Below are positions 1 through 64,000 of a DNA stretch of 64,000 nucleotides, one piece after another. The first letter of the stretch is position 1; the number at the start of each line of letters is the position of its first letter. The notes beneath the pieces are model-generated. The model did not search any database. It saw only the letters and a list, made by a program, of their open reading frames with translations, and was not told where the DNA came from. The translations under genes and the position numbers were made by a program. The stretch comes from Chelativorans sp. J32. GTDB taxonomy: Bacteria > Pseudomonadota > Alphaproteobacteria > Rhizobiales > Rhizobiaceae. The DNA is taken from positions 1-64,000 of the forward strand of contig NZ_JAEQ01000001.1 in assembly GCF_000518985.1 (NCBI RefSeq), in the 5' to 3' direction.

Positions 1-134
1 CGTTTTGGCCCAAAGAGGCCAATGCGCCATGGCACGCGCCAGCTATTGGTAAGCGCGCGCGCCATGGCGCAGGCCACTGCCACCTGGCCTGGTTTTGCGC
101 CGCCGCGTGGCCGGATTTTGCACCGCCGTTGACA
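1..134. mobile_element. Probable right end of an IS21-family element
   Basis: No open gene is visible here. The stretch holds several imperfect copies of a TTTTGCGCCGCCG-like block (near 91-104 and 115-128) with GGCC-flanked spacers, and it closes with TTGACA at 129-134. IS21-family ends carry multiple short internal repeats and finish in CA, so this is read as the terminus of such an element whose transposase lies left of the window. The transposase itself cannot be seen, so the family assignment is tentative. Confidence 0.35.
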
Positions 135-140
135 GCACGC

Positions 141-311
141 CTACCAGGAAATCTGCCCCTCGGCTTCACGCACACGGCGGATTGCCAGACGCGCTTCCAG
201 CCGCTCCATATAGGCGCGGATGTTTGAATAGGGGTCGAGCGAAATTTGCGCCGGCACCGACCAATTCAGGACAATCAAAGCATAGCCGTCGATAACCGAA
301 TGCTCCAGCGC
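141..311 (-). pseudogene. 3' remnant of a glutathione S-transferase gene
   Basis: The minus-strand frame ending in TAG at 141-143 encodes a piece resembling the last 55 or so residues of a GST C-terminal helical domain, with key stretches VIDGYALIVLNW and PYSNIRAYMERLEAR. Codons above about 311 in this frame no longer look like GST, and the thioredoxin-fold half is absent, so this is a truncated leftover. It sits between the IS21-like end and the tetR gene, consistent with deletion next to an insertion sequence. Confidence 0.5.
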
Positions 312-354
312 GCGCCCACAATATCCACTGCCATCGGACGATTGGCCGTCCGGC

Positions 355-900
355 TTACCTCTCCAGAAGGGCATTGGCGATGATCTCCGCAAGATGATCC
401 ACGCGCCGGGAAAAGGCGGGTTGATCGCCTACCCAAGCAAGCGCGCCCATCAAAGCGAAGAGGTCGGTTCCGTCTATGTCGGCTCGTGCCAGCCCCTTGG
501 CCTGGGCACGTTGGAGAAGTCGCGCGCCCGCTGAACGGACGTCCGTGCATGATTTGTGGAGTGCGGAATCGGGATCCTCGAGCGCGGCCGCCATCAGCGA
601 GACGACGCCCCCATAGGTTCGGGTAAAGGCAAGGCCGGCGCGAAACCACGAAGTGAGCGCGACATCAGGTGCATCTGATGTTTCGAGCCGCTCGGCCTGT
701 CGCGTCAGCTCGTCGAGGTTTGCGCGAAGCAGCGCTTCGAGCAATGCCTCCCGTGTCGGGAAGTGACGGTACAAGGTGCCAAGCCCGACATTCGCTCGAC
801 GTGCAATATCGCGCAGCGAAGCGTCTGCACCATGCTCGGCTATCGCTTCGCGAGCGGTCGCCAGCAGGCGATCATAGTTCTTTTTTGCGTCGGCCCGCAT
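355..900 (-). CDS. TetR/AcrR family transcriptional regulator
   Basis: A 181-residue protein, usual length for the family. Residues about 28-48 form the helix-turn-helix (SLRDIARRANVGLGTLYRHF), followed by a helical ligand/dimerisation domain. The ATG at 898-900 is chosen because AAGGAG lies 6 nt upstream; the frame continues open further upstream but without similar support. It is divergent from the SDR gene at 986, with a shared 85-bp spacer containing an inverted repeat (935-956), so it most likely represses itself and the SDR gene. The ligand is unknown, probably a substrate or relative of a substrate of the SDR enzyme. Confidence 0.9.
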   Translation of the reverse strand: MRADAKKNYDRLLATAREAIAEHGADASLRDIARRANVGLGTLYRHFPTREALLEALLRANLDELTRQAERLETSDAPDVALTSWFRAGLAFTRTYGGVVSLMAAALEDPDSALHKSCTDVRSAGARLLQRAQAKGLARADIDGTDLFALMGALAWVGDQPAFSRRVDHLAEIIANALLER

Positions 901-925
901 GGCACTCCTTGATAAACGGATCACT

Positions 926-956
926 GCTCCGCATATATGGAGCGGCGCTCCGATAT
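926..956. promoter_or_regulatory. Inverted repeats between tetR and SDR genes, candidate TetR operator
   Basis: GGAGCGGCGCTCC at 939-951 is a perfect 13-bp palindrome, flanked by ATAT on the left and GATAT on the right. A second, overlapping pair GCTCC (926-930) and GGAGC (939-943) spans ATATAT. The position between divergent start codons fits a TetR-family operator controlling both genes. Confidence 0.55.
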
Positions 957-985
957 AGCGCGTTTTCTCGACGAAAGGAACCAGC

Positions 986-1741
986 ATGTCCAACAAGCTC
1001 GATCTCTCGCAGGAATTCAAAGGCCGCAAGGCGCTCGTCACCGGTGGCACGCGAGGAATAGGCGCGGCAATTGCCCAGCGCTTTCTTGATGCAGGAGCGG
1101 CGGTCGCTGTGGTCGGGCGCTCGCGCACCGACGACATCCCGGCATCAGCGACGTTCATCGCCGGGGATGTTAGTACGAACCAAGGCGTCAAGGCGATCGC
1201 CGAACAGGCACTGACGGCCCTTGGTGGCCTCGACATCCTCGTGAACAATGCGGGTGGTTCCAAAGCGTTTCTGGGCGGCACCGAGTCCATCCCCGATGAA
1301 GAGTGGCAGCATGATCTGGCGCTCAACCTTCTTGCCGCCGTGCGCTTGACGAACGCCACGCTCCCGGCGCTGAGAGCTTCCAATGCCGCATCGATCGTGA
1401 ACATCTCGTCTTCGGCGGCGACGATGCCATTCCCCTTTTCCGTGCACTACGGCGCGGCGAAGGCTGCGCTGGACTATTATTCCCGCACGCTCGCCGTAGA
1501 GCTTGGGAGCACAGGCATTCGGGTCAACGTAGTGACTCCTGGCCCCATATCGACGCCGAACTCCGATGAACTGCGTAAGCAGTTTCCGATCTCGGGCGAT
1601 GAGTGGAATCAATATGTCCCGCTCGGCCGCATCGGAGCTACCGAAGACATCGCGGAGGTCGTGGTACTGCTTGCATCGGAGCGCGGCAAGTTCCTGACCG
1701 GCGTTAACTACCCTGTGGACGGGGGTATGACGGCCCGCTGA
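986..1741 (+). CDS. SDR family NAD(P)-dependent oxidoreductase
   Basis: A 251-residue classical short-chain dehydrogenase. The Rossmann cofactor motif TGGTRGIG is at residues 19-26, NNAG at 87-90, the catalytic Ser around 141-143 and YGAAK (Tyr155, Lys159) are all present, and the C-terminus ends in the usual PVDGGM. The start is supported by AAAGGAA upstream. It is divergent from the TetR gene that probably controls it. This pairing is common for enzymes that reduce reactive carbonyls or modify a xenobiotic, but the substrate cannot be read from sequence. Confidence 0.9.
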   Translation: MSNKLDLSQEFKGRKALVTGGTRGIGAAIAQRFLDAGAAVAVVGRSRTDDIPASATFIAGDVSTNQGVKAIAEQALTALGGLDILVNNAGGSKAFLGGTESIPDEEWQHDLALNLLAAVRLTNATLPALRASNAASIVNISSSAATMPFPFSVHYGAAKAALDYYSRTLAVELGSTGIRVNVVTPGPISTPNSDELRKQFPISGDEWNQYVPLGRIGATEDIAEVVVLLASERGKFLTGVNYPVDGGMTAR

Positions 1742-1748
1742 AACCTCG

Positions 1749-1780
1749 GGACGGGCGGTCCATTTGGAAGCCGTCCGTCC
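1749..1780 (+). terminator. Hairpin downstream of SDR gene
   Basis: GGACGGGCGG (1749-1758) pairs with CCGTCCGTCC (1771-1780), with one G-T wobble, across a 12-nt loop directly after the SDR stop codon. No T-run follows, so it may be a weak or Rho-assisted terminator. Confidence 0.35.
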
Positions 1781-1875
1781 GATACCAGGAGAGCGGATAC
1801 AATCCTGATCGACCGACAATGGCCGAAGAACCCGCTGCGCGGGATAGCGGTTGAGGTAGAGGACACGGGTCGGAG

Positions 1876-2019
1876 GTCACGCCCGAGATCGAGACATGGC
1901 TGACGGCGCCTTGGGAGGAGGCAAAGGCCCTGCAGCGTCCCCTGCCCGACGACATGCTGACCGTTGTGGACGCCCCGGTCCTGCCGCAGGACGAGGAAGC
2001 GCAGTCGTTGCTGCTGTAG
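1876..2019 (+). pseudogene. Remnant resembling the C-terminus of an SRAP (YedK/HMCES-type) gene
   Basis: The frame reads [20 protein letters not shown] then RPLPDDML and stops with TAG at 2017-2019. [14 protein letters not shown] is close to the end of rhizobial SOS-response-associated peptidase proteins. The N-terminal catalytic Cys region is missing upstream, so this is a fragment. The assignment rests on this short stretch only. Confidence 0.35.
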
Positions 2020-2124
2020 CAGGGCAGAACTCGAAGGAACCGTCGCCAACTTGCTCACGCACGACAATACGTAGGCGATGGTGGCACCAGGGACGTCGTT
2101 TCACCTCGTTTCCTCCGAGCAACC

Positions 2125-3036
2125 TGAATCGCTTTTCCAGAATTCTGAATCGCTCGCCCAACAAACGGCGTTTCAGGGAGTAATGGGGAGAGAAAGCGTC
2201 CTTAGAAGCGCAAACGAAGTTTGCAACGCGGGCGGCTGAGGATGCCGACAGAGACCCTGCTCATCAGCGCAGGCGGCTCAGGCGGCTCAGGCGGCGTCTG
2301 ATGGAGGAAGCGGGCACTCCAAAGACGCCCAGACGTCGAGGCAGGGCCCGATCCCGGAACGTGCTCAGTACTGCCGCTGTCAATGACGAAGCTGCTCACA
2401 ATCCCACTGAAGCCGGACAAGACTGGCCTCGACGCCACCCCCACGGGTCAATCGCGAACCATCCGACTTCGATCTGGTTCCGACCTGCTCGATCCTTTCT
2501 CACGCCAGCCGCTGACTTCTTCAGCCGCTTGAGATGTCACCCGCCTAAAGCCGTCGCTTGTTTGACGCCTCTCTTCTTATGCCGCCTAGACCGCCCGCTT
2601 CATCGGCCTCTTCTTCCGCTTGGGCTGTTGGGAAATGTCCGACGTCTCGGCGCTCCTCCACGCTGCTTCCCAGGCCGCACGCAGCCGCTGCAACCGCGTC
2701 CCCCTCCTCTCCCCAATGCACACGCCGTCCGCGATGTAACGCTTTTCCAGAGCTTTGAATCGACCGTCAGGTGCCTCGAATCGCTGGCAGAGATTCGGGT
2801 TCTGAATCGGATTAACGTAAATTGTCTCAATGCATATCGGTTTGAGATGACGTGCGGGCACGTCACCTCACATTGCCTGCACGGCGTCGTCGTGCTCGCT
2901 TGTTCAGTAGATGGCTGTCGCACTGCAACGCCCGTCCGGAGCGTTGAATCGCGTGCCTCGAGAGCTGAATCGCTGGCACGCAGTCCCTGAATCGAATTCC
3001 CCGGCTCCTGAATCGCCTGCCTCCGATTCTGAATCG
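2125..3036 (-). pseudogene. Scattered remnants of a heptad-repeat coiled-coil gene
   Basis: Three clusters of the heptamer TGAATCG (2125 and 2146; 2756, 2777 as CGAATCG, and 2803; 2945, 2966, 2988, 3009, 3030) lie mostly 21 or 22 bp apart. Read on the minus strand, 21 bp is seven codons and the frames give heptads such as RFRILEKRFRLLG (near 2152-2115) and RFEAPDGRFKALEKRY (near 2783-2735). This is the RFxxLEKRFxxL style of coiled-coil protein common in proteobacteria. Frames are broken, so no intact gene remains. The rest of 1742-3235 holds no gene I can support. A 30-bp stretch at 2368-2397 recurs with two mismatches at 4520-4549. Confidence 0.45.
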
Positions 3037-3235
3037 ACATGAAGAGGAGAAGCGTTGGCTGTCGCATCAGCCAAGCCGACCTTTATCGTTACAACTGTCG
3101 CCCCACCTACATTGACCAACCCTCCGATAACTCACCGCCCGCCGCGATGCTGCGCCGAGGCAGCTACGGCTGCTTCGGGCAGGCCGATGCAATGCGGCGT
3201 CGGCGTCTCCTTGTTCTCGCGCAGTGCCGTCTCCT

Positions 3236-3649
3236 TCAGTGCGATCGCCCTCCTTCCCCATCCGGATGCGGGTGAGATGAAGCGGAAGGTCCAGTGTCGG
3301 AAGAAGCAGAGGAAGGGGAAGACGACGGCACCGGGTCTCCGAGACGATACCAGCGCGAGAGGGTCCGCGCCCATTTCCCGTCCGAGGACATCAGCCAGAG
3401 ATCCGAGGTGACGATCAGCCTGCCCGTTCCGGTGAGCCTCGGATGGCCGCTGCAGGACCCCACGAGACAGGATGCGGGTCGCTCGGAGCGGGACCAGTTG
3501 TCAAGGAATGGGGGAGATTTCCCCGCAAGCTCCTCCACCGGAATGCCTTCCCGGATCCGGTGCATGTCCGAGACGATATTGGAAAGCCGCTCGAGCTCCA
3601 GGTCGAAGACCTCGCTCTGCTTGCGGGAATGAGGTTCGAACATCACCAT
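3236..3649 (-). CDS. Hypothetical protein, DUF6634-like
   Basis: A 137-residue frame. Residues about 15-105 carry the pattern I associate with the rhizobial DUF6634 group: LERLSNIVSDMHRIREGIP, then ELAGKSPPFLDNWS, a GHPRLTGTG segment, and WARTLSRWYRLG near residue 105. The tail after that is Ser/Pro rich and may be out-of-gene extension. Function is unknown. It lies just downstream of the truncated end of an IS3 element, with which it shares an orientation, so its promoter may have been lost or replaced. Confidence 0.5.
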   Translation of the reverse strand: MVMFEPHSRKQSEVFDLELERLSNIVSDMHRIREGIPVEELAGKSPPFLDNWSRSERPASCLVGSCSGHPRLTGTGRLIVTSDLWLMSSDGKWARTLSRWYRLGDPVPSSSPSSASSDTGPSASSHPHPDGEGGRSH

Positions 3650-3715
3650 CTGACGTCTCCTGTAGTCTCCCGTATCTGCCAGGTTGCGGATGAGCGGAAT
3701 GAGAGGGGCGGTCTG

Positions 3716-4508
3716 CGGCCGGCGCGTAGCGCGAGAAGGTGTCGACCACCGTCAGCACCCGTATCTTGCGGCCGGTGGCGAGTTGGTCGTGCACGAAGTC
3801 CATGGCCCAGACATCGTTCGGGCCGACAGCCTCAGCACGCTCCTCGCGCAGCCTCGCCTTCCCCCGCCGCTTCGGCGTCTTGTTTCTCAGCTGCATGCCC
3901 AACTCCTTGTAGAGCCTGTAGGTCTTCTTCCGATTGATGGCCCAGCCCTCCCGCCGCAGCAGGACATGCACGCGCCGGTAGCCGAAGCGTACGCGGGTCT
4001 GGCAAATCTCCTTGATCCGCTGTTCCAGAGCGGCCTGACCGGGACGGCGCGACTTGTACCGATACGTCTTCGGGTCAAACCGGATCGCCGCACAGGCTCG
4101 GCGGATCGATATGGCCCATTCGGCACGCAGCGCGTCGACCAGCGCTCTCTTCCGGCCAGGCCTCAGAGCTTTCGCCTGATGACGTCCTGCAGCATCTCCT
4201 TGTCGAGCGTCAGGTCCGCCACGATCTTCTTCAGCCGGGCATTCTCTTGCTCAAGCTCGCGCAGCCGCTTCATCTCCGACGGCATCATGCCGGAATACTT
4301 CTTCTTCCAGTTGAAGTAGGTCGCCTGGCTGATCTCCGCCTTCCGGCAGATCTCCGCCACCGTCGTCCCGTCCTCACCCTGCTTGATGATGAACGCCTTC
4401 TGCGCGTCCGTGAACTGCGATGCCTTGATCACTTCCGCTCCACTCCCAGCCAGGAAATGGCGCGGAAAATTCCAACACGATTCGAGGGCATTCTCGGGAG
4501 GCAGACCA
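3716..4508 (-). mobile_element. IS3-family (IS407-like) element, truncated at its 3' end
   Basis: The intact end is at 4508: read on the minus strand it begins TGGTCTGCCTCCCG, the TG-CCTGCC style of IS407-group ends. orfA (4163-4432) starts at a GTG and encodes an 89-residue helix-turn-helix plus leucine-zipper protein ending LDKEMLQDVIRRKL. orfB follows in the overlapping frame by the usual programmed frameshift and runs through REGWAINRKKTYRLYKE and AMDFVHDQLATGRKIRVLT. It breaks off after TFSRYAP near 3718, before the second and third acidic residues of the DDE domain. The element cannot code for an active transposase. A relative of its first 210 bp lies at 13,003. Confidence 0.85.
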
Positions 4509-4662
4509 GAACTTGTCGGGTACTGTCGCTGTCGATGACGAAGCTGCTCGCTCGTCTCCCAACCGATCACGGGGACGCGGCATCCAAATGGAGGATCGTA
4601 ATTGGCTATGGATGATTCTGGCGGCAGATTAGGTGCTGCGTAGGAACTCCACTCTTATCTGA

Positions 4663-6318
4663 TCAGTCCTGCTTCCACTCCCAGGTGTCTGCCGACAAGC
4701 TAAAAAATAAATCCACCGTCTGTTTATCAGCTTCCGCCTCAAGAAGCATTGTCCAAATACCTTTCTCTCCCCGACAAGCGAAGGGTGCCACCCCCGCCAA
4801 GAAGCGCGGCCCAAGACGCGGTTTCAGAACCATGACGGCACCAATGTCAGGGCGACAAATTATACGTTCAATCAAACCCCGAATAAGATTGGAAAGCCGA
4901 ATCCTGAGGGCTCTTCGACCTTCTGGGTCATATGAACTTTCGATTCGCCGAGTGAGGTCTGCCACGTCAGTGAGGCGTCGAACGAGCCCTGGGTCTGCGG
5001 CGAGTTTCGATGCCTCTTCCTCAGCCTTGCGAAGTCTTTTTCTCAAAGCCTTGACTTCATTTGCCACTGCCGTGAAGCGTTCGACGGCTGCGTCATCACC
5101 TGTCTCGACGAGGGCAAGAAGACGTTTGCGCCGCTCCTCGGCATCGGCTAGCTCCGCTTGAAGAGCAGCAACTTTATCAGTTGCCTTGGAAGCATCCTCA
5201 TCTAAGGGAGCGAACGCGCCGACTTCAAGGAAACCCAATCCGGTCAAGACAGCCACTTCCAGTTTCTCGACACGCCATCGGCGCGAATTGGTGCAGCCCG
5301 TGTTTCTTAGGTTGCTAGAGCAGCAAAGATAGACGCCTCCTTTCGGGAGGCGTCCCTTATTGACGATGTGCATCGGACTGCGGCAGATACCGCAACGCCC
5401 CAGTCCTTGAAGCAAATGGACAACATTTCCTTTTCTCCCAGACGCATCCTTCCGTCGCTCTTGAACAGCAGCTTGCGCCCGCCAGAACGTCTGCTCGTCA
5501 ATGATGCATGGATAGTAATCCGAAATGGAGTCTCCATCCGGTTTTCGGTTCCGCGCCTTGTGAGTGCCACTGTGGGGCTGATACTCACCTAACACAGCTC
5601 GACTCTCGATGATCTTCGCGATACTCGACGTCTGCCACCCATTTTTGCCCCGAAAAGGCGGGATACCTTCCGCATTCAGACGGCGGGCAATTTCTCGTCG
5701 GCCTGCTCCCTCAATTGTCTCCTGAAATATCCGACGCACAATTGCCACGCGATCAGGCCGTTCAATAAATCTCCCGTCAACAAGCTGCAGCCACTCCGGG
5801 CAGCGCCGGGTTAGTGGCTTCTTTTCGGAACGGGCCGCTTCTTTCTTTCTTCGCCACGCTTGGCCGACACGCTCGGATTTTATGCGGCTCTCGTCGTGAG
5901 CGCGTGCCATAACGGCTAGTGAAATGATCAGCGGTGTCCAGTCACCTCGGAGACGTTCGGCAGAGTACTCCTGGCCATCGGATAAAGTGACAACTGTGAT
6001 GCCGGCTCGAATCAAGTCAAGAAGCCGAGATGCAGCGTCAATAACAGTCTCGCGAGAAAGACGGTCCAAGCTTTCCACAATGAGATAAGAGCCGCGGTCG
6101 ATCTGGCCAGATTCTACTAGATCGAGGAATCTTCGCAGGGCCCCGATAGTATGGTTCGCGCCGTCATAAGCTGAAAGGCCTAAGTCGCTAAGTGTGTCAT
6201 CCAAAGCAAGATCACGCTCTTTGCACCACGCTTCGGCTGCTTCAATTTGCCGTCGCAAGGAATCGCCCCTCGCCTGCTCAGGCGTGGAAAAACGGATGTA
6301 GGAATATACCTTTGCCAT
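4663..6318 (-). CDS. Large serine recombinase (site-specific integrase)
   Basis: A 551-residue protein that cuts and rejoins DNA through a Ser-DNA intermediate to insert or excise an element. Residues 1-150 are the resolvase/invertase catalytic domain, with the nucleophile in VYSYIRFSTPEQARGD (Ser11) and SLDRLSRE. A recombinase domain follows at about 155-290, then a zinc ribbon (CGICRSPM... CCSSNLRNTGC) near 310-345 and a coiled-coil segment at about 385-435. The ATG at 6316-6318 lies about 45 bp from an att-like core, the usual layout in which attP abuts the integrase start. The same start region recurs at 25,348-25,443 beside comM, which indicates that comM is its target. Confidence 0.93.
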   Translation of the reverse strand: MAKVYSYIRFSTPEQARGDSLRRQIEAAEAWCKERDLALDDTLSDLGLSAYDGANHTIGALRRFLDLVESGQIDRGSYLIVESLDRLSRETVIDAASRLLDLIRAGITVVTLSDGQEYSAERLRGDWTPLIISLAVMARAHDESRIKSERVGQAWRRKKEAARSEKKPLTRRCPEWLQLVDGRFIERPDRVAIVRRIFQETIEGAGRREIARRLNAEGIPPFRGKNGWQTSSIAKIIESRAVLGEYQPHSGTHKARNRKPDGDSISDYYPCIIDEQTFWRAQAAVQERRKDASGRKGNVVHLLQGLGRCGICRSPMHIVNKGRLPKGGVYLCCSSNLRNTGCTNSRRWRVEKLEVAVLTGLGFLEVGAFAPLDEDASKATDKVAALQAELADAEERRKRLLALVETGDDAAVERFTAVANEVKALRKRLRKAEEEASKLAADPGLVRRLTDVADLTRRIESSYDPEGRRALRIRLSNLIRGLIERIICRPDIGAVMVLKPRLGPRFLAGVAPFACRGEKGIWTMLLEAEADKQTVDLFFSLSADTWEWKQD

Positions 6319-6365
6319 GTCGGAATCATTCTCTCTGCTCGTATATTAATGTATCATAACTTTCT
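6265..6365 (+). repeat. 101-bp direct repeat, copy 1: recombinase 5' end plus att-like core
   Basis: This stretch contains the first 18 codons of the recombinase (minus strand), its upstream region and the sequence ATGTATCATAACTTTCT. It is about 93% identical to 25,348-25,443; differences include one Ile/Val codon change and small indels upstream of the start. To its right the sequence is unrelated to comM, so this copy is read as the junction between two tandem islands. Confidence 0.85.
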
Positions 6366-7086
6366 CAGCGTGTGGCCGCCGCGCAAAGCCGATTATCGCC
6401 GCTGGCGCCATGTCCGGCCCGCCTGTCGTCTCTGGTTGCTGTCGAGCTGTCCCTATTGGTCCGGAACCTCCATCGCCCTCGCCGTTCGCCTCAAGAAGAA
6501 GCTCATCGGCGCCGGGCCTGAAGTACCCCTTCTCTTCGGCATCAGCACTGATGCCGGAATCTCGGTAATCACTCTCATTGATGGCTGCGGGCCGCTCACC
6601 GATCTCTTTGGTGTCAGTGAGGCCCTCGTTGCCTACCCCCGCCTCGCAGCCGCCCGAGCCCCTTGTCGTCTTGATGCCGATCGCACGCAAACAGGCAGCA
6701 CCGATCTCCTCCTGGACGCGTTGGGCAAACTTTGCCCGCAGTGACAGCATGGCGTCTCCGGCAACCTCGACGTCGATCAGCTCGCCGATCTCGTCGAGGG
6801 CGAAGATCCCATTCGCCCTGTCGCGCCGCTCGCTTGAACCATCGATGATGGCAACCTCGACCGATGTGACGCCTGCGATCCCACCCTCAATGTAAAGCCA
6901 GTCGGCGGCGATCAGGGCTGCTGCCATCATGCGTCGGCGCAAGCTGTCGAGCCTGCGCTCCGGATAGGAGGCAAGCGATCGCTTCATGTCGACGAGCAAA
7001 GCACGATGTTGCTCTTCATCGACGATGAAGAGATCCGGCGTGTAGACAGGGCGTGCCGGGCGGCGTCGTGTGAGGCCTGTAACGCT
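6346..7086 (-). pseudogene. 5'-truncated conserved gene with a PD-(D/E)XK-like motif
   Basis: The minus-strand frame is open from 7086, just after an in-frame TAA, to a TAA at 6346. It reads VYTPDLFIVDEEQ then ALLVDMKRSLASYPERRL, and continues through a helical segment RRRMMAAALIAADWLYIEGG. PD followed about 15 residues later by D-M-K has the form of the PD-(D/E)XK nuclease active site. No good start codon precedes the motif, only a TTG at 6999 after it, so the 5' end is probably missing. The stop codon lies inside the att-like core (reading KVMIH-stop), placing this frame at the extreme end of island 2. The last third (after about residue 130) is low-complexity and Gly-rich, and may be non-native. 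I do not recognise the exact family. Confidence 0.45.
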
Positions 7087-7121
7087 TTAGCGAGGATCAC
7101 CGGGGATTTCTGATATGCAGC

Positions 7122-7165
7122 TTGACAGCCGAATTTGATCAAAATAGAGATACGATGATCAAAAA
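7122..7165 (+). promoter_or_regulatory. Promoter and duplicated operator-like sites before tctC
   Basis: TTGACA at 7122-7127 is followed after 17 bp by TAGAGA (7145-7150), a plausible sigma-70 promoter. The word TGATCAAAA occurs at 7136-7144 and again at 7157-7165, 21 bp or two helical turns apart; the first is inside the palindrome TTTGATCAAA (7134-7143). Sites spanning the -35/-10 spacer and the start of transcription fit repression by the FCD-type GntR protein encoded at 11,104. Confidence 0.5.
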
Positions 7166-7179
7166 TGGAGGAATTGGAT

Positions 7180-8121
7180 ATGAAGCTACCGTTGATCCTA
7201 GGGCTCTCGCTGCTTCTTGGGGCTAGTCCCGTCGCAGCGCAGAATTACCCTTCAGGGCCTATCAACATCGTCGTCCCATCGGTAGCGGGAGGAGCTTCTG
7301 ATATCGTTGCACGGCTTTTCCAGCAGGCAGTCGGCGACAAAATGGGAGAACCGTTCGTCATACTGAACATGCCTGGCGGAGGGACGGCACTTGGTGCTCG
7401 CGAAGTAGCCACTTCCCCTGCCGACGGGCAGACCGTACTTATGATGCACGAAGCGATGATTACAGCTTCCGCTCTGGGCGTGTTTGATTTGGGATACCGC
7501 TCGCTGGTACCTGTGGCGCAAACGGGGCGAGATGTCTACACGATAACGGTGCGTGCAGACTCAGGAATTGAAACGCTAGAGGAACTCTACCAAGAGGCCG
7601 CCGAGAGAGAGTTGGTCACCGCAGTCAATATTGGCGGGCTGGGCCATTTGACGTCCTTGATTGCGGCAGAGGCTGGCGGGGTCGAGTTTGCGCCCGTGCA
7701 CTACCCTGGCGGTATTGAGTGGGTTACGGCTTTGCTCGGTGGCCATGTAGACGTGATCTTTAGCGTCCCTTCGGACGTTGTGGGATATATAGAGTCGGGA
7801 GACTTTAGAACGCTTGCTGTAATGTCTGATGAACGCGTTGCAGCACTCCCTGACGTACCTACGACAGTGGAGCTCGGTTATGATGCGAAATCCGAATTGA
7901 ATCATATGTGGTGGATGCCGGCAGGCACTCCCGAGGATGTGATCGACACATTTGCCGACACACTTGAGGCGGCGATGGAAGATGAAATGATCCTCCAGCA
8001 GTTCAAAAATAGGTTTATTGAACCGGTATTTTCTAGGGGTGAAGAACTACAGGCTTACGTAAGCGAAGTGGCTGGGCGTATTGAAAAGCTAGTTGCTGAC
8101 TATGATCTCCAGCCCAACTGA
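7180..8121 (+). CDS. Tripartite tricarboxylate transporter (TTT) substrate-binding protein, TctC/Bug family
   Basis: A 313-residue periplasmic receptor that delivers an organic acid to the TctAB membrane complex. An N-terminal signal peptide (MKLPLILGLSLLLGASPVAA, cleavage before QNYPSG) precedes the Bug fold; GGASDIVARLFQQ and NMPGGGTALGAREVA match the ligand-loop regions of the family. The ATG at 7180 is chosen over the one at 7165 because GGAGG sits 9 bp upstream of it. It heads a six-gene cluster with tctB, tctA, a hydroxyacid dehydrogenase, a GntR regulator and a GalD-like dehydratase, so the ligand is probably a sugar acid or related hydroxy-acid. Confidence 0.92.
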   Translation: MKLPLILGLSLLLGASPVAAQNYPSGPINIVVPSVAGGASDIVARLFQQAVGDKMGEPFVILNMPGGGTALGAREVATSPADGQTVLMMHEAMITASALGVFDLGYRSLVPVAQTGRDVYTITVRADSGIETLEELYQEAAERELVTAVNIGGLGHLTSLIAAEAGGVEFAPVHYPGGIEWVTALLGGHVDVIFSVPSDVVGYIESGDFRTLAVMSDERVAALPDVPTTVELGYDAKSELNHMWWMPAGTPEDVIDTFADTLEAAMEDEMILQQFKNRFIEPVFSRGEELQAYVSEVAGRIEKLVADYDLQPN

Positions 8122-8638
8122 CAAGCGTCAGAAAAGGAGGAGAGCTTCGTTTCAAGAAGCTCTCCTCCTCTGTGGTTTTGTTTCAACCATCGCCGCGGTG
8201 GCGCTCTGGGGGGCTGCGGATTTGCCGCAGCCCCGATGGGAGCCCCTGGGACCCGGCAGTTTGCCAAACATTATAGCCTACACCCTGATCGCTCTGTCGA
8301 TTTTCGCCGTGGCCTGGAGTTTTTTCAATCATGGGTTCAACGCGGCAGGCACCAATGAAGAAGTTGAGGAAGAAGACCAATCAGGCAGCGATAGCGGAGA
8401 TATGCTTTACGTTGGACGTACAATAGCATTCCTTAGTCTGAGCGTTCTTGGTGTCATTGTGATGTCGGTCGGAATATCCGGTTATCGACCTGTCGCTTTT
8501 ATCATCTCGGTTGCCGGTGTCACCATTCTCAATGGTTTCAAGCTGCCGCCATTGATCCCTACACTCATCTTTGCAGCGGCGATGTCTGTTGGTGTTCATT
8601 TTGCCATGACCCAGCTTCTCGCTGTTCCATTAAGGTAG
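8102..8638 (+). CDS. TTT transporter small membrane subunit, TctB family
   Basis: About 178 residues with four predicted transmembrane helices (roughly residues 22-41, 56-74, 103-124 and 145-170) and an acidic loop (EEVEEEDQSGSDSGD) between helices 2 and 3, as usual for TctB. The ATG at 8102 overlaps the end of tctC by 20 bp; a TTG at 8093 is an alternative. TctB is poorly conserved in sequence, so the call leans on size, topology and position between tctC and tctA. Confidence 0.85.
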   Translation: MISSPTDKRQKRRRASFQEALLLCGFVSTIAAVALWGAADLPQPRWEPLGPGSLPNIIAYTLIALSIFAVAWSFFNHGFNAAGTNEEVEEEDQSGSDSGDMLYVGRTIAFLSLSVLGVIVMSVGISGYRPVAFIISVAGVTILNGFKLPPLIPTLIFAAAMSVGVHFAMTQLLAVPLR

Positions 8639-8644
8639 GTCAGT

Positions 8645-10123
8645 ATGTGGGAAGCACTTTTCGCGCTGTTCCAGCTCCAGGCATTATTTCTGGTTATTAT
8701 CGGGGTTGCGGTCGGTGTTGTCATGGGAGCGATCCCAGGCCTGTCGGGGGGCATGACGCTTGCATTGGCTCTGCCACTCACGTTCTATATGTCCGGCAAT
8801 AGCGCGATTGTACTCCTGGTTTCAATTTATGTTGGTGTAGTCGCCGGCGGACTGATAACCGCGATTATCCTCAATATTCCAGGCACGCCGGCAAATCTTG
8901 TTACCGCTTGGGATGGCTATCCGATGACCAGGAAAGGCCATGCGGGAAGGGCGCTCGGTCTCGGTATTTTCGCTTCCCTCGTTGGAAGCGTAATCTCTTG
9001 GATTATTCTGGTTTCTTTTGCTCCTCTCCTTTCCGCTTTTGCGCTCCAGTTCAACCATTTTGACTACTTCGCCATGGTGATGATGGCGTTGGTTCTGATC
9101 AGTTCACTCAGCGAAGGTTCGATGGTCAGGGCTTTGATGGCAGGCTTGTTGGGCATGCTCTTCGCGCTGCCGGGGATCGATCCGGTATCGGCGCAACTGA
9201 GACTTAATTTTGGTTACCAGCAGATGTCGGGTGGGTTCCACATCCTTCCGGTGTTGATCGGTTTGTTCGGAATAAGCCAGGTAATTCAAGATTGCCTGCG
9301 AATCGCCGATCAACCGCGCATGTCTAATTCGGTTGGAGTTACGCTCCCGAAACTTGCAACCATAAAGGAACAGGCGGTAAATTTGATTCGATCTTCTGTT
9401 ATCGGTACTTGGATCGGAGTTCTCCCCGGCCTTGGAACCACAATCGGTTCTCTGGTCGCCTATTCATTTGCAAAAAACAGTTCGAAAAACCCTGAAGAGT
9501 TCGGGTCTGGCATTGACGACGGTATTGTCGCTTCGGAGGCAGCGAACAGCGCCAACATCGGCGGTGGTCTCATCCCCGTTATTACGCTTGGAATTCCAGG
9601 AAGTGTTGGGGATGTCATACTACTTGCGGCCCTCATCCTGCACGGGGTGACGCCGGGACCACTTCTCTTCGCAAATAATCCCGAATATGCGTGGGGAATC
9701 ATCTGGACAATGCTTGTAGCCAGCTTCGTAATGTTCACTCTCATGTCTATTACGAGCCCATGGGTTGCAAGAATTGTAAACATACCCCGAATATATGTCA
9801 TGCCGGCAGTAATGATCCTTAGTATTGTGGGCTCCTTCGCCGTGAACAATCGTCTATTTGACGTGTGGGTTATGCTAGGTTCTGGGGCCTTGGGATATAT
9901 CATGATATTGCTCAGATTACCGCTAGGTCCGTTCTCAATCGGATTTATCCTAGCTCCTATTGCGGAATCGTCTCTTCGTTCGGGGTTGATGGCCTCGCGT
10001 GGTTCCTATGAACCACTATGGACGCAACCGGTCGCGGCCAGTCTTCTCGTAATTGCCATGCTGACTTGTTTTTGGCCACTAATTCGAAAATCAATCAACC
10101 ATTTACGACGTAGGGAGAGTTAG
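8645..10123 (+). CDS. TTT transporter large permease subunit, TctA family
   Basis: A 492-residue polytopic membrane protein with about 12 hydrophobic segments. Both inverted halves carry the conserved Gly-rich re-entrant motifs: GAIPGLSGGMTLALALP near residue 28 and GVLPGLGTTIGSLVAYSFAK near residue 260. AGGLITAIILNIPGTPANL is the classic TctA loop after helix 2. It starts 6 bp after tctB, with AAGGTAGG as its ribosome site. It forms the secondary, Na+ or H+ driven channel of the transporter. Confidence 0.95.
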   Translation: MWEALFALFQLQALFLVIIGVAVGVVMGAIPGLSGGMTLALALPLTFYMSGNSAIVLLVSIYVGVVAGGLITAIILNIPGTPANLVTAWDGYPMTRKGHAGRALGLGIFASLVGSVISWIILVSFAPLLSAFALQFNHFDYFAMVMMALVLISSLSEGSMVRALMAGLLGMLFALPGIDPVSAQLRLNFGYQQMSGGFHILPVLIGLFGISQVIQDCLRIADQPRMSNSVGVTLPKLATIKEQAVNLIRSSVIGTWIGVLPGLGTTIGSLVAYSFAKNSSKNPEEFGSGIDDGIVASEAANSANIGGGLIPVITLGIPGSVGDVILLAALILHGVTPGPLLFANNPEYAWGIIWTMLVASFVMFTLMSITSPWVARIVNIPRIYVMPAVMILSIVGSFAVNNRLFDVWVMLGSGALGYIMILLRLPLGPFSIGFILAPIAESSLRSGLMASRGSYEPLWTQPVAASLLVIAMLTCFWPLIRKSINHLRRRES

Positions 10124-10127
10124 TCTT

Positions 10128-11117
10128 ATGAAGATTGTTCTATTCGGAGATTATCCGTCACTACAGAGGGAAAGAGTCATTAATCTGCTCGGCCATGACT
10201 ACGAGGTAATGGCTTTAACTGACGATGCGTCAAACCGTGAGGTTGCTTCTGCTTTCATTGACGCTGATGTTATAGTTTCCAATTTTTTTGATGCGACGCT
10301 TCCTCCAGCGCCAAGGTGTAAGCTTTTGCAAAGTCCCTCGGCCGGGATTGAAAAAATTGATATCTCCGCCGTCCCCGATGGCGCCTTTCTTGCTGTTGCG
10401 GTAGGCCATGAAATTCCAATGTCCGAATATGTATGCTGTGCCATGCTCGATGACGCCATCGGGATGAGCGGCATGCCCCAGGCCTTTGAGGACGGGAAAT
10501 GGTCCCAAAAGGCCTGGATCAAAGGTCCGCGACATGCAGAACTGTACGGGAGGACGGTCGGTCTCCTCGGATATGGCGGAGTAGGCAGGGAAATAGCTGT
10601 TCGCGCTCATGCTCTGGGCATGGATGTCCACGCACTATCTAGATGGTCTTCTGGTATACCTGATACTTCGTCCGGACCGCTCAGCATGGCTTGGATGACC
10701 GCGGACTGGATGAACTTCTTGAAGAGAGTGGACTATCTTGTAGTCACCGTCCCCCTAACTGATGCAACAGTAGGGATGGTCGGCAAGGCATGGTTCGAGG
10801 CGGCTCGTTCGCACATGATGTTGATCAATGTGGCCAGGGGAGGGGTTGTGGATGAAGAATCACTTTTCTTGGCCTTGAAAAGTCGCGCGATTCGCAAGGC
10901 AGTTATAGATGTTTGGTATAACTATCCGACTAGTGAGAATGAGTTCATCTATCCATCTCGCTTTCCATTCCACGAACTAGACAACGTGATTATGACGCCG
11001 CACGCCTCCGGCCGAACTGATGGGACCTTCGACCGGCGCTGGCAAAGTATTTGTGAGAACATTAAACGTGTGCGTCGGGGAGAGATTCCAAGGGATATTG
11101 TGAATGACCGCCGATAA
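10128..11117 (+). CDS. D-2-hydroxyacid dehydrogenase family protein
   Basis: A 329-residue NAD(P)-dependent oxidoreductase that interconverts a 2-hydroxy acid and a 2-keto acid. The dinucleotide motif GYGGVG is at residues 148-153, the substrate-binding Arg in NVARGG (Arg237), and the catalytic His in TPHASG (His292). The usual catalytic Glu region is replaced by the sequence DVWYNYPTSENEF, so the exact acid is uncertain. It starts 4 bp after tctA, and its last codons overlap the GntR start. In this cluster it probably oxidises or reduces an intermediate of the imported acid. Confidence 0.9.
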   Translation: MKIVLFGDYPSLQRERVINLLGHDYEVMALTDDASNREVASAFIDADVIVSNFFDATLPPAPRCKLLQSPSAGIEKIDISAVPDGAFLAVAVGHEIPMSEYVCCAMLDDAIGMSGMPQAFEDGKWSQKAWIKGPRHAELYGRTVGLLGYGGVGREIAVRAHALGMDVHALSRWSSGIPDTSSGPLSMAWMTADWMNFLKRVDYLVVTVPLTDATVGMVGKAWFEAARSHMMLINVARGGVVDEESLFLALKSRAIRKAVIDVWYNYPTSENEFIYPSRFPFHELDNVIMTPHASGRTDGTFDRRWQSICENIKRVRRGEIPRDIVNDRR

Positions 11118-11784
11118 CAAGTCCCGGAAAAGATCGACCGATGAAGTGGACGGCCTTACATCCAGCAGCCGAGTAAAGTCGTTGATCAGGAATGACATAC
11201 TCGCTGGAAACCTCCATCCAGGAGAGCGGATGAAAATCGCCGACATAGCGATGAGGTATGGAACCAGCCAGATGCCCGTTCGCGAGGCACTCTACCAATT
11301 GGAAGGTGAAGGGCTTTTGGAAATTTCGGCCCATCGCGGCGCTGTAATTCGAAATGTCGATTCCAAGTTTATCTATGACATGTACGAGATCCGCAGAGTC
11401 CTTGAAGCGATGCTGCTCAGTCATGCCATGAGCAATTTTCGCGCGGACCATCTTAAGCGACTTGAGAATGCGTCTGAAGACTATAAGCGTGCTGCGGCGA
11501 GTAATAACGCCAGCGAGATGCTACGGTGCAACTCAGCGTTTCACACCATTATCAACCAGGCCGGCGACAACCCCGAAGCGATCCGAATACTTAATCGCGG
11601 CTGGGACCTGATCTTTGCGCTGAGACTACGGTTCGGGTTTGGCCCCACCAGAGTGGCACAGATCATCGAGGAGCATGACTCCTTAGTAGCCGCCATGAGG
11701 GAGGCTGATTTGGAAAAAGCGGTAAAGATTTCCGATCAGCACTGCCGCGCTGCGCGCGACGATCTTCTCGCGCAGCTTGCGTAA
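11104..11784 (+). CDS. GntR-family regulator, FadR subfamily (FCD domain)
   Basis: A 226-residue repressor-type protein with a winged helix at residues about 20-85 (IADIAMRYGTSQMPVREALYQLEGEGLL) and an all-helical FCD effector domain after residue 90 with metal-site-style histidines (AFHTIINQAG, IIEEHDSLV). It overlaps the dehydrogenase gene by 14 bp, so the two are translationally coupled and the regulator is made with the genes it governs. Its most likely targets are the repeated TGATCAAAA sites at 7136-7165. Confidence 0.92.
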   Translation: MTADNKSRKRSTDEVDGLTSSSRVKSLIRNDILAGNLHPGERMKIADIAMRYGTSQMPVREALYQLEGEGLLEISAHRGAVIRNVDSKFIYDMYEIRRVLEAMLLSHAMSNFRADHLKRLENASEDYKRAAASNNASEMLRCNSAFHTIINQAGDNPEAIRILNRGWDLIFALRLRFGFGPTRVAQIIEEHDSLVAAMREADLEKAVKISDQHCRAARDDLLAQLA

Positions 11785-11807
11785 CCGCCAGTTCCAAAGG
11801 ACCAGAT

Positions 11808-12977
11808 ATGAAAATTTCATCGCTTAAGACCTTCGTGGTCGATGCCTATCGCGCGAACTATGTGTTCGTAAAACTCGGTACCGATGACGGCATCTATGGC
11901 GTAGGTGAAGGCACACTGGAAATGAAGGAATTGACAGTTGCCACGGCAATTGAACGGTTGGGGGACTACCTGATTGGAAAGAACCCATTTCAGGTTGATC
12001 ACCACGTTGAGATGATGAACCGGGACTCCTATTGGCGATCAGGACCAGTTTTGAGGAGCGCTGTTGCAGCGGTGGAAGCAGCGATGCTGGACATCAAAGG
12101 CAAGGCGCTCGGTGTTCCGGTTTACGAATTGTTGGGCGGTGCGCACCGCGATCGGATTAGATGCTATGCGAATGGCTGGTTCACGGGTGCCAAGACAGCC
12201 GACGAATTTGCGCAAAAAGCGAAGGTTGCTGTAGAAGCTGGGTTTCTCGGATTAAAATGGGATCCGTTCGGCAGTCACTACCTCACCATGAGCCGGGCAG
12301 AACGTCTAGCATGTATCGAAATCGTCGAGGCGGTCCGTTCGGCGGTGGGACCCGGCATTGATCTAATGATTGAGGGGCATGGAAGATTCGATGTCCCTAC
12401 AGCCATCGATGTTGCCCGCGATATTGCTCCTTTCGGAATCACGTGGTTTGAGGAGCCTATACCTCCCGAAAATATAGGTGCTGTCGCGGAAGTGCGTTCG
12501 AAATCTCCGGTCGCGATCGCGACGGGAGAACGCTACTTCGACCCTGGCCGATTCACTGAACTTCTAGATCAAGGTGCTGCAGATTACATTCAACCTGATA
12601 TTTCCCATGTCGGAGGTATTTTGGAAGCCAAGAAAATCGCCTCGATTGCCCAGGCTCGCTATATTCCCATTTGCCCACATAACCCAATTGGACCAATCGC
12701 TAATGCAATGACGCTACATCTCGCTGCCTCTACCGGCAACTTTTCGTGGCTTGAAACAATGTTTACCGATGTTCCCTGGCGCAAAGAAGTTGTCAGAGAA
12801 AGCGTATCGTTCAAGGATGGAATGATGTCCATACCGACCGCGCCGGGGCTGGGTGTAGATATCGATGAAGAAGCGTGCGGCAAATATCCATATAAACCCT
12901 ACGAGCTTCGCCATTACAGGGGCACTCTCACGAACATTCGGCCCGAGGGGGCAGTTGCGTTTTACCAGCAAAGCTGA
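11808..12977 (+). CDS. Enolase-superfamily sugar-acid dehydratase, GalD/DgoD-like
   Basis: A 389-residue mandelate racemase/muconate lactonizing-type enzyme. Metal ligands are seen in IEGHGRF, WFEEPIPPEN and ATGERY, and the catalytic His in CPHNPIGPIA, the arrangement of the galactonate dehydratase branch. KWDPFG replaces the KxK motif. The start is supported by AAAGGA 10 bp upstream. The enzyme would remove water from a sugar acid to give a 2-keto-3-deoxy acid, fitting the neighbouring acid transporter and hydroxyacid dehydrogenase. Substrate stereochemistry cannot be assigned here. Confidence 0.88.
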   Translation: MKISSLKTFVVDAYRANYVFVKLGTDDGIYGVGEGTLEMKELTVATAIERLGDYLIGKNPFQVDHHVEMMNRDSYWRSGPVLRSAVAAVEAAMLDIKGKALGVPVYELLGGAHRDRIRCYANGWFTGAKTADEFAQKAKVAVEAGFLGLKWDPFGSHYLTMSRAERLACIEIVEAVRSAVGPGIDLMIEGHGRFDVPTAIDVARDIAPFGITWFEEPIPPENIGAVAEVRSKSPVAIATGERYFDPGRFTELLDQGAADYIQPDISHVGGILEAKKIASIAQARYIPICPHNPIGPIANAMTLHLAASTGNFSWLETMFTDVPWRKEVVRESVSFKDGMMSIPTAPGLGVDIDEEACGKYPYKPYELRHYRGTLTNIRPEGAVAFYQQS

Positions 12978-13002
12978 GTGATGATGTTCATTCGGCATGG
13001 AG

Positions 13003-13213
13003 TGGTCTGCCTCCCGAGAATGCCCTCGAATCGGGTTAGAGTTTTCCGCGCCATTTCCTGGCTGGGAGAGGAGCGGAAGCGATGAAGGCATCGCAGTTCA
13101 CGGACGCGCAGAAGGCGTTCATCATCAAGCAGGGTGAGGACGGGACGACGGTGGTGGAGATCTGCCGGAAGGCGGGGATCGGCCAGGCGACCTACTTCAA
13201 CTGGAAGAAGAAG
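13003..13213 (+). mobile_element. 5' fragment of an IS3-family (IS407-like) element
   Basis: The stretch begins TGGTCTGCCTCCCG, like the end at 4508, and is a close relative of that element's first 210 bp. orfA starts at 13,082 (ATG rather than GTG). It encodes a 44-residue fragment that stops at a TGA created where another IS3 element inserted at 13,214, right after NWKKK. Nothing downstream of that point survives. Confidence 0.85.
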
Positions 13214-13483
13214 TGACCTGCTCCCCTGGAAAGTCCTCGTTTTGAGGTTAGCCTGTTCCCTGAAAGAGGAGACGGGTAATGAAACGATCCAGGTTCACGG
13301 AAGAGCAGATCATCGGCATCCTGAAAGAGCATCAGGCGGGACTGTCTGCGCCTGAGTTGTGCCGCAAGCACGGCATCTCCGATGCGACGTTCTACACATG
13401 GCGCAAGAAGTATGGCGGCATGGAGGTGTCGGAGGCCAAGCGACTGAAGGCGCTGGAGGAGGAGAACGCGAAGCTGAAGAAGC
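13214..13483 (+). mobile_element. Second IS3-family element fragment, nested in the first
   Basis: The end begins TGACCTGCTCCCC at 13,214. orfA (ATG 13,279) encodes a helix-turn-helix protein, MKRSRFTEEQIIGILKEH through YGGMEVSEAKRLKALEEEN, truncated after AKLKK near 13,482; the following codons (LDSS, stop) are foreign. orfB is absent. It records an insertion followed by a deletion. Confidence 0.85.
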
Positions 13484-13795
13484 TTGATTCCTCATAGGCT
13501 TCCTTCCAGGCTACGAAGAAGGGATCGCGGATGTCGTCGCAATGCCCTCCGAGCTGCAGCCAGCGCCCGAGCTTGGCGTGAAGCGTGAGCAGCACGAGCG
13601 TCCGGGTGGGATCAACCACGAGCGCCGAACCGGTGAAATGCCGGGCCAGGTTCTCCCTGTCGAACGCGGACGGGTCGCTCCTAAGGAAGTCGAGCGCGTC
13701 GGCGAAGACCTGCTCGTCGCGTTCAGAATGGCGCCTCGCGGCCAGCAGGGCCGCCTCGAAGCGCGAGGCAGAGCCTCGCCTTCCTGTCTCCGTTC
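13484..13795 (-). pseudogene. NUDIX-hydrolase-like gene fragment
   Basis: A minus-strand frame, open from a TGA near 13,795, reads SRFEAALLAARRHSERDEQ, then ENLARHFTGSALVVDPTRT and LGRWLQLGGHCD before running into the IS3 junction. This resembles the N-terminal half of bacterial NUDIX proteins whose first strand precedes the box, but the GX5EX7REUXEE box has been lost and no start codon remains. It is a double-truncated scrap. Confidence 0.5.
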
Positions 13796-13899
13796 ATGCA
13801 GCCCTTGCATACCCAGCCTCCTCGCGCTTCCTGCCCGGCCCCGGCAGCGGCGTCCTGCCTCCCGAGGCGTAGTGGGACCACACCGCGAGGTCGAACTCC

Positions 13900-14010
13900 G
13901 CATGGTCCAAAAGCCATGATTTCGGCGAGCTCTCCGACGATACGATCAGCGTCCTGCTCGATGCGATCCGGCATCTGCCTGGGCCTGAATGCGAGGTCTT
14001 CATCGGCCAT
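13900..14010 (+). pseudogene. Possible remnant of a FAD-linked (BBE-type) oxidoreductase
   Basis: The frame reads SHDFGELSDDTISVLLDAIR then HLPGPECEVFIGHVG, which looks like the region before the C-terminal berberine-bridge domain of FAD-linked oxidases. After about 14,010 the similarity stops, although the frame stays open. The call rests on this one stretch. From here to 14,201 no other gene is recognisable. Confidence 0.3.
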
Positions 14011-14201
14011 GTCGGCTGGGCGAAGGCGGCGTCAACCAGCGGGCGGTGGAAGCGGCCGCATAGCTTCCGGACCCGCCTATCAGATTGTCACCGAGAGTGC
14101 ACGTGGCTCCCGCCGCAACCGGCGCAATATGCGTCGGCAGCGGCGTGCGCTGCTGCCCATTATGAAGCCCCCAAGGCGCTCGGCGAGACTGGCCGTACGG
14201 A

Positions 14202-14969
14202 TCAGCTCGTTGAAGGAGAACCGGCGAGGGGGAGGCACTCCATGAAATTGTCGCGCGCGCTTTCGATATGAGCGCGCATCGCGATCCGCGCCTCCTCCGC
14301 CTCCTTGGCGGCGATGAGCTCGAAAATCCGACGGTGCTCGGCCGCCACCTTGGCCACGTGCGCGCCTGCCGACGGGTTGCCGACCGAGCGCCCCAGGTAG
14401 ATCCTGAAGGCCGGTTCGTTGTTCATGAGGTCCAGAGCGCTGACGTAGTACGGGTTGTCCGAGGCCTGCGCCACGCTGCGATGGAACTCGAAGGATTCCC
14501 CCGGCCGGTCCTCGCCCCGCGCTATGGTCTCGTCATAGGCGTCGAGCCCCTTCCGGATGTGTTCGAGCGTCGCCTCCGTGGCGCGCCGGGCGGCGAAGAA
14601 GGCGGCCTCGCCCTCGATGAGCAGCCTGAACTCGAAGCACCGTTGCAGATCGCGGACGGTGGCGCCCGAATAACTGGCCTGGGGGCCCCGCAAGGCGGGC
14701 TCGCGCAGAACGATGGTCCCGGAGCCCTTTATCGACTCGACGAGACCCGCTTCCCTCAGCTTCGCCAAGGCCGCCCGCACGACGGGACGGGAGACGTCGA
14801 ACTCGATGGCGAGCTCGCGTTCCGAGGGCAGGCGCGTGCGCCGGGGGTACTGGCCGCCGCTGATGCGGTCCCGCAACGTACGATGCACGAACTCCGTCAG
14901 CCGCAGGGGCCCGCCCGTCTCCGTCGTCGAGGCTTGAAAGCCAATTTGTGTCTCGTCCGCTGCGCTCAT
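14202..14969 (-). CDS. GntR-family regulator, FadR subfamily (FCD domain)
   Basis: A 255-residue regulator. Residues about 23-95 are the winged helix (LPSERELAIEFDVSRPVVRAALAKL), and the rest is the FCD ligand domain (FEFHRSVAQASDNPYYV, VAAEHRRIFELIAAKEAEEA). The ATG at 14,967-14,969 is preferred over upstream TTG codons. It is divergent from the ABC-transporter operon at 15,114. A TTACA-GATA-TGTAA palindrome lies just upstream of its start (14,984-14,997), so autoregulation together with control of the transporter is likely. It probably also governs the dehydratase and enolase-superfamily genes at 21-24 kb. Confidence 0.9.
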   Translation of the reverse strand: MSAADETQIGFQASTTETGGPLRLTEFVHRTLRDRISGGQYPRRTRLPSERELAIEFDVSRPVVRAALAKLREAGLVESIKGSGTIVLREPALRGPQASYSGATVRDLQRCFEFRLLIEGEAAFFAARRATEATLEHIRKGLDAYDETIARGEDRPGESFEFHRSVAQASDNPYYVSALDLMNNEPAFRIYLGRSVGNPSAGAHVAKVAAEHRRIFELIAAKEAEEARIAMRAHIESARDNFMECLPLAGSPSTS

Positions 14970-14983
14970 GGTCAGGCTCTTTA

Positions 14984-14997
14984 TTACAGATATGTAA
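14984..14997. promoter_or_regulatory. TTACA-GATA-TGTAA palindrome, candidate GntR operator
   Basis: A perfect 5-bp inverted repeat around a 4-bp spacer in the regulator/transporter intergenic region. Related words TCTGTAA, CAGATTTGTAAC and TAACAGATTTG occur in the 22.9-23.2 kb divergent region, supporting a common binding protein. Confidence 0.45.
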
Positions 14998-15113
14998 GTT
15001 CGAAACGGATTTGTCAAGGTTTCTACGCTTCAGGATTTGACAGACTGAACCAATCTGTGCATCATCCGCGCGTGTTGTTATCAGTCTAGCAGATGAGCAT
15101 CGGGAGGAAACCA

Positions 15114-16613
15114 ATGATCGGTATGTTGAGGGCCACGACCGCGGCGATTGCACTTCTTGGATTCGGCGCGATGGCGCAGGCTGAGGTGCTTCGGGTCGCA
15201 TCGTCCGCCGCCGTGACGGACATCGATCCGCATGGCCCGAATTCGGTGTTGCGCGACACCATCATGGCGGTGCGGCAGATCTTCGATCCGCTGGTCGAGT
15301 TCAAGGATGGCGAACCGGTTGGTCGCCTGGCGACAGATTGGGAGCAGGTGGACGAACGCACCTAGCGGTTCAACCTGCGCGAAGGGGTGAAGTTTCATGA
15401 CGGCTCCGCTTTCGACGCGGCGGACGTGGTGGCCACGTTGAAGCGCCAGGCCGGCGGCCCCGGGGGGCTCGCTCGCCTGTGGGGCCAGCTCGAAGACGTG
15501 CAGGCCGTCGATCCCACGACCGTCGAAATCAAGCTGACGGAGCCGGTGGGTCCCTTCCTGCGCAATCTTTCCTTCCTCCAGATCGCGCCCTCCGAGGCGA
15601 TCGAGGCTGCGGGCGGCGAATACGGCGCGGCTGTCCAACTGCCGGGAAGCGGGCCCTTCCGCGTGGCCAGCTTCACGCCCGGCCAGACGCTGGCACTGGA
15701 GGCGAACGCGGACTACTGGGACGGCGCGCCGGCGCTCGAGGGGGTGCGCATCGTCAACATCCCAGAACTGTCCGGTCGCATCACCGCGCTGCTTAACGAC
15801 GAAATCGACGTCACCTGGAACATCCCCGACGACCAGCTCGGCGTGCTGCAGGACAGCAACGATGTCGAAGTCCAGCTCGCGCCATCGGTGTTCTACCTCT
15901 ACAGCTGGTTCAATGCGGGCCGGAAGCCGTTCGATGATGCACGCGTGCGCCGGGCGCTCTGGCATGCGGTCGACGTCGAACAGGTGGTGAAAGATCTGTT
16001 GCCCGTGACGGGCACGCTGGCCAAGGCGCCGATCGCCTCCACCGTATTCGGCTGGGCCGAGCAGCAGCCCTACGCGTACGATCCCGAGAAGGCCAAGCAG
16101 CTCCTCGCCGAAGCCGGCTATGCGGACGGGTTCTCGGCAGAGCTCAAATATTCGGTGAACTTTGGGTCCTCCATCGACCAGATCGCCCAGACGTTCTCCG
16201 CCTATTGGAGCGAGATCGGCGTGGATATCCGTCCGATGCAGCTCGAGCACGCCGTCTTCACCGACGATTTCCGTGCGCTCAACTGGGACATGATGATGGC
16301 CACCAACCCGACCTTCACGGAGGACGCCGACTACACGCTCGGCCGACTCTATGCCTCGCCGGGCGGCGTCAACGAAGAGAACAACTATGTAAACCCCGAA
16401 CTGCACGAGATCCTGATGCGCGCACGTACATCCGTCGACCAGGCGGAGCGGGCAGAGCTCTACAAGCGCGCGGGCGAGATCATCTGGAACGACGCCGTGG
16501 GGATCTTCCCGGCCGAGCTCAAGGCGGTCTACGCCAATCGGCGGGACGTCAAGGGACTCGACTTGTCGGCCATCTATGCCCCACACTTCCGCAACGTATC
16601 CATCGCGGATTGA
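15114..16613 (+). pseudogene. ABC transporter substrate-binding protein (SBP_bac_5 family) with an in-frame TAG
   Basis: Read through, this is a 499-residue dipeptide/opine/nickel-type periplasmic binding protein. It has a signal peptide (MIGMLRATTAAIALLGFG, ending AMAQA) and the family signature around the interruption (...VDERT-stop-RFNLREGVKFHDGSAF). The TAG at 15,363-15,365 replaces what is a Tyr or Trp codon in relatives and is the only defect; the frame is otherwise intact to the end. Start 15,114 is chosen because GGGAGGA lies 8 bp upstream, over an ATG at 15,093. The stop codon directly abuts the next gene's ATG. It may be a recent inactivation, a read-through site or a sequencing error. 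Confidence 0.8.
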
Positions 16614-17621
16614 ATGGTGCGATCGCGAGTTCTTTCAGAGGTGGCGAGCCGCACGCCTGTCCTGACCCTCGAGGGGCTCTCGATTGCGGCCGGCAACAGG
16701 GAGGCGCCGCTGCGGCTGGTGGAAGGCGTCGGGCTTGCTTGCGAGCGTGGAACCGTATCCGCCCTGATCGGCGAATCGGGCAGCGGCAAGAGCCTGACGG
16801 CCTCCGCCTTGCTGGGGCTCCTCGACAGCCGCATCTACGATGTTTCCGTGGAGCGGCTGGACGTGGCGGGCGAGAGCCTGACGTCTCTGGACGAGCGGGA
16901 TTTCGCCCGGTTGCGCGGTACGACGGTGGGTTACGTCATGCAGGACCACTCGACCGCGCTCGATCCGACGATGACGGTCGGAGACCAGATCGCCGAGATT
17001 TTCGTGACCCATCGCGGACTCGACTGGAAGTCTGCGCAGCGCGAGGCGGTCCGGTTGCTTGACCTCGTCCGGATCCCTTCCGCGGCCTCCCGGGCGCTCG
17101 ACTATCCGCATTCCTTCTCCGGCGGCATGCGGCAGCGGGCCGTAATCGCAGGCGCGGTCGCGCTCGAGCCCGCCCTGCTCATTGCGGACGAGCCCACCAC
17201 GGCCCTGGATGTGACGGTTCAGGCCGAGATTCTTGCGCTGATCGATGACCTCAGGCGTTCCATGGGCATGTCTGTCCTCCTCATTACCCATGACCTCGGC
17301 GTGGTCTATCAGATCGCCGATCGCGTGGTGGTGATGTATGGCGGGCGCGTCGTGGAGGAGGGTGAGACGGAACGCCTGTGCAGGGCGCCGGCGCACCCCT
17401 ATACGGCCGGGCTGCTTGCGTCCGTGCCCGATCTGGAAGGTCGGTCGGGAGCGGTGGCGGCGATCCCGGGCGCGCCGCCCAGCCTCGGTGCGATGATGGA
17501 AGGCTGCGCCTTCCGCCCACGCTGTTCGCGCGCCCTTCCGGCGTGTGGGACCAGCGTGCCGCCGATCGCCCCGCTTCGCTCCGGCCGCCTGGTGCGCTGC
17601 CTCAATCCTTTGTCCGGATAG
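16614..17621 (+). CDS. ABC transporter ATP-binding protein, DppD/OppD-like
   Basis: A 335-residue ATPase of the peptide/opine/nickel importer class. Walker A GESGSGKS near residue 53, Q-loop in VMQDHSTALDP, signature FSGGMRQR and Walker B LLIADEPTTALD are all intact. The C-terminal extension with FRPRCSRALPAC is the Cys-rich tail typical of OppD/DppD subunits. It begins at the base following the binding-protein stop codon, so translation is coupled and a premature stop upstream could reduce its expression. Confidence 0.93.
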   Translation: MVRSRVLSEVASRTPVLTLEGLSIAAGNREAPLRLVEGVGLACERGTVSALIGESGSGKSLTASALLGLLDSRIYDVSVERLDVAGESLTSLDERDFARLRGTTVGYVMQDHSTALDPTMTVGDQIAEIFVTHRGLDWKSAQREAVRLLDLVRIPSAASRALDYPHSFSGGMRQRAVIAGAVALEPALLIADEPTTALDVTVQAEILALIDDLRRSMGMSVLLITHDLGVVYQIADRVVVMYGGRVVEEGETERLCRAPAHPYTAGLLASVPDLEGRSGAVAAIPGAPPSLGAMMEGCAFRPRCSRALPACGTSVPPIAPLRSGRLVRCLNPLSG

Positions 17622-17627
17622 CCGCGT

Positions 17628-18494
17628 ATGACCTCCTCCCTGCTCGCCATCGAGAACCTTTCCGTGCGGTTCGAAGTGCCCGACCTTTCCGGCCAGGTCG
17701 CTCGGACCGTGCACGCGCTCGCAGGCGTGTCGCTGCGCCTGGCGCCGCACGAGGCTGTCGGCATCGTCGGAGAGTCGGGGAGCGGCAAGAGCACGCTTGC
17801 CCGTGCGGTGGTCGGCCTGGAGCGGCCGAGCGCCGGGCGCATCCTCATAGACGGCCGGGAGGTCCCCCCTCAGAGGGGGGCCGCAGCGAGACTCGGGGTG
17901 CAGATGATTTTCCAGGACCCGACGTCTACGCTCAACCCGTTCCAGACGATATGGCGCAACCTCGCGGATGTGCTGCTGCTCGCCCGGCCCGAGCTGACGG
18001 CGGACGGGCGGCGTGACGCGGCCGCCAGGCTCCTGGCCGAGGTAGGGCTCGGCGCGGACGCTCTCGACCGCTATCCGCAATCCTTTTCCGGCGGCCAGCG
18101 GCAACGGATCGCGATCGCCCGTGCGCTCGCGGCACGCCCGCGTCTTCTGATCTGCGATGAACCGACCTCGGCGCTCGACGTGTCGGTTCAGGCGCAGGTG
18201 CTTGCGATTTTCGCGCGGCTCAAGGCGGAGGGGCAGGCTCTTCTGTTCATCTCGCACAACCTCGCCGTGGTGCGCCAGATTTCCGATCGGATCGTCGTGA
18301 TGCGGCAGGGCCGGATCGTCGAGGAGGGGTCGGCCGAGCAGATTCTGTCGAATCCGCGCGAAGACTACACGCGGCTTCTCATCGCTGCCGCCCCGCGGCT
18401 GACCGATCGCGGCTCGCTGCTTGCAGCCGGAGCGTCGGCGCGCGAGGCGCGCATGTCGGACCGCTCGGCAAGCGTTGCAGGAGGTTGGTGGTGA
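17628..18494 (+). CDS. ABC transporter ATP-binding protein, DppF/OppF-like
   Basis: A 288-residue partner ATPase: Walker A GESGSGKS, signature FSGGQRQR, Walker B LLICDEPTSALD and H-loop FISHNLAVV are present. Six bp separate it from the DppD-like gene. Its C-terminal tail lacks the Cys-rich motif of its partner. The two proteins would form a heterodimer on the permeases encoded just downstream. Confidence 0.93.
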   Translation: MTSSLLAIENLSVRFEVPDLSGQVARTVHALAGVSLRLAPHEAVGIVGESGSGKSTLARAVVGLERPSAGRILIDGREVPPQRGAAARLGVQMIFQDPTSTLNPFQTIWRNLADVLLLARPELTADGRRDAAARLLAEVGLGADALDRYPQSFSGGQRQRIAIARALAARPRLLICDEPTSALDVSVQAQVLAIFARLKAEGQALLFISHNLAVVRQISDRIVVMRQGRIVEEGSAEQILSNPREDYTRLLIAAAPRLTDRGSLLAAGASAREARMSDRSASVAGGWW

Positions 18495-18563
18495 TCCGCT
18501 TCGGCCAAATTTCATGCACGGCGCCTGGTTTTTCCGGCGTCCGCAGGAGGAGGTGATCGCATA

Positions 18564-19481
18564 ATGTGGCGATACGTTCTGAAGCGCCTGCTCACCGCCA
18601 TCCTCACGGTCATGATCGCTGCGGTGGCGACGTTCGTCATGGTCCGCTTTGCGCCGGGTGATCCGGTTCTGATCCTGATCGGCGAATACGCCACCCCGGA
18701 GCAGATTGCGGCCGCGCGGGCGGAATTCGGGCTCGACCGGCCGCTTCTTGAGCAATTGGCCATCTATGTCTGGAAGGCGCTGCGGCTCGATTTCGGCCAG
18801 TCCATCACGCAGGGCATTCCGGTCGCCCAGATCGTGCTCGGCAGAATGCCTGAGACCCTTCTGCTTGCCACGGTCACGATGGTGCTGATCATGCTCGTGT
18901 CGGTGCCGCTCGGCATGATGTCCGCCGTGCGGCAGGATCGCCCTCTTGACCGGGTGGCGACGGGGGGCTCGTTCGTGGCCCTGTCCCTTCCGGACTTCTG
19001 GGTCGGCATCGTCCTCATCCTCGTTTTCGCCCGCTGGCTGCATCTGCTGCCCAGTGCGGGCTTCGTCGGGCCGTCCTCGATCATCCTGCCGGCGGTCACG
19101 CTCGCCTTGCCGCTCGCCGCGCTCAATCTGCGTCTCATGCGCAACGAGACGCTGAACGTCCTCAACGCGCCCTACATTACACTCGCGCGTGCGAGGGGAC
19201 TGTCCCACCGCGCCGTGCTGCGCCGCCATGTCCTGCGCAATGCCATCATCCCGGCGCTGACCGTGATGGGCGTCCAGTTCGGAAAGCTGCTCGGGGGCGC
19301 GGCCATCGTGGAGACGGTATTCGGCTGGCCGGGATTGGGTGAACTGCTCGTGCGCTCCATCAACGGGCGCGATTATCCGGTTGTCCAGGGGTGCATCATC
19401 GTGATCACCGTGATGGTCGTCACGGCCAATCTCATCGTTGACATCGCCTATCGGCGTATCGACCCGAGGTTTCGCACATGA
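18564..19481 (+). CDS. ABC transporter permease, DppB/OppB-like
   Basis: A 305-residue membrane protein with six predicted helices. The start has the usual MWRYVLKRLLTAILT helix, then the extracytoplasmic APGDPVLILIGEYATPEQI segment, and the EAA-loop ARARGLSHRAVLRRHVLRNA that docks the ATPases, followed by VETVFGWPGLGELL. AGGAGG precedes the start. It overlaps the next permease by 4 bp. Confidence 0.95.
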   Translation: MWRYVLKRLLTAILTVMIAAVATFVMVRFAPGDPVLILIGEYATPEQIAAARAEFGLDRPLLEQLAIYVWKALRLDFGQSITQGIPVAQIVLGRMPETLLLATVTMVLIMLVSVPLGMMSAVRQDRPLDRVATGGSFVALSLPDFWVGIVLILVFARWLHLLPSAGFVGPSSIILPAVTLALPLAALNLRLMRNETLNVLNAPYITLARARGLSHRAVLRRHVLRNAIIPALTVMGVQFGKLLGGAAIVETVFGWPGLGELLVRSINGRDYPVVQGCIIVITVMVVTANLIVDIAYRRIDPRFRT

Positions 19482-20341
19482 CCCAGTCTGCAGCGCCGGT
19501 TTCGGAAAGCGATGCCTGGCAGACGCGCTGGCTTTGGCTCGCGCTTGCCCTCCTGGTCATTGCCTTGGGCATCTGGTTTTTCGCGACGGTTGAACTCGCG
19601 CCCGCCCGGGTGAACACGCGCGCCCGCCTCCTGCCGCCGTTCTCGGTCCTGCAGGACGGTTCGCTTGCGATCTTCGGCACCGACCAGATTGGCAGGGACG
19701 TGTTTCGGCAGGTGATCGAAGGCGCTCAGACCTCCCTTTTCATCGCGCTCAGCGCGGCGCTCATTTCGGCTGCGTTCGGGGCGGTTCTCGGGGTTGCCGC
19801 CGGCTGGATCGGCGGGCGGTTCGATTCCTTCATGATGCGGATCGTGGACGTCCAGCTGTCCTTCCCCTCGATCCTGATCGCCGTCTTCCTGGCAGCCTTC
19901 CTGACGCCGAGCCTCATTTCGGTCATCCTGGTATTGGCGATCACGCGCTGGGCCATGATCACCCGGCTCTCGCGCGCCATCACCGTCCGTGCGCGCAAGC
20001 AGGGCTATGTCGAGGCCGCTCTGGTTTCGGGTTTCCCGCTCTGGAAGGTGCTGTCGACCTGCGTGGCGCCGAACCTCTATGCGCCGCTCCTCGTCGTCAT
20101 CACGGCGGAAGTGAGTGAACTGATCCTGGCCGAGGCGGCCTTGAGCTTCCTTGGCATCGGCACGCCGTCCGACGTCACCAGTTGGGGTCGGATCATTTCC
20201 CAGGGGCGCAATTACCTCGACACTGCCTGGTGGATCGCCACTTTGCCGGGCCTTGCAATTGCGGTTGTCGTGATCGGCATCGGCCTGGCGAGCGAGGTGC
20301 TGCGGCGCCGCCTGACCAAGGCTGGCTGGACGATGCTGTGA
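19478..20341 (+). CDS. ABC transporter permease, DppC/OppC-like
   Basis: A 287-residue membrane protein; ATGA overlap with the DppB-like gene shows coupling. FGTDQIGRDVFRQVIEGAQTS is the family's periplasmic signature, and RARKQGYVEAALVSGF with FLGIGTPSDVTSWGRII marks the EAA region and C-terminal loop. It is the last gene of the transporter operon; the RraA-like gene that follows is on the opposite strand, so the two operons converge. Confidence 0.95.
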   Translation: MTQSAAPVSESDAWQTRWLWLALALLVIALGIWFFATVELAPARVNTRARLLPPFSVLQDGSLAIFGTDQIGRDVFRQVIEGAQTSLFIALSAALISAAFGAVLGVAAGWIGGRFDSFMMRIVDVQLSFPSILIAVFLAAFLTPSLISVILVLAITRWAMITRLSRAITVRARKQGYVEAALVSGFPLWKVLSTCVAPNLYAPLLVVITAEVSELILAEAALSFLGIGTPSDVTSWGRIISQGRNYLDTAWWIATLPGLAIAVVVIGIGLASEVLRRRLTKAGWTML

Positions 20342-20456
20342 TTGTCCGGCAGATACGTCGCTGCGTTAGGGCAACAATGCGGGGAAATGAAACGAGCCTT
20401 CCGTGAATACGGAAAGCCGGAGATCCGGGCCGCTCCAGCGCCTCCCGGTTGCGATC

Positions 20457-21167
20457 TCAACTCCGCTTGCGCGTCGTCTCGAATTCGCGGAGCGCATCTC
20501 CCGAGAGGGGGTAGGTGCCGAAGATGCTGGCGCCCGACCGGATCTTGCGCAGGATGAATTCCTCCTTCTCCTCGATCATCGCGGCTTCCTCGGCGACGAC
20601 CTCCCCGAGGGCGGCCGGCACGACGACCACGCCGTCGGGATCGCCGACGATGATGTCTCCGGGATAGACGGCGACCTCGCCGCACGTGATCGGCACCTGC
20701 AGGTCAACGAAGCGGTGCGCCACGAGGCTGTTGGGCGGACACACGGCCTTCGCATAGACGGGGAATTTGGTCGCCACGATATCGTGGGCGTCGCGCACCC
20801 CGCCGTCCGACACGACGCCGGCGCAGCCGCGCATCCGCATGCGCTCGAACAGGATGAGCCCTCCGCTCGCGCCAGACGCATTTCCACGGCAATCGATGAC
20901 GAGGACGTGCCCCGGCGGGCACTCTTCGGCCGCCCGCCGCTGCAGGTTCACCTCGGGAGGCCGCTGGCGATCCGTGGCGAGAATGTCCTCGCGGACGGCG
21001 ACCGAGCGCATGGTGAAGGCTCTGCCCACCACGCGGGGGCGCGAATGGGGCAGGGGGGCGACGCCATACATGAACGCGCGCGAGATGCCGTGCTGCAGGA
21101 GCACGGCCGTCAAGCTTGCAGTGGAGGCGCGGCTGAGGAGTGCGAACAGAGTTTCGTCGGATTTCAC
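20457..21167 (-). CDS. RraA-like / 4-hydroxy-4-methyl-2-oxoglutarate aldolase-type protein
   Basis: A 236-residue member of the RraA-HMG aldolase fold. SDGGVRDAHDI supplies the conserved Arg-Asp pair that binds the metal and substrate, and GDIIVGDPDGVVVVP is the C-terminal signature. Proteins of this fold in catabolic clusters usually split or decarboxylate a 2-keto acid, while the RNase E inhibitor RraA is only one branch. It lies 12 bp downstream of the dehydratase gene in the same direction, so it probably acts on the keto-deoxy-acid that enzyme makes. Confidence 0.85.
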   Translation of the reverse strand: MKSDETLFALLSRASTASLTAVLLQHGISRAFMYGVAPLPHSRPRVVGRAFTMRSVAVREDILATDRQRPPEVNLQRRAAEECPPGHVLVIDCRGNASGASGGLILFERMRMRGCAGVVSDGGVRDAHDIVATKFPVYAKAVCPPNSLVAHRFVDLQVPITCGEVAVYPGDIIVGDPDGVVVVPAALGEVVAEEAAMIEEKEEFILRKIRSGASIFGTYPLSGDALREFETTRKRS

Positions 21168-21179
21168 CGATGTCCTCCT

Positions 21180-22907
21180 TCAGTAGATCTTCGGCTCAGG
21201 GGTGGGTTCGCCCGCCAGGAGGAAATCGAAATCGCAGCCCTGGTCGGCGGACAGCACATGCTGCATGAAAATCTGGCCGTAGCCGCGCGTGAAGAAGGGC
21301 TTCGGCGGCACCCATTCCGCGCGGCGGCGTTCCAGCTCGGCCGGCTCGACTAAAAGTTCGAGCCTGCGGGCCGGCACGTCGAGCTCGATGAGGTCCCCGT
21401 CCCGCACCAGCCCGAGAGGCCCGCCGCGTGCCGCTTCGGGCGCGACATGAAGCACGCACGTCCCGAAGCTCGTCCCGCTCATGCGCGAATCCGATATGCG
21501 GACCATGTCGCGCACGCCGCGCGCGAGCAGCTTCTTGGGGATCGGCAGCGCCCCCCATTCGGGCATGCCCGGCGCGCCGACCGCCCCCGCGTTCTGGAGG
21601 ACGAGGACGCTGTCGGGCTCCACCTCGAGCTCCGGATCGTCCACCCGGCGGGCGAGGTCGTCGCGGTCCGTGAACACCACCGCGCGCCCTTTATGGCGCA
21701 GAAGCTCGGGCGATGCGGCGGACTGCTTGATCACCGCGCCTCGTGGCGCGAGCGACCCTTTGAGCACCGCGATCCCGCCTTCCGCCTGAATGGGATCGGA
21801 CAGCGGCCGGATCACGTCCCTGTCGATGATCTCCGCGTCCTCCAGGGTCTCCCCCAGCGGCCTTCCGCTCACGGTGCTGCAGGACAGATCGAGCATCGGC
21901 GCGAGTTCCCGCATCAATGCGCGAAGCCCGCCCGCGTAGTAGAAGTCCTCCATCAGGTACTTGCCCGAAGGCCGGAGGTTGGCGAGCACCGGCGTCCGGC
22001 GCGAGATCGCGTCGAAATCCTCGAGCGCAAGCGGAACCCTGAGGCGCCCCGCCATGGCGATGAGGTGGATGACGGCGTTGGTCGAGCCGCCGAGCGCCAT
22101 CAGCACCGTCACCGCGTTCAGGAAGGACGCCCGCGTGACGATGTCCTCGAGTTTCGTCCCCTGCCAGACGAGGTCCACGATCCGCCGGCCGCAGTCGGAG
22201 GCAAGCCTTGCGTGCGCGGAATCGGCCGCCGGGATCGACGCCGCCCCCGGCAGCGTCAGGCCGAGCGCCTCCACGACGCTGGTCATGGTCGAGGCGGTGC
22301 CCATTGTCATGCAGTGGCCGGGGGAGCGCGCCAGCGCCGCCTCCATGTCGTGCCACTCGCGCTGGCTGAGCCTGCCGGCCCGGTACTCGTCCCAGTACTT
22401 CCAGTTGTCGCTGCCGCTGCCCAGGAGCCGCCCCTTGTAGCGGCCCGAAAGCATCGGCCCGGCGGGCAGATAGATGGCCGGAACCCCGGCCGACGCCGCC
22501 CCCATGACGAGCCCCGGCGTGGTCTTGTCGCAGCCCCCCATCAGCACCACGCCGTCGACCGGATGGCTCCAGATGAGCTCCTCGACCTCCATGGCGAGCA
22601 TGTTGCGGTAGAGCATGGAGGTCGGCTTGACCATCGTCTCGCTGAGCGACATGCACGGCAGCTCCATCGGCAGCCCGCCCGCCTGCCAGACGCCCCTTTT
22701 CACCTCCTCCACCCGCTGGGGGAAATGCGAATGGCACTGGGCGAAGTCGCTCCAGGTGTTCAGGATCCCGATCACCGGCTTGTGCTCGAAATCCTCGCGC
22801 GAATAGCCCATCTGCAGCGCGCGCGTCCGCACGTTGAAGGAGCGTATCCCTGGCGAATCGAACCAGCGCTGGCTCCTCAGCTCCGAGATCTCAATCCGTC
22901 GTTTCAC
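21180..22907 (-). CDS. IlvD/Edd-family sugar-acid dehydratase, L-arabinonate dehydratase-like
   Basis: A 575-residue Fe-S dehydratase. Cysteines at 58 (SDFAQCH), 126 (GGCDKTTPG) and 199 (GHCMTMG) match the ligand positions of the [2Fe-2S] pentonate dehydratases, offset by one residue from those recalled for the Rhizobium L-arabinonate enzyme. ISDSRMSGTSFG is the C-terminal active-site signature. The GTG at 22,905-22,907 is chosen because GGAGGAAG lies just upstream. It would turn a sugar acid into its 2-keto-3-deoxy form. The gene is divergent from the enolase-superfamily gene at 23,237 and leads the short operon with the RraA-like aldolase. Confidence 0.9.
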   Translation of the reverse strand: MKRRIEISELRSQRWFDSPGIRSFNVRTRALQMGYSREDFEHKPVIGILNTWSDFAQCHSHFPQRVEEVKRGVWQAGGLPMELPCMSLSETMVKPTSMLYRNMLAMEVEELIWSHPVDGVVLMGGCDKTTPGLVMGAASAGVPAIYLPAGPMLSGRYKGRLLGSGSDNWKYWDEYRAGRLSQREWHDMEAALARSPGHCMTMGTASTMTSVVEALGLTLPGAASIPAADSAHARLASDCGRRIVDLVWQGTKLEDIVTRASFLNAVTVLMALGGSTNAVIHLIAMAGRLRVPLALEDFDAISRRTPVLANLRPSGKYLMEDFYYAGGLRALMRELAPMLDLSCSTVSGRPLGETLEDAEIIDRDVIRPLSDPIQAEGGIAVLKGSLAPRGAVIKQSAASPELLRHKGRAVVFTDRDDLARRVDDPELEVEPDSVLVLQNAGAVGAPGMPEWGALPIPKKLLARGVRDMVRISDSRMSGTSFGTCVLHVAPEAARGGPLGLVRDGDLIELDVPARRLELLVEPAELERRRAEWVPPKPFFTRGYGQIFMQHVLSADQGCDFDFLLAGEPTPEPKIY

Positions 22908-22962
22908 TGGCTTCCTCCATTCCGCTCCACTGTTCTTGCAAGATGTTTCAGACCTGTCAACC

Positions 22963-23187
22963 ATCTGGGCAGATTTGTAACACCAACTTGGCGCGGTCTC
23001 TCCGCCTTCCATCGGCACATGGAAAAGCGGCCGCAGCCGCCAAAACCTTCATTGTTGGGACGAAATGGCGCCGATCCCGTGTGCCGAGGGGCATGTTCGC
23101 CGCGATCGTGGATTATCCGGTTCAAACTTCCGCCGTCGCGCCGAACGCGCTTGACAGGACATGTCTGTAATATATCGTCGTAACAGA
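22963..23187. promoter_or_regulatory. Divergent promoter region with operator-like repeats
   Basis: ATCTG-GG-CAGAT at 22,963-22,974 runs into CAGATTTGTAAC, and near the other start TCTGTAA (23,164-23,170) faces TAACAGA (23,181-23,187) across 10 bp. The shared CTGTAA/TTACAG words resemble the palindrome at 14,984 beside the GntR gene, suggesting one regulator acts on both promoters. Confidence 0.45.
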
Positions 23188-23236
23188 TTTGCTCCTTCCG
23201 TAGGAGGAGCGCGCCACGGAGCAGAAGGAGATCAGG

Positions 23237-24406
23237 GTGTCAGACCTCGCAGCCGCTCAACCCAGCCGCCCGGATTCGGAGGATCGCCCGCTCAGGATCA
23301 CCGCGGTCAGGAGCCACCCGCTCAGCGTCCGCCTCGCCCAGCCGCAGCTTTCTGCCAAGGGCGCGCATCAGGTGTCCGAGATCTTGGTGGTCGAGGTCGA
23401 GACGAGCGACGGCATCGTCGGGCTCGGGGAGGGCTTCTGCCGCATCAGCTCGCGCATACACGCCGCCTTCGTGGACCAGCTTCTTGCCCCGCGCATCGTC
23501 GGCCGCGACGCGCGCGACCGCCGCGCGCTCTGGAAGGCGATGCGCGCCGCCATCTCCGGCCAGCCCGGCGGCCAGATCGTCGAGGCCATCGCGGCGGTGG
23601 ACATGGCCCTGTGGGACATCGCCGGCCAGCATGCCGGCCAGCCCGTCCACCGGCTCCTCGGCGGCATGGGCCGCACGGAGCTGCGCGCCTACGCCTCCTC
23701 CGTGACGTGGAGCGACGAGGCGACGGTCGAGAAGGAGGTCCAGCTGGTGCTCGACGCGGGCTTCAAGGAGATCAAGATCAAGATCGGCCAGCCCGTGGAG
23801 GACGCGATCAGGAGGGCGCATTTCGTCCGCCGCCTGGTCGGCGACGGCATCAAGCTCTATGCCGACGCCAACTGGGCCTTCGACGTGGACGATGCGCTGC
23901 GCGTGGCGCATGGGCTGGTCGATGCGGGCTTCCTCTTCTTCGAGGAGCCTATCATCGCCCATGACCGCGAGGGCTACCGCCTTCTTTCGCGCCGTTCGCC
24001 GATCCGGCTCGCCGCGGGCGAGGCCGACTATGTGGGAAGCGAGGCGCTTGTGCGGCTGCACGACCGCTCCGTCGGCCTGATCCAGCCGGACATCGCCCGC
24101 TCCGGCGGCATCACGGAAACCTGGCGGATCGCGGAACTTGCGGCCGCGCACCACACGGCGTTCGCGCCGCATATGGGCCTGTCGGGCGCGATCTGCGCCG
24201 CCGCCAGCCTTCACATAGCGGCCGCGGCCGAGACGTTCCTCACCTATGAGTGCATGTATTACGACAATCCGCTGAGGTCGGAGCTCTGCGAGCCGGTGGT
24301 GGGCGAACGGCAGGATCTGAAGGACGGAAAGCTCCCCGTGCCGACGGGCCCCGGCCTGGGCGTTCGCCTCAACCGCTCGGTGCTAGAGCGATTCACGGTT
24401 CGCTGA
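23237..24406 (+). CDS. Mandelate racemase/muconate lactonizing enzyme family protein
   Basis: A 389-residue enolase-superfamily enzyme. The base pair of lysines is in EIKIKIG (about residues 175-181); metal ligands are in YADANWAF, FFEEPI and AAGEADY; FAPHMGLSG supplies the second-side His. This KxK/His layout is that of racemase/epimerase/dehydratase enzymes on 2-hydroxy acids and sugar acids. The GTG at 23,237 has AAGGAG 6 bp upstream. With the IlvD/Edd dehydratase, the aldolase and the ABC transporter, it completes a sugar-acid degradation set. Confidence 0.88.
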   Translation: MSDLAAAQPSRPDSEDRPLRITAVRSHPLSVRLAQPQLSAKGAHQVSEILVVEVETSDGIVGLGEGFCRISSRIHAAFVDQLLAPRIVGRDARDRRALWKAMRAAISGQPGGQIVEAIAAVDMALWDIAGQHAGQPVHRLLGGMGRTELRAYASSVTWSDEATVEKEVQLVLDAGFKEIKIKIGQPVEDAIRRAHFVRRLVGDGIKLYADANWAFDVDDALRVAHGLVDAGFLFFEEPIIAHDREGYRLLSRRSPIRLAAGEADYVGSEALVRLHDRSVGLIQPDIARSGGITETWRIAELAAAHHTAFAPHMGLSGAICAAASLHIAAAAETFLTYECMYYDNPLRSELCEPVVGERQDLKDGKLPVPTGPGLGVRLNRSVLERFTVR

Positions 24407-24929
24407 GGGTTTCCGAACCTGCGGGGTCGAAGCCGCGCGTAACGCGCCGGCAGCATGCTCCGCTCGCAGTTTATGCGGCGATCGTTCATTTCCGTCCTGC
24501 ACGGGGCTGAACAGCGCCACAACTACTCGATGCAAGACAGGAATGGACGGGAATTTCTCCCAGTGGACTTCCTGTATCAATCCTCTCCATCGCTGAAGCG
24601 TCATTACCCAAACTGGCGGCGCAGCTCAAGCGTTAGCGGGCGTAATCAGACACAAGGGGGCATTGTCAGACCGGAAAACCGCCGCGCTGCGTCAGTCTGG
24701 AAGCGCCGCAGTTCGCGGAGTTGCTGGTCCGATAATCGATCAAGACAACGCTGCTGGCGGGGTTCCAACCGCTGCTCTTTAGTAACATGATGCGAACCAG
24801 TTTGGAGCGATAGGCTGGTATTAAGGCCAAGGGGGGAGTTGTGTCCGAATGGGAAAGTTCATCAAGCGCTCAAATTCCAGGTATTACCTTTATTGTGCCG
24901 CTGGTTTCATTTCAACGAGAGCAAGTCAA
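24407..24929. other. Gene-free stretch between the catabolic cluster and an IS3 fragment
   Basis: Only short, out-of-context frames are present. Composition shifts from GC-rich at the left to noticeably AT-richer near 24,800-24,920, and no hairpin followed by a T-run was found after the enolase-superfamily gene. I see nothing here I can name. Confidence 0.5.
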
Positions 24930-25347
24930 TGAACCGCGCCGGGATTGCCGCAGGCTCCAACTCTTGAGAAGTAGGAGCCATCATGAGCAATACGGCGAAT
25001 CGATTTTCATCTGAGGTCCGGGCCCGCGCGGTTCGGATGGTTTTGGATCACGAGGGGGAGCATCCGTCGCGCTGGGCGGCCATTTCGTCGATCGCGGCCA
25101 AGATCGGCTGCACGGCGCAGACGCTCAACGAATGGGTGAAGAAGGCGGAGGTGGACAGCGGCGTGCGCGCCGGCATTCCCACCGAGGTTGCCGAGAAGCT
25201 GAAGGCCCTGGAGCGCGAGAACCGCGAGCTGCGGCAGGCCAATGAGATCCTGCGCAAGGCGAGTGCTTATTTTGCGATGGCGGAGCTCGACCGCCCATAG
25301 ACGATGATCGCGTTCATCGACGATTACCGCGGAGAATACGGGGTCGA
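24930..25347 (+). mobile_element. IS3-family element, truncated after orfA
   Basis: The end begins TGAACCGCGCCGGGATTGCC at 24,930, and GTAGGAG precedes orfA. orfA (24,983-25,300) is a complete 105-residue helix-turn-helix/leucine-zipper protein ([39 protein letters not shown]). orfB begins at 25,304 (MIAFIDDYRGEYGVE) and is cut off after about 15 codons, where the recombinase remnant starts at 25,348. The element seems to have removed most of a second recombinase gene. Confidence 0.88.
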
Positions 25348-25401
25348 GCCCCTCGCCTGCTCAGGCGTGGAAAAACGGACGTAGGAATATACCTTTGCCA
25401 T
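25348..25401 (-). pseudogene. First 18 codons of a second serine recombinase
   Basis: Minus-strand codons read MAKVYSYVRFSTPEQARG, the same as the start of the complete recombinase at 6318 except Val for Ile at residue 8. The rest is replaced by the IS3 fragment. The remnant still contains the would-be catalytic Ser11. Its orientation and its distance from the core match copy 1, so it marks the integrase-proximal end of island 2. Confidence 0.9.
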
Positions 25402-25443
25402 GTCGCATTCTCTCTGCTCTTGATTAATGTATCATAACTTTCT
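25348..25443 (+). repeat. Direct repeat, copy 2: recombinase 5' end plus att-like core at comM
   Basis: Matches 6265-6365. It ends in ATGTATCATAACTTTCT, whose last 11 bases are also native comM codons (reading H-N-F-L), so this is the island-chromosome junction, that is, an attR-like site. Confidence 0.85.
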
Positions 25444-26335
25444 GATGGTGGGTCCTCCCGGCGCGGGAAAGTCCATGCTGGCGCAGCGCTTGCCATCCAT
25501 CCTGCCGCCCCTTTTGCCGCGCGAGCTTCTGGAAGTCTCCATGATCGCGTCGATCGCGGGCGAGTTGGCCGATGGACGCCTTTCCGACCGGCGGCCGTTT
25601 CGAGCGCCACACCACTCCGCTTCCATGGCGGCGATGGTGGGTGGAGGGCTGAGAGCTCGACCCGGTGAGGTTTCGCTTGCCCATCGCGGCGTGCTTTTCC
25701 TCGACGAGCTGCCGGAATTCACGCCGCAGGTGCTCGATTCGCTGCGTCAGCCGCTCGAGACCGGTGAATGCGTGATTGCACGCGCCAATCATAGGGTAAG
25801 CTATCCGGCGGAAATCCAGCTCATTGCGGCGATGAATCCGTGTCGCTGCGGCATGGCGGGCGAGCCGGGGCACCGCTGCGCACGGGGACCACGCTGCCAG
25901 GCGGACTATCAGGCCCGCATCTCCGGTCCCTTCCTCGACCGGATCGATCTCCGGATCGAGGTTCCGGCAGTTTCCGCGAGCGATTTGATCCGGCCCAGCA
26001 AGGCCGAGGCGAGCACCGTTGTGGCGGAACGCGTCGCACGTGCTCGAAAGATCCAGGAAGAACGGTACACGGCTCTCGGTTTGCCGTCCTCGACCACCAA
26101 CGCACGCTGCTCGGCAGCTCTTATCGAAGAGGTGGCTGCGCCCGACCCCAATGCGTTGTCCCTGCTCCAGGAGGCGAGTGAGAAGATGGGGCTTTCTGCC
26201 CGCGCCTATCACCGGGTGCTCAAGGTCGCCCGCACGCTGGCTGATCTCGAGGGGCAGGAAAAGGTTGGCCGCATCCATCTCGCCGAAGCCATATCCTACA
26301 GGCTTGCAGGGGAACGGGTCCCCCAGGCGGCGTGA
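25427..26335 (+). pseudogene. comM: comM (YifB, Mg-chelatase-like ATPase) lacking its N-terminal part
   Basis: From HNFLMVGPPGAGKSML (Walker A) to the end this is a normal ComM. It has FRAPHHSASMAAMVGGG, the sensor/Walker B LFLDELPEF, AAMNPCRCG with the zinc-type cysteines, and the C-terminal YHRVLKVARTLADLEG. About 200 N-terminal residues (the Lon-like domain) are missing: the sequence to the left of the Walker A strand is island DNA. ComM is an ATPase that aids branch migration in natural transformation. The fragment starts at an ATG supplied by the att core. The N-terminal half is not in this window and should lie left of it. Confidence 0.92.
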
Positions 26336-26594
26336 ACGGACAGGAAAGCACGGCCTTCATGCATGCGGCACCTTGCTTTCAGGCATCGGCCGAGAAGCCG
26401 AAATTCGGTTCGAGAGCACGGTGCGTAGATCACTTGCTGCGTCCATCATGCGCGCCGAGGAATGCACGGCGCTGCAGGCCCTACGGTGCAAGTAGGCAAT
26501 CGTCCTGAATGCCGCAGGAGACTCCCGGATCGCAGGTGCCGGGAAGCGACGGCGAAGGGGGAGCCGGAGGTGCGGCCCTGCTGAAGTAGGGCGA

Positions 26595-26694
26595 CTACAG
26601 CGCCGCGCGCCCATTCGGACGCACAGGGACGCTGTAAGTTGTTGAATCGACGTATCTCCTTTCCGAAACCGATTCCGATTTTCGGGCCGATGCT
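26595..26694. repeat. RIME-like rhizobial intergenic repeat, copy 1
   Basis: About 100 bp starting CTACAGCGCCGCGCGCCCATT and containing TTGAATCGACG and the inverted CCGAAACCGATTCC/GATTTTCGGG arms. Nearly the same element lies at 57,326-57,427. Such mosaic elements are widespread between genes in Rhizobiales. The rest of 26,336-26,756 holds no gene I can support. Confidence 0.7.
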
Positions 26695-26756
26695 GAATAG
26701 TGCATCAAAACAGCGGAACGGCGGTGAATGGCAGTCGGCGGGGGCCGAAAAAGGAA

Positions 26757-26778
26757 AAGCCCGGTTTTCACCGGGCTT
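26757..26778 (-). terminator. Rho-independent terminator of trxA
   Basis: AAGCCCGG (26,757-26,764) and CCGGGCTT (26,771-26,778) form an 8-bp stem with a 6-nt loop. On the minus strand it is followed by TTCCTTTTTC. Confidence 0.85.
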
Positions 26779-26801
26779 CCTAAAGTCGAATTGTCTGCTG
26801 A

Positions 26802-27125
26802 TCAGGCGACTGCGCCGCCGATCCAAGCCGAAAGAGCGGTCTTCGGAGCCGCGCCCACCTTCATGTCCGCGACTTCGCCGTTCTTGAAGAGCATGAGCGT
26901 CGGGATGGAACGCACGCCATAGCGCGCAGCAAGTTCGGGATTCTCGTCGATATTGAGCTTGGCGACTTTCACCTTGCCCTGCATCTCGGTTGAGATCTCT
27001 TCGAGAGCGGGGGCGATCATCTTGCAGGGACCGCACCACTCCGCCCAGAAATCCACGACGACCGGCTCGCTTGCCTGCAGAACATCAGTCTGAAAATTGC
27101 CGGTATCGACCTTAACGGTGGCCAT
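26802..27125 (-). CDS. trxA: Thioredoxin
   Basis: A 107-residue cytoplasmic disulfide reductase; the active site WCGPC is at residues 30-34 and cis-Pro in [14 protein letters not shown] precedes the ATG. It follows addA on the same strand after a 513-bp gap, the usual order in this bacterial group, and ends in a clear terminator. Confidence 0.97.
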
Positions 27126-27638
27126 CAGGCTCTCCTTGTCTCGAAATCGTCCTCCACGATGTGGGGCCGCGCGGAAATAAGTTCAAGAAGTACTTTTGTC
27201 ACGCTCCCGTGAGTGAGGCAAGCATGCAACTCCTTTGTGGAGAGCGAGCCCGAGCTGAACGGCCGAGACGCTCGGATCTTCATGGTCGGTCGGACCCATT
27301 CTGACAGCGGCCTCCCACAAGAGCGGAATTCGAGGCTTCAGGTAGGCGCCCGCCGCATGGGGTAACTTGGCCGCTCTTCAGGTTCAGCAAGGCGCTGATA
27401 ACTGTTGCCGGGGGGACGCCCGATTTCCGCCGAAGTCCGGAAAAGGCTTGTCCCCCGCCGAACCGGACAAAACAAGCGGCAGCCTCATCCCCCTCTCCGG
27501 GCTGCCGCGCATATTGCTCGCCGAGCTACATCCGATCCTTCAATGATCTATTCTCGATCGTTCCAGTTCTGTCCTGAGGGGAGGTTGGGGCGCCATCGGC
27601 GTCGGTTGCTCGGCTGTGCCAACAGGGCAGATTTCGAC
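27126..27638. other. Intergenic region addA-trxA
   Basis: No gene is supported. It holds a 9-bp stem GCGGCAGCC (27,476-27,484)/GGCTGCCGC (27,500-27,508). On the minus strand this stem is followed by TTGTTTTGTC, a plausible addA terminator. The trxA promoter must lie in the remaining 350 bp. Confidence 0.5.
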
Positions 27639-30600
27639 TCATTGTCTTGACCCGCCTAAGCGGGCAAGTGCCGCGGCCATGGCGTTCTCGCTGACCGGTA
27701 CGAGGCGCGGAACTTCCGTGAAGAGCAGCGCGGCGGAGATGGTTTTCCCCGGGTAGAGCGGGCGTAAGAGCTCGGCGTAAAGCGCCAGCTGCGCAATATA
27801 GGCCTCAGGCACCTCGAAGAGGGACTCAGGCGCAGGCCTGTTGGTCTTATAATCGACCAGAAGGACCTGGTCCTGGGTCACGGCGAGGCGGTCCACCTTG
27901 CCGCTCACGGCGCGCGGGGTGCCGTGAAGAACGATCTTACCCATCACGGAAACTTCCGCGCGGGATCCGGGTGCGAAGATGGGCGAAAAGCGGTCGTCCT
28001 CCAGGATTGCGAGGACTGAGCGGCAGGCGTTCTCCACCTCGTCGCCGGGCCAGGCAGCGCCCACGCGGGTAAGATAGCCTCGGGCGGCATCCTCCCGTTC
28101 CACGGGCGCAAGTTCCGGCAGTACCTGCAAAAGCCGATGCACTGCATTGCCCCTTCCGAGCGCCAATCCGGGTGCCGCCGGATCATCCAGAACGGGCGAG
28201 CGCTTCAGGACGGCCGGTTCGTATCCGTCCTCGATCAGCACGGCTGCGCGCGAGGGTGAGAGCGGCCGCGGTATGATGGGTGCGGGCGGGAGAGCCTCGG
28301 TCAGTTCGGTGGGAAGGTCGAATGTTTCCGCCTCGACCCCTTCGCCCTCCTCTTGCGGCATCTCCACTGGGGGTGTCACGCGGAAGCGAAGCACCGGTGC
28401 GCAGATTTCCGGCGTGCTCAGCTCTTCCGTGCAGGGCTGGCCGATGAAGGCCTGGTGAACGAGGCTGTGCCATGTGGAGGGGGCGGGGCCGCGCACCCCG
28501 TGATACCCGCAGACGATCAGCCTGTCCTCCGCGCGGGTCATCCCCACATAAAGGAGGCGGCGATATTCTTCCTCCGCCTTTTCCCGCACCTCGGCCTCAA
28601 AACCGCGCGCGACAGAGTTGGCAAGATCTTTGCCCTGCCGCCACAGAAAGCCTCTTACTGGAAGCTCCTTCATGCGGAAAGGCATGAGGCACGGCAGATG
28701 GCTGTTGCTCACCGGTGCGCTTCCAGGGTCCACGAGAAACACCACGGGCGCCTCGAGGCCCTTGGCTGCGTGCACGGTCATGATCCGGATCTCGTCGCGC
28801 GACTGATCCATCTCGCGCTTGATCTCGGGCGCCGCTCCCTCGAGCGTGTCAAGCAGTGCCTCGAGGCCGACGAGGCCGGTCCTTTCGGCGGTCAGGCAGA
28901 AGGAGAGGAACTCGTCGAGGATGTCGTTTGCTTCATGGCCGAGCCGCGCCACGAAGCGACCGCGCGCCCCCTCGCGATCGGTTGTGCCTGCAAGAACGCC
29001 GGCATAAAACTCGAATACGGGTTTGAAAGCCACATCCGTCTGCCACTCAAGCAAGGTGTCCCGGATGATCGCGAACTGTTGTTCGGTTCTAGCTTTTGCC
29101 TGAAGAGCCTGGAAAAGCGAGACGCTTTCTTCGCGGGGCCAGGCGAGTTGGAAGAGCGCATCTTCATCGAGCCCGAACAGCGGGCTCTTCAGGATGGCTG
29201 CAAGCGAAAGGTCGTCGTGCGGCTGAAGCAGGAAGCGCCCGAGCGCGGTCAGGTCCTTCACCGCGATATGTGAGGTCAGCCGCAGCCTGTCTGCGCCTGC
29301 AACCGAAATCCGCCTGTTCTTGAGGCTGCGCGACAAGGCATGCACGAATCGGTCCCGCTTGCGCACCAGCACCATGATGTCGCCGGGTCTCAGCCGTCGC
29401 CCCTTGCCTTCGAGCATTTCGCCGCTTTTGAGCCAGCTCTCTATTCTCCCGGCGATCACCTCGGCGAGTTTTGCAGCCGGCGCTGAAGCGTGATCGATCG
29501 CCTGTGTCCAATCATCGGGCTCTTCCACGATCTCGGGACTGAGGGGCGACCAGACCTCGACATAACCCGGGGCGTTATCCCGGATGGCCTTGTGCTCGAT
29601 GGGCTCGCGATCGCGCGTCAGCCCACGGCGGGCCTCTTCTCGCGAGAAGACCATGTCCACCGCGCGCAGCACGTCCTCCGCCGAGCGAAAAGACCGGGTA
29701 AGCCGAACGCGCTCGAAGCGGCCGCCCGCAGCCGGCACAAGCGACTGGAAGGTGAACCCGCTTTCGGCAAAGGCTTCAGGCTCAGCCCCCTGGAAGGAGT
29801 AGATCGACTGCTTTTCGTCGCCGACGGCAAAGATCGTCCGCTCGACATTCCGGGATCCTTCGCCGGCGAAGAATTCGTCTGCCAGATGCCGGACGATGCG
29901 CCATTGCTCGGGGCTTGTGTCCTGGGCCTCGTCGATAAGGATGTGATCGATACCGCGGTCGAGCTTATATTGTACCCATGGGCCAACATCCGGCCTCGCC
30001 AGCAGCCGAACAGTCCGCATGGTCAGGTCGTTGAAGTCGAGAAAGCCACGTGCGCGCTTGAGCCGCTCGTAGCGGGTGATCAAGGCGTCGGCGATGCTTA
30101 GCGCTGCCGTTGTGGCGGTAAGCATACGCAAAAGCGCGAGGCGGTCACATGTTCTGCGCAGGAATTCCGCTGCTTCGAGATATCGTTCGTAAATGCCGGG
30201 CAGCCGGTTCCTGAGCGCGGCTTTGAAGGTTGTCTCGCCGTAGGGATCTCCGTCGGCCTTGAGAAAACCCTTGGCCATCAGATCAAGGCGGAGGACCGGA
30301 TCAGCCTCTCCGAAAGCCTGCGAGGCCGCCGGCACAATGCCGGTCAGCACGCGGCTTGCCTCGGTCTCCAGAGCCGCTTCGACGAAGAGCGAATATGCCC
30401 CTGCGTCAAAGCCGGGGACAGGCCACGCTTGCCTCGCGATCGCCTCGGCCGTTTCCCCCGGTTTGAAGCCAAATTCGGCAAGAAGCGCGAAATAGGGTTT
30501 GCCGTCATCGGCGATTTCATCGATGAAGCGGCGCAGCTCGTCGCGCCTCGCGACGATTTCGGTGAGCAGCGTCTGCAATCCGCTTTCGCCGCCGCGTTCC

Positions 30601-31160
30601 AGCACTTCCGCAAAGGCCTCTTCCAATGGACCATCGGTCTCGGCGGCGATGCTCGTCAGGAGATCCCGCCGCGCTTCTGCAAACAGCGCCTCTTCCATCT
30701 GCTCGTCGAGCAGCTGGAAATGTCCCGCAATATTCGCCTCCAATGGGAACTGGTGCAGGATGGCTTCGCAAAAGGCGTGAATGGTCTGGATCTTAAGGCC
30801 GCCGGGCGTTTCCAATGCGCGGGCGAAAAGTTGCCGGGCGCGGCGGAGCTTCCCGGATGAAGGCCTCGTTCCTTCGAGTTTCGCGATCTCCTCGGCAAGC
30901 TCCGCGTCGGAAAGCAGGCTCCATTTGGCCAGATTCTCGAAGACGCGGTTCGCCATATTGGCCGCTGCCGCGCGCGTATAGGTGAGACAGAGGATCTTTG
31001 ACGGATCGGTACCCTTGAGCAAAAGCCGGATGACACGGCTCGCCAATACATGCGTCTTACCGGAGCCGGCATTGGCCGACACCCAGGCCGAAAGCGACGG
31101 GTCCGAAGCAAGCGCCTGGGCCTGCAACGTGTCTTCGGGAATGCGGAAGATTTTCTTCAT
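27639..31160 (-). CDS. addA: Double-strand break repair helicase-nuclease subunit AddA
   Basis: A 1173-residue UvrD/Rep-type helicase with a C-terminal nuclease, the alphaproteobacterial counterpart of RecB. Walker A ANAGSGKT is at residues 30-37, motif II DEAQDTSPEQW at about 400, and a superfamily-1 helicase motif VHAAKGLEAPVVFLVD at about 800. The RecB-type nuclease motif VLLVDYKTNRP lies near residue 1100. With AddB it resects double-strand ends up to a Chi-like site for RecA loading. Its ATG overlaps the addB stop by 4 bp. Confidence 0.97.
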   Translation of the reverse strand: MKKIFRIPEDTLQAQALASDPSLSAWVSANAGSGKTHVLASRVIRLLLKGTDPSKILCLTYTRAAAANMANRVFENLAKWSLLSDAELAEEIAKLEGTRPSSGKLRRARQLFARALETPGGLKIQTIHAFCEAILHQFPLEANIAGHFQLLDEQMEEALFAEARRDLLTSIAAETDGPLEEAFAEVLERGGESGLQTLLTEIVARRDELRRFIDEIADDGKPYFALLAEFGFKPGETAEAIARQAWPVPGFDAGAYSLFVEAALETEASRVLTGIVPAASQAFGEADPVLRLDLMAKGFLKADGDPYGETTFKAALRNRLPGIYERYLEAAEFLRRTCDRLALLRMLTATTAALSIADALITRYERLKRARGFLDFNDLTMRTVRLLARPDVGPWVQYKLDRGIDHILIDEAQDTSPEQWRIVRHLADEFFAGEGSRNVERTIFAVGDEKQSIYSFQGAEPEAFAESGFTFQSLVPAAGGRFERVRLTRSFRSAEDVLRAVDMVFSREEARRGLTRDREPIEHKAIRDNAPGYVEVWSPLSPEIVEEPDDWTQAIDHASAPAAKLAEVIAGRIESWLKSGEMLEGKGRRLRPGDIMVLVRKRDRFVHALSRSLKNRRISVAGADRLRLTSHIAVKDLTALGRFLLQPHDDLSLAAILKSPLFGLDEDALFQLAWPREESVSLFQALQAKARTEQQFAIIRDTLLEWQTDVAFKPVFEFYAGVLAGTTDREGARGRFVARLGHEANDILDEFLSFCLTAERTGLVGLEALLDTLEGAAPEIKREMDQSRDEIRIMTVHAAKGLEAPVVFLVDPGSAPVSNSHLPCLMPFRMKELPVRGFLWRQGKDLANSVARGFEAEVREKAEEEYRRLLYVGMTRAEDRLIVCGYHGVRGPAPSTWHSLVHQAFIGQPCTEELSTPEICAPVLRFRVTPPVEMPQEEGEGVEAETFDLPTELTEALPPAPIIPRPLSPSRAAVLIEDGYEPAVLKRSPVLDDPAAPGLALGRGNAVHRLLQVLPELAPVEREDAARGYLTRVGAAWPGDEVENACRSVLAILEDDRFSPIFAPGSRAEVSVMGKIVLHGTPRAVSGKVDRLAVTQDQVLLVDYKTNRPAPESLFEVPEAYIAQLALYAELLRPLYPGKTISAALLFTEVPRLVPVSENAMAAALARLGGSRQ

Positions 31161-34100
31161 CCCGCCTCGCCTTGTTCGGAATCACCGCCGGCCGACCACT
31201 CGAGCACGCGCGCCAGATGGTCGTAGTCGCCTTCCATATCTCCCTCTTTGAAAGGAAGAGCGCGAGAAAGGTAGCCGGCCAGTTCCATATCGTACCAGGC
31301 GAGCAGCCGCTCCAGCCTCTGCCAGGCTTCCTCGGCAAGCTCCTGCCCGGTCTTCTCGCTGTCCTTGATCTTCAGCATCGATTCCGGTTCTACCGAGCCA
31401 TTCGCCCTGAGCCGCACGTAACAGAGTTCGGCCGGTTGCGGTTGGCCCAGTTCGGCGAAGGCGCCGCGCGCAAGAAGTGCCGCCTCAAGTGCGAGCTGTG
31501 GTGCCAGAAGCCGATGGGCCTGCACTTTCGAGGGGTTGGAGCCAGTCTTGTAATCGATGATCTCGGCGCGCCCGTCGGTGCGGATGTCTATGCGGTCGGC
31601 ACGACCCGAGAGGAGCTTGCCCGTGATCCCGACTTCGATCGCCGAAGCGCGTATTTCCGCATGGCGTTCGGCAATACCCTCCGCACGGGCGCGCTCCCAG
31701 CCGATGATGCCGTGGGCCGTGCGCTCAAAGCGAGGCCACCATACCGTCTCGACGTCGACCGGAAGCTTCGTTTCGGCGAAAAGCCGTCGCCCGGCATCGA
31801 GCAGCCTTTCCAGTGCATCCGGCGCAGTCGGGTCGACGCCTGACTGGATGAAGGCCTGGAGGATGTCGTGAAAGAGCGTGCCGCGTTCCGCGGCACCCGG
31901 GTCGCGGATAAGCGGATCGAGCGGCATCAGCCCGAGAATACGCCGGGCGTAGACGGCGTAGGGGTCGCGACGCAGCGTTTCGATCTCGGTGACCGAGAAC
32001 CGTTTCGGCCGGGCTTCGAGCGGCGGCCTGGGGCAGGGGCGGGGTGCGAACGGCACATCGTCCCGCGCTTCGAGGGCGTGCGCCCAGGCGATGAAGCGCT
32101 GGCCGCGCCTGCGCATAGCGGCGGTTTGCGATGGGCCGGCGCAAGCGGCGAGCCGCTGCAGCCAGCGGGAAGCTACGGCCGGCGCACCCTCCGCACGGGT
32201 CGAGCGGGCAAGCACCACCTGCGGAGTACCGAGCGCCATCATGAAATCGTGTGCGGCAAGGCCGATGCGCCGCTCCGGCGGCTCCAGTTTGAGTTCGCCT
32301 TTCATCAGGCGCGACATGAAACGGTCGGAACGCGGCGCCTCGGGCCATATGCCTTCGTTGAGCCCGCCCAACACAAGAAAATCGACACTTTGCAGGCGTG
32401 CTTCGAGTGTGCTCCAGATGGCGATACGCTGGTCAGCCCCCATTGCCGGTTTTACGATCTCGCCAGCGATCAGGGCGGCGAAGACGTCCGGCCATTCGGA
32501 AAGGTTTACTTTGGTGCCGTGGCGGCAAATTACCAGCTCGCGCAAAAAGCGGGCGAGGGCATCTCCCGCCTCGCCCCGATAAAATTCACTACACGTTCCC
32601 TCTTCGTCACGCGCCAGCGCTTCGACCGCTTCGACCGAAGCGCGAGCAAGGGCCGGAAGATCAAGCTCACCGGCATCTCGCAGCGCGGCCAGGGGTTGCA
32701 AGGCCCGCTCCAGGGAGGAAAGCACCTGATGCGCATCGGCCAGATCACTGCTGCTGAGCCGGCTCAGCCAAAAGGGTTTGCGCGGAGCGCGCGTGAGTGC
32801 TTCGTGGCGCTGGCTGAAAAGGCTGGACAGGGCGGCCACATCGGGCCGCCCCGTTCCGCCCCGCAGACCTATCAGCTCGACGATCTCCGCAGCCCTTCGC
32901 ACTTTGTCACGCGCCAGGCCCAGCCGAAGCAGCGGGTGCTTCAGAAGGCCCACGATCACGACGGGTTCCTTTGGCCGGCAGACCGCTTCCAGCATCAGGC
33001 GAAAGAGCGTGGCGGGCACGCTATCGGCAAGCAGGCTGCCGCCGGAATCGTCAGCGCGGATGCCGAAGCGCCTGAGTTCGGCCGCCACCCGGCGCGCCAG
33101 GGCGCGGTCCGGTGTTACAAGCGCTGCAGTCGTCCCATCACGTGCAATGGCATGGCGCAAGGCAACGGCGATCGCGGCCGCTTCGTCGCGCTCGTTCGCC
33201 GCCTCGATCAGATTCACACCTTCAAGCGCCCCCTGCGTCAGCGCCTGGTCGACTACCGGGCGGTTCGTCGCCCAAAGATCTGTGGTGTCGGCGGGACGCA
33301 GCGCCTCGCTCACGAGGCGCCGGCGAGCTGCAAGCAACGGAACCGGTGATGCGAGCTCGACGATCTCTCCGCGAGGCACGCCGATTGTTCCAATAAGCTT
33401 CTTGAGCCCGAATTGCGGGTGGCCGCAGGCAGAAGGCTGATCGCTGGCGCCCACCGAGCGCCAGGAGTCTTCATCCAGCTCGAAATCGAGCCCCGGCAGC
33501 ACCACTGCGCCTTTCTCAAGCCGGGCGATCGTGCCAAGCAGGCGTGCGGTCGCCGGAATCGAGCCGGTAGAGCCCGCGGCGATCACTGGTCCGTGCGGGG
33601 GATTGCGCCTGAGCCGCGCCGCCTCCGCTGCAAGCATCGCATTCCGGTGCGCAGCCGGATTGGAGCGCCCTTGCTCCGCGAGAAGTTCGGGCCAGACCTT
33701 AGTGACGATGGTGAGGAATTCCAACGTCACCTGCCACCAGCCGGCAAGCTCCTGCGGCACGAGCTCGGCAAGTTTGCTCCAGTCCGCTTCCTCCGTCTCG
33801 ACCTCGTCCATCAGCGCGGCGAGATCGCGGGCAAGCCAGAGGCCGTCGCTCACGGACGCGGGAACGACCACGCCTTCCTCGAAAAGCGCCGCCACATGCG
33901 CGGGCACGCGTGCTTTCCACGCCTGCGCCAGCCGTCCCAAAAGCAGAATCCGATCGAGCTTGGATATCGGGGGCTCGTGGTCGAGCTGAGCCGCACCGCC
34001 TTCTCCGCTCAGGTCGGTAAGCTCCGCCTCGAACTCACCGAGCGGGCGGATCACGGGGAGGATGGCGGATGCCCCGCCAAGGCGGTCGACCAGGACGCTT

Positions 34101-34285
34101 CTCAGTTCGCGCGCCGCACGGCGGGTCGGCAGATATATTGTGGCATCGGCCAGGGAAAGCGGGTCGCCGTCATAGCGATATCCAGGCACCAGGCTGCCTT
34201 CCAGGAGAGCATCGGCGAGTGTCGGCAAAAACGGCACGCCGGGGGGGATCGAAAAGACGTGCGGGTTTGTCCGGTCCGTGCTCAC
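31157..34285 (-). CDS. addB: Double-strand break repair protein AddB
   Basis: A 1042-residue partner of AddA. The N-terminal helicase-like half is degenerate, with no proper Walker A near the start, as in alphaproteobacterial AddB. A PD-(D/E)XK nuclease motif (AEIIDYKTGSNPS) lies near residue 908. Start is the GTG at 34,283-34,285, overlapping the murU stop. It belongs to a continuous run divL-tsaE/amgK-murU-addB-addA with 4-bp overlaps. Confidence 0.95.
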   Translation of the reverse strand: MSTDRTNPHVFSIPPGVPFLPTLADALLEGSLVPGYRYDGDPLSLADATIYLPTRRAARELRSVLVDRLGGASAILPVIRPLGEFEAELTDLSGEGGAAQLDHEPPISKLDRILLLGRLAQAWKARVPAHVAALFEEGVVVPASVSDGLWLARDLAALMDEVETEEADWSKLAELVPQELAGWWQVTLEFLTIVTKVWPELLAEQGRSNPAAHRNAMLAAEAARLRRNPPHGPVIAAGSTGSIPATARLLGTIARLEKGAVVLPGLDFELDEDSWRSVGASDQPSACGHPQFGLKKLIGTIGVPRGEIVELASPVPLLAARRRLVSEALRPADTTDLWATNRPVVDQALTQGALEGVNLIEAANERDEAAAIAVALRHAIARDGTTAALVTPDRALARRVAAELRRFGIRADDSGGSLLADSVPATLFRLMLEAVCRPKEPVVIVGLLKHPLLRLGLARDKVRRAAEIVELIGLRGGTGRPDVAALSSLFSQRHEALTRAPRKPFWLSRLSSSDLADAHQVLSSLERALQPLAALRDAGELDLPALARASVEAVEALARDEEGTCSEFYRGEAGDALARFLRELVICRHGTKVNLSEWPDVFAALIAGEIVKPAMGADQRIAIWSTLEARLQSVDFLVLGGLNEGIWPEAPRSDRFMSRLMKGELKLEPPERRIGLAAHDFMMALGTPQVVLARSTRAEGAPAVASRWLQRLAACAGPSQTAAMRRRGQRFIAWAHALEARDDVPFAPRPCPRPPLEARPKRFSVTEIETLRRDPYAVYARRILGLMPLDPLIRDPGAAERGTLFHDILQAFIQSGVDPTAPDALERLLDAGRRLFAETKLPVDVETVWWPRFERTAHGIIGWERARAEGIAERHAEIRASAIEVGITGKLLSGRADRIDIRTDGRAEIIDYKTGSNPSKVQAHRLLAPQLALEAALLARGAFAELGQPQPAELCYVRLRANGSVEPESMLKIKDSEKTGQELAEEAWQRLERLLAWYDMELAGYLSRALPFKEGDMEGDYDHLARVLEWSAGGDSEQGEAG

Positions 34286-35004
34286 GACACCACGTGAAGC
34301 TTCCGCAGCACCGTTTCAGCAGGCGCAATCGCGTCCGGCGTGCCGACGGTGATCCAATGGCCTTCGAGGGGCAGCCCGTACATCCTGCCTGCTTCAATGG
34401 CGCGGTCGAAATGGAGATTGAGAGAGTGCGGCGAAGCCGAAGTGCCAGTGAAAATGCGGGGGTTCAGGATGGCGCCGCCTGCATAGATATAACCCTCCGG
34501 ACTGCCGACCGCCCGCTCAAGCCGCCCCTCCGCATCCATCGTGAAATCCAGCTTCCCCGTGTGCCCCGTCGCGGATGCGAGATCCGCAAGCAGGATCAGA
34601 ATATCCATCCGGCCGGGGTCCCATGCAAGCGCGAGCCGACCGAGATTGTCTTGCGAGCGATCGATCCAGAATGTGTCTGCATTGAGGACGAAGAAGGGGT
34701 TGTCCCCAAGAAGGGGCAGCGCATTGACGATGCCGCCGCCGGAATCGAGCAGTGTCTTCCGCTCGTCAGAAATCAGGATGCGCGGTGCGGTGCGACCCCT
34801 GAGGTGCTCGACCATCATGTCCGCCAGATAGTGGACATTGACGACCGCCTCATGCACGCCTGCTCTTTGCAACGCGTCGAGGCTCCAGTCGATGAGGGGC
34901 TTGCCGCCCACGGGAATGAGAGGCTTCGGGCTCGTTTCGGTGAGTGGCCGCATGCGGAGGCCAAGTCCCGCCGCAAGCACCATGGCCCTTTCCGGCCTTT
35001 TCAT
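34282..35004 (-). CDS. murU: Nucleotidyltransferase, N-acetylmuramate-1-phosphate uridylyltransferase-like (MurU)
   Basis: A 240-residue sugar-nucleotidyltransferase. The N-terminal nucleotide motif AAGLGLRMRPLTETSPKPLI is followed by GGKPLIDW, and NADTFW carries the metal-binding Asp. The ATG at 35,002-35,004 overlaps the upstream gene's TGA. MurU makes UDP-MurNAc from MurNAc-1-phosphate in the cell-wall recycling bypass; its partner kinase AmgK is the C-terminal half of the gene just upstream, which supports the assignment. Confidence 0.85.
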   Translation of the reverse strand: MKRPERAMVLAAGLGLRMRPLTETSPKPLIPVGGKPLIDWSLDALQRAGVHEAVVNVHYLADMMVEHLRGRTAPRILISDERKTLLDSGGGIVNALPLLGDNPFFVLNADTFWIDRSQDNLGRLALAWDPGRMDILILLADLASATGHTGKLDFTMDAEGRLERAVGSPEGYIYAGGAILNPRIFTGTSASPHSLNLHFDRAIEAGRMYGLPLEGHWITVGTPDAIAPAETVLRKLHVVS

Positions 35005-36497
35005 TCGGTGTCTCCGTCGAGAAAGCCCTGCAGCCGGTAGAACGCTGCCAGATCGGCGAGTGCGGGATGGGCGAGCGCGCGGTTCAAGTAGGCGCGGATG
35101 CGCGGCAGGTGGCGCAGATAGACAGGCTTGCCGTCGCGTTGGCAAAGTCGCACGAAAATCCCGAGCAGCTTTGTGTTCCGCTGCGCGGCGGTGATTGCAT
35201 ATGCCTCCTCGAAGGAGCGGCGATCGAAGCCTGGCGAACGGCGGGCCGAGCAATAAGCCTCAACCACGCTGCGTTCCAGCTCCTCAGAGATGGTGACGCG
35301 GGCATCGAGGGCGAGCGAAGCGACGTCATAAGCTCCCGGTCCCCAGACCGCATCCTGCACATCGATCAAGCCCAGCCGATCGCGCCCCATTCTCTCGCCT
35401 CGCCAGATGATGTTGGGCGAGTGATAGTCGCGCAGGACAAGATTCCGTTCCGCAGCTTCGAGGCGTCCGAACAGGCCTGACCATAGCTGCCGGAACTCTT
35501 CTTTCTCCTCTTCGCTTGCCGCGCGCTCCTTCACGTAAGGCAGGTACCAGTCAAGCAGAAGCTCCGTTTCGATGGCGAGCGCTGCCCGGTCATAGGGCGG
35601 CGGCACGTAATCGGTTCCTTCGGCGACAGGAAAGCGCTTCGGCCAGGATTGCTCATGCAGTTCCGCAAGCAGCGTTGCGGCGGCGAGATAGCGCTCGGGA
35701 ATCGGGGTTCCACCGCTGCCTAGGAAAGGCTCATCCCCCAGATGTTCTGTAAGGAGCAGCCCCGCTTTCAGGTCCTGCGCATAGATTTGCGGAGTTGAAA
35801 AACCAGCTGCACGCAACGCATTGGCAACGCCGACAAAGGCCGTGACCGACTGCGCCAGCCGCGCAATCTTGCTGTAGGGCAGACTGTCCTGGACGATTGG
35901 CTCGTCACGGCGTTCCGGAGCGTCCATCAGGATCAGGCGTTTGCCACCAGTGGCGATGGTCTCATAGGCGCGGATCGAGGCATCGCCGAGAAGATAGGTT
36001 CGCTGCGCATCCGGATAGCCGGCCTGCTCCAGAAAGCCTCGAATATCGAAGGAGTGGGCGATCCGCTCCGCCGCGATTGCCGGCGCTTCGATCTCGAGCT
36101 GCCGGCCTTCGCCCTGCTCGCTCAGCTTCACTTTTATCGCGGTCAGGAAGGCGCCCGGCGCGCGTTCAGGCCACTCGACAAGGACGATCCCGTCCGCAAG
36201 CGCGTCCGATAGCCCGAGTTCCTCCAATTCCTCGGGACCCGACAAACGGTAGAGGTCGAAATGGTGAACTGGGATGCGGAGGGTATAACTCTGGACGAGC
36301 GTGAATGTGGGGCTCGGCACTTCCAATTCGGGGTTCGCTGCAATCGCGCGGATGATCGCCCTGGCGAGCGTGGACTTGCCCGCGCCGAGATCTCCGTGGA
36401 GGGCGACGACATCTCCGGGACGGAGCGCCAGGGCGAGGTCCTCACCCAGGCGGATGCTTGCCGTCTCGTCGGGGAGAAAGCGTGTGAAGGAGGGCAT
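35001..36497 (-). CDS. TsaE-AmgK fusion: tRNA t6A ATPase TsaE plus anomeric sugar kinase
   Basis: A 498-residue two-domain protein. Residues 1 to about 140 are TsaE, the ATPase of tRNA N6-threonylcarbamoyl-adenosine synthesis, with Walker A GDLGAGKST and the HHFDLYRL and VEWPER motifs. Residues about 155-498 are an aminoglycoside-phosphotransferase-like kinase with LRDYHSPNIIW (catalytic Asp and Asn) and LIDVQDAVWGP (metal Asp), the AmgK type that phosphorylates MurNAc/GlcNAc at C1. The ATG at 36,495-36,497 follows the divL stop by one base. This fusion is known from Rhizobiales. The neighbouring murU supplies the next recycling step. Confidence 0.9.
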   Translation of the reverse strand: MPSFTRFLPDETASIRLGEDLALALRPGDVVALHGDLGAGKSTLARAIIRAIAANPELEVPSPTFTLVQSYTLRIPVHHFDLYRLSGPEELEELGLSDALADGIVLVEWPERAPGAFLTAIKVKLSEQGEGRQLEIEAPAIAAERIAHSFDIRGFLEQAGYPDAQRTYLLGDASIRAYETIATGGKRLILMDAPERRDEPIVQDSLPYSKIARLAQSVTAFVGVANALRAAGFSTPQIYAQDLKAGLLLTEHLGDEPFLGSGGTPIPERYLAAATLLAELHEQSWPKRFPVAEGTDYVPPPYDRAALAIETELLLDWYLPYVKERAASEEEKEEFRQLWSGLFGRLEAAERNLVLRDYHSPNIIWRGERMGRDRLGLIDVQDAVWGPGAYDVASLALDARVTISEELERSVVEAYCSARRSPGFDRRSFEEAYAITAAQRNTKLLGIFVRLCQRDGKPVYLRHLPRIRAYLNRALAHPALADLAAFYRLQGFLDGDTE

Positions 36498-36498
36498 G

Positions 36499-39021
36499 CT
36501 ATTCCGCCGCGGCACGGAAACCGCTGGGAGCCACCGGGAAGCGGCAGGTCACCGCCGTGCCGCGGCCGGGGCCGGTGTCGATGTCGACCGTGCCGCCATG
36601 GAGCTCGACGAAGCTCTTCACGATGGCAAGCCCCAGACCGGCGCCGCGCCGCCGGCCTCCCTTTCCGCTGGGCTCGAAACGCTTGAAAATGGTGGCAAGC
36701 ACCTCCGGCGGGATACCGGGCCCGTTGTCGTGCACGCAGAACTCCACCGCATTGCCGGTGCGCTTGGCGGAAAGCGCGATCCGACCGCCATCCGGCGTGT
36801 AGTTCGCCGCGTTGCTCAGGAGATTGTACAGGATCTGACGGATGCGGTGCTCGTCGGCGTGGAAGCTCGCCGGCGCTGCTTCGACCGCGATTTCGAGCTG
36901 AATGTCATGTTCGCGCAGACGCTCAGCCACAAGATCCGCGGCCGCCTTAATGAGCGGGCGGATTTCCACTTCGCCGATCTCCAGCTCCATGATGCCGGCA
37001 TCCACGGTCGCGAGATCGAGGATGTCGTTCACGATCGTCAGGAGAAGCGAGGACGAGGAGCCGATATGGTCCACATATTCCCGCTGGCGCAGGTTGAGCG
37101 GCCCGGTCGTCTCCAGCCCCAAAAGCTCGGTGAAGCCGATGATATTGGTCAGCGGCGAGCGCAGCTCATAGGAGACGTGCTGCACGAAATCGTTCTTCAG
37201 CTTGTCGGCCTTCTCCAGGGCCTCGTTCTTTTCCTTCAGCGCGCGCTCGACATTCACGCTGTCCGTTACATCCACAAAAGTGAGCATCACCTGCCCGTTG
37301 GGCAGATGCACGATCGCATGGTGCAGGACCGTGCCATTGATGAGCTCGGTCCTGCCATGCCTGTCGCGCCGTTCGTCATCGAAGCCGGTCACCGCTCCGA
37401 CGAACTCGGCCCACGGACTCTCCAGAGCAACCGGATCGCAGGCGGCCTTGAGGATGGCGATGTGGATATCAGGGCTGATCAGCTTTTCCGGGATTCCCCA
37501 GAGCGTGCGGAAGGCGGGGTTTGACAGGCGCAGGCGACCGTCCGGACCGAACACCGCGACGCCTTCTGCAAGATTGTCCAGCGTCTCGCTCTGCACCTTC
37601 ACGATGGCGTTGTAGCGGCTTTCCAGGTCGATTTTCTCGGTCAGGTTTTCGAAGACCCAGGTTGCGCCGCCCTTCGGCTGTGGGGTCGCCACCACGCGGA
37701 TGGTTCGGCCATCCGGCAGATGCCACCAATGCTCCTGCGGTTCGACAGCGCGATAGGCGGAAAGGAGCTGCTCCTTCCAGCGCCGCCACTCCGGCTGTTC
37801 CGCAAGTTTCCCCTCGCTGCGGAGGCGATCCAGCAGCAATGCATTTTCCGGCCCGGCATCCAGGAAGCGCGTATCGAGCGACCAGAGCTTCTGGAAAGCC
37901 TGGTTGTAGAATTTCAGCTTCTGTTCCGCATCGAAGATGGCGACCGCTGTCGTGAGCTGGTCCAAAGTGTCCGCGTGGCTGCGCAAGGTGCGTTCGTACT
38001 CGCGCCGCAGCGCATCGACGTCGCTCGTATCGAGGGCGATGCCCGCGCTGCCCTGCGGACCGGCAAAATCGGTTATGGCAAAGAGGTGCCTGTCGCCGCC
38101 GACCACCGTGGAGAGCGGCTCGCTGAAAACAGCCTGGTCCTTGTGGTGGCGGGCGATGGCTTCGCGCGCGGTGGATGGAAGAAGCTCGCGCCCCTCCGCC
38201 GTAGCCGTTAGCGGCTCCTCCGCCTCGACTGCCCGGGCATAGGCCGAATTGACCCATTTGAGCCGGCCCATTTCGTCGCGCAGCCAGAAAGGCATGTCGA
38301 GCGCATTGATGAGACCAAGCATGCTTTCCTGGTCGGCGCGCAGTCGCTGGTGTTCAAGCTTGAGCCGGGCATTTTCCGCCTGGACTGCCGACAGCGACAG
38401 GAAACGGACGATCGCATGCAACGCCGACTTCCGGCCCTGCACCTCGAACAGAAGACCTTCGCGGGTTTCCACCACCAGGTCGAAGGCCGAGCCGGTCTCG
38501 CGAAGCGCCGCCGTTGCACGATCGAGTGCGGAGGCTGATCGTGGTGTGAGCCAGCGGCCGAAAGCAAGGAAGGTGCTCCGGTCTTGCGGCACGCCGCTTT
38601 CAGGCGCCAGATCGCCCAGAACGATCGGTCGCTGATTGCCCTGCCAAACGATGATCCGCTGGTCTTTTAGATTGAGGAGAGCTTCCGCGCGGGAGAGTGC
38701 GCCGGAAAGCTCGGCCAACCGGTTCTTCAGTTCGACATTTTCCGAAGCTGTGCGGCCGCGCTCGCGGATGAGCCAGATGGCTGAAATGAATGCGGCTCCG
38801 AGGACCCCGGCAAAGACCGAAAGCTGAATGACTTCCATGGTCGTGATGGACAAGCCGACGCGCGAGCCTGCCTGCTGCGCGCCAGCCATGGTCGCGCTCA
38901 GAGCCGTCGAAGCCAATGCTGCCACGGAAGCCATGGCCCATCGAGCCGCGCTTCGGAATCCTATCCTTCTATGGGCTTGAGGCCCGTGAGCCCCGCCGCA
39001 TAGCGGGTTCAGCCCCGGCAT
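36499..39021 (-). CDS. divL: DivL-like tyrosine-bearing sensor kinase homolog
   Basis: An 840-residue membrane protein: hydrophobic segments at about 27-48 and 63-86, several PAS domains (about 150-590), then a dimerisation and HATPase domain. The phospho-acceptor helix reads FVQHVSYELRSPLTN: Tyr618 stands where histidine kinases have His, the hallmark of DivL. N-box NLLSNAANYT, DNGPGIP and GAGLGLAIVKSF are intact. DivL steers the CckA-ChpT-CtrA cell-cycle relay rather than passing phosphate itself. The ATG at 39,019-39,021 has GAGGAAAAGG upstream. Gene order next to ahcY and chvI/chvG matches that remembered for Agrobacterium. Confidence 0.9.
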   Translation of the reverse strand: MPGLNPLCGGAHGPQAHRRIGFRSAARWAMASVAALASTALSATMAGAQQAGSRVGLSITTMEVIQLSVFAGVLGAAFISAIWLIRERGRTASENVELKNRLAELSGALSRAEALLNLKDQRIIVWQGNQRPIVLGDLAPESGVPQDRSTFLAFGRWLTPRSASALDRATAALRETGSAFDLVVETREGLLFEVQGRKSALHAIVRFLSLSAVQAENARLKLEHQRLRADQESMLGLINALDMPFWLRDEMGRLKWVNSAYARAVEAEEPLTATAEGRELLPSTAREAIARHHKDQAVFSEPLSTVVGGDRHLFAITDFAGPQGSAGIALDTSDVDALRREYERTLRSHADTLDQLTTAVAIFDAEQKLKFYNQAFQKLWSLDTRFLDAGPENALLLDRLRSEGKLAEQPEWRRWKEQLLSAYRAVEPQEHWWHLPDGRTIRVVATPQPKGGATWVFENLTEKIDLESRYNAIVKVQSETLDNLAEGVAVFGPDGRLRLSNPAFRTLWGIPEKLISPDIHIAILKAACDPVALESPWAEFVGAVTGFDDERRDRHGRTELINGTVLHHAIVHLPNGQVMLTFVDVTDSVNVERALKEKNEALEKADKLKNDFVQHVSYELRSPLTNIIGFTELLGLETTGPLNLRQREYVDHIGSSSSLLLTIVNDILDLATVDAGIMELEIGEVEIRPLIKAAADLVAERLREHDIQLEIAVEAAPASFHADEHRIRQILYNLLSNAANYTPDGGRIALSAKRTGNAVEFCVHDNGPGIPPEVLATIFKRFEPSGKGGRRRGAGLGLAIVKSFVELHGGTVDIDTGPGRGTAVTCRFPVAPSGFRAAAE

Positions 39022-39151
39022 GCCTTTTCCTCTCCGCGCATGACAATCAAGACTGCCCCGACGCACGCCGTACGGTACGGTCGGCGCTCTCGAATCAGTG
39101 CACTGTACTCGTTCGCCGAATCTGCGTGAAGAAGATCGCGCGACAAAAATA

Positions 39152-39180
39152 ATGCCGGGCCAAATGTCAAGGCCCGGCAT
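39152..39180 (-). terminator. Rho-independent terminator of ahcY
   Basis: ATGCCGGGCC and GGCCCGGCAT form a perfect 10-bp stem with a 9-nt loop. On the minus strand TATTTTTGTC follows. Confidence 0.88.
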
Positions 39181-39208
39181 CAACATATTGTGGTTTGATC
39201 AACGCGTA

Positions 39209-40606
39209 TCAGTATCTGTAGTGATCGGGCTTGAACGGTCCCTCGGGCGTAACCCCGATATAGGAGGCCTGCTCCGCGGAAAGCTTGGTCAGCTTCGCGC
39301 CCAGCTTGTCGAGATGGAGCCGCGCCACCTTCTCATCCAGATGCTTGGGCAGCACATAGACCTTGTTCTCGTACTGGCTGCCGCGGGTCCAAAGCTCGAT
39401 CTGCGCCAGCACCTGGTTGGTGAAGGAAGCAGACATCACGAAGCTCGGATGCCCGGTGGCATTGCCGAGATTGAGCAGCCGCCCTTCGGAAAGGAGGATG
39501 ATGCGCTTGCCGTCGGGGAACTCGATCATGTCCACCTGGGGCTTGATGTTCACCCATTTGAAGTTGCGCAGGGAGGCCACCTGAATTTCATTGTCGAAAT
39601 GGCCGATGTTCCCCAGAATCGCCATGTCCTTCATCTTGCGCATGTCGTCGAGGCTCACGACATCCTTGTTGCCGGTCGCCGTGATGATGATGTCGGCCGT
39701 GGGGGCTGCCTCTTCGAGCGTAACGACCTCGAATCCGTCCATTGCCGCCTGGAGCGCACAGATCGGGTCAGCCTCCGTCACCTTCACGCGCGCGCCGGCG
39801 CCGGCGAGGGACTGAGCCGAGCCCTTGCCCACATCGCCATAGCCGCAGACGATCGCGACCTTGCCGGCCATCATCACATCCGTGGCGCGGCGGATGCCGT
39901 CGACCAGCGATTCCTTGCAGCCATATTTGTTGTCGAACTTCGACTTGGTTACCGAGTCGTTCACATTGATGGCGGGGAAGGGCAGAAGCCCCTTCTTCTG
40001 GAGCTGATAAAGACGATTGACGCCAGTCGTCGTCTCTTCCGTCACGCCACGAATGGCCTCGCGCTGGCGGGTGAAGAAGCCCGGCGTCTCCGCCATGCGC
40101 TTCTTGATCTGCTTGAAGAGGATTTCCTCCTCTTCGCTGCCCGGGTTGGACAGAACATCCTCACCTGCTTCGGCACGCGCGCCGATCAGGATATACATGG
40201 TCGCGTCGCCACCATCATCGAGGATCATGTTGGTGGGCTGACCGTCGGGCCACTGGAAGATGGCGTCTGTATACGTCCAGTATTCTTCCAACGTCTCGCC
40301 CTTGACGGCGAAGACCGGCGTGCCGGTCTCGGCAATGGCCGCGGCCGCATGATCCTGCGTGGAGAAGATATTGCAGGAAGCCCAACGGACTTCGGCACCG
40401 AGCACCTTCAAGGTCTCGATCAGAACGGCCGTCTGGATCGTCATGTGGAGAGAGCCTGAGATGCGTGCGCCCTTCAGCGGCTGCGCGGCGCCGAATTCTT
40501 CACGGCAGGCCATGAGGCCCGGCATCTCGGTTTCGGCGATCTCGATTTCTTTCCGCCCCCACGAGGCAAGGGACATATCGGCAACGACATAGTCATTGGC
40601 AGCCAT
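39209..40606 (-). CDS. ahcY: Adenosylhomocysteinase
   Basis: A 465-residue NAD-dependent S-adenosylhomocysteine hydrolase, which clears the product inhibitor of methyltransferases and returns homocysteine for MetH. The NAD motif is [12 protein letters not shown], the substrate loop is [15 protein letters not shown]-like ([20 protein letters not shown]), and the C-terminus KPDHYRY carries the conserved NAD-contacting Lys and Tyr. The insert of about 40 residues near positions 150-190 is the usual bacterial extension. The palindrome upstream at 40,699 is shared with metH. Confidence 0.97.
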
Positions 40607-40698
40607 GGCTTGAGCTCCAGCTTGTGTACAATATGGCGCCGTAAAGGCGAAAACGACTGTCTGCCTGCCTACCAGATCATCCAGCCGGCGACAACGAT

Positions 40699-40714
40699 AT
40701 AAAGAAATCTTTAT
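40699..40714. promoter_or_regulatory. ATAAAGAAATCTTTAT palindrome upstream of ahcY
   Basis: 7-bp arms ATAAAGA/TCTTTAT around AA, 93 bp upstream of the ahcY start. The same arms around TA occur before metH at 58,757-58,772. This points to a common regulator of methyl-cycle genes, probably an S-adenosylhomocysteine-sensing ArsR-type repressor (SahR-like); no such gene is in the window. Confidence 0.6.
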
Positions 40715-40829
40715 CCGTGCATATGGAAGCGGGCAGTAAGACGTAGCGGGGGATCCGCTGGGACATCCCTTTGTTCGGTGGGAAGGAGGACGGCTTTGCT
40801 GCTCCCCTACCGCCTTATCGCACTTACTT

Positions 40830-41135
40830 CTAAGCTTCCTCGCCGAAGCGCTCGCTGATCAGCTCACCCAGCGCATCAAGAAGCTCCACCGCCTCCGGCC
40901 CGCTCGCACTCACCCGGATGCTGCAGCCCGGGCTGGCCGCGAGCATCATCAGACCCATAATGGACGTGCCTCCGACGGAGATCCCGTCCTTTTCCACCGA
41001 CACCGTGGCATTGTAGCTGCAGACCAGCTGAACGAACTTCGCCGAGGCGCGCGCATGCAGCCCGCGCTGGTTCACGATTGGAAAATCGCGTGTGATCACC
41101 TCTTCCGCCGGCGGATTTGTATGCGAACTGCTCAT
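40830..41135 (-). CDS. HPr family phosphocarrier protein
   Basis: A 101-residue PTS phosphocarrier. His27 in QRGLHARAS receives phosphate from enzyme I; Ser58 in GGTSIMGLM is the site for HPr kinase encoded nearby. The first 15 residues are an extension. The ATG overlaps the manX stop by 4 bp. No sugar-specific permease is present, consistent with a regulatory PTS that signals to carbon and nitrogen metabolism. Confidence 0.95.
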
Positions 41136-41533
41136 TTGCCGTTGAGCACCTGGCTAGCGACGTTGATGTATTTGCGGCCTGCGGCCTGGGCCTCTTCCAG
41201 CGCTTTTTTCATGTCACCATCGGTGCGCACGCTGGAGAGCTTGATGAGCATCGGGAGGTTCATGCCGGCAATCACCTCCACGCGGCCCGCCTCCATGACG
41301 GAGATAGCGAGATTGGAAGGCGTTCCTCCGAACATGTCCGTCAGGATGATGACGCCCGCTCCTGTGTCCGCCCGGGCCACCGCCTCGATGATGTCGTTCC
41401 GTCGCTGTTCCATATTGTCGTCGGCGCCGATGGAGACGGTCTCAAGATTGCTCTGAGCCCCCACCACATGTTCAAGCGCATACCGGAACTCCTCGGCCAG
41501 CCGGCCGTGGGTAACAAGCACGATACCGATCAT
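41132..41533 (-). CDS. manX: PTS system EIIA component, mannose type
   Basis: A 133-residue EIIA-Man domain: active His9 in LVTHGRLAEE, and ILTDMFGGTPSNLA is the family signature. There is no EIIB, EIIC or EIID, as is typical for the regulatory PTS of Rhizobiales, where the protein relays the phosphorylation state of HPr. It is coupled to HPr by overlap and lies 232 bp after hprK. Confidence 0.94.
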   Translation of the reverse strand: MIGIVLVTHGRLAEEFRYALEHVVGAQSNLETVSIGADDNMEQRRNDIIEAVARADTGAGVIILTDMFGGTPSNLAISVMEAGRVEVIAGMNLPMLIKLSSVRTDGDMKKALEEAQAAGRKYINVASQVLNGK

Positions 41534-41723
41534 AGAGCGATCGCCTCTCGGCGACCCTGCGCCATGATTGCCGTTTTATAAGGGTCCGGCTGTGCCCCTT
41601 CATCCTGCCCCGAGGCTTTCACACCGCTACTCCGTTTCGATGGCCCACGCAGTTCAAACGCGAATGCCCTGCCATTTCTTCGCCGGTCACGACGGCTGCC
41701 TCACACACGACAAGAACACTATG

Positions 41724-41789
41724 TTGTCAACGCCGAAGACGTTGACAAGCCCAAAACTGCCACGATCAAACCGATTTTGACGGTTTGAT
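41724..41789 (-). terminator. Two inverted repeats between hprK and manX
   Basis: TTGTCAACG/CGTTGACAA (41,724-41,748, 7-nt loop) and ATCAAACCG/CGGTTTGAT (41,765-41,789, overlapping the hprK stop codon) form stable hairpins. Neither is followed by a strong T-run on the minus strand, so they may attenuate transcription or act as a protein site rather than terminate. Confidence 0.4.
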
Positions 41790-42239
41790 GACACCGGGGC
41801 CGAACGGTGGTAGCGAAAGATGAGCCGCGATCGCCCAAATGGCTCCGTCCGTATTGTGCTCGGCAAGCCGAACAGTTGGCACTTCCACATTCTCGAGCAG
41901 TGTGGTCGCGATCTCCTGATATCGCGGTGCTGCCTGCGCCGGCACCAGTTCCACGAGCAGATCGATGACCGCAGTCGGCTCATAGTCCAGTAAAGCCGGA
42001 CCGAATCCGCGCGCCTCCACGAGCCCGCTGATCGCCGCAGGCGCGCGGCCGATCAGTCTTCCGTTCCGGGCAAAAAGGAAGACCTGATCATCCGCGACCA
42101 GCCTTCCGAAATGGCCATGGGCGACGCAATGTCGCAGAAGGGCCAGCGCCAGACCTGTTTTGCCGGAGCCTGAGCGTCCCGTGATGAAGATGCCGCGATC
42201 GCCGGTTAGAATGAGGGACCCGTGGTGATTCACGGACAA
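41766..42239 (-). CDS. hprK: HPr kinase/phosphorylase, short alphaproteobacterial form
   Basis: A 157-residue protein equivalent to the C-terminal catalytic domain only of Gram-positive HPrK. The P-loop GRSGSGKTGLAL and the GLVEARGFGPALLDYEP signature are clear, with LVADDQVFL between. Start is taken as the TTG at 42,237-42,239, with GAAGG upstream; a GTG two codons later is possible. It phosphorylates Ser58 of the nearby HPr. The clustering chvI-chvG-hprK-manX-HPr links PTS regulation with the ChvG/ChvI system. Confidence 0.93.
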   Translation of the reverse strand: MSVNHHGSLILTGDRGIFITGRSGSGKTGLALALLRHCVAHGHFGRLVADDQVFLFARNGRLIGRAPAAISGLVEARGFGPALLDYEPTAVIDLLVELVPAQAAPRYQEIATTLLENVEVPTVRLAEHNTDGAIWAIAAHLSLPPFGPGVIKPSKSV

Positions 42240-42244
42240 GAAAG

Positions 42245-44014
42245 CTAGCCTTCTGCCGGCAGGGAGATCACGAATCGTGCACCCTGCACCTCGCCGGGCT
42301 TGGTGCCGGGGATGTTCTCGGCGGTCAGGGTGCCTCCATGAGCCTCGACGATCTGGCGGCTGATCGAAAGGCCAAGGCCCGAATTCTGGCCGAAGGCCTC
42401 CCCTGCGGGGCGATCCGTGTAGAAGCGCTCGAAGATGCGCTCGATATTGTCGGCGCGGATGCCGGGCCCGTTGTCGTCCACCGTGATGATGATGCGCCGC
42501 TGGCTGCGCGAAAGCGTGATGGTGATGCGGCCGCCCTTTTCCGGTACGAAGGAGCGCGCATTCTCGATGAGATTGGTGACCACCTGCCCAAGCCTGAGGT
42601 CGTGCCCCTGGGCGATGTAGTGTTGGCCCGGCTTTCCTTCGATGTTGAATTCGATGTCGACCTTCTTCTTCTTGCTGCCGACATCGCGCACGCCGGAGAC
42701 CAGATCCCTCAGGAATTTCTGCAGATCGATCGGCTCCGAATCCTCGCGCGCGAATTCCGCATCGAGACGAGAAGCGTCGGAGATATCGGTGATCAGCCGG
42801 TCCAGACGACGAACGTCATGCTGGATGATTTCCATCAACCGCTCGCGCGAGCGTTCATCCTTTGCAAGCGGCAGGGTTTCGACGGCGCTTCCAAGGGAGG
42901 TGAGCGGGTTCTTCAACTCATGAGCCACGTCTGCGGCAAAACTCTCGATGGCCTCGATGCGCGCGTAGAGGGCCTTCGTCATGTCACGCAGGGCGATCGA
43001 AAGATTACCGATCTCATCCTGCCTGTGCGAGAAATCGGGGATCTCCTCGCGCGTATTGGTCCCCCGGCGGACCCGAATCGCGGCAGCCGCGAGCCGGCGT
43101 AGCGGGTTGGCGATGGTGGAGGCGAGCAGCAATGAGAGGATGGCCGTCACAAGGGCAGCGACGGCGAAGACGCGCAAGACGGCCCGGCGCTCGGCGGCGA
43201 TGATGCGGTCGATATCGCCCTGAGTGGAAAGCTGCAGAACGCCCACGACGGCCCGGTAGCGCTGGATAGGGACAGCCACCGAGATGATGTATTCTCCCTC
43301 GGGGCTTCTGCGCCGCACCGCCTCGGGCTCGCTGCCCTTCAGCGCTGCCGTCACCTCCTCATAGGCCACGCCGCTTCCACCGGGCTGCTCCCGGTCGATG
43401 GGCAGGTCGTTCGCCTGGAACATCGATCCGATCCAGTCCTCGATCTTCTCCAGAAAGCTCCGTTCATCGCCATCCACTGCCGGTAGCCGATAGCGAAGGA
43501 TCGAATAGAGCTGGCGGGAATCGAGAACCAGCATGGCATCCCTGTCGTAGATGCGCGCCCGCGTCTTGTCCGGATTGATCAAGCGCCGCAGGAGATGAGC
43601 GACTTTTTCCGGGTTTATAGGGAACTCTAGGCTTTCGAGCTGGTCGGAGCCGGGCGGCAATTCTTCGCCGGCCTGCATTTCGAGGAGCTTCTCGGGGTCG
43701 ATCAGGATCGCATCGGTCTCGACAGTGGCCGAGGCGGCGATCGCACCGGCGATGATGCGGCCCTGCGTTCTGAGACTTTGGATCTGGGCATCCTCCAAAG
43801 CGTCCCGGAACTGGTTGATATAGAGAACCCCGATCACCAGAACGCCGATGGCGGTGAGATTGAGGATCAGAATGCGCCGGGTCAGGCTGGAGAACATATA
43901 GTGCCCCAGCAGCCGGCGGATAGGCACGGCAAAACGCCCTGGCGACCAGGAACCGGAGCGCCCCTGCCTCGCCTGCCCCATCAATGCTCTTTTATCCTGT
44001 GCCTCTATGGCCAT
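42245..44014 (-). CDS. chvG: Sensor histidine kinase ChvG
   Basis: A 589-residue inner-membrane kinase: a helix at about residues 46-68, a periplasmic domain to about 285, a second helix (VAALVTAILSLLLAS), HAMP (IANPLRRLAAAAIRVRRG), then the phospho-acceptor FAADVAHELKNPLTSL and ATPase motifs NLIENARSF, DDNGPGI and NSGLGLSIS. ChvG senses acidity or envelope signals through a periplasmic partner in rhizobia and phosphorylates ChvI, encoded 12 bp upstream. Confidence 0.95.
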   Translation of the reverse strand: MAIEAQDKRALMGQARQGRSGSWSPGRFAVPIRRLLGHYMFSSLTRRILILNLTAIGVLVIGVLYINQFRDALEDAQIQSLRTQGRIIAGAIAASATVETDAILIDPEKLLEMQAGEELPPGSDQLESLEFPINPEKVAHLLRRLINPDKTRARIYDRDAMLVLDSRQLYSILRYRLPAVDGDERSFLEKIEDWIGSMFQANDLPIDREQPGGSGVAYEEVTAALKGSEPEAVRRRSPEGEYIISVAVPIQRYRAVVGVLQLSTQGDIDRIIAAERRAVLRVFAVAALVTAILSLLLASTIANPLRRLAAAAIRVRRGTNTREEIPDFSHRQDEIGNLSIALRDMTKALYARIEAIESFAADVAHELKNPLTSLGSAVETLPLAKDERSRERLMEIIQHDVRRLDRLITDISDASRLDAEFAREDSEPIDLQKFLRDLVSGVRDVGSKKKKVDIEFNIEGKPGQHYIAQGHDLRLGQVVTNLIENARSFVPEKGGRITITLSRSQRRIIITVDDNGPGIRADNIERIFERFYTDRPAGEAFGQNSGLGLSISRQIVEAHGGTLTAENIPGTKPGEVQGARFVISLPAEG

Positions 44015-44026
44015 TCAGGGACGCTG

Positions 44027-44728
44027 CTATACCTCGCGGAACCTGTACCCGACCCCGTAAAGCGTCTCGATCATATCGAATTCGCCGTCAACAGCCTTGA
44101 ACTTCTTGCGCAGGCGCTTGATGTGGCTGTCGATCGTGCGGTCGTCCACATAGACCTGCTCGTCATAGGCCGCATCCATGAGCGCGTCGCGGCTCTTCAC
44201 CACACCGGGGCGTTGCGCCAGCGCATGCAGGATCAGGAACTCGGTGACCGTAAGTGTGACCGGCTCGCCCTTCCAGGTGCAGGTATGGCGCTCCTGATCC
44301 ATGACCAGATGCCCACGTTCCAGTGAGCGTGACTGCTTGTCGGGGGCTTTGGCGCCGTTCTCCCGCGCGCTGGCGCGGCGAAGGACGGCACGCACGCGTT
44401 CCACCAGCAGCCTTTGGGAAAACGGTTTCCGGACGAAGTCGTCCGCGCCCATCTTCAGGCCGAAAAGCTCATCGATCTCGTCATCCTTGGAGGTGAGGAA
44501 GATAACGGGAAGGTCGGTCTTCTGACGCAGACGGCGCAGCAGTTCCATGCCGTCCATGCGCGGCATCTTGATGTCGAGGATGGCAAGCGACGGCGGCCGG
44601 GAGCTCAGTCCCTCCAGTGCCGACGCGCCGTCCGTATAGGTTTCGACGCGATAGCCTTCCGATTCCAGCGCGATTGAGACGGACGTGAGGATATTCCGGT
44701 CGTCGTCAACGAGCGCGATTGTTGCCAT
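44027..44728 (-). CDS. chvI: Two-component response regulator ChvI (OmpR type)
   Basis: A 233-residue receiver plus winged-helix regulator. Phospho-acceptor Asp52 in [13 protein letters not shown], acidic pocket ALVDDDRN, and DNA-binding half with [13 protein letters not shown] and [15 protein letters not shown]. The ATG at 44,726-44,728 is preferred because GGGAG lies 9 bp upstream; an ATG seven codons earlier lacks a ribosome site. The upstream region contains perfect palindromes TGTGGCACA (44,809-44,817) and CTCCACGTGGAG (44,820-44,831), candidate control sites. In many rhizobia pckA is divergent here; it is not in this window. Confidence 0.95.
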
Positions 44729-45028
44729 GTCTAGTGGCTCCCTCGTCATAGGCTGGCGTCCCTTCTGCAGCTAATGGGCCGCAGATGCAGGACAAATTGG
44801 GTACAAAATGTGGCACATTCTCCACGTGGAGTCACTTCGGTCTGTCCAGTGCGACGGTTTCACGCAAGAAAGATACCGGGCCGCGACGTGTCAGACACGC
44901 GTTTCTGCCCTCCTGAACGTCTTTCTCGATCTGCCTCGGCCTTCATCAAAGGGCCTCCGGGCATTCATTTCGAGCCTTATGCGCTGATGGAGCTCCACTG
45001 TCAAACAACAAGGGTGGCTTAGGTGAAT

Positions 45029-45922
45029 TTACAACTTACAGTCGATCTCGGTCCGAAACGGAATCGATGGCTGCGCGCCCGGCTTGAGGCAAGCCAGCGC
45101 GCCGGCTGCCGCCGCACGTCGGAGCGCGACCTCCAGTGAGAGGCCTTCGGATAGTCCAGCCGCTAGATAACCGCAAAAAGTGTCGCCCGCGCCGACCGTG
45201 TCGACCGGAGCTATCGGAAGCGTCGGCACTTTCAGGAACTGCTCCGGTGCTGCCGCCAGCACCCCGTCAGATCCGAGCGTGACCACGATGACGCGGCCTG
45301 TGGCCGCGGCGAAGGCACGCATTTTCTCCTCACGGCTGTCTCCCACCAGGGCCAGCACGCCGCTATAGAGATCGAACTCGCTCTCGTTGGCGATCACATA
45401 ATCCGCCAGGTGAAGGAAATCCGCCGTCTCCTTGTGAAAGGGCGCGGTGTTGAGAAGCGAGATGACGCCGGAGGCGCGCGCTCTTCGAAGGGCAGCGTCG
45501 ATCGTCGCTAACGGGATTTCCTGCTGCAGCAGCAAGAATTCGCCTTGATCGAACCCGGCCGCTTCGACATTGGCGGGCGAGACTTGCGCATTCGCGCCGG
45601 GAATGACGGCAATGACGTTCTCACCGTCGCCTCCCACCAGGATCATGGCTATTCCTGTCGGGGAGGAAGCCTTTCCGACACGGGAAAGCTCCACGCCGGC
45701 TTCTTCCAGTAGCGCCAATGCCTGGGCCGCAAAAGCGTCGCTTCCCACCGCGCCGATCATGCGTACGGAGGCACCGGCGCGTCTGGCAGCGAGAGCCTGG
45801 TTTGCCCCTTTGCCGCCCGGCGCCGTTGAAAAAGCCGACCCCGGTACCGTTTCGCCCGGTGCGGGCAGCCTTTCGACGCGTGCTATGAGATCGAGATTGA
45901 TCGAGCCGATAATCGTGATCAC
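45029..45922 (-). CDS. rbsK: Ribokinase/PfkB-family sugar kinase
   Basis: A 297-residue carbohydrate kinase. GGKGANQALAARRAG near residue 37 is the first PfkB signature, and DTVGAGDTFCGYLAAGL near 245 carries the catalytic Asp and anion hole. N-terminal GSINLDL fits ribokinase. Start is a GTG at 45,920-45,922. It stands alone with no ribose transporter nearby, so the substrate (ribose or another pentose or nucleoside) is inferred from family only. Confidence 0.85.
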   Translation of the reverse strand: MITIIGSINLDLIARVERLPAPGETVPGSAFSTAPGGKGANQALAARRAGASVRMIGAVGSDAFAAQALALLEEAGVELSRVGKASSPTGIAMILVGGDGENVIAVIPGANAQVSPANVEAAGFDQGEFLLLQQEIPLATIDAALRRARASGVISLLNTAPFHKETADFLHLADYVIANESEFDLYSGVLALVGDSREEKMRAFAAATGRVIVVTLGSDGVLAAAPEQFLKVPTLPIAPVDTVGAGDTFCGYLAAGLSEGLSLEVALRRAAAAGALACLKPGAQPSIPFRTEIDCKL

Positions 45923-46000
45923 TAGGGGAGCCTCCGGCGAATCTCGTCGGAAGCTAGCGCATCGGCTCGAAGTTCGGAATTGATTTCCGGGAGCGCAGCG

Positions 46001-46885
46001 TCAGGCCTGGTGCTGAAGCTGCGCTGCCTCCCAGCCGAGAATCGCGCGCTTGCGTGTCAGTCCCCAATGATAGCCCGTAAGCGCACCCGACTTGCCGAGC
46101 GCGCGGTGGCAGGGCACCACGAAGGATAGAGGGTTGGCGCCGACAGCGGCACCAACGGCCCGCGAAGCGGTCGGGCAGCCGATTTCGGTGGCGATATCGG
46201 AATAGGCGCGTGCGCGCCCCATGGGGATCTTCAAAAGCGCCTCCCATACGCGCACCTGAAAATCCGTGCCGATGAGGACCACGCGCAGCGGCTCTTCCGA
46301 CCGCCAGCGCGCCGGATCAAAGATGCGGCCCGCAAAAGGAGCGGTGGCTGAAACGTCCTCGACATATTTGGCGTTGGGCCAGCGCGAACTCATATCGGTG
46401 AAGGCCGCCTGCTCTTCCCCGTGGTCTGCGAAAGCAAGGCCCGCCAGCCCGCGGTCGGTCACCATCACCAGCGCTATCCCGAAGGGCGACAGATGGTAAC
46501 CGTAACGAATGGTAAGACCCTTGCCGCGCAACTTGTACTCACCGGGCGAAATCGCCTCGTGGGTGACGAACAGGTCGTGCAGTCTACCGGGGCCCGACAT
46601 GCCCAGTTCAAGAGCGGTTTCGAGAAGCGGCATACCGCTGTCGAGCAACCTCCGCGCATGGTCGAGGGTGACCGCCTGCAGGAAGGCCTTTGGCGACAGC
46701 CCCGCCCAGCGGGTGAAGAGCTTCTGCAGGCCGGTCGGCGTTTCGCCGAGTTCCGCGGCAAGATCGTCGAGTGAAGGCTGGCTCCGATAGTCGAGGCTGA
46801 TCTTCTCGATCACACGGCGAATAATCTCATAATCGCTGCCGACAGGGGTGATCTCGCGTTCGAGAACGGCTAGTTCTGCATTCAT
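46001..46885 (-). CDS. Ada-like protein: AraC domain plus O6-methylguanine-DNA methyltransferase
   Basis: 294 residues. Residues about 20-110 are an AraC-type DNA-binding domain (LQAVTLDHARRLLDSG). Residues about 130-285 are an alkyltransferase, with FQVRVWEALLKIPMGRARAYSDIA and the methyl-accepting Cys in VVPCHRALGKSGALTGYHWG. The N-terminal Cys4 zinc module of Ada that repairs phosphotriesters and switches on the regulon is missing, so this variant may bind DNA without that sensor. Start: ATG at 46,883-46,885, with GGAGACA upstream. Confidence 0.9.
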   Translation of the reverse strand: MNAELAVLEREITPVGSDYEIIRRVIEKISLDYRSQPSLDDLAAELGETPTGLQKLFTRWAGLSPKAFLQAVTLDHARRLLDSGMPLLETALELGMSGPGRLHDLFVTHEAISPGEYKLRGKGLTIRYGYHLSPFGIALVMVTDRGLAGLAFADHGEEQAAFTDMSSRWPNAKYVEDVSATAPFAGRIFDPARWRSEEPLRVVLIGTDFQVRVWEALLKIPMGRARAYSDIATEIGCPTASRAVGAAVGANPLSFVVPCHRALGKSGALTGYHWGLTRKRAILGWEAAQLQHQA

Positions 46886-46999
46886 GACACTGTCTCCTTG
46901 CGTGCCAATATGCGCATGAAAGCAGCGCCTCTCCACCCGATTCTTGCTCTTATGGTAGCGGCTTGAAAAATCGGTCCCGATTGTCCGGTGAGACGATGC

Positions 47000-47485
47000 T
47001 TAGCGCGCCTTCACCGTAGCCAGCGCCTGGCCAAATGCCTTTGCGAAACTTTCGCGATCGTCCGGATTAAGGAAGCTGCCGATCAGCACTCTTTTCTCAC
47101 GCATCTCCACGGCCATGTCGGTGATTCCGATTTCGGCATGGCGGTGGACACGGAAACGCGTCCAGAAGGGGTTGAAACTATGCTCCTCGATCCGGCCCGA
47201 GGGCGGCACCTTGCGGATGTGGAGGTTCGTTCGCGAAAGCGAGACCTCCTCGCGGACGCGGGCTGCACGATAGTTCACGCGGAAGGCGATATAGAGCGCA
47301 AGCACGTCCAGCCCGAAGAAGCCGATGATCGGCCATGCGCCCATGCTCCAGAAGATCGCGGCAATGGTGAGCCAGATGAAAACCATTCCGCCCATCAGCA
47401 CGTAGAACCCCGTTGGGCCCAGCGATCGATGGGGTACCAGAAGCGCCTTGAAGAAAGGCGCGTCGATGGCATTCTTTTCATCCAT
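47000..47485 (-). CDS. DUF2244 family membrane protein
   Basis: A 161-residue protein with two close transmembrane helices (about residues 30-70: GFYVLMGGMVFIWLTIAAIF, IIGFFGLDVLALYIAFRV) followed by a soluble domain with RVNYRAARVREEVSLS, a signature of DUF2244. Start taken as MDEKNAID (ATG 47,483-47,485). It is divergent from nth with a 21-bp gap. Function unknown. Confidence 0.85.
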   Translation of the reverse strand: MDEKNAIDAPFFKALLVPHRSLGPTGFYVLMGGMVFIWLTIAAIFWSMGAWPIIGFFGLDVLALYIAFRVNYRAARVREEVSLSRTNLHIRKVPPSGRIEEHSFNPFWTRFRVHRHAEIGITDMAVEMREKRVLIGSFLNPDDRESFAKAFGQALATVKAR

Positions 47486-47506
47486 GAGACAGATTATAGA
47501 GGCTGA

Positions 47507-48289
47507 ATGCAAAAGCCCAAGTCCCAAAGTGCCGCAATGGGGGCGGCCACCCGTTCACCCGGCAAAAAGGCATCCAGGAAGGTGCTGACCGCCTATAGCC
47601 CGGAGCAGGTGGAAGAAATCTTCCGCCGGTTCAGCGTGCAGCGGCCCGAGCCAAAGGGCGAACTGGCATCGGTGAACGCGTTCACCCTGCTGGTGGCGGT
47701 TGTACTTTCCGCGCAGGCGACCGATGCCGGCGTGAACAAGGCGACGCGACCGCTCTTCAAGATCGCCGACACGCCGGAGAAAATGCTGGCATTGGGAGAG
47801 GAGAAGGTCGGCCAATATATCCGCACGATCGGGTTGTGGCGGAACAAGGCCAAGAACGTGATCGCTCTGAGTGAGGCGCTCATCCGCGACCATGGCGGCG
47901 AGGTGCCGGAAGACCGGGACGCCCTGACCAAGCTGCCGGGCGTAGGCCGGAAGACGGCCAATGTCGTGCTGAATGTCGCCTTCGGCCATCCAACCATGGC
48001 GGTGGACACGCATATCTTCCGGATCTCGAACCGGATCCTGCTCGCACCGGGAAAGACGCCGGAGGAAGTCGAGCGTGCTCTGCTCCAGGTCGTCCCCGAA
48101 CAATATCTCCTGCATGCCCACCACTGGCTGATCCTGCATGGCCGCTATGTGTGCAAGGCAAGGAAGCCCGATTGCCCGGCCTGTGTGATCGCCGATCTCT
48201 GCAAGGCCCCGGAAAAGACGACGGATGTGCCGGCGCCTCTCGTACCCTGGAAGTCCTTTGAAGAGGGGCGGGAGCCGGAGGAGGCGTGA
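47507..48289 (+). CDS. nth: Endonuclease III
   Basis: A 260-residue DNA glycosylase/AP lyase for oxidised pyrimidines. The helix-hairpin-helix LPGVGRKTANVVL holds catalytic Lys149, and VDTHIFRIS holds Asp167. The [4Fe-4S] ligands are Cys216, 223, 226 and 232 (C-x6-C-x2-C-x5-C). The first 25 residues are a basic extension; an internal ATG at 47,537 is an alternative start. Confidence 0.95.
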   Translation: MQKPKSQSAAMGAATRSPGKKASRKVLTAYSPEQVEEIFRRFSVQRPEPKGELASVNAFTLLVAVVLSAQATDAGVNKATRPLFKIADTPEKMLALGEEKVGQYIRTIGLWRNKAKNVIALSEALIRDHGGEVPEDRDALTKLPGVGRKTANVVLNVAFGHPTMAVDTHIFRISNRILLAPGKTPEEVERALLQVVPEQYLLHAHHWLILHGRYVCKARKPDCPACVIADLCKAPEKTTDVPAPLVPWKSFEEGREPEEA

Positions 48290-48724
48290 GCATTCCTCTC
48301 GCCGGGTGAGTTACATGGCGTCCTGAAACTCACTCCGCCCCATTGCTGCCTGGGCCTCGCGTGATTGCAGCCGCAAGCTCGACATGCTGGCTCGACTGCG
48401 TATTGGGCGAGCCTGCCGCAGAGCCAGGGAAGAATTTTACTGTCTTTTTCTTTCTGCGCAAGTCAGTGCAGATCGCGCTAAAATATAGAGAGAGCGAAGA
48501 ACCGCAGACATTGTTTAGTCCCAATTCTTCACTATATTGAGAGTCATGTGCATGGAAACCTTCATCAGGATGTCGAGGCTCGCCGGAAACGGCCGCTGCT
48601 CCGCCCGGAGCGGCGGTCCGTCAAACCCTGAACACCGCTCATAATTCCGCGCTCCGGGTCTCTTCTACGAAATGCGGTTCATTTTCCGCGGCGCCGATGT
48701 CGTCGCGTCAATGGAGCGTATCCA
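48290..48724. other. Intergenic region nth to zinc-ribbon gene
   Basis: No gene supported. A strong hairpin CCGCTGCTCC (48,593-48,602)/GGAGCGGCGG (48,607-48,616) stands alone about 110 bp before the next start. An AT-rich stretch at 48,480-48,540 (AAAATATAGAG, ACTATATTGAG) could hold a promoter. Confidence 0.4.
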
Positions 48725-48913
48725 ATGAGACATCCCCATCCTGCGAATATCTGTATTTTGTGCAGCCGTCATTTGCCGCGCGCGGCGAGACGCTGTCCGT
48801 GGTGCAAGGCCCCGATCGTTCCCGGCATTGAAAGCCCGATGACCGGCCGCAAGCGACTGGGCGCTGGCAGGCTACATCCTGCCTGGGCCAGTACGGAAGG
48901 GGGGCGGCCGTGA
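48725..48913 (+). CDS. Small zinc-ribbon-like protein
   Basis: 62 residues with two CxxC pairs, CILC at about 10-13 and CPWC at about 24-27, spaced as in a zinc ribbon, followed by a basic/Pro-rich tail. Its stop TGA overlaps the GTG start of the NUDIX gene (GTGA), which argues that it is translated. No family recognised. It might bind nucleic acid or regulate the downstream enzyme, but this is inference. Confidence 0.55.
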   Translation: MRHPHPANICILCSRHLPRAARRCPWCKAPIVPGIESPMTGRKRLGAGRLHPAWASTEGGRP

Positions 48914-49440
48914 ACAGCATCGAGAGCATGGATATCGTAGCGGATCATCTGTCGCCTGACGTATTGCAGCAATATGGTGCATTGCCCTGGCGGAGAAATC
49001 GTCGCGGCGAGATCGAAATCCTTTTGATCACGTCACGCCGCCGGATGCGCTGGATCATCCCTAAGGGTTGGCCGGTGAAAGGCCGGCCGGACTATCTTTC
49101 AGCGGCATTAGAGGCTTTCGAAGAGGCTGGCGTGATCGGGGAAGTCTATCCCCACCCCATCGGCGACTATCATTACCTGAAAAACGGCAGAGAGGGCTTG
49201 TCTCAACGCTGCCGTGTCACGCTGTTCAGTCTCCATGTTCGCGGGACGCTGCTGAATTGGCCGGAGATCGGCCAGCGGAAACGCCGCTGGGTCTCGCTGA
49301 AGGAAGCCGCCGAGTTGATAGCCGATCCCGAACTCGCCCGTCTGGTGAGAAGCGTCGGGTCTAATCTTCGGGTTTTGACCAAGCTCGACGAGGCGGCGCC
49401 GTCTGTGCAGAGCCCGGAGGATATGTCAGGCTTGAGGTGA
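48910..49440 (+). CDS. NUDIX hydrolase, DIPP-like
   Basis: 176 residues. The segment RMRWIIPKGWPVKGRPDYLS followed by AALEAFEEAGVIGEV is a NUDIX box of the diphosphoinositol/dinucleotide polyphosphate hydrolase-like group (PKGWP). The box is degenerate: the Arg of REUXEE is Leu, while the two metal-binding Glu of the EE pair remain. Activity may be altered. It overlaps the genes on both sides by 4 bp. Confidence 0.85.
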   Translation: MNSIESMDIVADHLSPDVLQQYGALPWRRNRRGEIEILLITSRRRMRWIIPKGWPVKGRPDYLSAALEAFEEAGVIGEVYPHPIGDYHYLKNGREGLSQRCRVTLFSLHVRGTLLNWPEIGQRKRRWVSLKEAAELIADPELARLVRSVGSNLRVLTKLDEAAPSVQSPEDMSGLR

Positions 49441-49655
49441 AGGAGTCGACGGTGCTTTCATCGACATTTCTTGCTCTGAGAACGCAGGGAATCTGCACCG
49501 AGCCGCTCCGTGACGCCTGTATGGCTCATTTCCGGACGTCCGGTCTCTTCGACACGGAGGCGAGGGAGCGGTTCTGGAGAGAGTTCGTCCGGTCACGACG
49601 CGCATATCGTCAGGCAACGGATGAAAACCTCGAGCGCATTCTGGCGCCCGGGTGA
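49437..49655 (+). CDS. Small hypothetical protein coupled to NUDIX gene
   Basis: 72 residues starting at a GTG that overlaps the NUDIX stop (GTGA). It is helical and Arg/Glu-rich (LFDTEARERFWREFVRSRRA). No family recognised. The coupling and codon pattern favour a real gene, the third in a chain zinc ribbon-NUDIX-small ORF. Confidence 0.45.
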   Translation: MKESTVLSSTFLALRTQGICTEPLRDACMAHFRTSGLFDTEARERFWREFVRSRRAYRQATDENLERILAPG

Positions 49656-49778
49656 AGCGCTCTGCCGTGCGAAACGGACCCTGGCAACACGGACCTTGAG
49701 CGGCCCGCGACTGCCTCTGCACGCGCCTGTCACGGCGCCGCCTGACGGGGCGGGTGCAGAAGCAGCGCGGGACCTCAA

Positions 49779-51044
49779 TCAGCTCGTAAAGAAGCTCTGG
49801 GTGCCGTGGGCCTCGATGGCATCGGCAAGACGACCGAGCGCGTGCACATAGGCCGCCGTACGCATCGTGATGCCCTTCTCCTTGGAGATGTTCCAGATGG
49901 CGCGTCCCTCGGCCTCCATGATGGCCTGCAGGCGCTCGTGTATTTCCCGCACGGTCCAGTAAAAGCCCTGCCGGTTCTGAACCCACTCGAAATAGGACAC
50001 GGTCACGCCGCCGGCATTTGCCAGGATGTCGGGAAGGATCACCACGTCGTTTGCCGCCAGGATCTTGTCCGCCTCCGGCGTCACGGGGCCGTTCGCGAGT
50101 TCGAGCACCAGTTTGGCCTTGACCGAATGGGCGTTCCGCTCGTGGATCATGTTCTCCAGGGCGGCCGGCACCAAGAGGTCGCAGTCAACGCCTACGAGCT
50201 CGCTTGCAGGCAGGATTTCATGCCCGGCTTGCCCTGCCGTGCTTATCACCGACCGGCCATTGGCCTTGGCTTCCATCAGCAAGTCCACGCGCAGGCCCGC
50301 ATCGGCTCTGACCGCGCCTTCGGAATCCGACACCGCCACGATCTTGTGGCCGTCTGCCGCCAGAAGCTGGGCAATGTGCTGACCGGCGTTCCCGAAGCCC
50401 TGGACCGCAACGCGCATGGGGTTTCCGAGGCCAAGGTCTTCCGCCAGATGACGGACCAGGTAGTAGCCGCCACGCGCCGTTGCATCACCCCGTCCCAGCG
50501 ATCCGCCGAGCGCAATCGGCTTGCCGGTGATCACGGCCGGCTCCGCGTGGCCGACGATCTGAGCGTATTCGTCAGCCATCCAGCCCATGATCATGGAATT
50601 GGTGTAGACATCCGGTGCGGGGATGTCGCGGTCGGGCCCGATGATGCGGGCAAAGGCCTGGATATAGGCCCTGGAAAGGCGCTCAAGCTCCGCCTTCGAG
50701 AGCTTTCGGGGGTCGACCTGCACGGCACCTTTGCCACCGCCATAGGGCAGGTTCATGACGGCGCATTTGAACGTCATCCAGAAGGCCAGCGTCTCGACCT
50801 CGTCATCCGTGGAATCGGGATGAAAGCGGATACCGCCCTTGGTCGGACCCCGGGTGTCATCGTACCGGCAGCGCCATGCGAGGAAGGACTTCCGCGACCC
50901 ATCATCCATGCGGATCATCAGACGCACTTTGGTGGTTTCACGCGGGAATTTCAGTTTCTCGATGACATCCGGGTCGATGTTCAGGTGGGCGGTCGCTTCG
51001 TCCAACCGGACGAGCGCGTGATCGAGCAAACTGTCTTCTGCCAT
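49779..51044 (-). CDS. Glu/Leu/Phe/Val dehydrogenase
   Basis: A 421-residue NAD(P)-dependent amino-acid dehydrogenase interconverting glutamate and 2-oxoglutarate, or an analogous pair. GGIRFHP, PYGGGKGAV (catalytic Lys) and DIPAPDV form the substrate site; GFGNAGQHIA is the dinucleotide motif. The length and the N-terminus without long extension suit the small hexameric type. The second of two adjacent ATGs (51,042-51,044) is best spaced from AAGGAG. Confidence 0.93.
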   Translation of the reverse strand: MAEDSLLDHALVRLDEATAHLNIDPDVIEKLKFPRETTKVRLMIRMDDGSRKSFLAWRCRYDDTRGPTKGGIRFHPDSTDDEVETLAFWMTFKCAVMNLPYGGGKGAVQVDPRKLSKAELERLSRAYIQAFARIIGPDRDIPAPDVYTNSMIMGWMADEYAQIVGHAEPAVITGKPIALGGSLGRGDATARGGYYLVRHLAEDLGLGNPMRVAVQGFGNAGQHIAQLLAADGHKIVAVSDSEGAVRADAGLRVDLLMEAKANGRSVISTAGQAGHEILPASELVGVDCDLLVPAALENMIHERNAHSVKAKLVLELANGPVTPEADKILAANDVVILPDILANAGGVTVSYFEWVQNRQGFYWTVREIHERLQAIMEAEGRAIWNISKEKGITMRTAAYVHALGRLADAIEAHGTQSFFTS

Positions 51045-51180
51045 CATGTCTCCTTCAGATTGTTCCATCGATAGGATGGTGTGCCGGGCGCGAAGGACGG
51101 TAGGTTATCTGGTCACGCCCCCCTTCAAAATTGCGGCCATGTAATGCATTTGACTGGCAGGACCCGTCAAGCTTTTGCTT

Positions 51181-51381
51181 ATGGCGCGTCAATTTTCCGC
51201 GAATGCTGCCCAGGGGCAGCTTGCCGCGCTTGCATATAGGACAATGGCCACGGATTTCCTGCTTCGCACCCGGGCTGGATTGGATTTCATGGCGAGGCGT
51301 TGTCATGCTACGGATAGACGGCTTGCGTCCAGGGCCGATCCAATCCGGACCATCCGGGGCGCGAAAGGGAAGGTGCCATGA
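51181..51381 (+). CDS. Doubtful small ORF before the DUF488 gene
   Basis: A 66-residue Ala/Arg-rich frame that ends in an ATGA overlap with the DUF488 start. No similarity recognised and no clear ribosome site. The overlap could be chance. The rest of 51,045-51,377 shows nothing else. Confidence 0.25.
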   Translation: MARQFSANAAQGQLAALAYRTMATDFLLRTRAGLDFMARRCHATDRRLASRADPIRTIRGAKGKVP

Positions 51382-51728
51382 AGCTTCGCCTTAAGCGTGT
51401 CTATGAGCCGCCGGCGCAGGATGACGGCATACGCATTCTCGTCGACCGCCTTTGGCCTCGCGGCCTCAAGAAGGAGGACGCGGCCATCGATCTATGGCTG
51501 AAGGAGATCGCTCCGAGCGCCGAATTGCGTCAATGGTTCAAGCACGATCCGGAAAAGTGGCCCGAGTTTCGCCGCCGCTATGTCGCCGAACTCGGCAACC
51601 GAAAGGATGAGGTCGAGACACTGCTCCAGCAGGCGGCCAAGAACCGGGTCACGCTTCTCTTTGCGGCCAAGGACGAGACACATAATCAGGCGGTCGTGCT
51701 GAAGGAGTTCATAGAGCACCGGAAGTGA
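51378..51728 (+). CDS. DUF488 family protein
   Basis: 116 residues. RVYEPPAQDDGIRILVDRLWPRGL and WFKHDPEKWPEFRRRY are the hallmark segments of this small, widely distributed family, with LLFAAKDETHNQAVVL near the end. Function is unknown; some annotations suggest a uroporphyrin or stress role, without firm evidence. GGGAAGG precedes the start. Confidence 0.92.
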   Translation: MKLRLKRVYEPPAQDDGIRILVDRLWPRGLKKEDAAIDLWLKEIAPSAELRQWFKHDPEKWPEFRRRYVAELGNRKDEVETLLQQAAKNRVTLLFAAKDETHNQAVVLKEFIEHRK

Positions 51729-51755
51729 GCTGAGCCGGCTTCCGCTGTGTCCCGC

Positions 51756-52409
51756 TCAATCCGTGACGATCACATCCATGGGGATGTCATGGGGTTGCGG
51801 GTAGATGGTGGCAATCTTGGCCTGTGCATACCCGACGCCCACGATGAGTGGCTTGCGCGGCATGGCGGCCAGCGTCCGGTCGAAGAAGCCTCCTCCATAG
51901 CCAAGGCGGTATTGCGCCTCGTCAAAGCCGACGAGGGGCGCGATCACGATATCCGGCTGGACGGCGGGACCGCGGGAGGGGGCGGGAATGTTCCAGATCC
52001 CGCGCTCCAGGGGGTCGCCCGGCGCCCACATTCTGTATTCGAGCGGCCACCCCTTCCGGATGACGACGGGAAGCGCGATGCGCCCGCCGCGCTCGATCGC
52101 CCTGATCGCCCAGTTGCGGAGGTCGGGTTCGCCGCGAAAGGGCCAGTATGTGCCGACTATGCGTCCGCTATACTTGCCAATGATCAGGTCGAGTACGCCG
52201 CCAATGTGAGCGGACCGGGCCTGGCGGTCCTCCGCTTTCAGCAGGAGGCGGTGGTCGATCAGGCGCTTTCGCTCTGCCCTGCGCCAGCGCGCGACATCGC
52301 TCCAGGCATCCGACCGGTTAGGCTCGGCACCGTATCCGGGGGTGAGCCCGTGCATGAAACAGGGTGGGGATGCGTATTCATGCGGTTCGTTTTCCGGCTG
52401 GTCGCACAT
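51756..52409 (-). CDS. 5-formyltetrahydrofolate cyclo-ligase
   Basis: About 217 residues; converts 5-formyl-THF to methenyl-THF using ATP. The C-terminal signature RLGYGGGFFDRTL is intact, with RKRLIDHRLLLKAEDRQ at the N-terminal end. The start is uncertain: ATG 52,407-52,409 is used, but the frame extends to 52,475 and a later start near DAWSDVARWRR is also possible, since many homologs begin near there. It is divergent from the LysR gene. Confidence 0.9.
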   Translation of the reverse strand: MCDQPENEPHEYASPPCFMHGLTPGYGAEPNRSDAWSDVARWRRAERKRLIDHRLLLKAEDRQARSAHIGGVLDLIIGKYSGRIVGTYWPFRGEPDLRNWAIRAIERGGRIALPVVIRKGWPLEYRMWAPGDPLERGIWNIPAPSRGPAVQPDIVIAPLVGFDEAQYRLGYGGGFFDRTLAAMPRKPLIVGVGYAQAKIATIYPQPHDIPMDVIVTD

Positions 52410-52528
52410 CGCCGCTTGCGTCCGATTTCGTGTCAAGAACGAGGACATAAAACGTAGCATAAAAGGCGAAGGCAAACGGAATTAACTGCTATATGAAATG
52501 AAAATTTTTGCGCTAATCGGAGGCAGCG

Positions 52529-53389
52529 TTGGACATAGATCGGGCGAGGACCTTCCTTGAGATCGTCCATACCGGCAGCTTTCTCAAGGCGGCCAACCGT
52601 CTTCATGTCACCCAGACCACGGTCAGCGCCCGCATCAGAACGCTCGAGGAGGAGCTTGGCCGCCGCCTGTTCGTGCGTAACCGCAACGGGGCGACGCTTA
52701 CGGCGGCGGGGCGGGAATTCGAGCGTTTCGCCCAGTCTTTCGTGCAGATTTGGGAGCGGGCCCGTCAGCAGCTTACGATTCCTCCGGGCCGAACGGGTGT
52801 CGTTGCTCTCGGCGGTGAACTCAGCCTGTGGAACCCGCTCCTGCTTGACTGGCTTATCTGGATGAAGCGCAACCGGCCGGAGATCGCGCTCCACGCCCAT
52901 GTCGGGGTTCCCGATCAGTTGCTCGAGCAATTGCGAACGGGTGCCCTCGATCTAGCGGTCCTCTATGCGCCGAAGCTGCTGCCCGGTTTCAAGGTCGAGC
53001 TCATCGAAGAGGAGCAGCTTGTTCTCGTGCGGAAGGTCCGTCAGGGCAGCGAATCTGAAACTGAACATGACGATTACGTCCATGTTGATTGGGGACCGCA
53101 CTTCGCCGCGCAGCGCGGCTTCGGCCCGGCCGCGTTTGGCGAGCCAGGGCTTTTGGTGGGGCTCGGGCCGCTCGGCTTAAGCTACATCCTTCGCGCCGGC
53201 GGCATGGGATATTTCCGCAAGGGTGTCGTCGCTCCCCATGTCGACGCAGGCGAGCTGGAGCGTGTCGATGGCGCTCCGGAGTTCACCTATCCTGCCTATG
53301 CGGTCTATCCGGAATCGGCTGAGGAACGGGGCGAAGTGAAGGATGCGCTGCGCGGGCTGAAGGAGGTGGCTCTCAACCAGATGCGATGA
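52529..53389 (+). CDS. LysR-family transcriptional regulator
   Basis: 286 residues with an N-terminal winged helix (GSFLKAANRLHVTQTTVSARI, LEEELGRRLFVRN) and a substrate-binding-like effector domain. Start is a TTG with GGAGG 6 bp upstream. Targets cannot be read; the divergent cyclo-ligase and the downstream cystathionine synthase-like gene are candidates. Confidence 0.93.
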   Translation: MDIDRARTFLEIVHTGSFLKAANRLHVTQTTVSARIRTLEEELGRRLFVRNRNGATLTAAGREFERFAQSFVQIWERARQQLTIPPGRTGVVALGGELSLWNPLLLDWLIWMKRNRPEIALHAHVGVPDQLLEQLRTGALDLAVLYAPKLLPGFKVELIEEEQLVLVRKVRQGSESETEHDDYVHVDWGPHFAAQRGFGPAAFGEPGLLVGLGPLGLSYILRAGGMGYFRKGVVAPHVDAGELERVDGAPEFTYPAYAVYPESAEERGEVKDALRGLKEVALNQMR

Positions 53390-53559
53390 AAGCCTGGCTG
53401 CAATTGACAACGTTGATGCAATTTTATTGCAAAAAACCCCCAATATCATTCATTTGTCACCCTCTCAAACCATCGTTTATTCCGCGCCAGGCCGAGTGGG
53501 CGACATGCTCAGGCTGGCCGAAAGATTTCATTGAACGTTAGCGATGGGGCGATGTGAGC

Positions 53560-54720
53560 ATGGCCGAAGAACGGGATCCGCGCACGATCGCTGCGGCGAA
53601 CGGAGTCGCCTCCGAGGAGGTGTTCGGCGCGGTGGCGCCACCGCTCTACCTGTCGAGCACCTTCGCCTTTGCGGGCTTTGAGCGGAACCGCAGCTATGAA
53701 TATAGCCGTACCGCCAATCCCGGCCGGGATCTCCTCGCCGACACTTTGGCGAAGCTCGAAGGGGGTGCCGGTGCCGTCGTCACGTCCTCGGGAATGGCCG
53801 CGGTCGATCTCGTCCTGTCACTCGCAGGTTCCGCCGACCTCGTCATCGCGCCGCATGATTGCTATGGGGGCACCTACCGATTGCTTTCGGCCCGGCGTGA
53901 CAAGGGGCAGTTCGACGTCATTTTCGTTGATCAGTCTGACCGCGCAGCGCTGGCCGCGGCTCTCGCACGGAAGCCGAAGCTGGTATTGATCGAGACGCCG
54001 AGCAATCCGCTGCTGCGCGTTGTCGATATCCACCAGATCGCCGTGTGCTGCAAGGAAGTGGGCGCACGCGTGGCGGTCGACAACACTTTCCTCTCACCAG
54101 CTTTGCAAAGGCCGATAGGGTTGGGCGCCGATTTCGTGGTCCACTCCACCACGAAATACCTGAACGGGCATTCCGATGTCGTCGGGGGAGCCTTGATTTA
54201 TGGCGATGCAGCCGATGCCGAGCCCCTGCATTCCTGGGCCAATATAACGGGTGTGACCGGCTCGCCTTTCGATGCCTATCTTACGTTGCGCGGGCTGCGA
54301 ACGCTCTATCCGCGCATCGAGCGTCAACAAGCGAATGCGGCCGCCGTCGCATCGTATCTGGCGGCTCATCCGGCGGTGTCGGCTGTGTATTATCCGGGCC
54401 TTGCCACCCATCCCGGCCATGCGATCGCATGCGCGCAGCAGATGGGATTCGGCGCAATGCTGAGCTTCGAATTGGCCGGCGGGCTGGAGGCGGTGCGCCG
54501 TTTTGTCGAGGCGGTCAGGGTGTTCACTCTGGCCGAGTCACTCGGCGGGGTCGAAAGCCTTGTTGCGCACCCTGTCACGATGACCCATGCCGGCATGGGC
54601 GAAGAAGCGCGACGGGAAGCCGGCATCGGTGATGGCCTGCTGCGCCTTTCCGTCGGCCTCGAGGCCGAAGCAGACCTCATTTCCGATTTGAAGCAGGCTC
54701 TTTCCGCGATTCCTGATTAG
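53560..54720 (+). CDS. Cystathionine gamma-synthase family PLP enzyme
   Basis: 386 residues of the Cys/Met-metabolism PLP family. The cofactor Lys lies in HSTTKYLNGHSDVVGG, YEYSRTANPGRDLL is the neighbouring-subunit loop, and AESLGGVESLVAHP is the C-terminal signature. It could be a cystathionine gamma-synthase or -lyase, or O-acetylhomoserine-type enzyme; these cannot be separated safely by eye. The upstream region includes TTGACA at 53,404-53,409. Confidence 0.9.
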   Translation: MAEERDPRTIAAANGVASEEVFGAVAPPLYLSSTFAFAGFERNRSYEYSRTANPGRDLLADTLAKLEGGAGAVVTSSGMAAVDLVLSLAGSADLVIAPHDCYGGTYRLLSARRDKGQFDVIFVDQSDRAALAAALARKPKLVLIETPSNPLLRVVDIHQIAVCCKEVGARVAVDNTFLSPALQRPIGLGADFVVHSTTKYLNGHSDVVGGALIYGDAADAEPLHSWANITGVTGSPFDAYLTLRGLRTLYPRIERQQANAAAVASYLAAHPAVSAVYYPGLATHPGHAIACAQQMGFGAMLSFELAGGLEAVRRFVEAVRVFTLAESLGGVESLVAHPVTMTHAGMGEEARREAGIGDGLLRLSVGLEAEADLISDLKQALSAIPD

Positions 54721-54839
54721 AGGCGCTGTCGCCTGCGCATCAGGCTGCGGCGTTATTACACCGCCCCCACCGGCCACACCCGGGTCGGAGATGCTATATA
54801 TGTGTGGGAGCCCGTTACCGATTGGTGGGGAAAGACCAG

Positions 54840-55304
54840 ATGAGAGAACGCCCGGCACCGCAGCGCTCCATCGTGGTGGATGGAAAAGTTCTGCCCGAAT
54901 TGCTGGACGAGGCGACGATCGAGGCCGTCGTGCATGGCTTTTACGACCGGATCCGCAAGGATGAACTGCTCGGTCCGATCTTCAGCAAGGCGATCGCGCC
55001 GGATGAGTGGCCGCGTCATCTGGCGAAGATGTGCGATTTCTGGTCGGCCACCCTCCTGCGTACCGGTCGTTATAATGGACGCCCGCTGCCGGCACATATC
55101 GCCGTTCCGGGCCTGGAGGAGGTTCATTTTCGGCGCTGGCTTGGTCTCTTCAGGGAGACGGTGCAGGAGCTTTGCACGCCGGATGTCGCGGCTCTTTTCA
55201 TGAGCCGCGCTCTGCGCGTTGCGCATTCCTTCAGGCTGGGCATCGCGTTCCATCGGGGCGAAGATTCGCTTTCCGTGGAACCGATCCGCGAGGAAACCTT
55301 GTGA
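54840..55304 (+). CDS. Group III truncated haemoglobin
   Basis: 154 residues of the 2-on-2 globin fold. MCDFWSATLLRTGRYNGRPLPAH and EEVHFRRWLGLF include the proximal-His region of the trHbP/ctb group. GGGGAAAGA precedes the ATG at 54,840. It probably handles oxygen or nitric oxide. Confidence 0.88.
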   Translation: MRERPAPQRSIVVDGKVLPELLDEATIEAVVHGFYDRIRKDELLGPIFSKAIAPDEWPRHLAKMCDFWSATLLRTGRYNGRPLPAHIAVPGLEEVHFRRWLGLFRETVQELCTPDVAALFMSRALRVAHSFRLGIAFHRGEDSLSVEPIREETL

Positions 55305-55364
55305 ACTCGCCAGCGAGTACCCCCGTATACGCGCCGTTTCCTGCGCTTTACTGCGCGCTGGCTT

Positions 55365-55489
55365 GACAAAGTAGAAGAAGCAGCCAAACTGTCGGCATGA
55401 ATAGAATGCACACTGCCATTTTTCGGGTTCGTCCGATCGCGGAATCTTAGCCCCTGGGGCTCGGCAGTTAGCGCCCCGAGCTCCGGGGG
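55365..55489 (+). ncRNA. Leader element A before rnk: promoter, short reading frame and hairpin
   Basis: TTGACA (55,365-55,370), 17 bp, then AAACTG. An ATG at 55,397 lies only a few bases after this -10-like box, so transcription could start at or next to it (leaderless). The 17-residue frame reads MNRMHTAIFRVRPIAES and ends in TAG at 55,448-55,450. Immediately after, CCCCTGGGGCTCGG (55,451-55,464) pairs with CCGAGCTCCGGGGG (55,476-55,489), 14 bp with two wobbles; a shorter alternative CCCCG/CGGGG hairpin followed by TGCATTT is nested in it. This is the layout of an attenuator. The element is related to the one at 56,089. Confidence 0.5.
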
Positions 55490-55609
55490 TGCATTTAGGC
55501 TGCAAATTCCTGCAGTTATTGTCTCAGGCGCCTCCAAACCAGCATCACATGCCTGCAGCACCGGCTCGCGCAGCTTTCGCCTGCATGCATATACGGAGAA
55601 GCCCGAATC

Positions 55610-56047
55610 ATGACCAACTCGAAGAAGAGCAGCCGCAAGCCGAGGATCGTCGTCAGCGACATCGATTACAGGCGGCTTACAAACCTCGCGGCGGGAGCGC
55701 TCAGCCGCAGTCCTGAGGTTGCCGAGGAGCTTCAGGGCGAACTGGACAGAGCCCAGGTGGTCCCCGCGGGTTCCGTCCCGGCGGATGTCGTCCAGATGGG
55801 CTCGACGGTGGAGTTCCAGTCGGACAATGCCCAGCAGCGGCGGGTCACGCTGGTTTTCCCCGGCGAGGCGGATATCGCACAGAACAGGATCTCGATCCTC
55901 ACCCCGATTGGCGCTGCCCTCATCGGGCTGTCGCCAGGCCAGTCCATCACCTGGACGGCGCGGGACGGCCGCCAACACGAACTGACGGTTGTGCGCGTCG
56001 AACAGCCAAATCCGGCCATGGCCGACCCGGTCTCCCAAAACGGCTAG
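55610..56047 (+). CDS. rnk: Nucleoside diphosphate kinase regulator, Rnk
   Basis: 145 residues. RIVVSDIDYRRLTNLA and ELDRAQVVPAGSVPADVVQM match Rnk; the C-terminal half (VTLVFPGEADIAQNRISILT, GAALIGLSPGQSI) is the GreA/GreB C-terminal fold that can bind the RNA polymerase secondary-channel rim. It lacks the long GreA coiled coil. The first 10 residues are basic. It opens a same-strand run: rnk, Rnk-like, S11, alpha subunit. Confidence 0.9.
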   Translation: MTNSKKSSRKPRIVVSDIDYRRLTNLAAGALSRSPEVAEELQGELDRAQVVPAGSVPADVVQMGSTVEFQSDNAQQRRVTLVFPGEADIAQNRISILTPIGAALIGLSPGQSITWTARDGRQHELTVVRVEQPNPAMADPVSQNG

Positions 56048-56088
56048 CTCTCTGCTATCGTCAGAGAAAGAATGATTGGGTTGGATGG

Positions 56089-56196
56089 ATGCGGAATTTC
56101 ATAATCGGTAACAAGCTGGTGTTCCGCTCAGGTCGTCTGATCGCAGGCACGTAGCCCCTGGCGCGGCGTCAAGGAGACGCACGCCGGGGCCAGGGG
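56089..56196 (+). ncRNA. Leader element B before the second Rnk-like gene
   Basis: A 21-residue frame (56,089-56,154, beginning MRNFIIGNKL and ending FRSGRLIAGT) closes with TAG directly before CCCCTGGC (56,155-56,162), which pairs with GCCAGGGG (56,189-56,196); an inner stem GGCGT/ACGCC (56,165-56,169 with 56,181-56,185) extends it. The DNA around the stop, CGTCTGATCGCAGG..TAGCCCCTGG, matches leader A (CGTCCGATCGCGG..TAGCCCCTGG). So two related leaders each precede an Rnk-type gene. Confidence 0.5.
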
Positions 56197-56266
56197 ACAT
56201 TCCTTCACGACAAGCGGATCTAACTCGGTGCATCGTGTTCACGACGCGGTGCGGCGGAGAAGTGCT

Positions 56267-56815
56267 ATGTCCACTACCTCTCGTTGTCACCTGACGGCGA
56301 AGGATTTCAGCATCCTTGAGGTGATTCTTCAAAGCGGCGTCAACAATGACGAAGCTTACCTTCGCCTGTTGCGGCGGAAGCTTTCGACCGCAACGGTCCT
56401 GTTCCAGGACGACATCGACCCTCAGGTCGCGACCATAGACAGCCTCGTCGATTTCACCATCGACGGCAGGCTGAGTGAAAACCGCATTCTCGTCAACGAG
56501 AGCAAAGAAGCCTCGACGGGAATGACCTTGCCCATCACGACGCTCCGCGGGCTGGCTTTGCTTGGTCTTACGGCCGGCGATGCCATTGTGGTCGAGCGCG
56601 CCGATGGCGGTCACGAAGAAATCAGGCTGAATATGGTGACGTTCCAGCCGGAAGCCGACAGGCGCGAGCGATCGCTTCAGCAGGCGGACGCCGAAACCGC
56701 GTCGGATAGGCAGCCTCCCGTCATCAGCTTTGCGGCGCGCAGGAAGACGTCGGCGAGAATGCCTATCGAAGGACCATTCGACCCCGACGACGATCCCGGG
56801 CCGCGCGCAGCCTGA
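56267..56815 (+). CDS. Second Rnk/GreA-C-like protein
   Basis: 182 residues from the ATG at 56,267. HLTAKDFSILEVILQS and VDFTIDGRLSENRILV followed by ITTLRGLALLGLTAGDAIVV place it in the Rnk/GreA-C-terminal family, clearly diverged from the rnk gene 220 bp upstream. Residues after about 135 form a polar, probably disordered tail (EADRRERSLQQADAE) not found in rnk. It lies 85 bp before the S11 paralog on the same strand. Confidence 0.8.
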   Translation: MSTTSRCHLTAKDFSILEVILQSGVNNDEAYLRLLRRKLSTATVLFQDDIDPQVATIDSLVDFTIDGRLSENRILVNESKEASTGMTLPITTLRGLALLGLTAGDAIVVERADGGHEEIRLNMVTFQPEADRRERSLQQADAETASDRQPPVISFAARRKTSARMPIEGPFDPDDDPGPRAA

Positions 56816-56900
56816 CACCCCGAAACCCCCGTTCATGCGAGCTGGAGCGTATCCGCACGGGTGCGCGCTGCGGCCGCATGGGAAAAGAGTGATTTAAGAC

Positions 56901-57287
56901 ATGGCCAAAGAAACCCGCATCGCGCGCCGCGCGCGAAAGAACATCTCCTCGGGCGTTGCCCATATTTCCTCCTCGTTCAACAACACGATGATCACCATCA
57001 CAGACGAGCAGGGGAACACCATCGCCTGGTCGTCCGCTGGCACGGCCGGGTTCAAGGGTTCTCGCAAATCCACTCCCTTCGCGGCCCAGACCGCTGCTGA
57101 AGACTGCGCGCGAAAGGCAAAGGAGCACGGCATGAACATGCTGGCGGTCGAGATTTCCGGACCGGGTTCAGGAAGGGAATCGGCAGTTCGCGGCCTGCAG
57201 GCGGCAGGTTTCACGATCACTTCAATCACCGATGTTACGCCCGTTCCCCACAATGGGTGCAGGAGTTACCGGAAGCGGCGCGTGTAG
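56901..57287 (+). CDS. rpsK: Second-copy 30S ribosomal protein S11
   Basis: 128 residues, full length and without breaks. [56 protein letters not shown] and [16 protein letters not shown] match S11 throughout. Compared with the Rhizobiales S11 I remember, it differs at about a fifth of positions (Cys69 in AAEDCARKA, and RSYRKRRV in place of RPPKRRRV). No rpsM precedes it and no rplQ follows, so it is outside the alpha operon and is inferred to be a paralog. S11 sits on the platform of the small subunit near the mRNA exit. Confidence 0.9.
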
Positions 57288-57325
57288 CAACGCGCCTGAT
57301 CCCGCATTCCGCCCGCAGTCTGACG

Positions 57326-57427
57326 TTACAGCGCCGTGCGTCCATTCGGACGCAAAAGGACGCTGTAAGTTATTGAATCGACGCATCGTGCTTTCCGAGA
57401 ACCAATTCAGGTTTTCGGGCTGGTGCT
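57326..57427. repeat. RIME-like rhizobial intergenic repeat, copy 2
   Basis: Matches 26,595-26,694: TTACAGCGCCGTGCGTCCATT, TTGAATCGACGCAT and TTTCGGGC in the same order. It fills the gap between the S11 and alpha paralogs and ends about 10 bp before the alpha ATG, leaving only a weak ribosome site (AGAAGTGG). Confidence 0.75.
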
Positions 57428-57437
57428 GTAGAAGTGG

Positions 57438-58463
57438 ATGAAGACAGTGTTTCGGAAGAATTGGCAGGAGCTGGTCAAGCCAACCAAGCCGGATCTACGA
57501 TCCGAGCAAAACATCACGACGCTCGTCCTGGAGCCGCTTGAACGCGGCTTCGGCTATACGCTGGGGCATTCCTTGCGTCGCGTCCTCCTGTCGTCATTGC
57601 CCGGTGCAGCCGTCACATCCGTCCGGATAGCGGGGTCCCCGAAGGTCTTTGCTTCGGATGAGGAGCGCCTTGATGCGATTACCGAACTGATCCTCAACAT
57701 CAAGGAAATCGCGTTGCGCATGGATGTGGAAAGCGCGCCGGGGCAGTTGATCATCCAGCAACGCGGCCCCGGCGCGGTCCTGGCCGGAAACGCGCGAGCT
57801 TCAGGCGGCATCGAGATTCTGAACCCGGATCATCCCATCTGCGTCGTCGAGCCCGGCTGCGAAATGACGCTCGAAATGATGGTCGGCTACGGGCGGGGAT
57901 ACCAACCGGCAGAGCCCCTGGCTCTCGAGCAGAACGACGGGCCGATCTTCATTCCGATCGATGCATTGTATTCGCCCGTCAGGCGCGTGAACGTCGTTGT
58001 CGAAAACACCCGCCATGGCCAGGTTCTCGATTATGACCGTCTGATCCTCACCGTGGTCACCAATGGCGTGCTCTCCGGAGACGACGCACTCAGCCATGCC
58101 GCGCAGATCCTTCGCGACCAGTTCTCGGTGTTCATCAATTTCGAGGAAGCGCAACTGGAACAGCCGGAGCCTCCTCAAAACGAACTGCCGTTCAATCCTG
58201 TCCTGCTGAAACGGATGGACGAATTTGAGCTCTCCGTCCGTTCCAGCAACTGTATGAGAAACGACAATATCGTCTATCTCGGCGATCTCGTGTCCATGAC
58301 CGAGGCGCAGCTTCTTCGGGTTCCCAATTTTGGCCGCAAGTCTTTGAACGAGATCAAGGCATTGCTTGCGGAGCTGGGTCTACGCCTCGGGATGGAAATC
58401 CCGGAATGGCCTCCCGTCGATTTGGGGGAGATGGCGGCCCGATATAGCAAGGAATGGTCCTGA
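57438..58463 (+). CDS. rpoA: Second-copy, diverged RNA polymerase alpha subunit
   Basis: 341 residues, full length. The N-terminal domain (1 to about 235) keeps the dimer/beta-contact helix LGHSLRRVLLSSLPGAAVTS (42-61), though the usual Asn is His44, and SPVRRVNVVVENTRHGQVLDYD. The near-invariant VLHEFSSIPGVRED stretch is replaced by residues 66-80 (GSPKVFASDEERLDA). The C-terminal domain retains the DNA and activator contacts, Arg268, Asn271, Cys272, Lys301, Ser302 and Glu305. It follows the S11 paralog as in the alpha operon but without rpsM or rplQ. It could assemble into a minority form of polymerase. Confidence 0.92.
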   Translation: MKTVFRKNWQELVKPTKPDLRSEQNITTLVLEPLERGFGYTLGHSLRRVLLSSLPGAAVTSVRIAGSPKVFASDEERLDAITELILNIKEIALRMDVESAPGQLIIQQRGPGAVLAGNARASGGIEILNPDHPICVVEPGCEMTLEMMVGYGRGYQPAEPLALEQNDGPIFIPIDALYSPVRRVNVVVENTRHGQVLDYDRLILTVVTNGVLSGDDALSHAAQILRDQFSVFINFEEAQLEQPEPPQNELPFNPVLLKRMDEFELSVRSSNCMRNDNIVYLGDLVSMTEAQLLRVPNFGRKSLNEIKALLAELGLRLGMEIPEWPPVDLGEMAARYSKEWS

Positions 58464-58754
58464 GCCTACAGCCCTCCGCCGGTATTGAACCGTTGCAGGG
58501 TTTGCCAGATCGCGAAGATCCGGCGAAGAACCGGCCCAGCGTCCGGCGCAACTGCTCAGCAATATTTCTCATGCAGCCCGGCCGACGGCAAACCGTCGGA
58601 CCATGCTTGCCGACGCCTGATTTTCGCGCCGCCTTCCGGTGCGCATTGCACCTCTTTCATCGAATTCAAGGGAGTCTGGCCCTTCGCAACCTCAGCGATC
58701 GCTTTGGCCAGTGCCCAGCGGTTTTGCAGAAGGCCCCGACCGCTGCACATATTG
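58464..58754. other. Intergenic region alpha paralog to metH
   Basis: No gene supported. A 64-codon open frame on the minus strand (58,750-58,556) has no recognised similarity. An imperfect GC-rich inverted repeat lies near 58,575-58,600. No clear terminator was found after the alpha gene. Confidence 0.4.
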
Positions 58755-58774
58755 ACATAAAGATATCTTTATGT
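58755..58774. promoter_or_regulatory. ACATAAAGATATCTTTATGT palindrome at the metH promoter
   Basis: A perfect 20-bp palindrome starting within TTGACA (58,752-58,757) and 35 bp before the metH ATG. Core arms ATAAAGA/TCTTTAT are shared with the ahcY site at 40,699. Overlap with the -35 hexamer suggests repression. Confidence 0.65.
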
Positions 58775-58808
58775 GATGAATATCGCATTCTCCTGCAGGT
58801 CTGGATTT

Positions 58809-61800
58809 ATGTCGCAAGCAAACACGTCGCTTAATGGGCTTTTCGGCGAAACGGCTCCGAAACCCAACGGATCGGAAATTCGCGCCGCGCTCGAAGCGGC
58901 GGCGCGCGAGCGCATCCTGATCCTGGACGGCGCGATGGGCACGCAGATCCAGGGGCTGGGCTTCGATGAAGATCATTTTCGCGGAGACCGTTTTGGCGGT
59001 TGCGCCTGCCACCAGCAGGGAAACAACGATCTCCTGATCCTGACGCAGCCGAGGGCGATCGAAGAAATCCATTACCAATATGCGATCGCCGGCGCCGACA
59101 TCATCGAGACCAACACCTTTTCTTCCACGCGTATCGCCCAGGCGGACTACGGCATGGAAGAGATGGTCTATGAGTTGAACCGCGACGGCGCGCGGCTGGC
59201 GCGGCGTGCGGTCAAGCGCGCCGAACAGGAGGACGGCAAGCGCCGCTTCGTTGCCGGTGCGCTCGGGCCCACGAATCGCACGGCCTCGATCTCACCCGAC
59301 GTGAACAATCCCGGCTATCGCGCGATCACCTTCGATGACCTGAGGATCGCCTATGGTGAGCAGCTGCGCGGGCTGATCGACGGCGGGGCCGACATCATCC
59401 TCATCGAGACGATCTTCGACACGCTGAATGCCAAAGCGGCGATCTTTGCGGCCGAAGAAATCTTTGCGGAAAAGGGCGTGCGGTTGCCGGTGATGATTTC
59501 TGGCACGATCACCGACCTTTCCGGACGCACTCTATCCGGCCAGACCCCGACGGCGTTCTGGCATTCAGTGCGCCATGCGAAGCCTTTCACAATCGGGCTC
59601 AACTGCGCGCTCGGGGCTGCCGCGATGCGGCCGCATCTGGCGGAGATCTCCGGCGTTGCCGAGACATTCACCTGCGCCTATCCGAATGCGGGGCTGCCGA
59701 ACGAATTCGGCCAATATGACGAGAGCCCGGAGGCTATGGCGGCGCAGATCGAGGCGTTCGCGCGCGAAGGGCTCGTCAATGTGGTGGGTGGCTGCTGTGG
59801 TTCGACGCCCGAGCACATCCGCGCCATCGCCAAGGCGGTGGCCGGGCACAAGCCGCGCGAGCTGCCGAAGCCGCCGCGGCTGATGCGTCTTTCCGGCCTC
59901 GAGCCATTCACGCTCACCAAGGATATTCCGTTCGTCAATGTCGGCGAGCGCACCAATGTCACCGGCTCGGCCAGATTCCGCAAGCTGATCACCGCCGGCG
60001 ACTACGCTGCCGCGCTCGATGTGGCGCGCGACCAGGTGGCGAATGGCGCCCAGGTTATCGACGTCAATATGGACGAGGGCCTGATCGATTCGAAGAAGGC
60101 GATGGTCGAGTACCTGAACCTGATTGCCGCCGAGCCGGACATCGCCCGCGTCCCGATCATGGTCGATTCCTCCAAGTGGGAGGTGATCGAGGCCGGTCTG
60201 AAATGCATCCAGGGCAAGCCGATCGTCAACTCGATCTCGATGAAGGAGGGCGAGGAGGCTTTTCTCGAACATGCCAGGCTGTGCCGGGCCTATGGTGCCG
60301 CCGTGGTCGTCATGGCTTTCGACGAGAAGGGGCAGGCCGACACCAAGGCGCGCAAGGTGGAGATCTGCACCCGGGCCTACAAGCTGTTGACCGAAAAGGC
60401 AGTTCTTGCCCCGGAAGACATCATCTTCGATCCGAACATCTTCGCTGTGGCGACCGGCATCGAGGAGCATGACAATTACGGCGTCGACTTTATCGAAGCC
60501 GCGCGGGAGATCACCAGGACCCTGCCGCATGTGCATGTCTCGGGCGGCGTTTCGAACCTTTCCTTCTCGTTCCGCGGCAACGAGCCAGTGCGCGAGGCGA
60601 TGCACGCCGTGTTCCTTTACCATGCGATTCATGCCGGCATGGATATGGGCATCGTCAATGCGGGCCAGCTCGCCGTCTATGAATCCATCGATCCCGAGCT
60701 TCGCGAATCCTGCGAAGATGTGGTGCTCAACCGCCAGCCCAAAGCAGGCGGCACCGCGACCGAACGCTTGCTGGAAATCGCGGAACGCTTCAAGGGTGCG
60801 GGCGGAAAGGAAGCGAAGGAACGGGACCTCGCCTGGCGCGAGTGGCCCGTGGAAAAGCGGCTTGAACACGCGCTGGTAAACGGCATCACGGAGTTCATCG
60901 AGGAGGACACCGAGGAAGCCCGCCTCAGGGCCGAAAAGCCGCTCCACGTCATCGAAGGTCCCCTGATGGCCGGCATGAATGTGGTGGGAGACCTTTTTGG
61001 CTCCGGCAAGATGTTCCTGCCGCAGGTCGTCAAGTCGGCCCGCGTGATGAAGCAGGCCGTTGCCGTTCTTCTGCCTTATATGGAAGCCGAGAAGCTTGCC
61101 AATGGCGGCGGCGAGCGTGAAGCCGCCGGCAAGATTCTGATGGCAACGGTGAAGGGTGATGTACACGACATCGGCAAGAACATCGTCGGGGTTGTACTCG
61201 CCTGCAACAATTACGAGATTATTGATCTCGGCGTGATGGTGCCGGCCACGAAGATCCTGCAGACCGCGCGCGAGGAGAAGGTGGACATCATCGGCCTCTC
61301 CGGTCTCATCACGCCGTCGCTCGACGAGATGGTGCATGTTGCCTCGGAGATGGAGCGTGAAGGTTTCGACATTCCGCTTCTGATCGGCGGCGCGACGACG
61401 AGCCGCGTGCACACGGCGGTCAAGATCCATCCCCGCTACGAGCGCGGCCAGGCTGTCTATGTCACCGATGCGAGTCGTGCGGTCGGCACCGTCTCAAATC
61501 TCCTGTCGCCCGAGACCAGGGCCGATTATGTCGAATCGCTTCGCGCGGAATACCGGAAGGTGGCCGAAGCACATGCGCGTTCGGAAGCGGAGAAGCAGCG
61601 CCTGCCGCTCGCCAAGGCGCGCGAGAACGCCCACCGGATCGACTGGGCGGCTTACCAGCCGCCGAAGCCGGCGTTCCTTGGAACAAAGACGTTCGAGACC
61701 TGGGACCTGGCGGAACTGGCGCGCTATATCGATTGGACGCCCTTCTTCCAGACCTGGGAGCTGAAGGGCCGCTATCCGAAGATCCTCGAAGACGAGAAGC

Positions 61801-62603
61801 AGGGCGCGGCTGCCCGGCAGCTTTTCGACGATGCCCAGGCGATGCTGAAGAAGATCATCGGCGAAAAGTGGTTCGTGCCGCGCGGCGTTATCGGTTTTTG
61901 GCCGGCCAACGCCGTCGGGGACGATATCCGGCTCTACACCGATGAAAGCCGGACCGACGAGCTGGCCACCTTCTTCACGCTTCGCCAGCAACTCACCAAG
62001 CGCGACGGCAAGGCGAATATGGCGCTTTCCGATTTCGTCGCACCCCATAGCACCGGCAAGCCGGATTATCTCGGCGGTTTCGTGGTGACGGCGGGCATCG
62101 AGGAGGTGGCGATCGCAGAACGCTTCGAGCGCGCGAACGACGATTACTCCTCCATTCTCGTCAAGGCGCTGGCCGACCGTTTCGCGGAAGCTTTTGCCGA
62201 GCGTATGCATGAGCGCGTGCGCAAGGAATTCTGGGGCTATGCCCCGGATGAAGCTTTCACGCCAGAGGAGCTGATCGGCGAGCCATATCAGGGAATACGC
62301 CCGGCGCCGGGCTATCCCGCCCAGCCGGATCATACCGAGAAGACGACGCTCTTCCGGCTGCTGGATGCCGAGAAGAACGCAGGCGTGACGCTGACGGAAA
62401 GCTATGCCATGTGGCCTGGCTCGTCCGTATCCGGCCTGTATCTGGCGCATCCGGAAAGCTATTATTTCGGCGTGGCCAAGGTGGAGCGCGATCAGGTCGA
62501 GGATTATGCGCGCCGCAAGGGCATGGAAATCGCTGAAGTCGAGCGCTGGCTGGGACCGGTTCTCAACTATGTTCCGGCACCTTTCGCCGAGGCGGCCGAG
62601 TAG
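58809..62603 (+). CDS. metH: Cobalamin-dependent methionine synthase
   Basis: A 1264-residue full-length MetH. The homocysteine domain starts with [15 protein letters not shown] and has zinc ligands in [10 protein letters not shown] (Cys329, Cys330). The folate domain begins at [16 protein letters not shown], the B12 cap and binding domain carries DVHDIGKN with the cobalt-ligand His786, and the reactivation domain ends with [15 protein letters not shown]. The ATG at 58,809 is chosen; an upstream ATG at 58,773 lies inside the palindromic operator. It transfers the methyl of methyl-THF to homocysteine produced by AhcY. Confidence 0.97.
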
Positions 62604-62761
62604 CGATCTCCGCTTCCTGACGCGGAAAATACCGTGAACCGCTAGGTCTGCGCTGGCAGGCATCAGAGTACGAACGCAGTCGAACTCGGCGCACCTGCGT
62701 CCTGGCGCAAGCGCTGAGAATTTTTCTCAGGCCGTTGACTGCGGTCCACGAGATAATAAAT
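62604..62761. other. Intergenic region after metH
   Basis: Holds the short stem CTGAGAA-TTT-TTCTCAG (62,714-62,730), which might terminate metH though no T-run follows, and TTGACT at 62,735-62,740 as a possible -35 for terC. Confidence 0.35.
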
Positions 62762-62839
62762 GAGGGGGGCGGACCGGGCCCCTCTGACGGGTGCTGTACA
62801 AGCCCCGTGATGTCGGGCCGCATCGGAATGATCCGATGC
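62762..62839 (+). promoter_or_regulatory. Structured leader upstream of terC
   Basis: Three hairpins in a row: GAGGGG (62,762-62,767)/CCCCTC (62,779-62,784), an ACGGG-CCCGT stem around 62,787-62,808, and GCATCGGA-ATGA-TCCGATGC (62,820-62,839, perfect 8 bp). TerC genes often have the manganese riboswitch yybP-ykoY, but I do not see its conserved core here, so this is only a structured region. Confidence 0.35.
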
Positions 62840-62914
62840 TGTGACGCCCAACGCTCACCGGCTGCCCAGGTCTGGTCGTTCCGATCGTCATCATCAGTCG
62901 AGAGGAGCGATACG

Positions 62915-63937
62915 TTGGACTTCCTTTTCATGGATTGGCTTGGCACGCCTGCTTGGTTCTGGCTGGCCTTCATTTCGTTGGTGGCAGCCCTCACTGCATT
63001 CGATCTTGGAATCCTCCACAAGCAGGACCGCGAGATGGGGATCGGGGAGAGCCTGAAGCTCTCCGCCTTCTATATCGGTGTCGCGATGCTGTTCGGAGCC
63101 TGGGTTTGGTACGCGCGAGGGCCCGAACCCGGGATGCAGTATTTCACCGGCTTTTTCATCGAGAAAGCGCTGTCGATCGACAATGTGTTCGTGATCAGCC
63201 TGATCTTTTCCTATTTCGCCATTCCGGCAAAATACCAGTACCGCGCGCTGCTCTGGGGCATCATCGCAGTCATCGTGCTTCGAGGGCTGATGATCGCCGG
63301 CGGCGCTGCTCTCGTGCAGCAGGCCTACTGGGTGCTTTACCTCTTCGCGGCCTTCCTCATCTTCACCGGGATAAGGATGTTCTTCGCCGGGGACGAGCCC
63401 GTGGATCTGGAAAAGAACCCGGCCATAAGGTTCATCTCCACCCATATGCGGGTTACGCGAGAGCAGCACGGGGAGCGCTTCTTCGTGCGGACCACGGATT
63501 CCCGGACGGGCAAGATGGTCACGGCGGCGACGCCGCTCTTTCTGGCCCTGGTCGTCATCAACCTGGCTGACCTCGTCTTTGCCGTGGACAGTGTGCCCGC
63601 CATTTTCGCAATCACGACGGATACCTTCATCGTCTACACGTCGAACATCATGGCCATCCTCGGCCTTCGCGCGCTCTACTTTGCGCTCGCTGCCATGGTG
63701 CACCGCTTCCACTATCTCAAATATGCGCTCGCCGCGATCCTGGTGTTCATCGGCGTCAAGATATTCGTGGCCGACTTCGTCTTGGACGGCGGCAAGTTCC
63801 CGCCCGCGGTCAGCCTGGGCGTGACACTGACGTTGATCGCCGCCGGCATCGGCTACTCGCTATGGAAGACGAAGGACGAACCTGAGAAGGACTGGCCAGC
63901 GGGTATGAGCTCCGAGGATGTGGCCCGGAGCGATTAG
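62915..63937 (+). CDS. TerC family integral membrane protein
   Basis: 340 residues with about eight transmembrane helices. The repeated acidic motifs EKALSIDNVFV and NLADLVFAVDSVPAIF are the TerC hallmarks, associated with metal (manganese) export or tellurite resistance. The TTG at 62,915 is chosen, with GAGGAG 7 bp upstream; the next ATG is five codons later. The tail is polar (KTKDEPEKDWPAGMSSED). Confidence 0.92.
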   Translation: MDFLFMDWLGTPAWFWLAFISLVAALTAFDLGILHKQDREMGIGESLKLSAFYIGVAMLFGAWVWYARGPEPGMQYFTGFFIEKALSIDNVFVISLIFSYFAIPAKYQYRALLWGIIAVIVLRGLMIAGGAALVQQAYWVLYLFAAFLIFTGIRMFFAGDEPVDLEKNPAIRFISTHMRVTREQHGERFFVRTTDSRTGKMVTAATPLFLALVVINLADLVFAVDSVPAIFAITTDTFIVYTSNIMAILGLRALYFALAAMVHRFHYLKYALAAILVFIGVKIFVADFVLDGGKFPPAVSLGVTLTLIAAGIGYSLWKTKDEPEKDWPAGMSSEDVARSD

Positions 63938-63957
63938 GTACGGACCGCTTCCACCAC

Positions 63958-63985
63958 GGCCCGCGTCCCCTCGAGGACGCGGGCC
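63958..63985 (+). terminator. Terminator after terC
   Basis: GGCCCGCGTCC (63,958-63,968) and GGACGCGGGCC (63,975-63,985), a perfect 11-bp stem with a 6-nt loop, 20 bp after the stop; TCTCCTGAGCATTTT follows. Confidence 0.8.
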
Positions 63986-64000
63986 TCTCCTGAGCATTTT

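Follow-up and report, generated by a model that had tools for sequence, protein, structure and literature searches.

Results

A second rpsK–rpoA pair behind two Rnk-type genes

The window analyzed here is a stretch of 64,000 nucleotides from Chelativorans sp. J32 (contig NZ_JAEQ01000001.1, positions 1 to 64,000). Four genes stand in it upstream of metH:

55610..56047, + strand: rnkA, Rnk-family protein of 145 aa, with Rnk_N and GreA_GreB domains (Pfam; NF004396 175.7 bits, cut-off 109)
56267..56815, + strand: rnkB, diverged Rnk-like protein of 182 aa when counted from the ATG at 56267 (alternative GTG at 56228)
56901..57287, + strand: rpsK2, second ribosomal protein S11 (S11-2), 128 aa (PF00411, uS11_bact)
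57438..58463, + strand: rpoA2, second RNA polymerase α subunit (RpoA2), 341 aa (Pfam, NF003513, α-fold model)

The metH gene follows downstream of rpoA2, also on the + strand, giving the order rnkA-rnkB-rpsK2-rpoA2-metH, with intergenic gaps of about 220 (rnkA/rnkB), 85 (rnkB/rpsK2) and 150 bases (rpsK2/rpoA2). The rpsK2 and rpoA2 reading frames are of full length and have no internal stops. S11-2 scores 163.8 bits with PF00411 (cut-off 25.1) and 182.5 with the NCBIfam model uS11_bact (cut-off 154.5), which assigns it to the uS11 family; the dimerisation, insert and C-terminal domains of RpoA2 are each above the Pfam cut-offs, and the score of 397 with the NCBIfam α model NF003513 (cut-off 302) makes the protein an RpoA by the curated standard. 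This is in agreement with an earlier note on this DNA, in which intact, full-length S11 and α genes were described as adjacent at 56901-58463, with Rnk-like genes (here rnkA and rnkB, upstream) and metH (downstream) as their flanks.

An inverted repeat, spotted by eye, is located between rpsK2 and rpoA2 (TTACAGCG / CGCTGTAA, window 57326-57368) and encloses a smaller one (GCGTCC/GGACGC). Immediately 5' of metH there is a palindrome, also spotted by eye (CATAAAGATATCTTTATG, window 58756-58773), which resembles what we take to be an operator of the S-adenosylhomocysteine type; a block of about 30 bases at this palindrome is also conserved 5' of metH in the genus genomes G010 and G013. A simple scan of the locus found no sigma-70-like promoter, and the Rfam search of window 55000-59500, up to an E-value of 0.5, gave no RNA match.

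The normal pair is present elsewhere in the genome

When the Chelativorans sp. J32 genome (4.70 Mb in 45 contigs, completeness 100, contamination 1.1) is searched with PF01000 (the α insert domain) and PF00411 (S11), two places are found for each, on contigs C17 and C1. C17, which is not the contig of the window, carries secY, adk, rpsM, rpsK, rpoA and rplQ in the usual order, so the normal pair that the earlier note had to assume is indeed there, and the window genes are not relocated only copies. Clearly, rpsK2-rpoA2 is a genuine second pair besides the normal one. The domains of rpoB (β) and rpoC (β′) that were searched have one match each in this genome.

The divergence of the second pair, measured against the genome's own normal proteins, is substantial, in line with the claim of the earlier note that both proteins differ clearly from the normal Rhizobiales versions: RpoA2 and RpoA have 186 of 334 residues in common, and S11-2 and S11 have 104 of 128.

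Within the genus, rpoA2 is found in two of 16 genomes, those of Chelativorans sp. J32 and Chelativorans sp. Marseille-P2723 (G005), whose RpoA2 (L005, L048, L096) is 62% identical to that of the window. A search of 101 relatives, 15 genus mates included, gave matches in 97, with two matches in the own genome and in G005. The rpsK2 gene is found in one of the 16 genomes; Marseille-P2723 has a single S11 match and no rpsK between rnkB and rpoA2.

Assembly contacts are kept, with changes in one loop and in part of the C-terminal domain

In a reference set of 112 normal RpoAs, 87 columns are at least 97% uniform. The window RpoA2 keeps 72 of these, the Marseille-P2723 RpoA2 keeps 70 and both keep 68, so that retention is far above that in the other columns (Fisher p 3e-10 and 2e-8). 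The residues E261, R265, N268, C269, G296, K298, S299 and E302, which we take to be sigma and DNA contact positions, are retained in both RpoA2s. Retained in both are also the dimer positions F35, T38, L39, S50 and Q227, the β-contacting R45 and L48 and the β′-contacting K86, the roles of these tested positions being those given in PMC3294249. At two further positions, I46 (V or I) and V173 (I), the residues of the RpoA2s are also found in normal αs. The view of the earlier note that function-critical residues are kept is thus borne out: the tested dimer, β, β′, sigma and DNA positions hold residues of normal αs. The model of RpoA2 (30 sequences, single chain, no partners) has the usual α elements at a mean pLDDT of 83.8.

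The N-terminal loop at positions 66-77 (E. coli numbering), near-universal in normal αs, is altered in both RpoA2s. Changed in both are N41 (to H), H66, E67, G73, V74 and D77, and the glycine at 169 is absent. These loop changes suggest a different fit at one of the α positions, and loss of the uniform loop could also make assembly fail.

The C-terminal domain (CTD) is the region in which the two RpoA2s are most alike (80%), and across its 80 columns they depart jointly from the own normal α at 13. The substitutions common to both are V257M, L260F, A267S, L270M, I282V, K284M, E288Q, M289L, T292V and V306L, where the first letter is the residue in the alphaproteobacterial rows; E288Q also occurs in three and M289L in two of the 112 normal RpoA rows. 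Positions 285-290 presumably belong to the activator face of α, and the substitutions there point to a possibly altered activator response.

The second α is under purifying selection

Between the rpoA2 genes of the two species, codon positions 1, 2 and 3 differ at 25.9, 16.2 and 56.2%, with dN 0.268 and dS 1.53 (NG86), and the bootstrap median of omega is 0.17 (range 0.106-0.243, 299 usable of 300 resamples). The normal rpoA genes of these species, compared in the same way, have dN 0.027, dS 0.89 and an identity of 95.8%; constraint on rpoA2 is therefore weaker, since its dN is ten times as high. Between rpsK2 and rpsK, the three codon positions differ at 17.2, 10.9 and 54.7%. Codon adaptation, with a reference set that includes the normal genes, is 0.51 for rpoA2 versus 0.79 for rpoA, and 0.50 for rpsK2 versus 0.71 for rpsK.

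The presence in two of 16 genus genomes, the raised dN, the plain codon usage and the relative without rpsK2 are what would be expected of a neutral duplicate heading for decay. This reading is nevertheless very unlikely, as even the upper bootstrap bound of omega (0.24) is low, the differences between rpsK2 and rpsK fall mostly in third positions, and rpsK2 and rpoA2 are intact even though the RpoA2s have diverged to 62% identity. Codon-level decay, which the earlier note had named, together with a lack of expression, as a finding that would speak against its proposal, is thus not seen in either gene; the two RpoA2s are under weaker but clear purifying selection and are not decaying.

The constraint is unevenly distributed, being loosest in N-terminal domain 2 (dN 0.467) and tightest in the CTD (dN 0.152). 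Such a pattern could also fit an α2 (the product of rpoA2) that acts outside the core enzyme, as a free, α-derived dimer binding DNA and sigma or as a decoy that competes with the polymerase at some promoters: the CTD and its DNA contacts are best preserved, and it is in the loose domain 2 that the uniform loop is changed. R45, L48 and K86, which are important for β/β′ binding in E. coli (PMC3294249), are retained in both proteins, and this makes a role outside the core enzyme rather improbable.

A probable origin of RpoA2 in or near the Rhizobiaceae

In a tree of 69 RpoAs, the two RpoA2s form one clade (support 100/100). This clade groups with Rhizobiaceae and Aurantimonadaceae (93/81) and branches off as the sister of the two families together (87/10), in an analysis whose bootstrap had not settled and in which the program warned of long branches. 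The stem of the clade is 1.77 changes per column. The AU test does not reject a position inside the Rhizobiaceae, whether the family is taken as 34 rows (p 0.34) or as its inner 29 (p 0.33), and because of the long branches it is unsure whether the clade belongs beside or inside this family. The own normal α is 99% identical to that of a genus relative, and its terminal branch has a length of 0. In the S11 tree, S11-2 is found among the Rhizobiaceae on a branch of 0.31, with no starred support.

With the RpoA2s in a single clade whose stem is long, the most likely origin that these trees suggest is a duplication, within the Rhizobiaceae or close to them, followed by fast evolution; a foreign origin is not supported by them. 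The genus tree separates the two carriers, although the AU test does not reject their sisterhood (p 0.06). Within about 8 kb upstream of rnkB, a NUDIX gene (62% identical) and a gene of the glutamate-dehydrogenase type (87% identical) are shared by the two rpoA2 loci. The latter is found in five of the 16 genus genomes, and its regions in G014, G013 and G015 (14.5 to 19 kb) have no NUDIX, rnkB or rpoA2 match. Probably the rpoA2 locus either descends from a shared ancestor or was transferred in one piece. The idea of a separate clade with conserved neighbours is therefore partly upheld: the clade exists and rnkB is conserved, but it comprises two species only, and rpsK and metH are not conserved beside it.

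Comparison with the second α of Francisella

Non-identical second rpoA genes were found among 1055 complete genomes in Francisella, Chloroflexus and Streptomyces avermitilis (PMC3294249). The Francisella α2 described there is likewise a diverged rpoA outside the ribosomal operon, lineage-specific and on a long branch. This likeness, together with the fast evolution of RpoA2, raises the question whether α2 acts only as one half of an oriented α1–α2 heterodimer, with one subunit towards β and the other towards β′. This would be a special form of the explanation preferred below, and α2 could be unfit for one of the two positions now that both RpoA2s have lost the 66-77 loop. According to the same source, R45 is lost in the Francisella α2 and both Francisella copies are sped up, whereas here R45 and the tested dimer positions are kept and the normal α is ordinary (99% identity, end branch 0). 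Because R45 is kept in both RpoA2s, the protein is not filed with the Francisella-type heterodimers, and we regard such a heterodimer as a minor possibility, though one to be taken seriously. Neither a second rpsK nor an Rnk-type neighbour is mentioned for Francisella in the passages of PMC3294249 considered here.

Like Chelativorans, Chloroflexus and Streptomyces avermitilis have a non-identical second rpoA in one genome, but they belong to other phyla; in the Chloroflexus second α, according to PMC3294249, the dimer and β/β′ regions are not drastically changed.

Second α genes are rare

In the family, 374 of 394 genomes matched and six have two matches, the own genome among them; apart from the own genome, none of the matches listed exceeds 57% identity. 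The other five double matches are of these kinds: pieces on two contigs (G142, G306, G396), two copies that both adjoin rpsM and rpsK, probably from a mixed assembly (G160), and a normal copy plus an α-CTD-like stretch (G250). One ORF of G250 (L170 1300-2949), 550 aa or more in length, combines an α CTD with sigma-70 region 4 and adjoins a Replic_Relax gene.

A scan of a contig collection of 84,980 species with two peptide patterns, which more distant copies would escape and from which records of the own genome were perhaps excluded, gave 106 relatives. Of the best 80, 79 adjoin at least one of rpsM, rpsK and rplQ, and the sole exception (L096) is the Marseille-P2723 locus.

In the phylum, 394 of 396 genomes match the α insert domain, and more than one match is found in four, the own genome and three of genus g263. 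A diverged second α occurs in at least two of the latter (G513, G520), where the surrounding 1.5 kb contain none of rpsM, rpsK and rplQ, so that the second α of the window is not unique in kind. These second αs follow directly after two HU-type genes (G520, L164 1489-2481; G513, L165 1495-2502), and their setting looks mobile, L164 having a recombinase nearby and L165 a repressor of the S24 type.

A phage or plasmid origin of rpoA2 was considered and rejected. In the viral contig collection no relative of a 75-residue fragment was found. The α genes in 19 phage records, apparently bacterial contigs that were deposited as phage, and in 87 plasmid records are all below 60% identity. Of the plasmid records, Yoonia was inspected as a case and one from E. 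coli as a yardstick. The Yoonia sp. BS5-3 plasmid pBS5-3-2 (NZ_CP150953.1) is a 16.5-kb circle with relaxase, MobC, replication and partition genes, and its α gene (L055 15259-16428), which is absent from the PLSDB gene table, is whole (389 aa, with a C-terminal extension) and groups with a Rhodobacteraceae α. A 193-aa protein with no Pfam or NCBIfam match is encoded beside it, with a 4-base overlap with the start of the α gene.

The mobile-looking settings of second αs elsewhere, the patchy presence of rpoA2 and the change of otherwise uniform positions with assembly contacts kept would also suit a bolder idea, namely a resistant stand-in for use when a phage protein or toxin attacks the normal α (and S11). 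Among the Pfam-named neighbours, no defence or mobile gene adjoins the window pair, and we give this idea hardly any weight. A literature search covering titles and openings of abstracts, with most subscription journals outside its range, found no such locus for Chelativorans, for rpoA or S11 paralogs, or for plasmid-borne or horizontally transferred rpoA.

The Rnk-type neighbours and metH

The Rnk protein of E. coli binds to RNA polymerase, displacing Gre factors and DksA. RnkA is recognized by the curated model of Rnk, the nucleoside diphosphate kinase regulator (NF004396, 175.7 versus the cut-off of 109), and RnkB falls below it (43.2) and has no Pfam match. A profile comparison of RnkB with RnkA (hhalign, probability 97.9, E 4.4e-13) points to a distant kinship; the structural model of RnkB is unusable (mean pLDDT 34.7). 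The acidic tail of the RnkB-like proteins has DDPGP, a variable residue and AA in six of seven aligned sequences (window 56267-56815, L005, L049, L050, L051, L052 and L053), and EDSGPLA in L050.

In Marseille-P2723 a homologue of rnkB (59.7% identical) precedes rpoA2, and in both species rnkB is the one gene directly before rpoA2 or its rpsK2; a joint function of RnkB and α2 is for this reason no more than a fair guess. No rnkA is found in 19 kb around the Marseille-P2723 locus. RnkB-like genes are found in six of the 16 genus genomes. The rnkA-rnkB pair stands without an α match in G015, G011, G008 and, a second time, on contig C2 of the own genome, and a stretch of G013 has rnkB alone; the Rnk pair is thus independent of rpoA2, since it occurs elsewhere without it. 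The pair on C2 (L051 7130-8214) is diverged. A linkage with metH was rejected, as the MetH loci of G008, G010 and G013 (seven genus genomes matched) are without the upstream genes of the window.

RnkA has the domain composition of E. coli Rnk as described in PMC4598747, a Rnk N-terminal and a GreA/GreB C-terminal domain. Unlike in E. coli, there are two Rnk-like genes in tandem here, before an α gene, and RnkB is diverged and has an acidic tail added.

The second S11

In 112 normal S11s, 47 columns reach a uniformity of 97% or more; S11-2 keeps 45 of them, and the two exceptions fall close to its C-terminus. It is similar to the alternative ribosomal protein paralogs (such as zinc-free L31/L36) in being a second copy outside the usual operon, but those paralogs, as far as the titles and abstracts listed go, concern zinc limitation. 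The presence of rpsK2 in one of 16 genus genomes makes a specialised ribosome containing S11-2 a weak reading. As rpsK directly precedes rpoA in the α operon, rpsK2 may have come along as a passenger when the duplication took place, kept intact in Chelativorans sp. J32.

Discussion

The locus is a real, rare and selected second α locus, accompanied in Chelativorans sp. J32 by a second S11. Second αs are already known from Francisella, Chloroflexus and Streptomyces avermitilis, and it is the setting of the Chelativorans locus that is new.

For α2, a specialised polymerase is the likeliest reading that its sequence suggests. With the assembly contacts retained and β and β′ apparently encoded by one gene each, the likeliest product would be a polymerase in which α2 replaces one or both α1. 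The explanation that we prefer as a whole, which we hold to be somewhat better than an even guess, starts from a duplicated rpoA that came to encode an alternative α on the single β/β′, with an altered activator response. The rpsK-rpoA segment of the α operon would have undergone duplication, within the Rhizobiaceae line or close to it, and the copy would have ended up downstream of an rnkA-rnkB pair, where the rpoA copy became the alternative subunit. The α2 protein would dimerise, with itself or with α1, and enter the cell's only β and β′; its CTD would retain the grip on DNA and sigma. With its altered N-terminal domain 2 (loop 66-77) and activator face of the CTD, the resulting polymerase would obey other activators or signals. 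The Rnk-type neighbours may act on the polymerase that bears α2, and S11-2, which looks usable, could enter ribosomes or just have ridden along. The assembly of α2, its changed activator response, its cooperation with RnkB and any role of S11-2 are what we infer from comparing genes and genomes.

A stronger version would be a cassette in which α2 retunes the polymerase to other activators, the Rnk-type secondary-channel proteins are matched to it and, in this species, S11-2 serves a matching ribosome, all made together under some condition. This we consider unlikely; if true, the cassette would be a compact alternative gene-expression machine.

The α subunit is nearly always encoded by a single gene, with more than one match in four of 396 phylum genomes, the own genome included. 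With its contacts kept and one loop and part of the activator face changed, RpoA2 is a natural experiment on those surfaces. The Rnk family is a further subject on which the locus bears: according to a 2015 review (PMC4598747), E. coli Rnk is a secondary-channel binding factor of unknown function, and the link between rpoA2 and an Rnk-type gene provides a genomic hint on this family.
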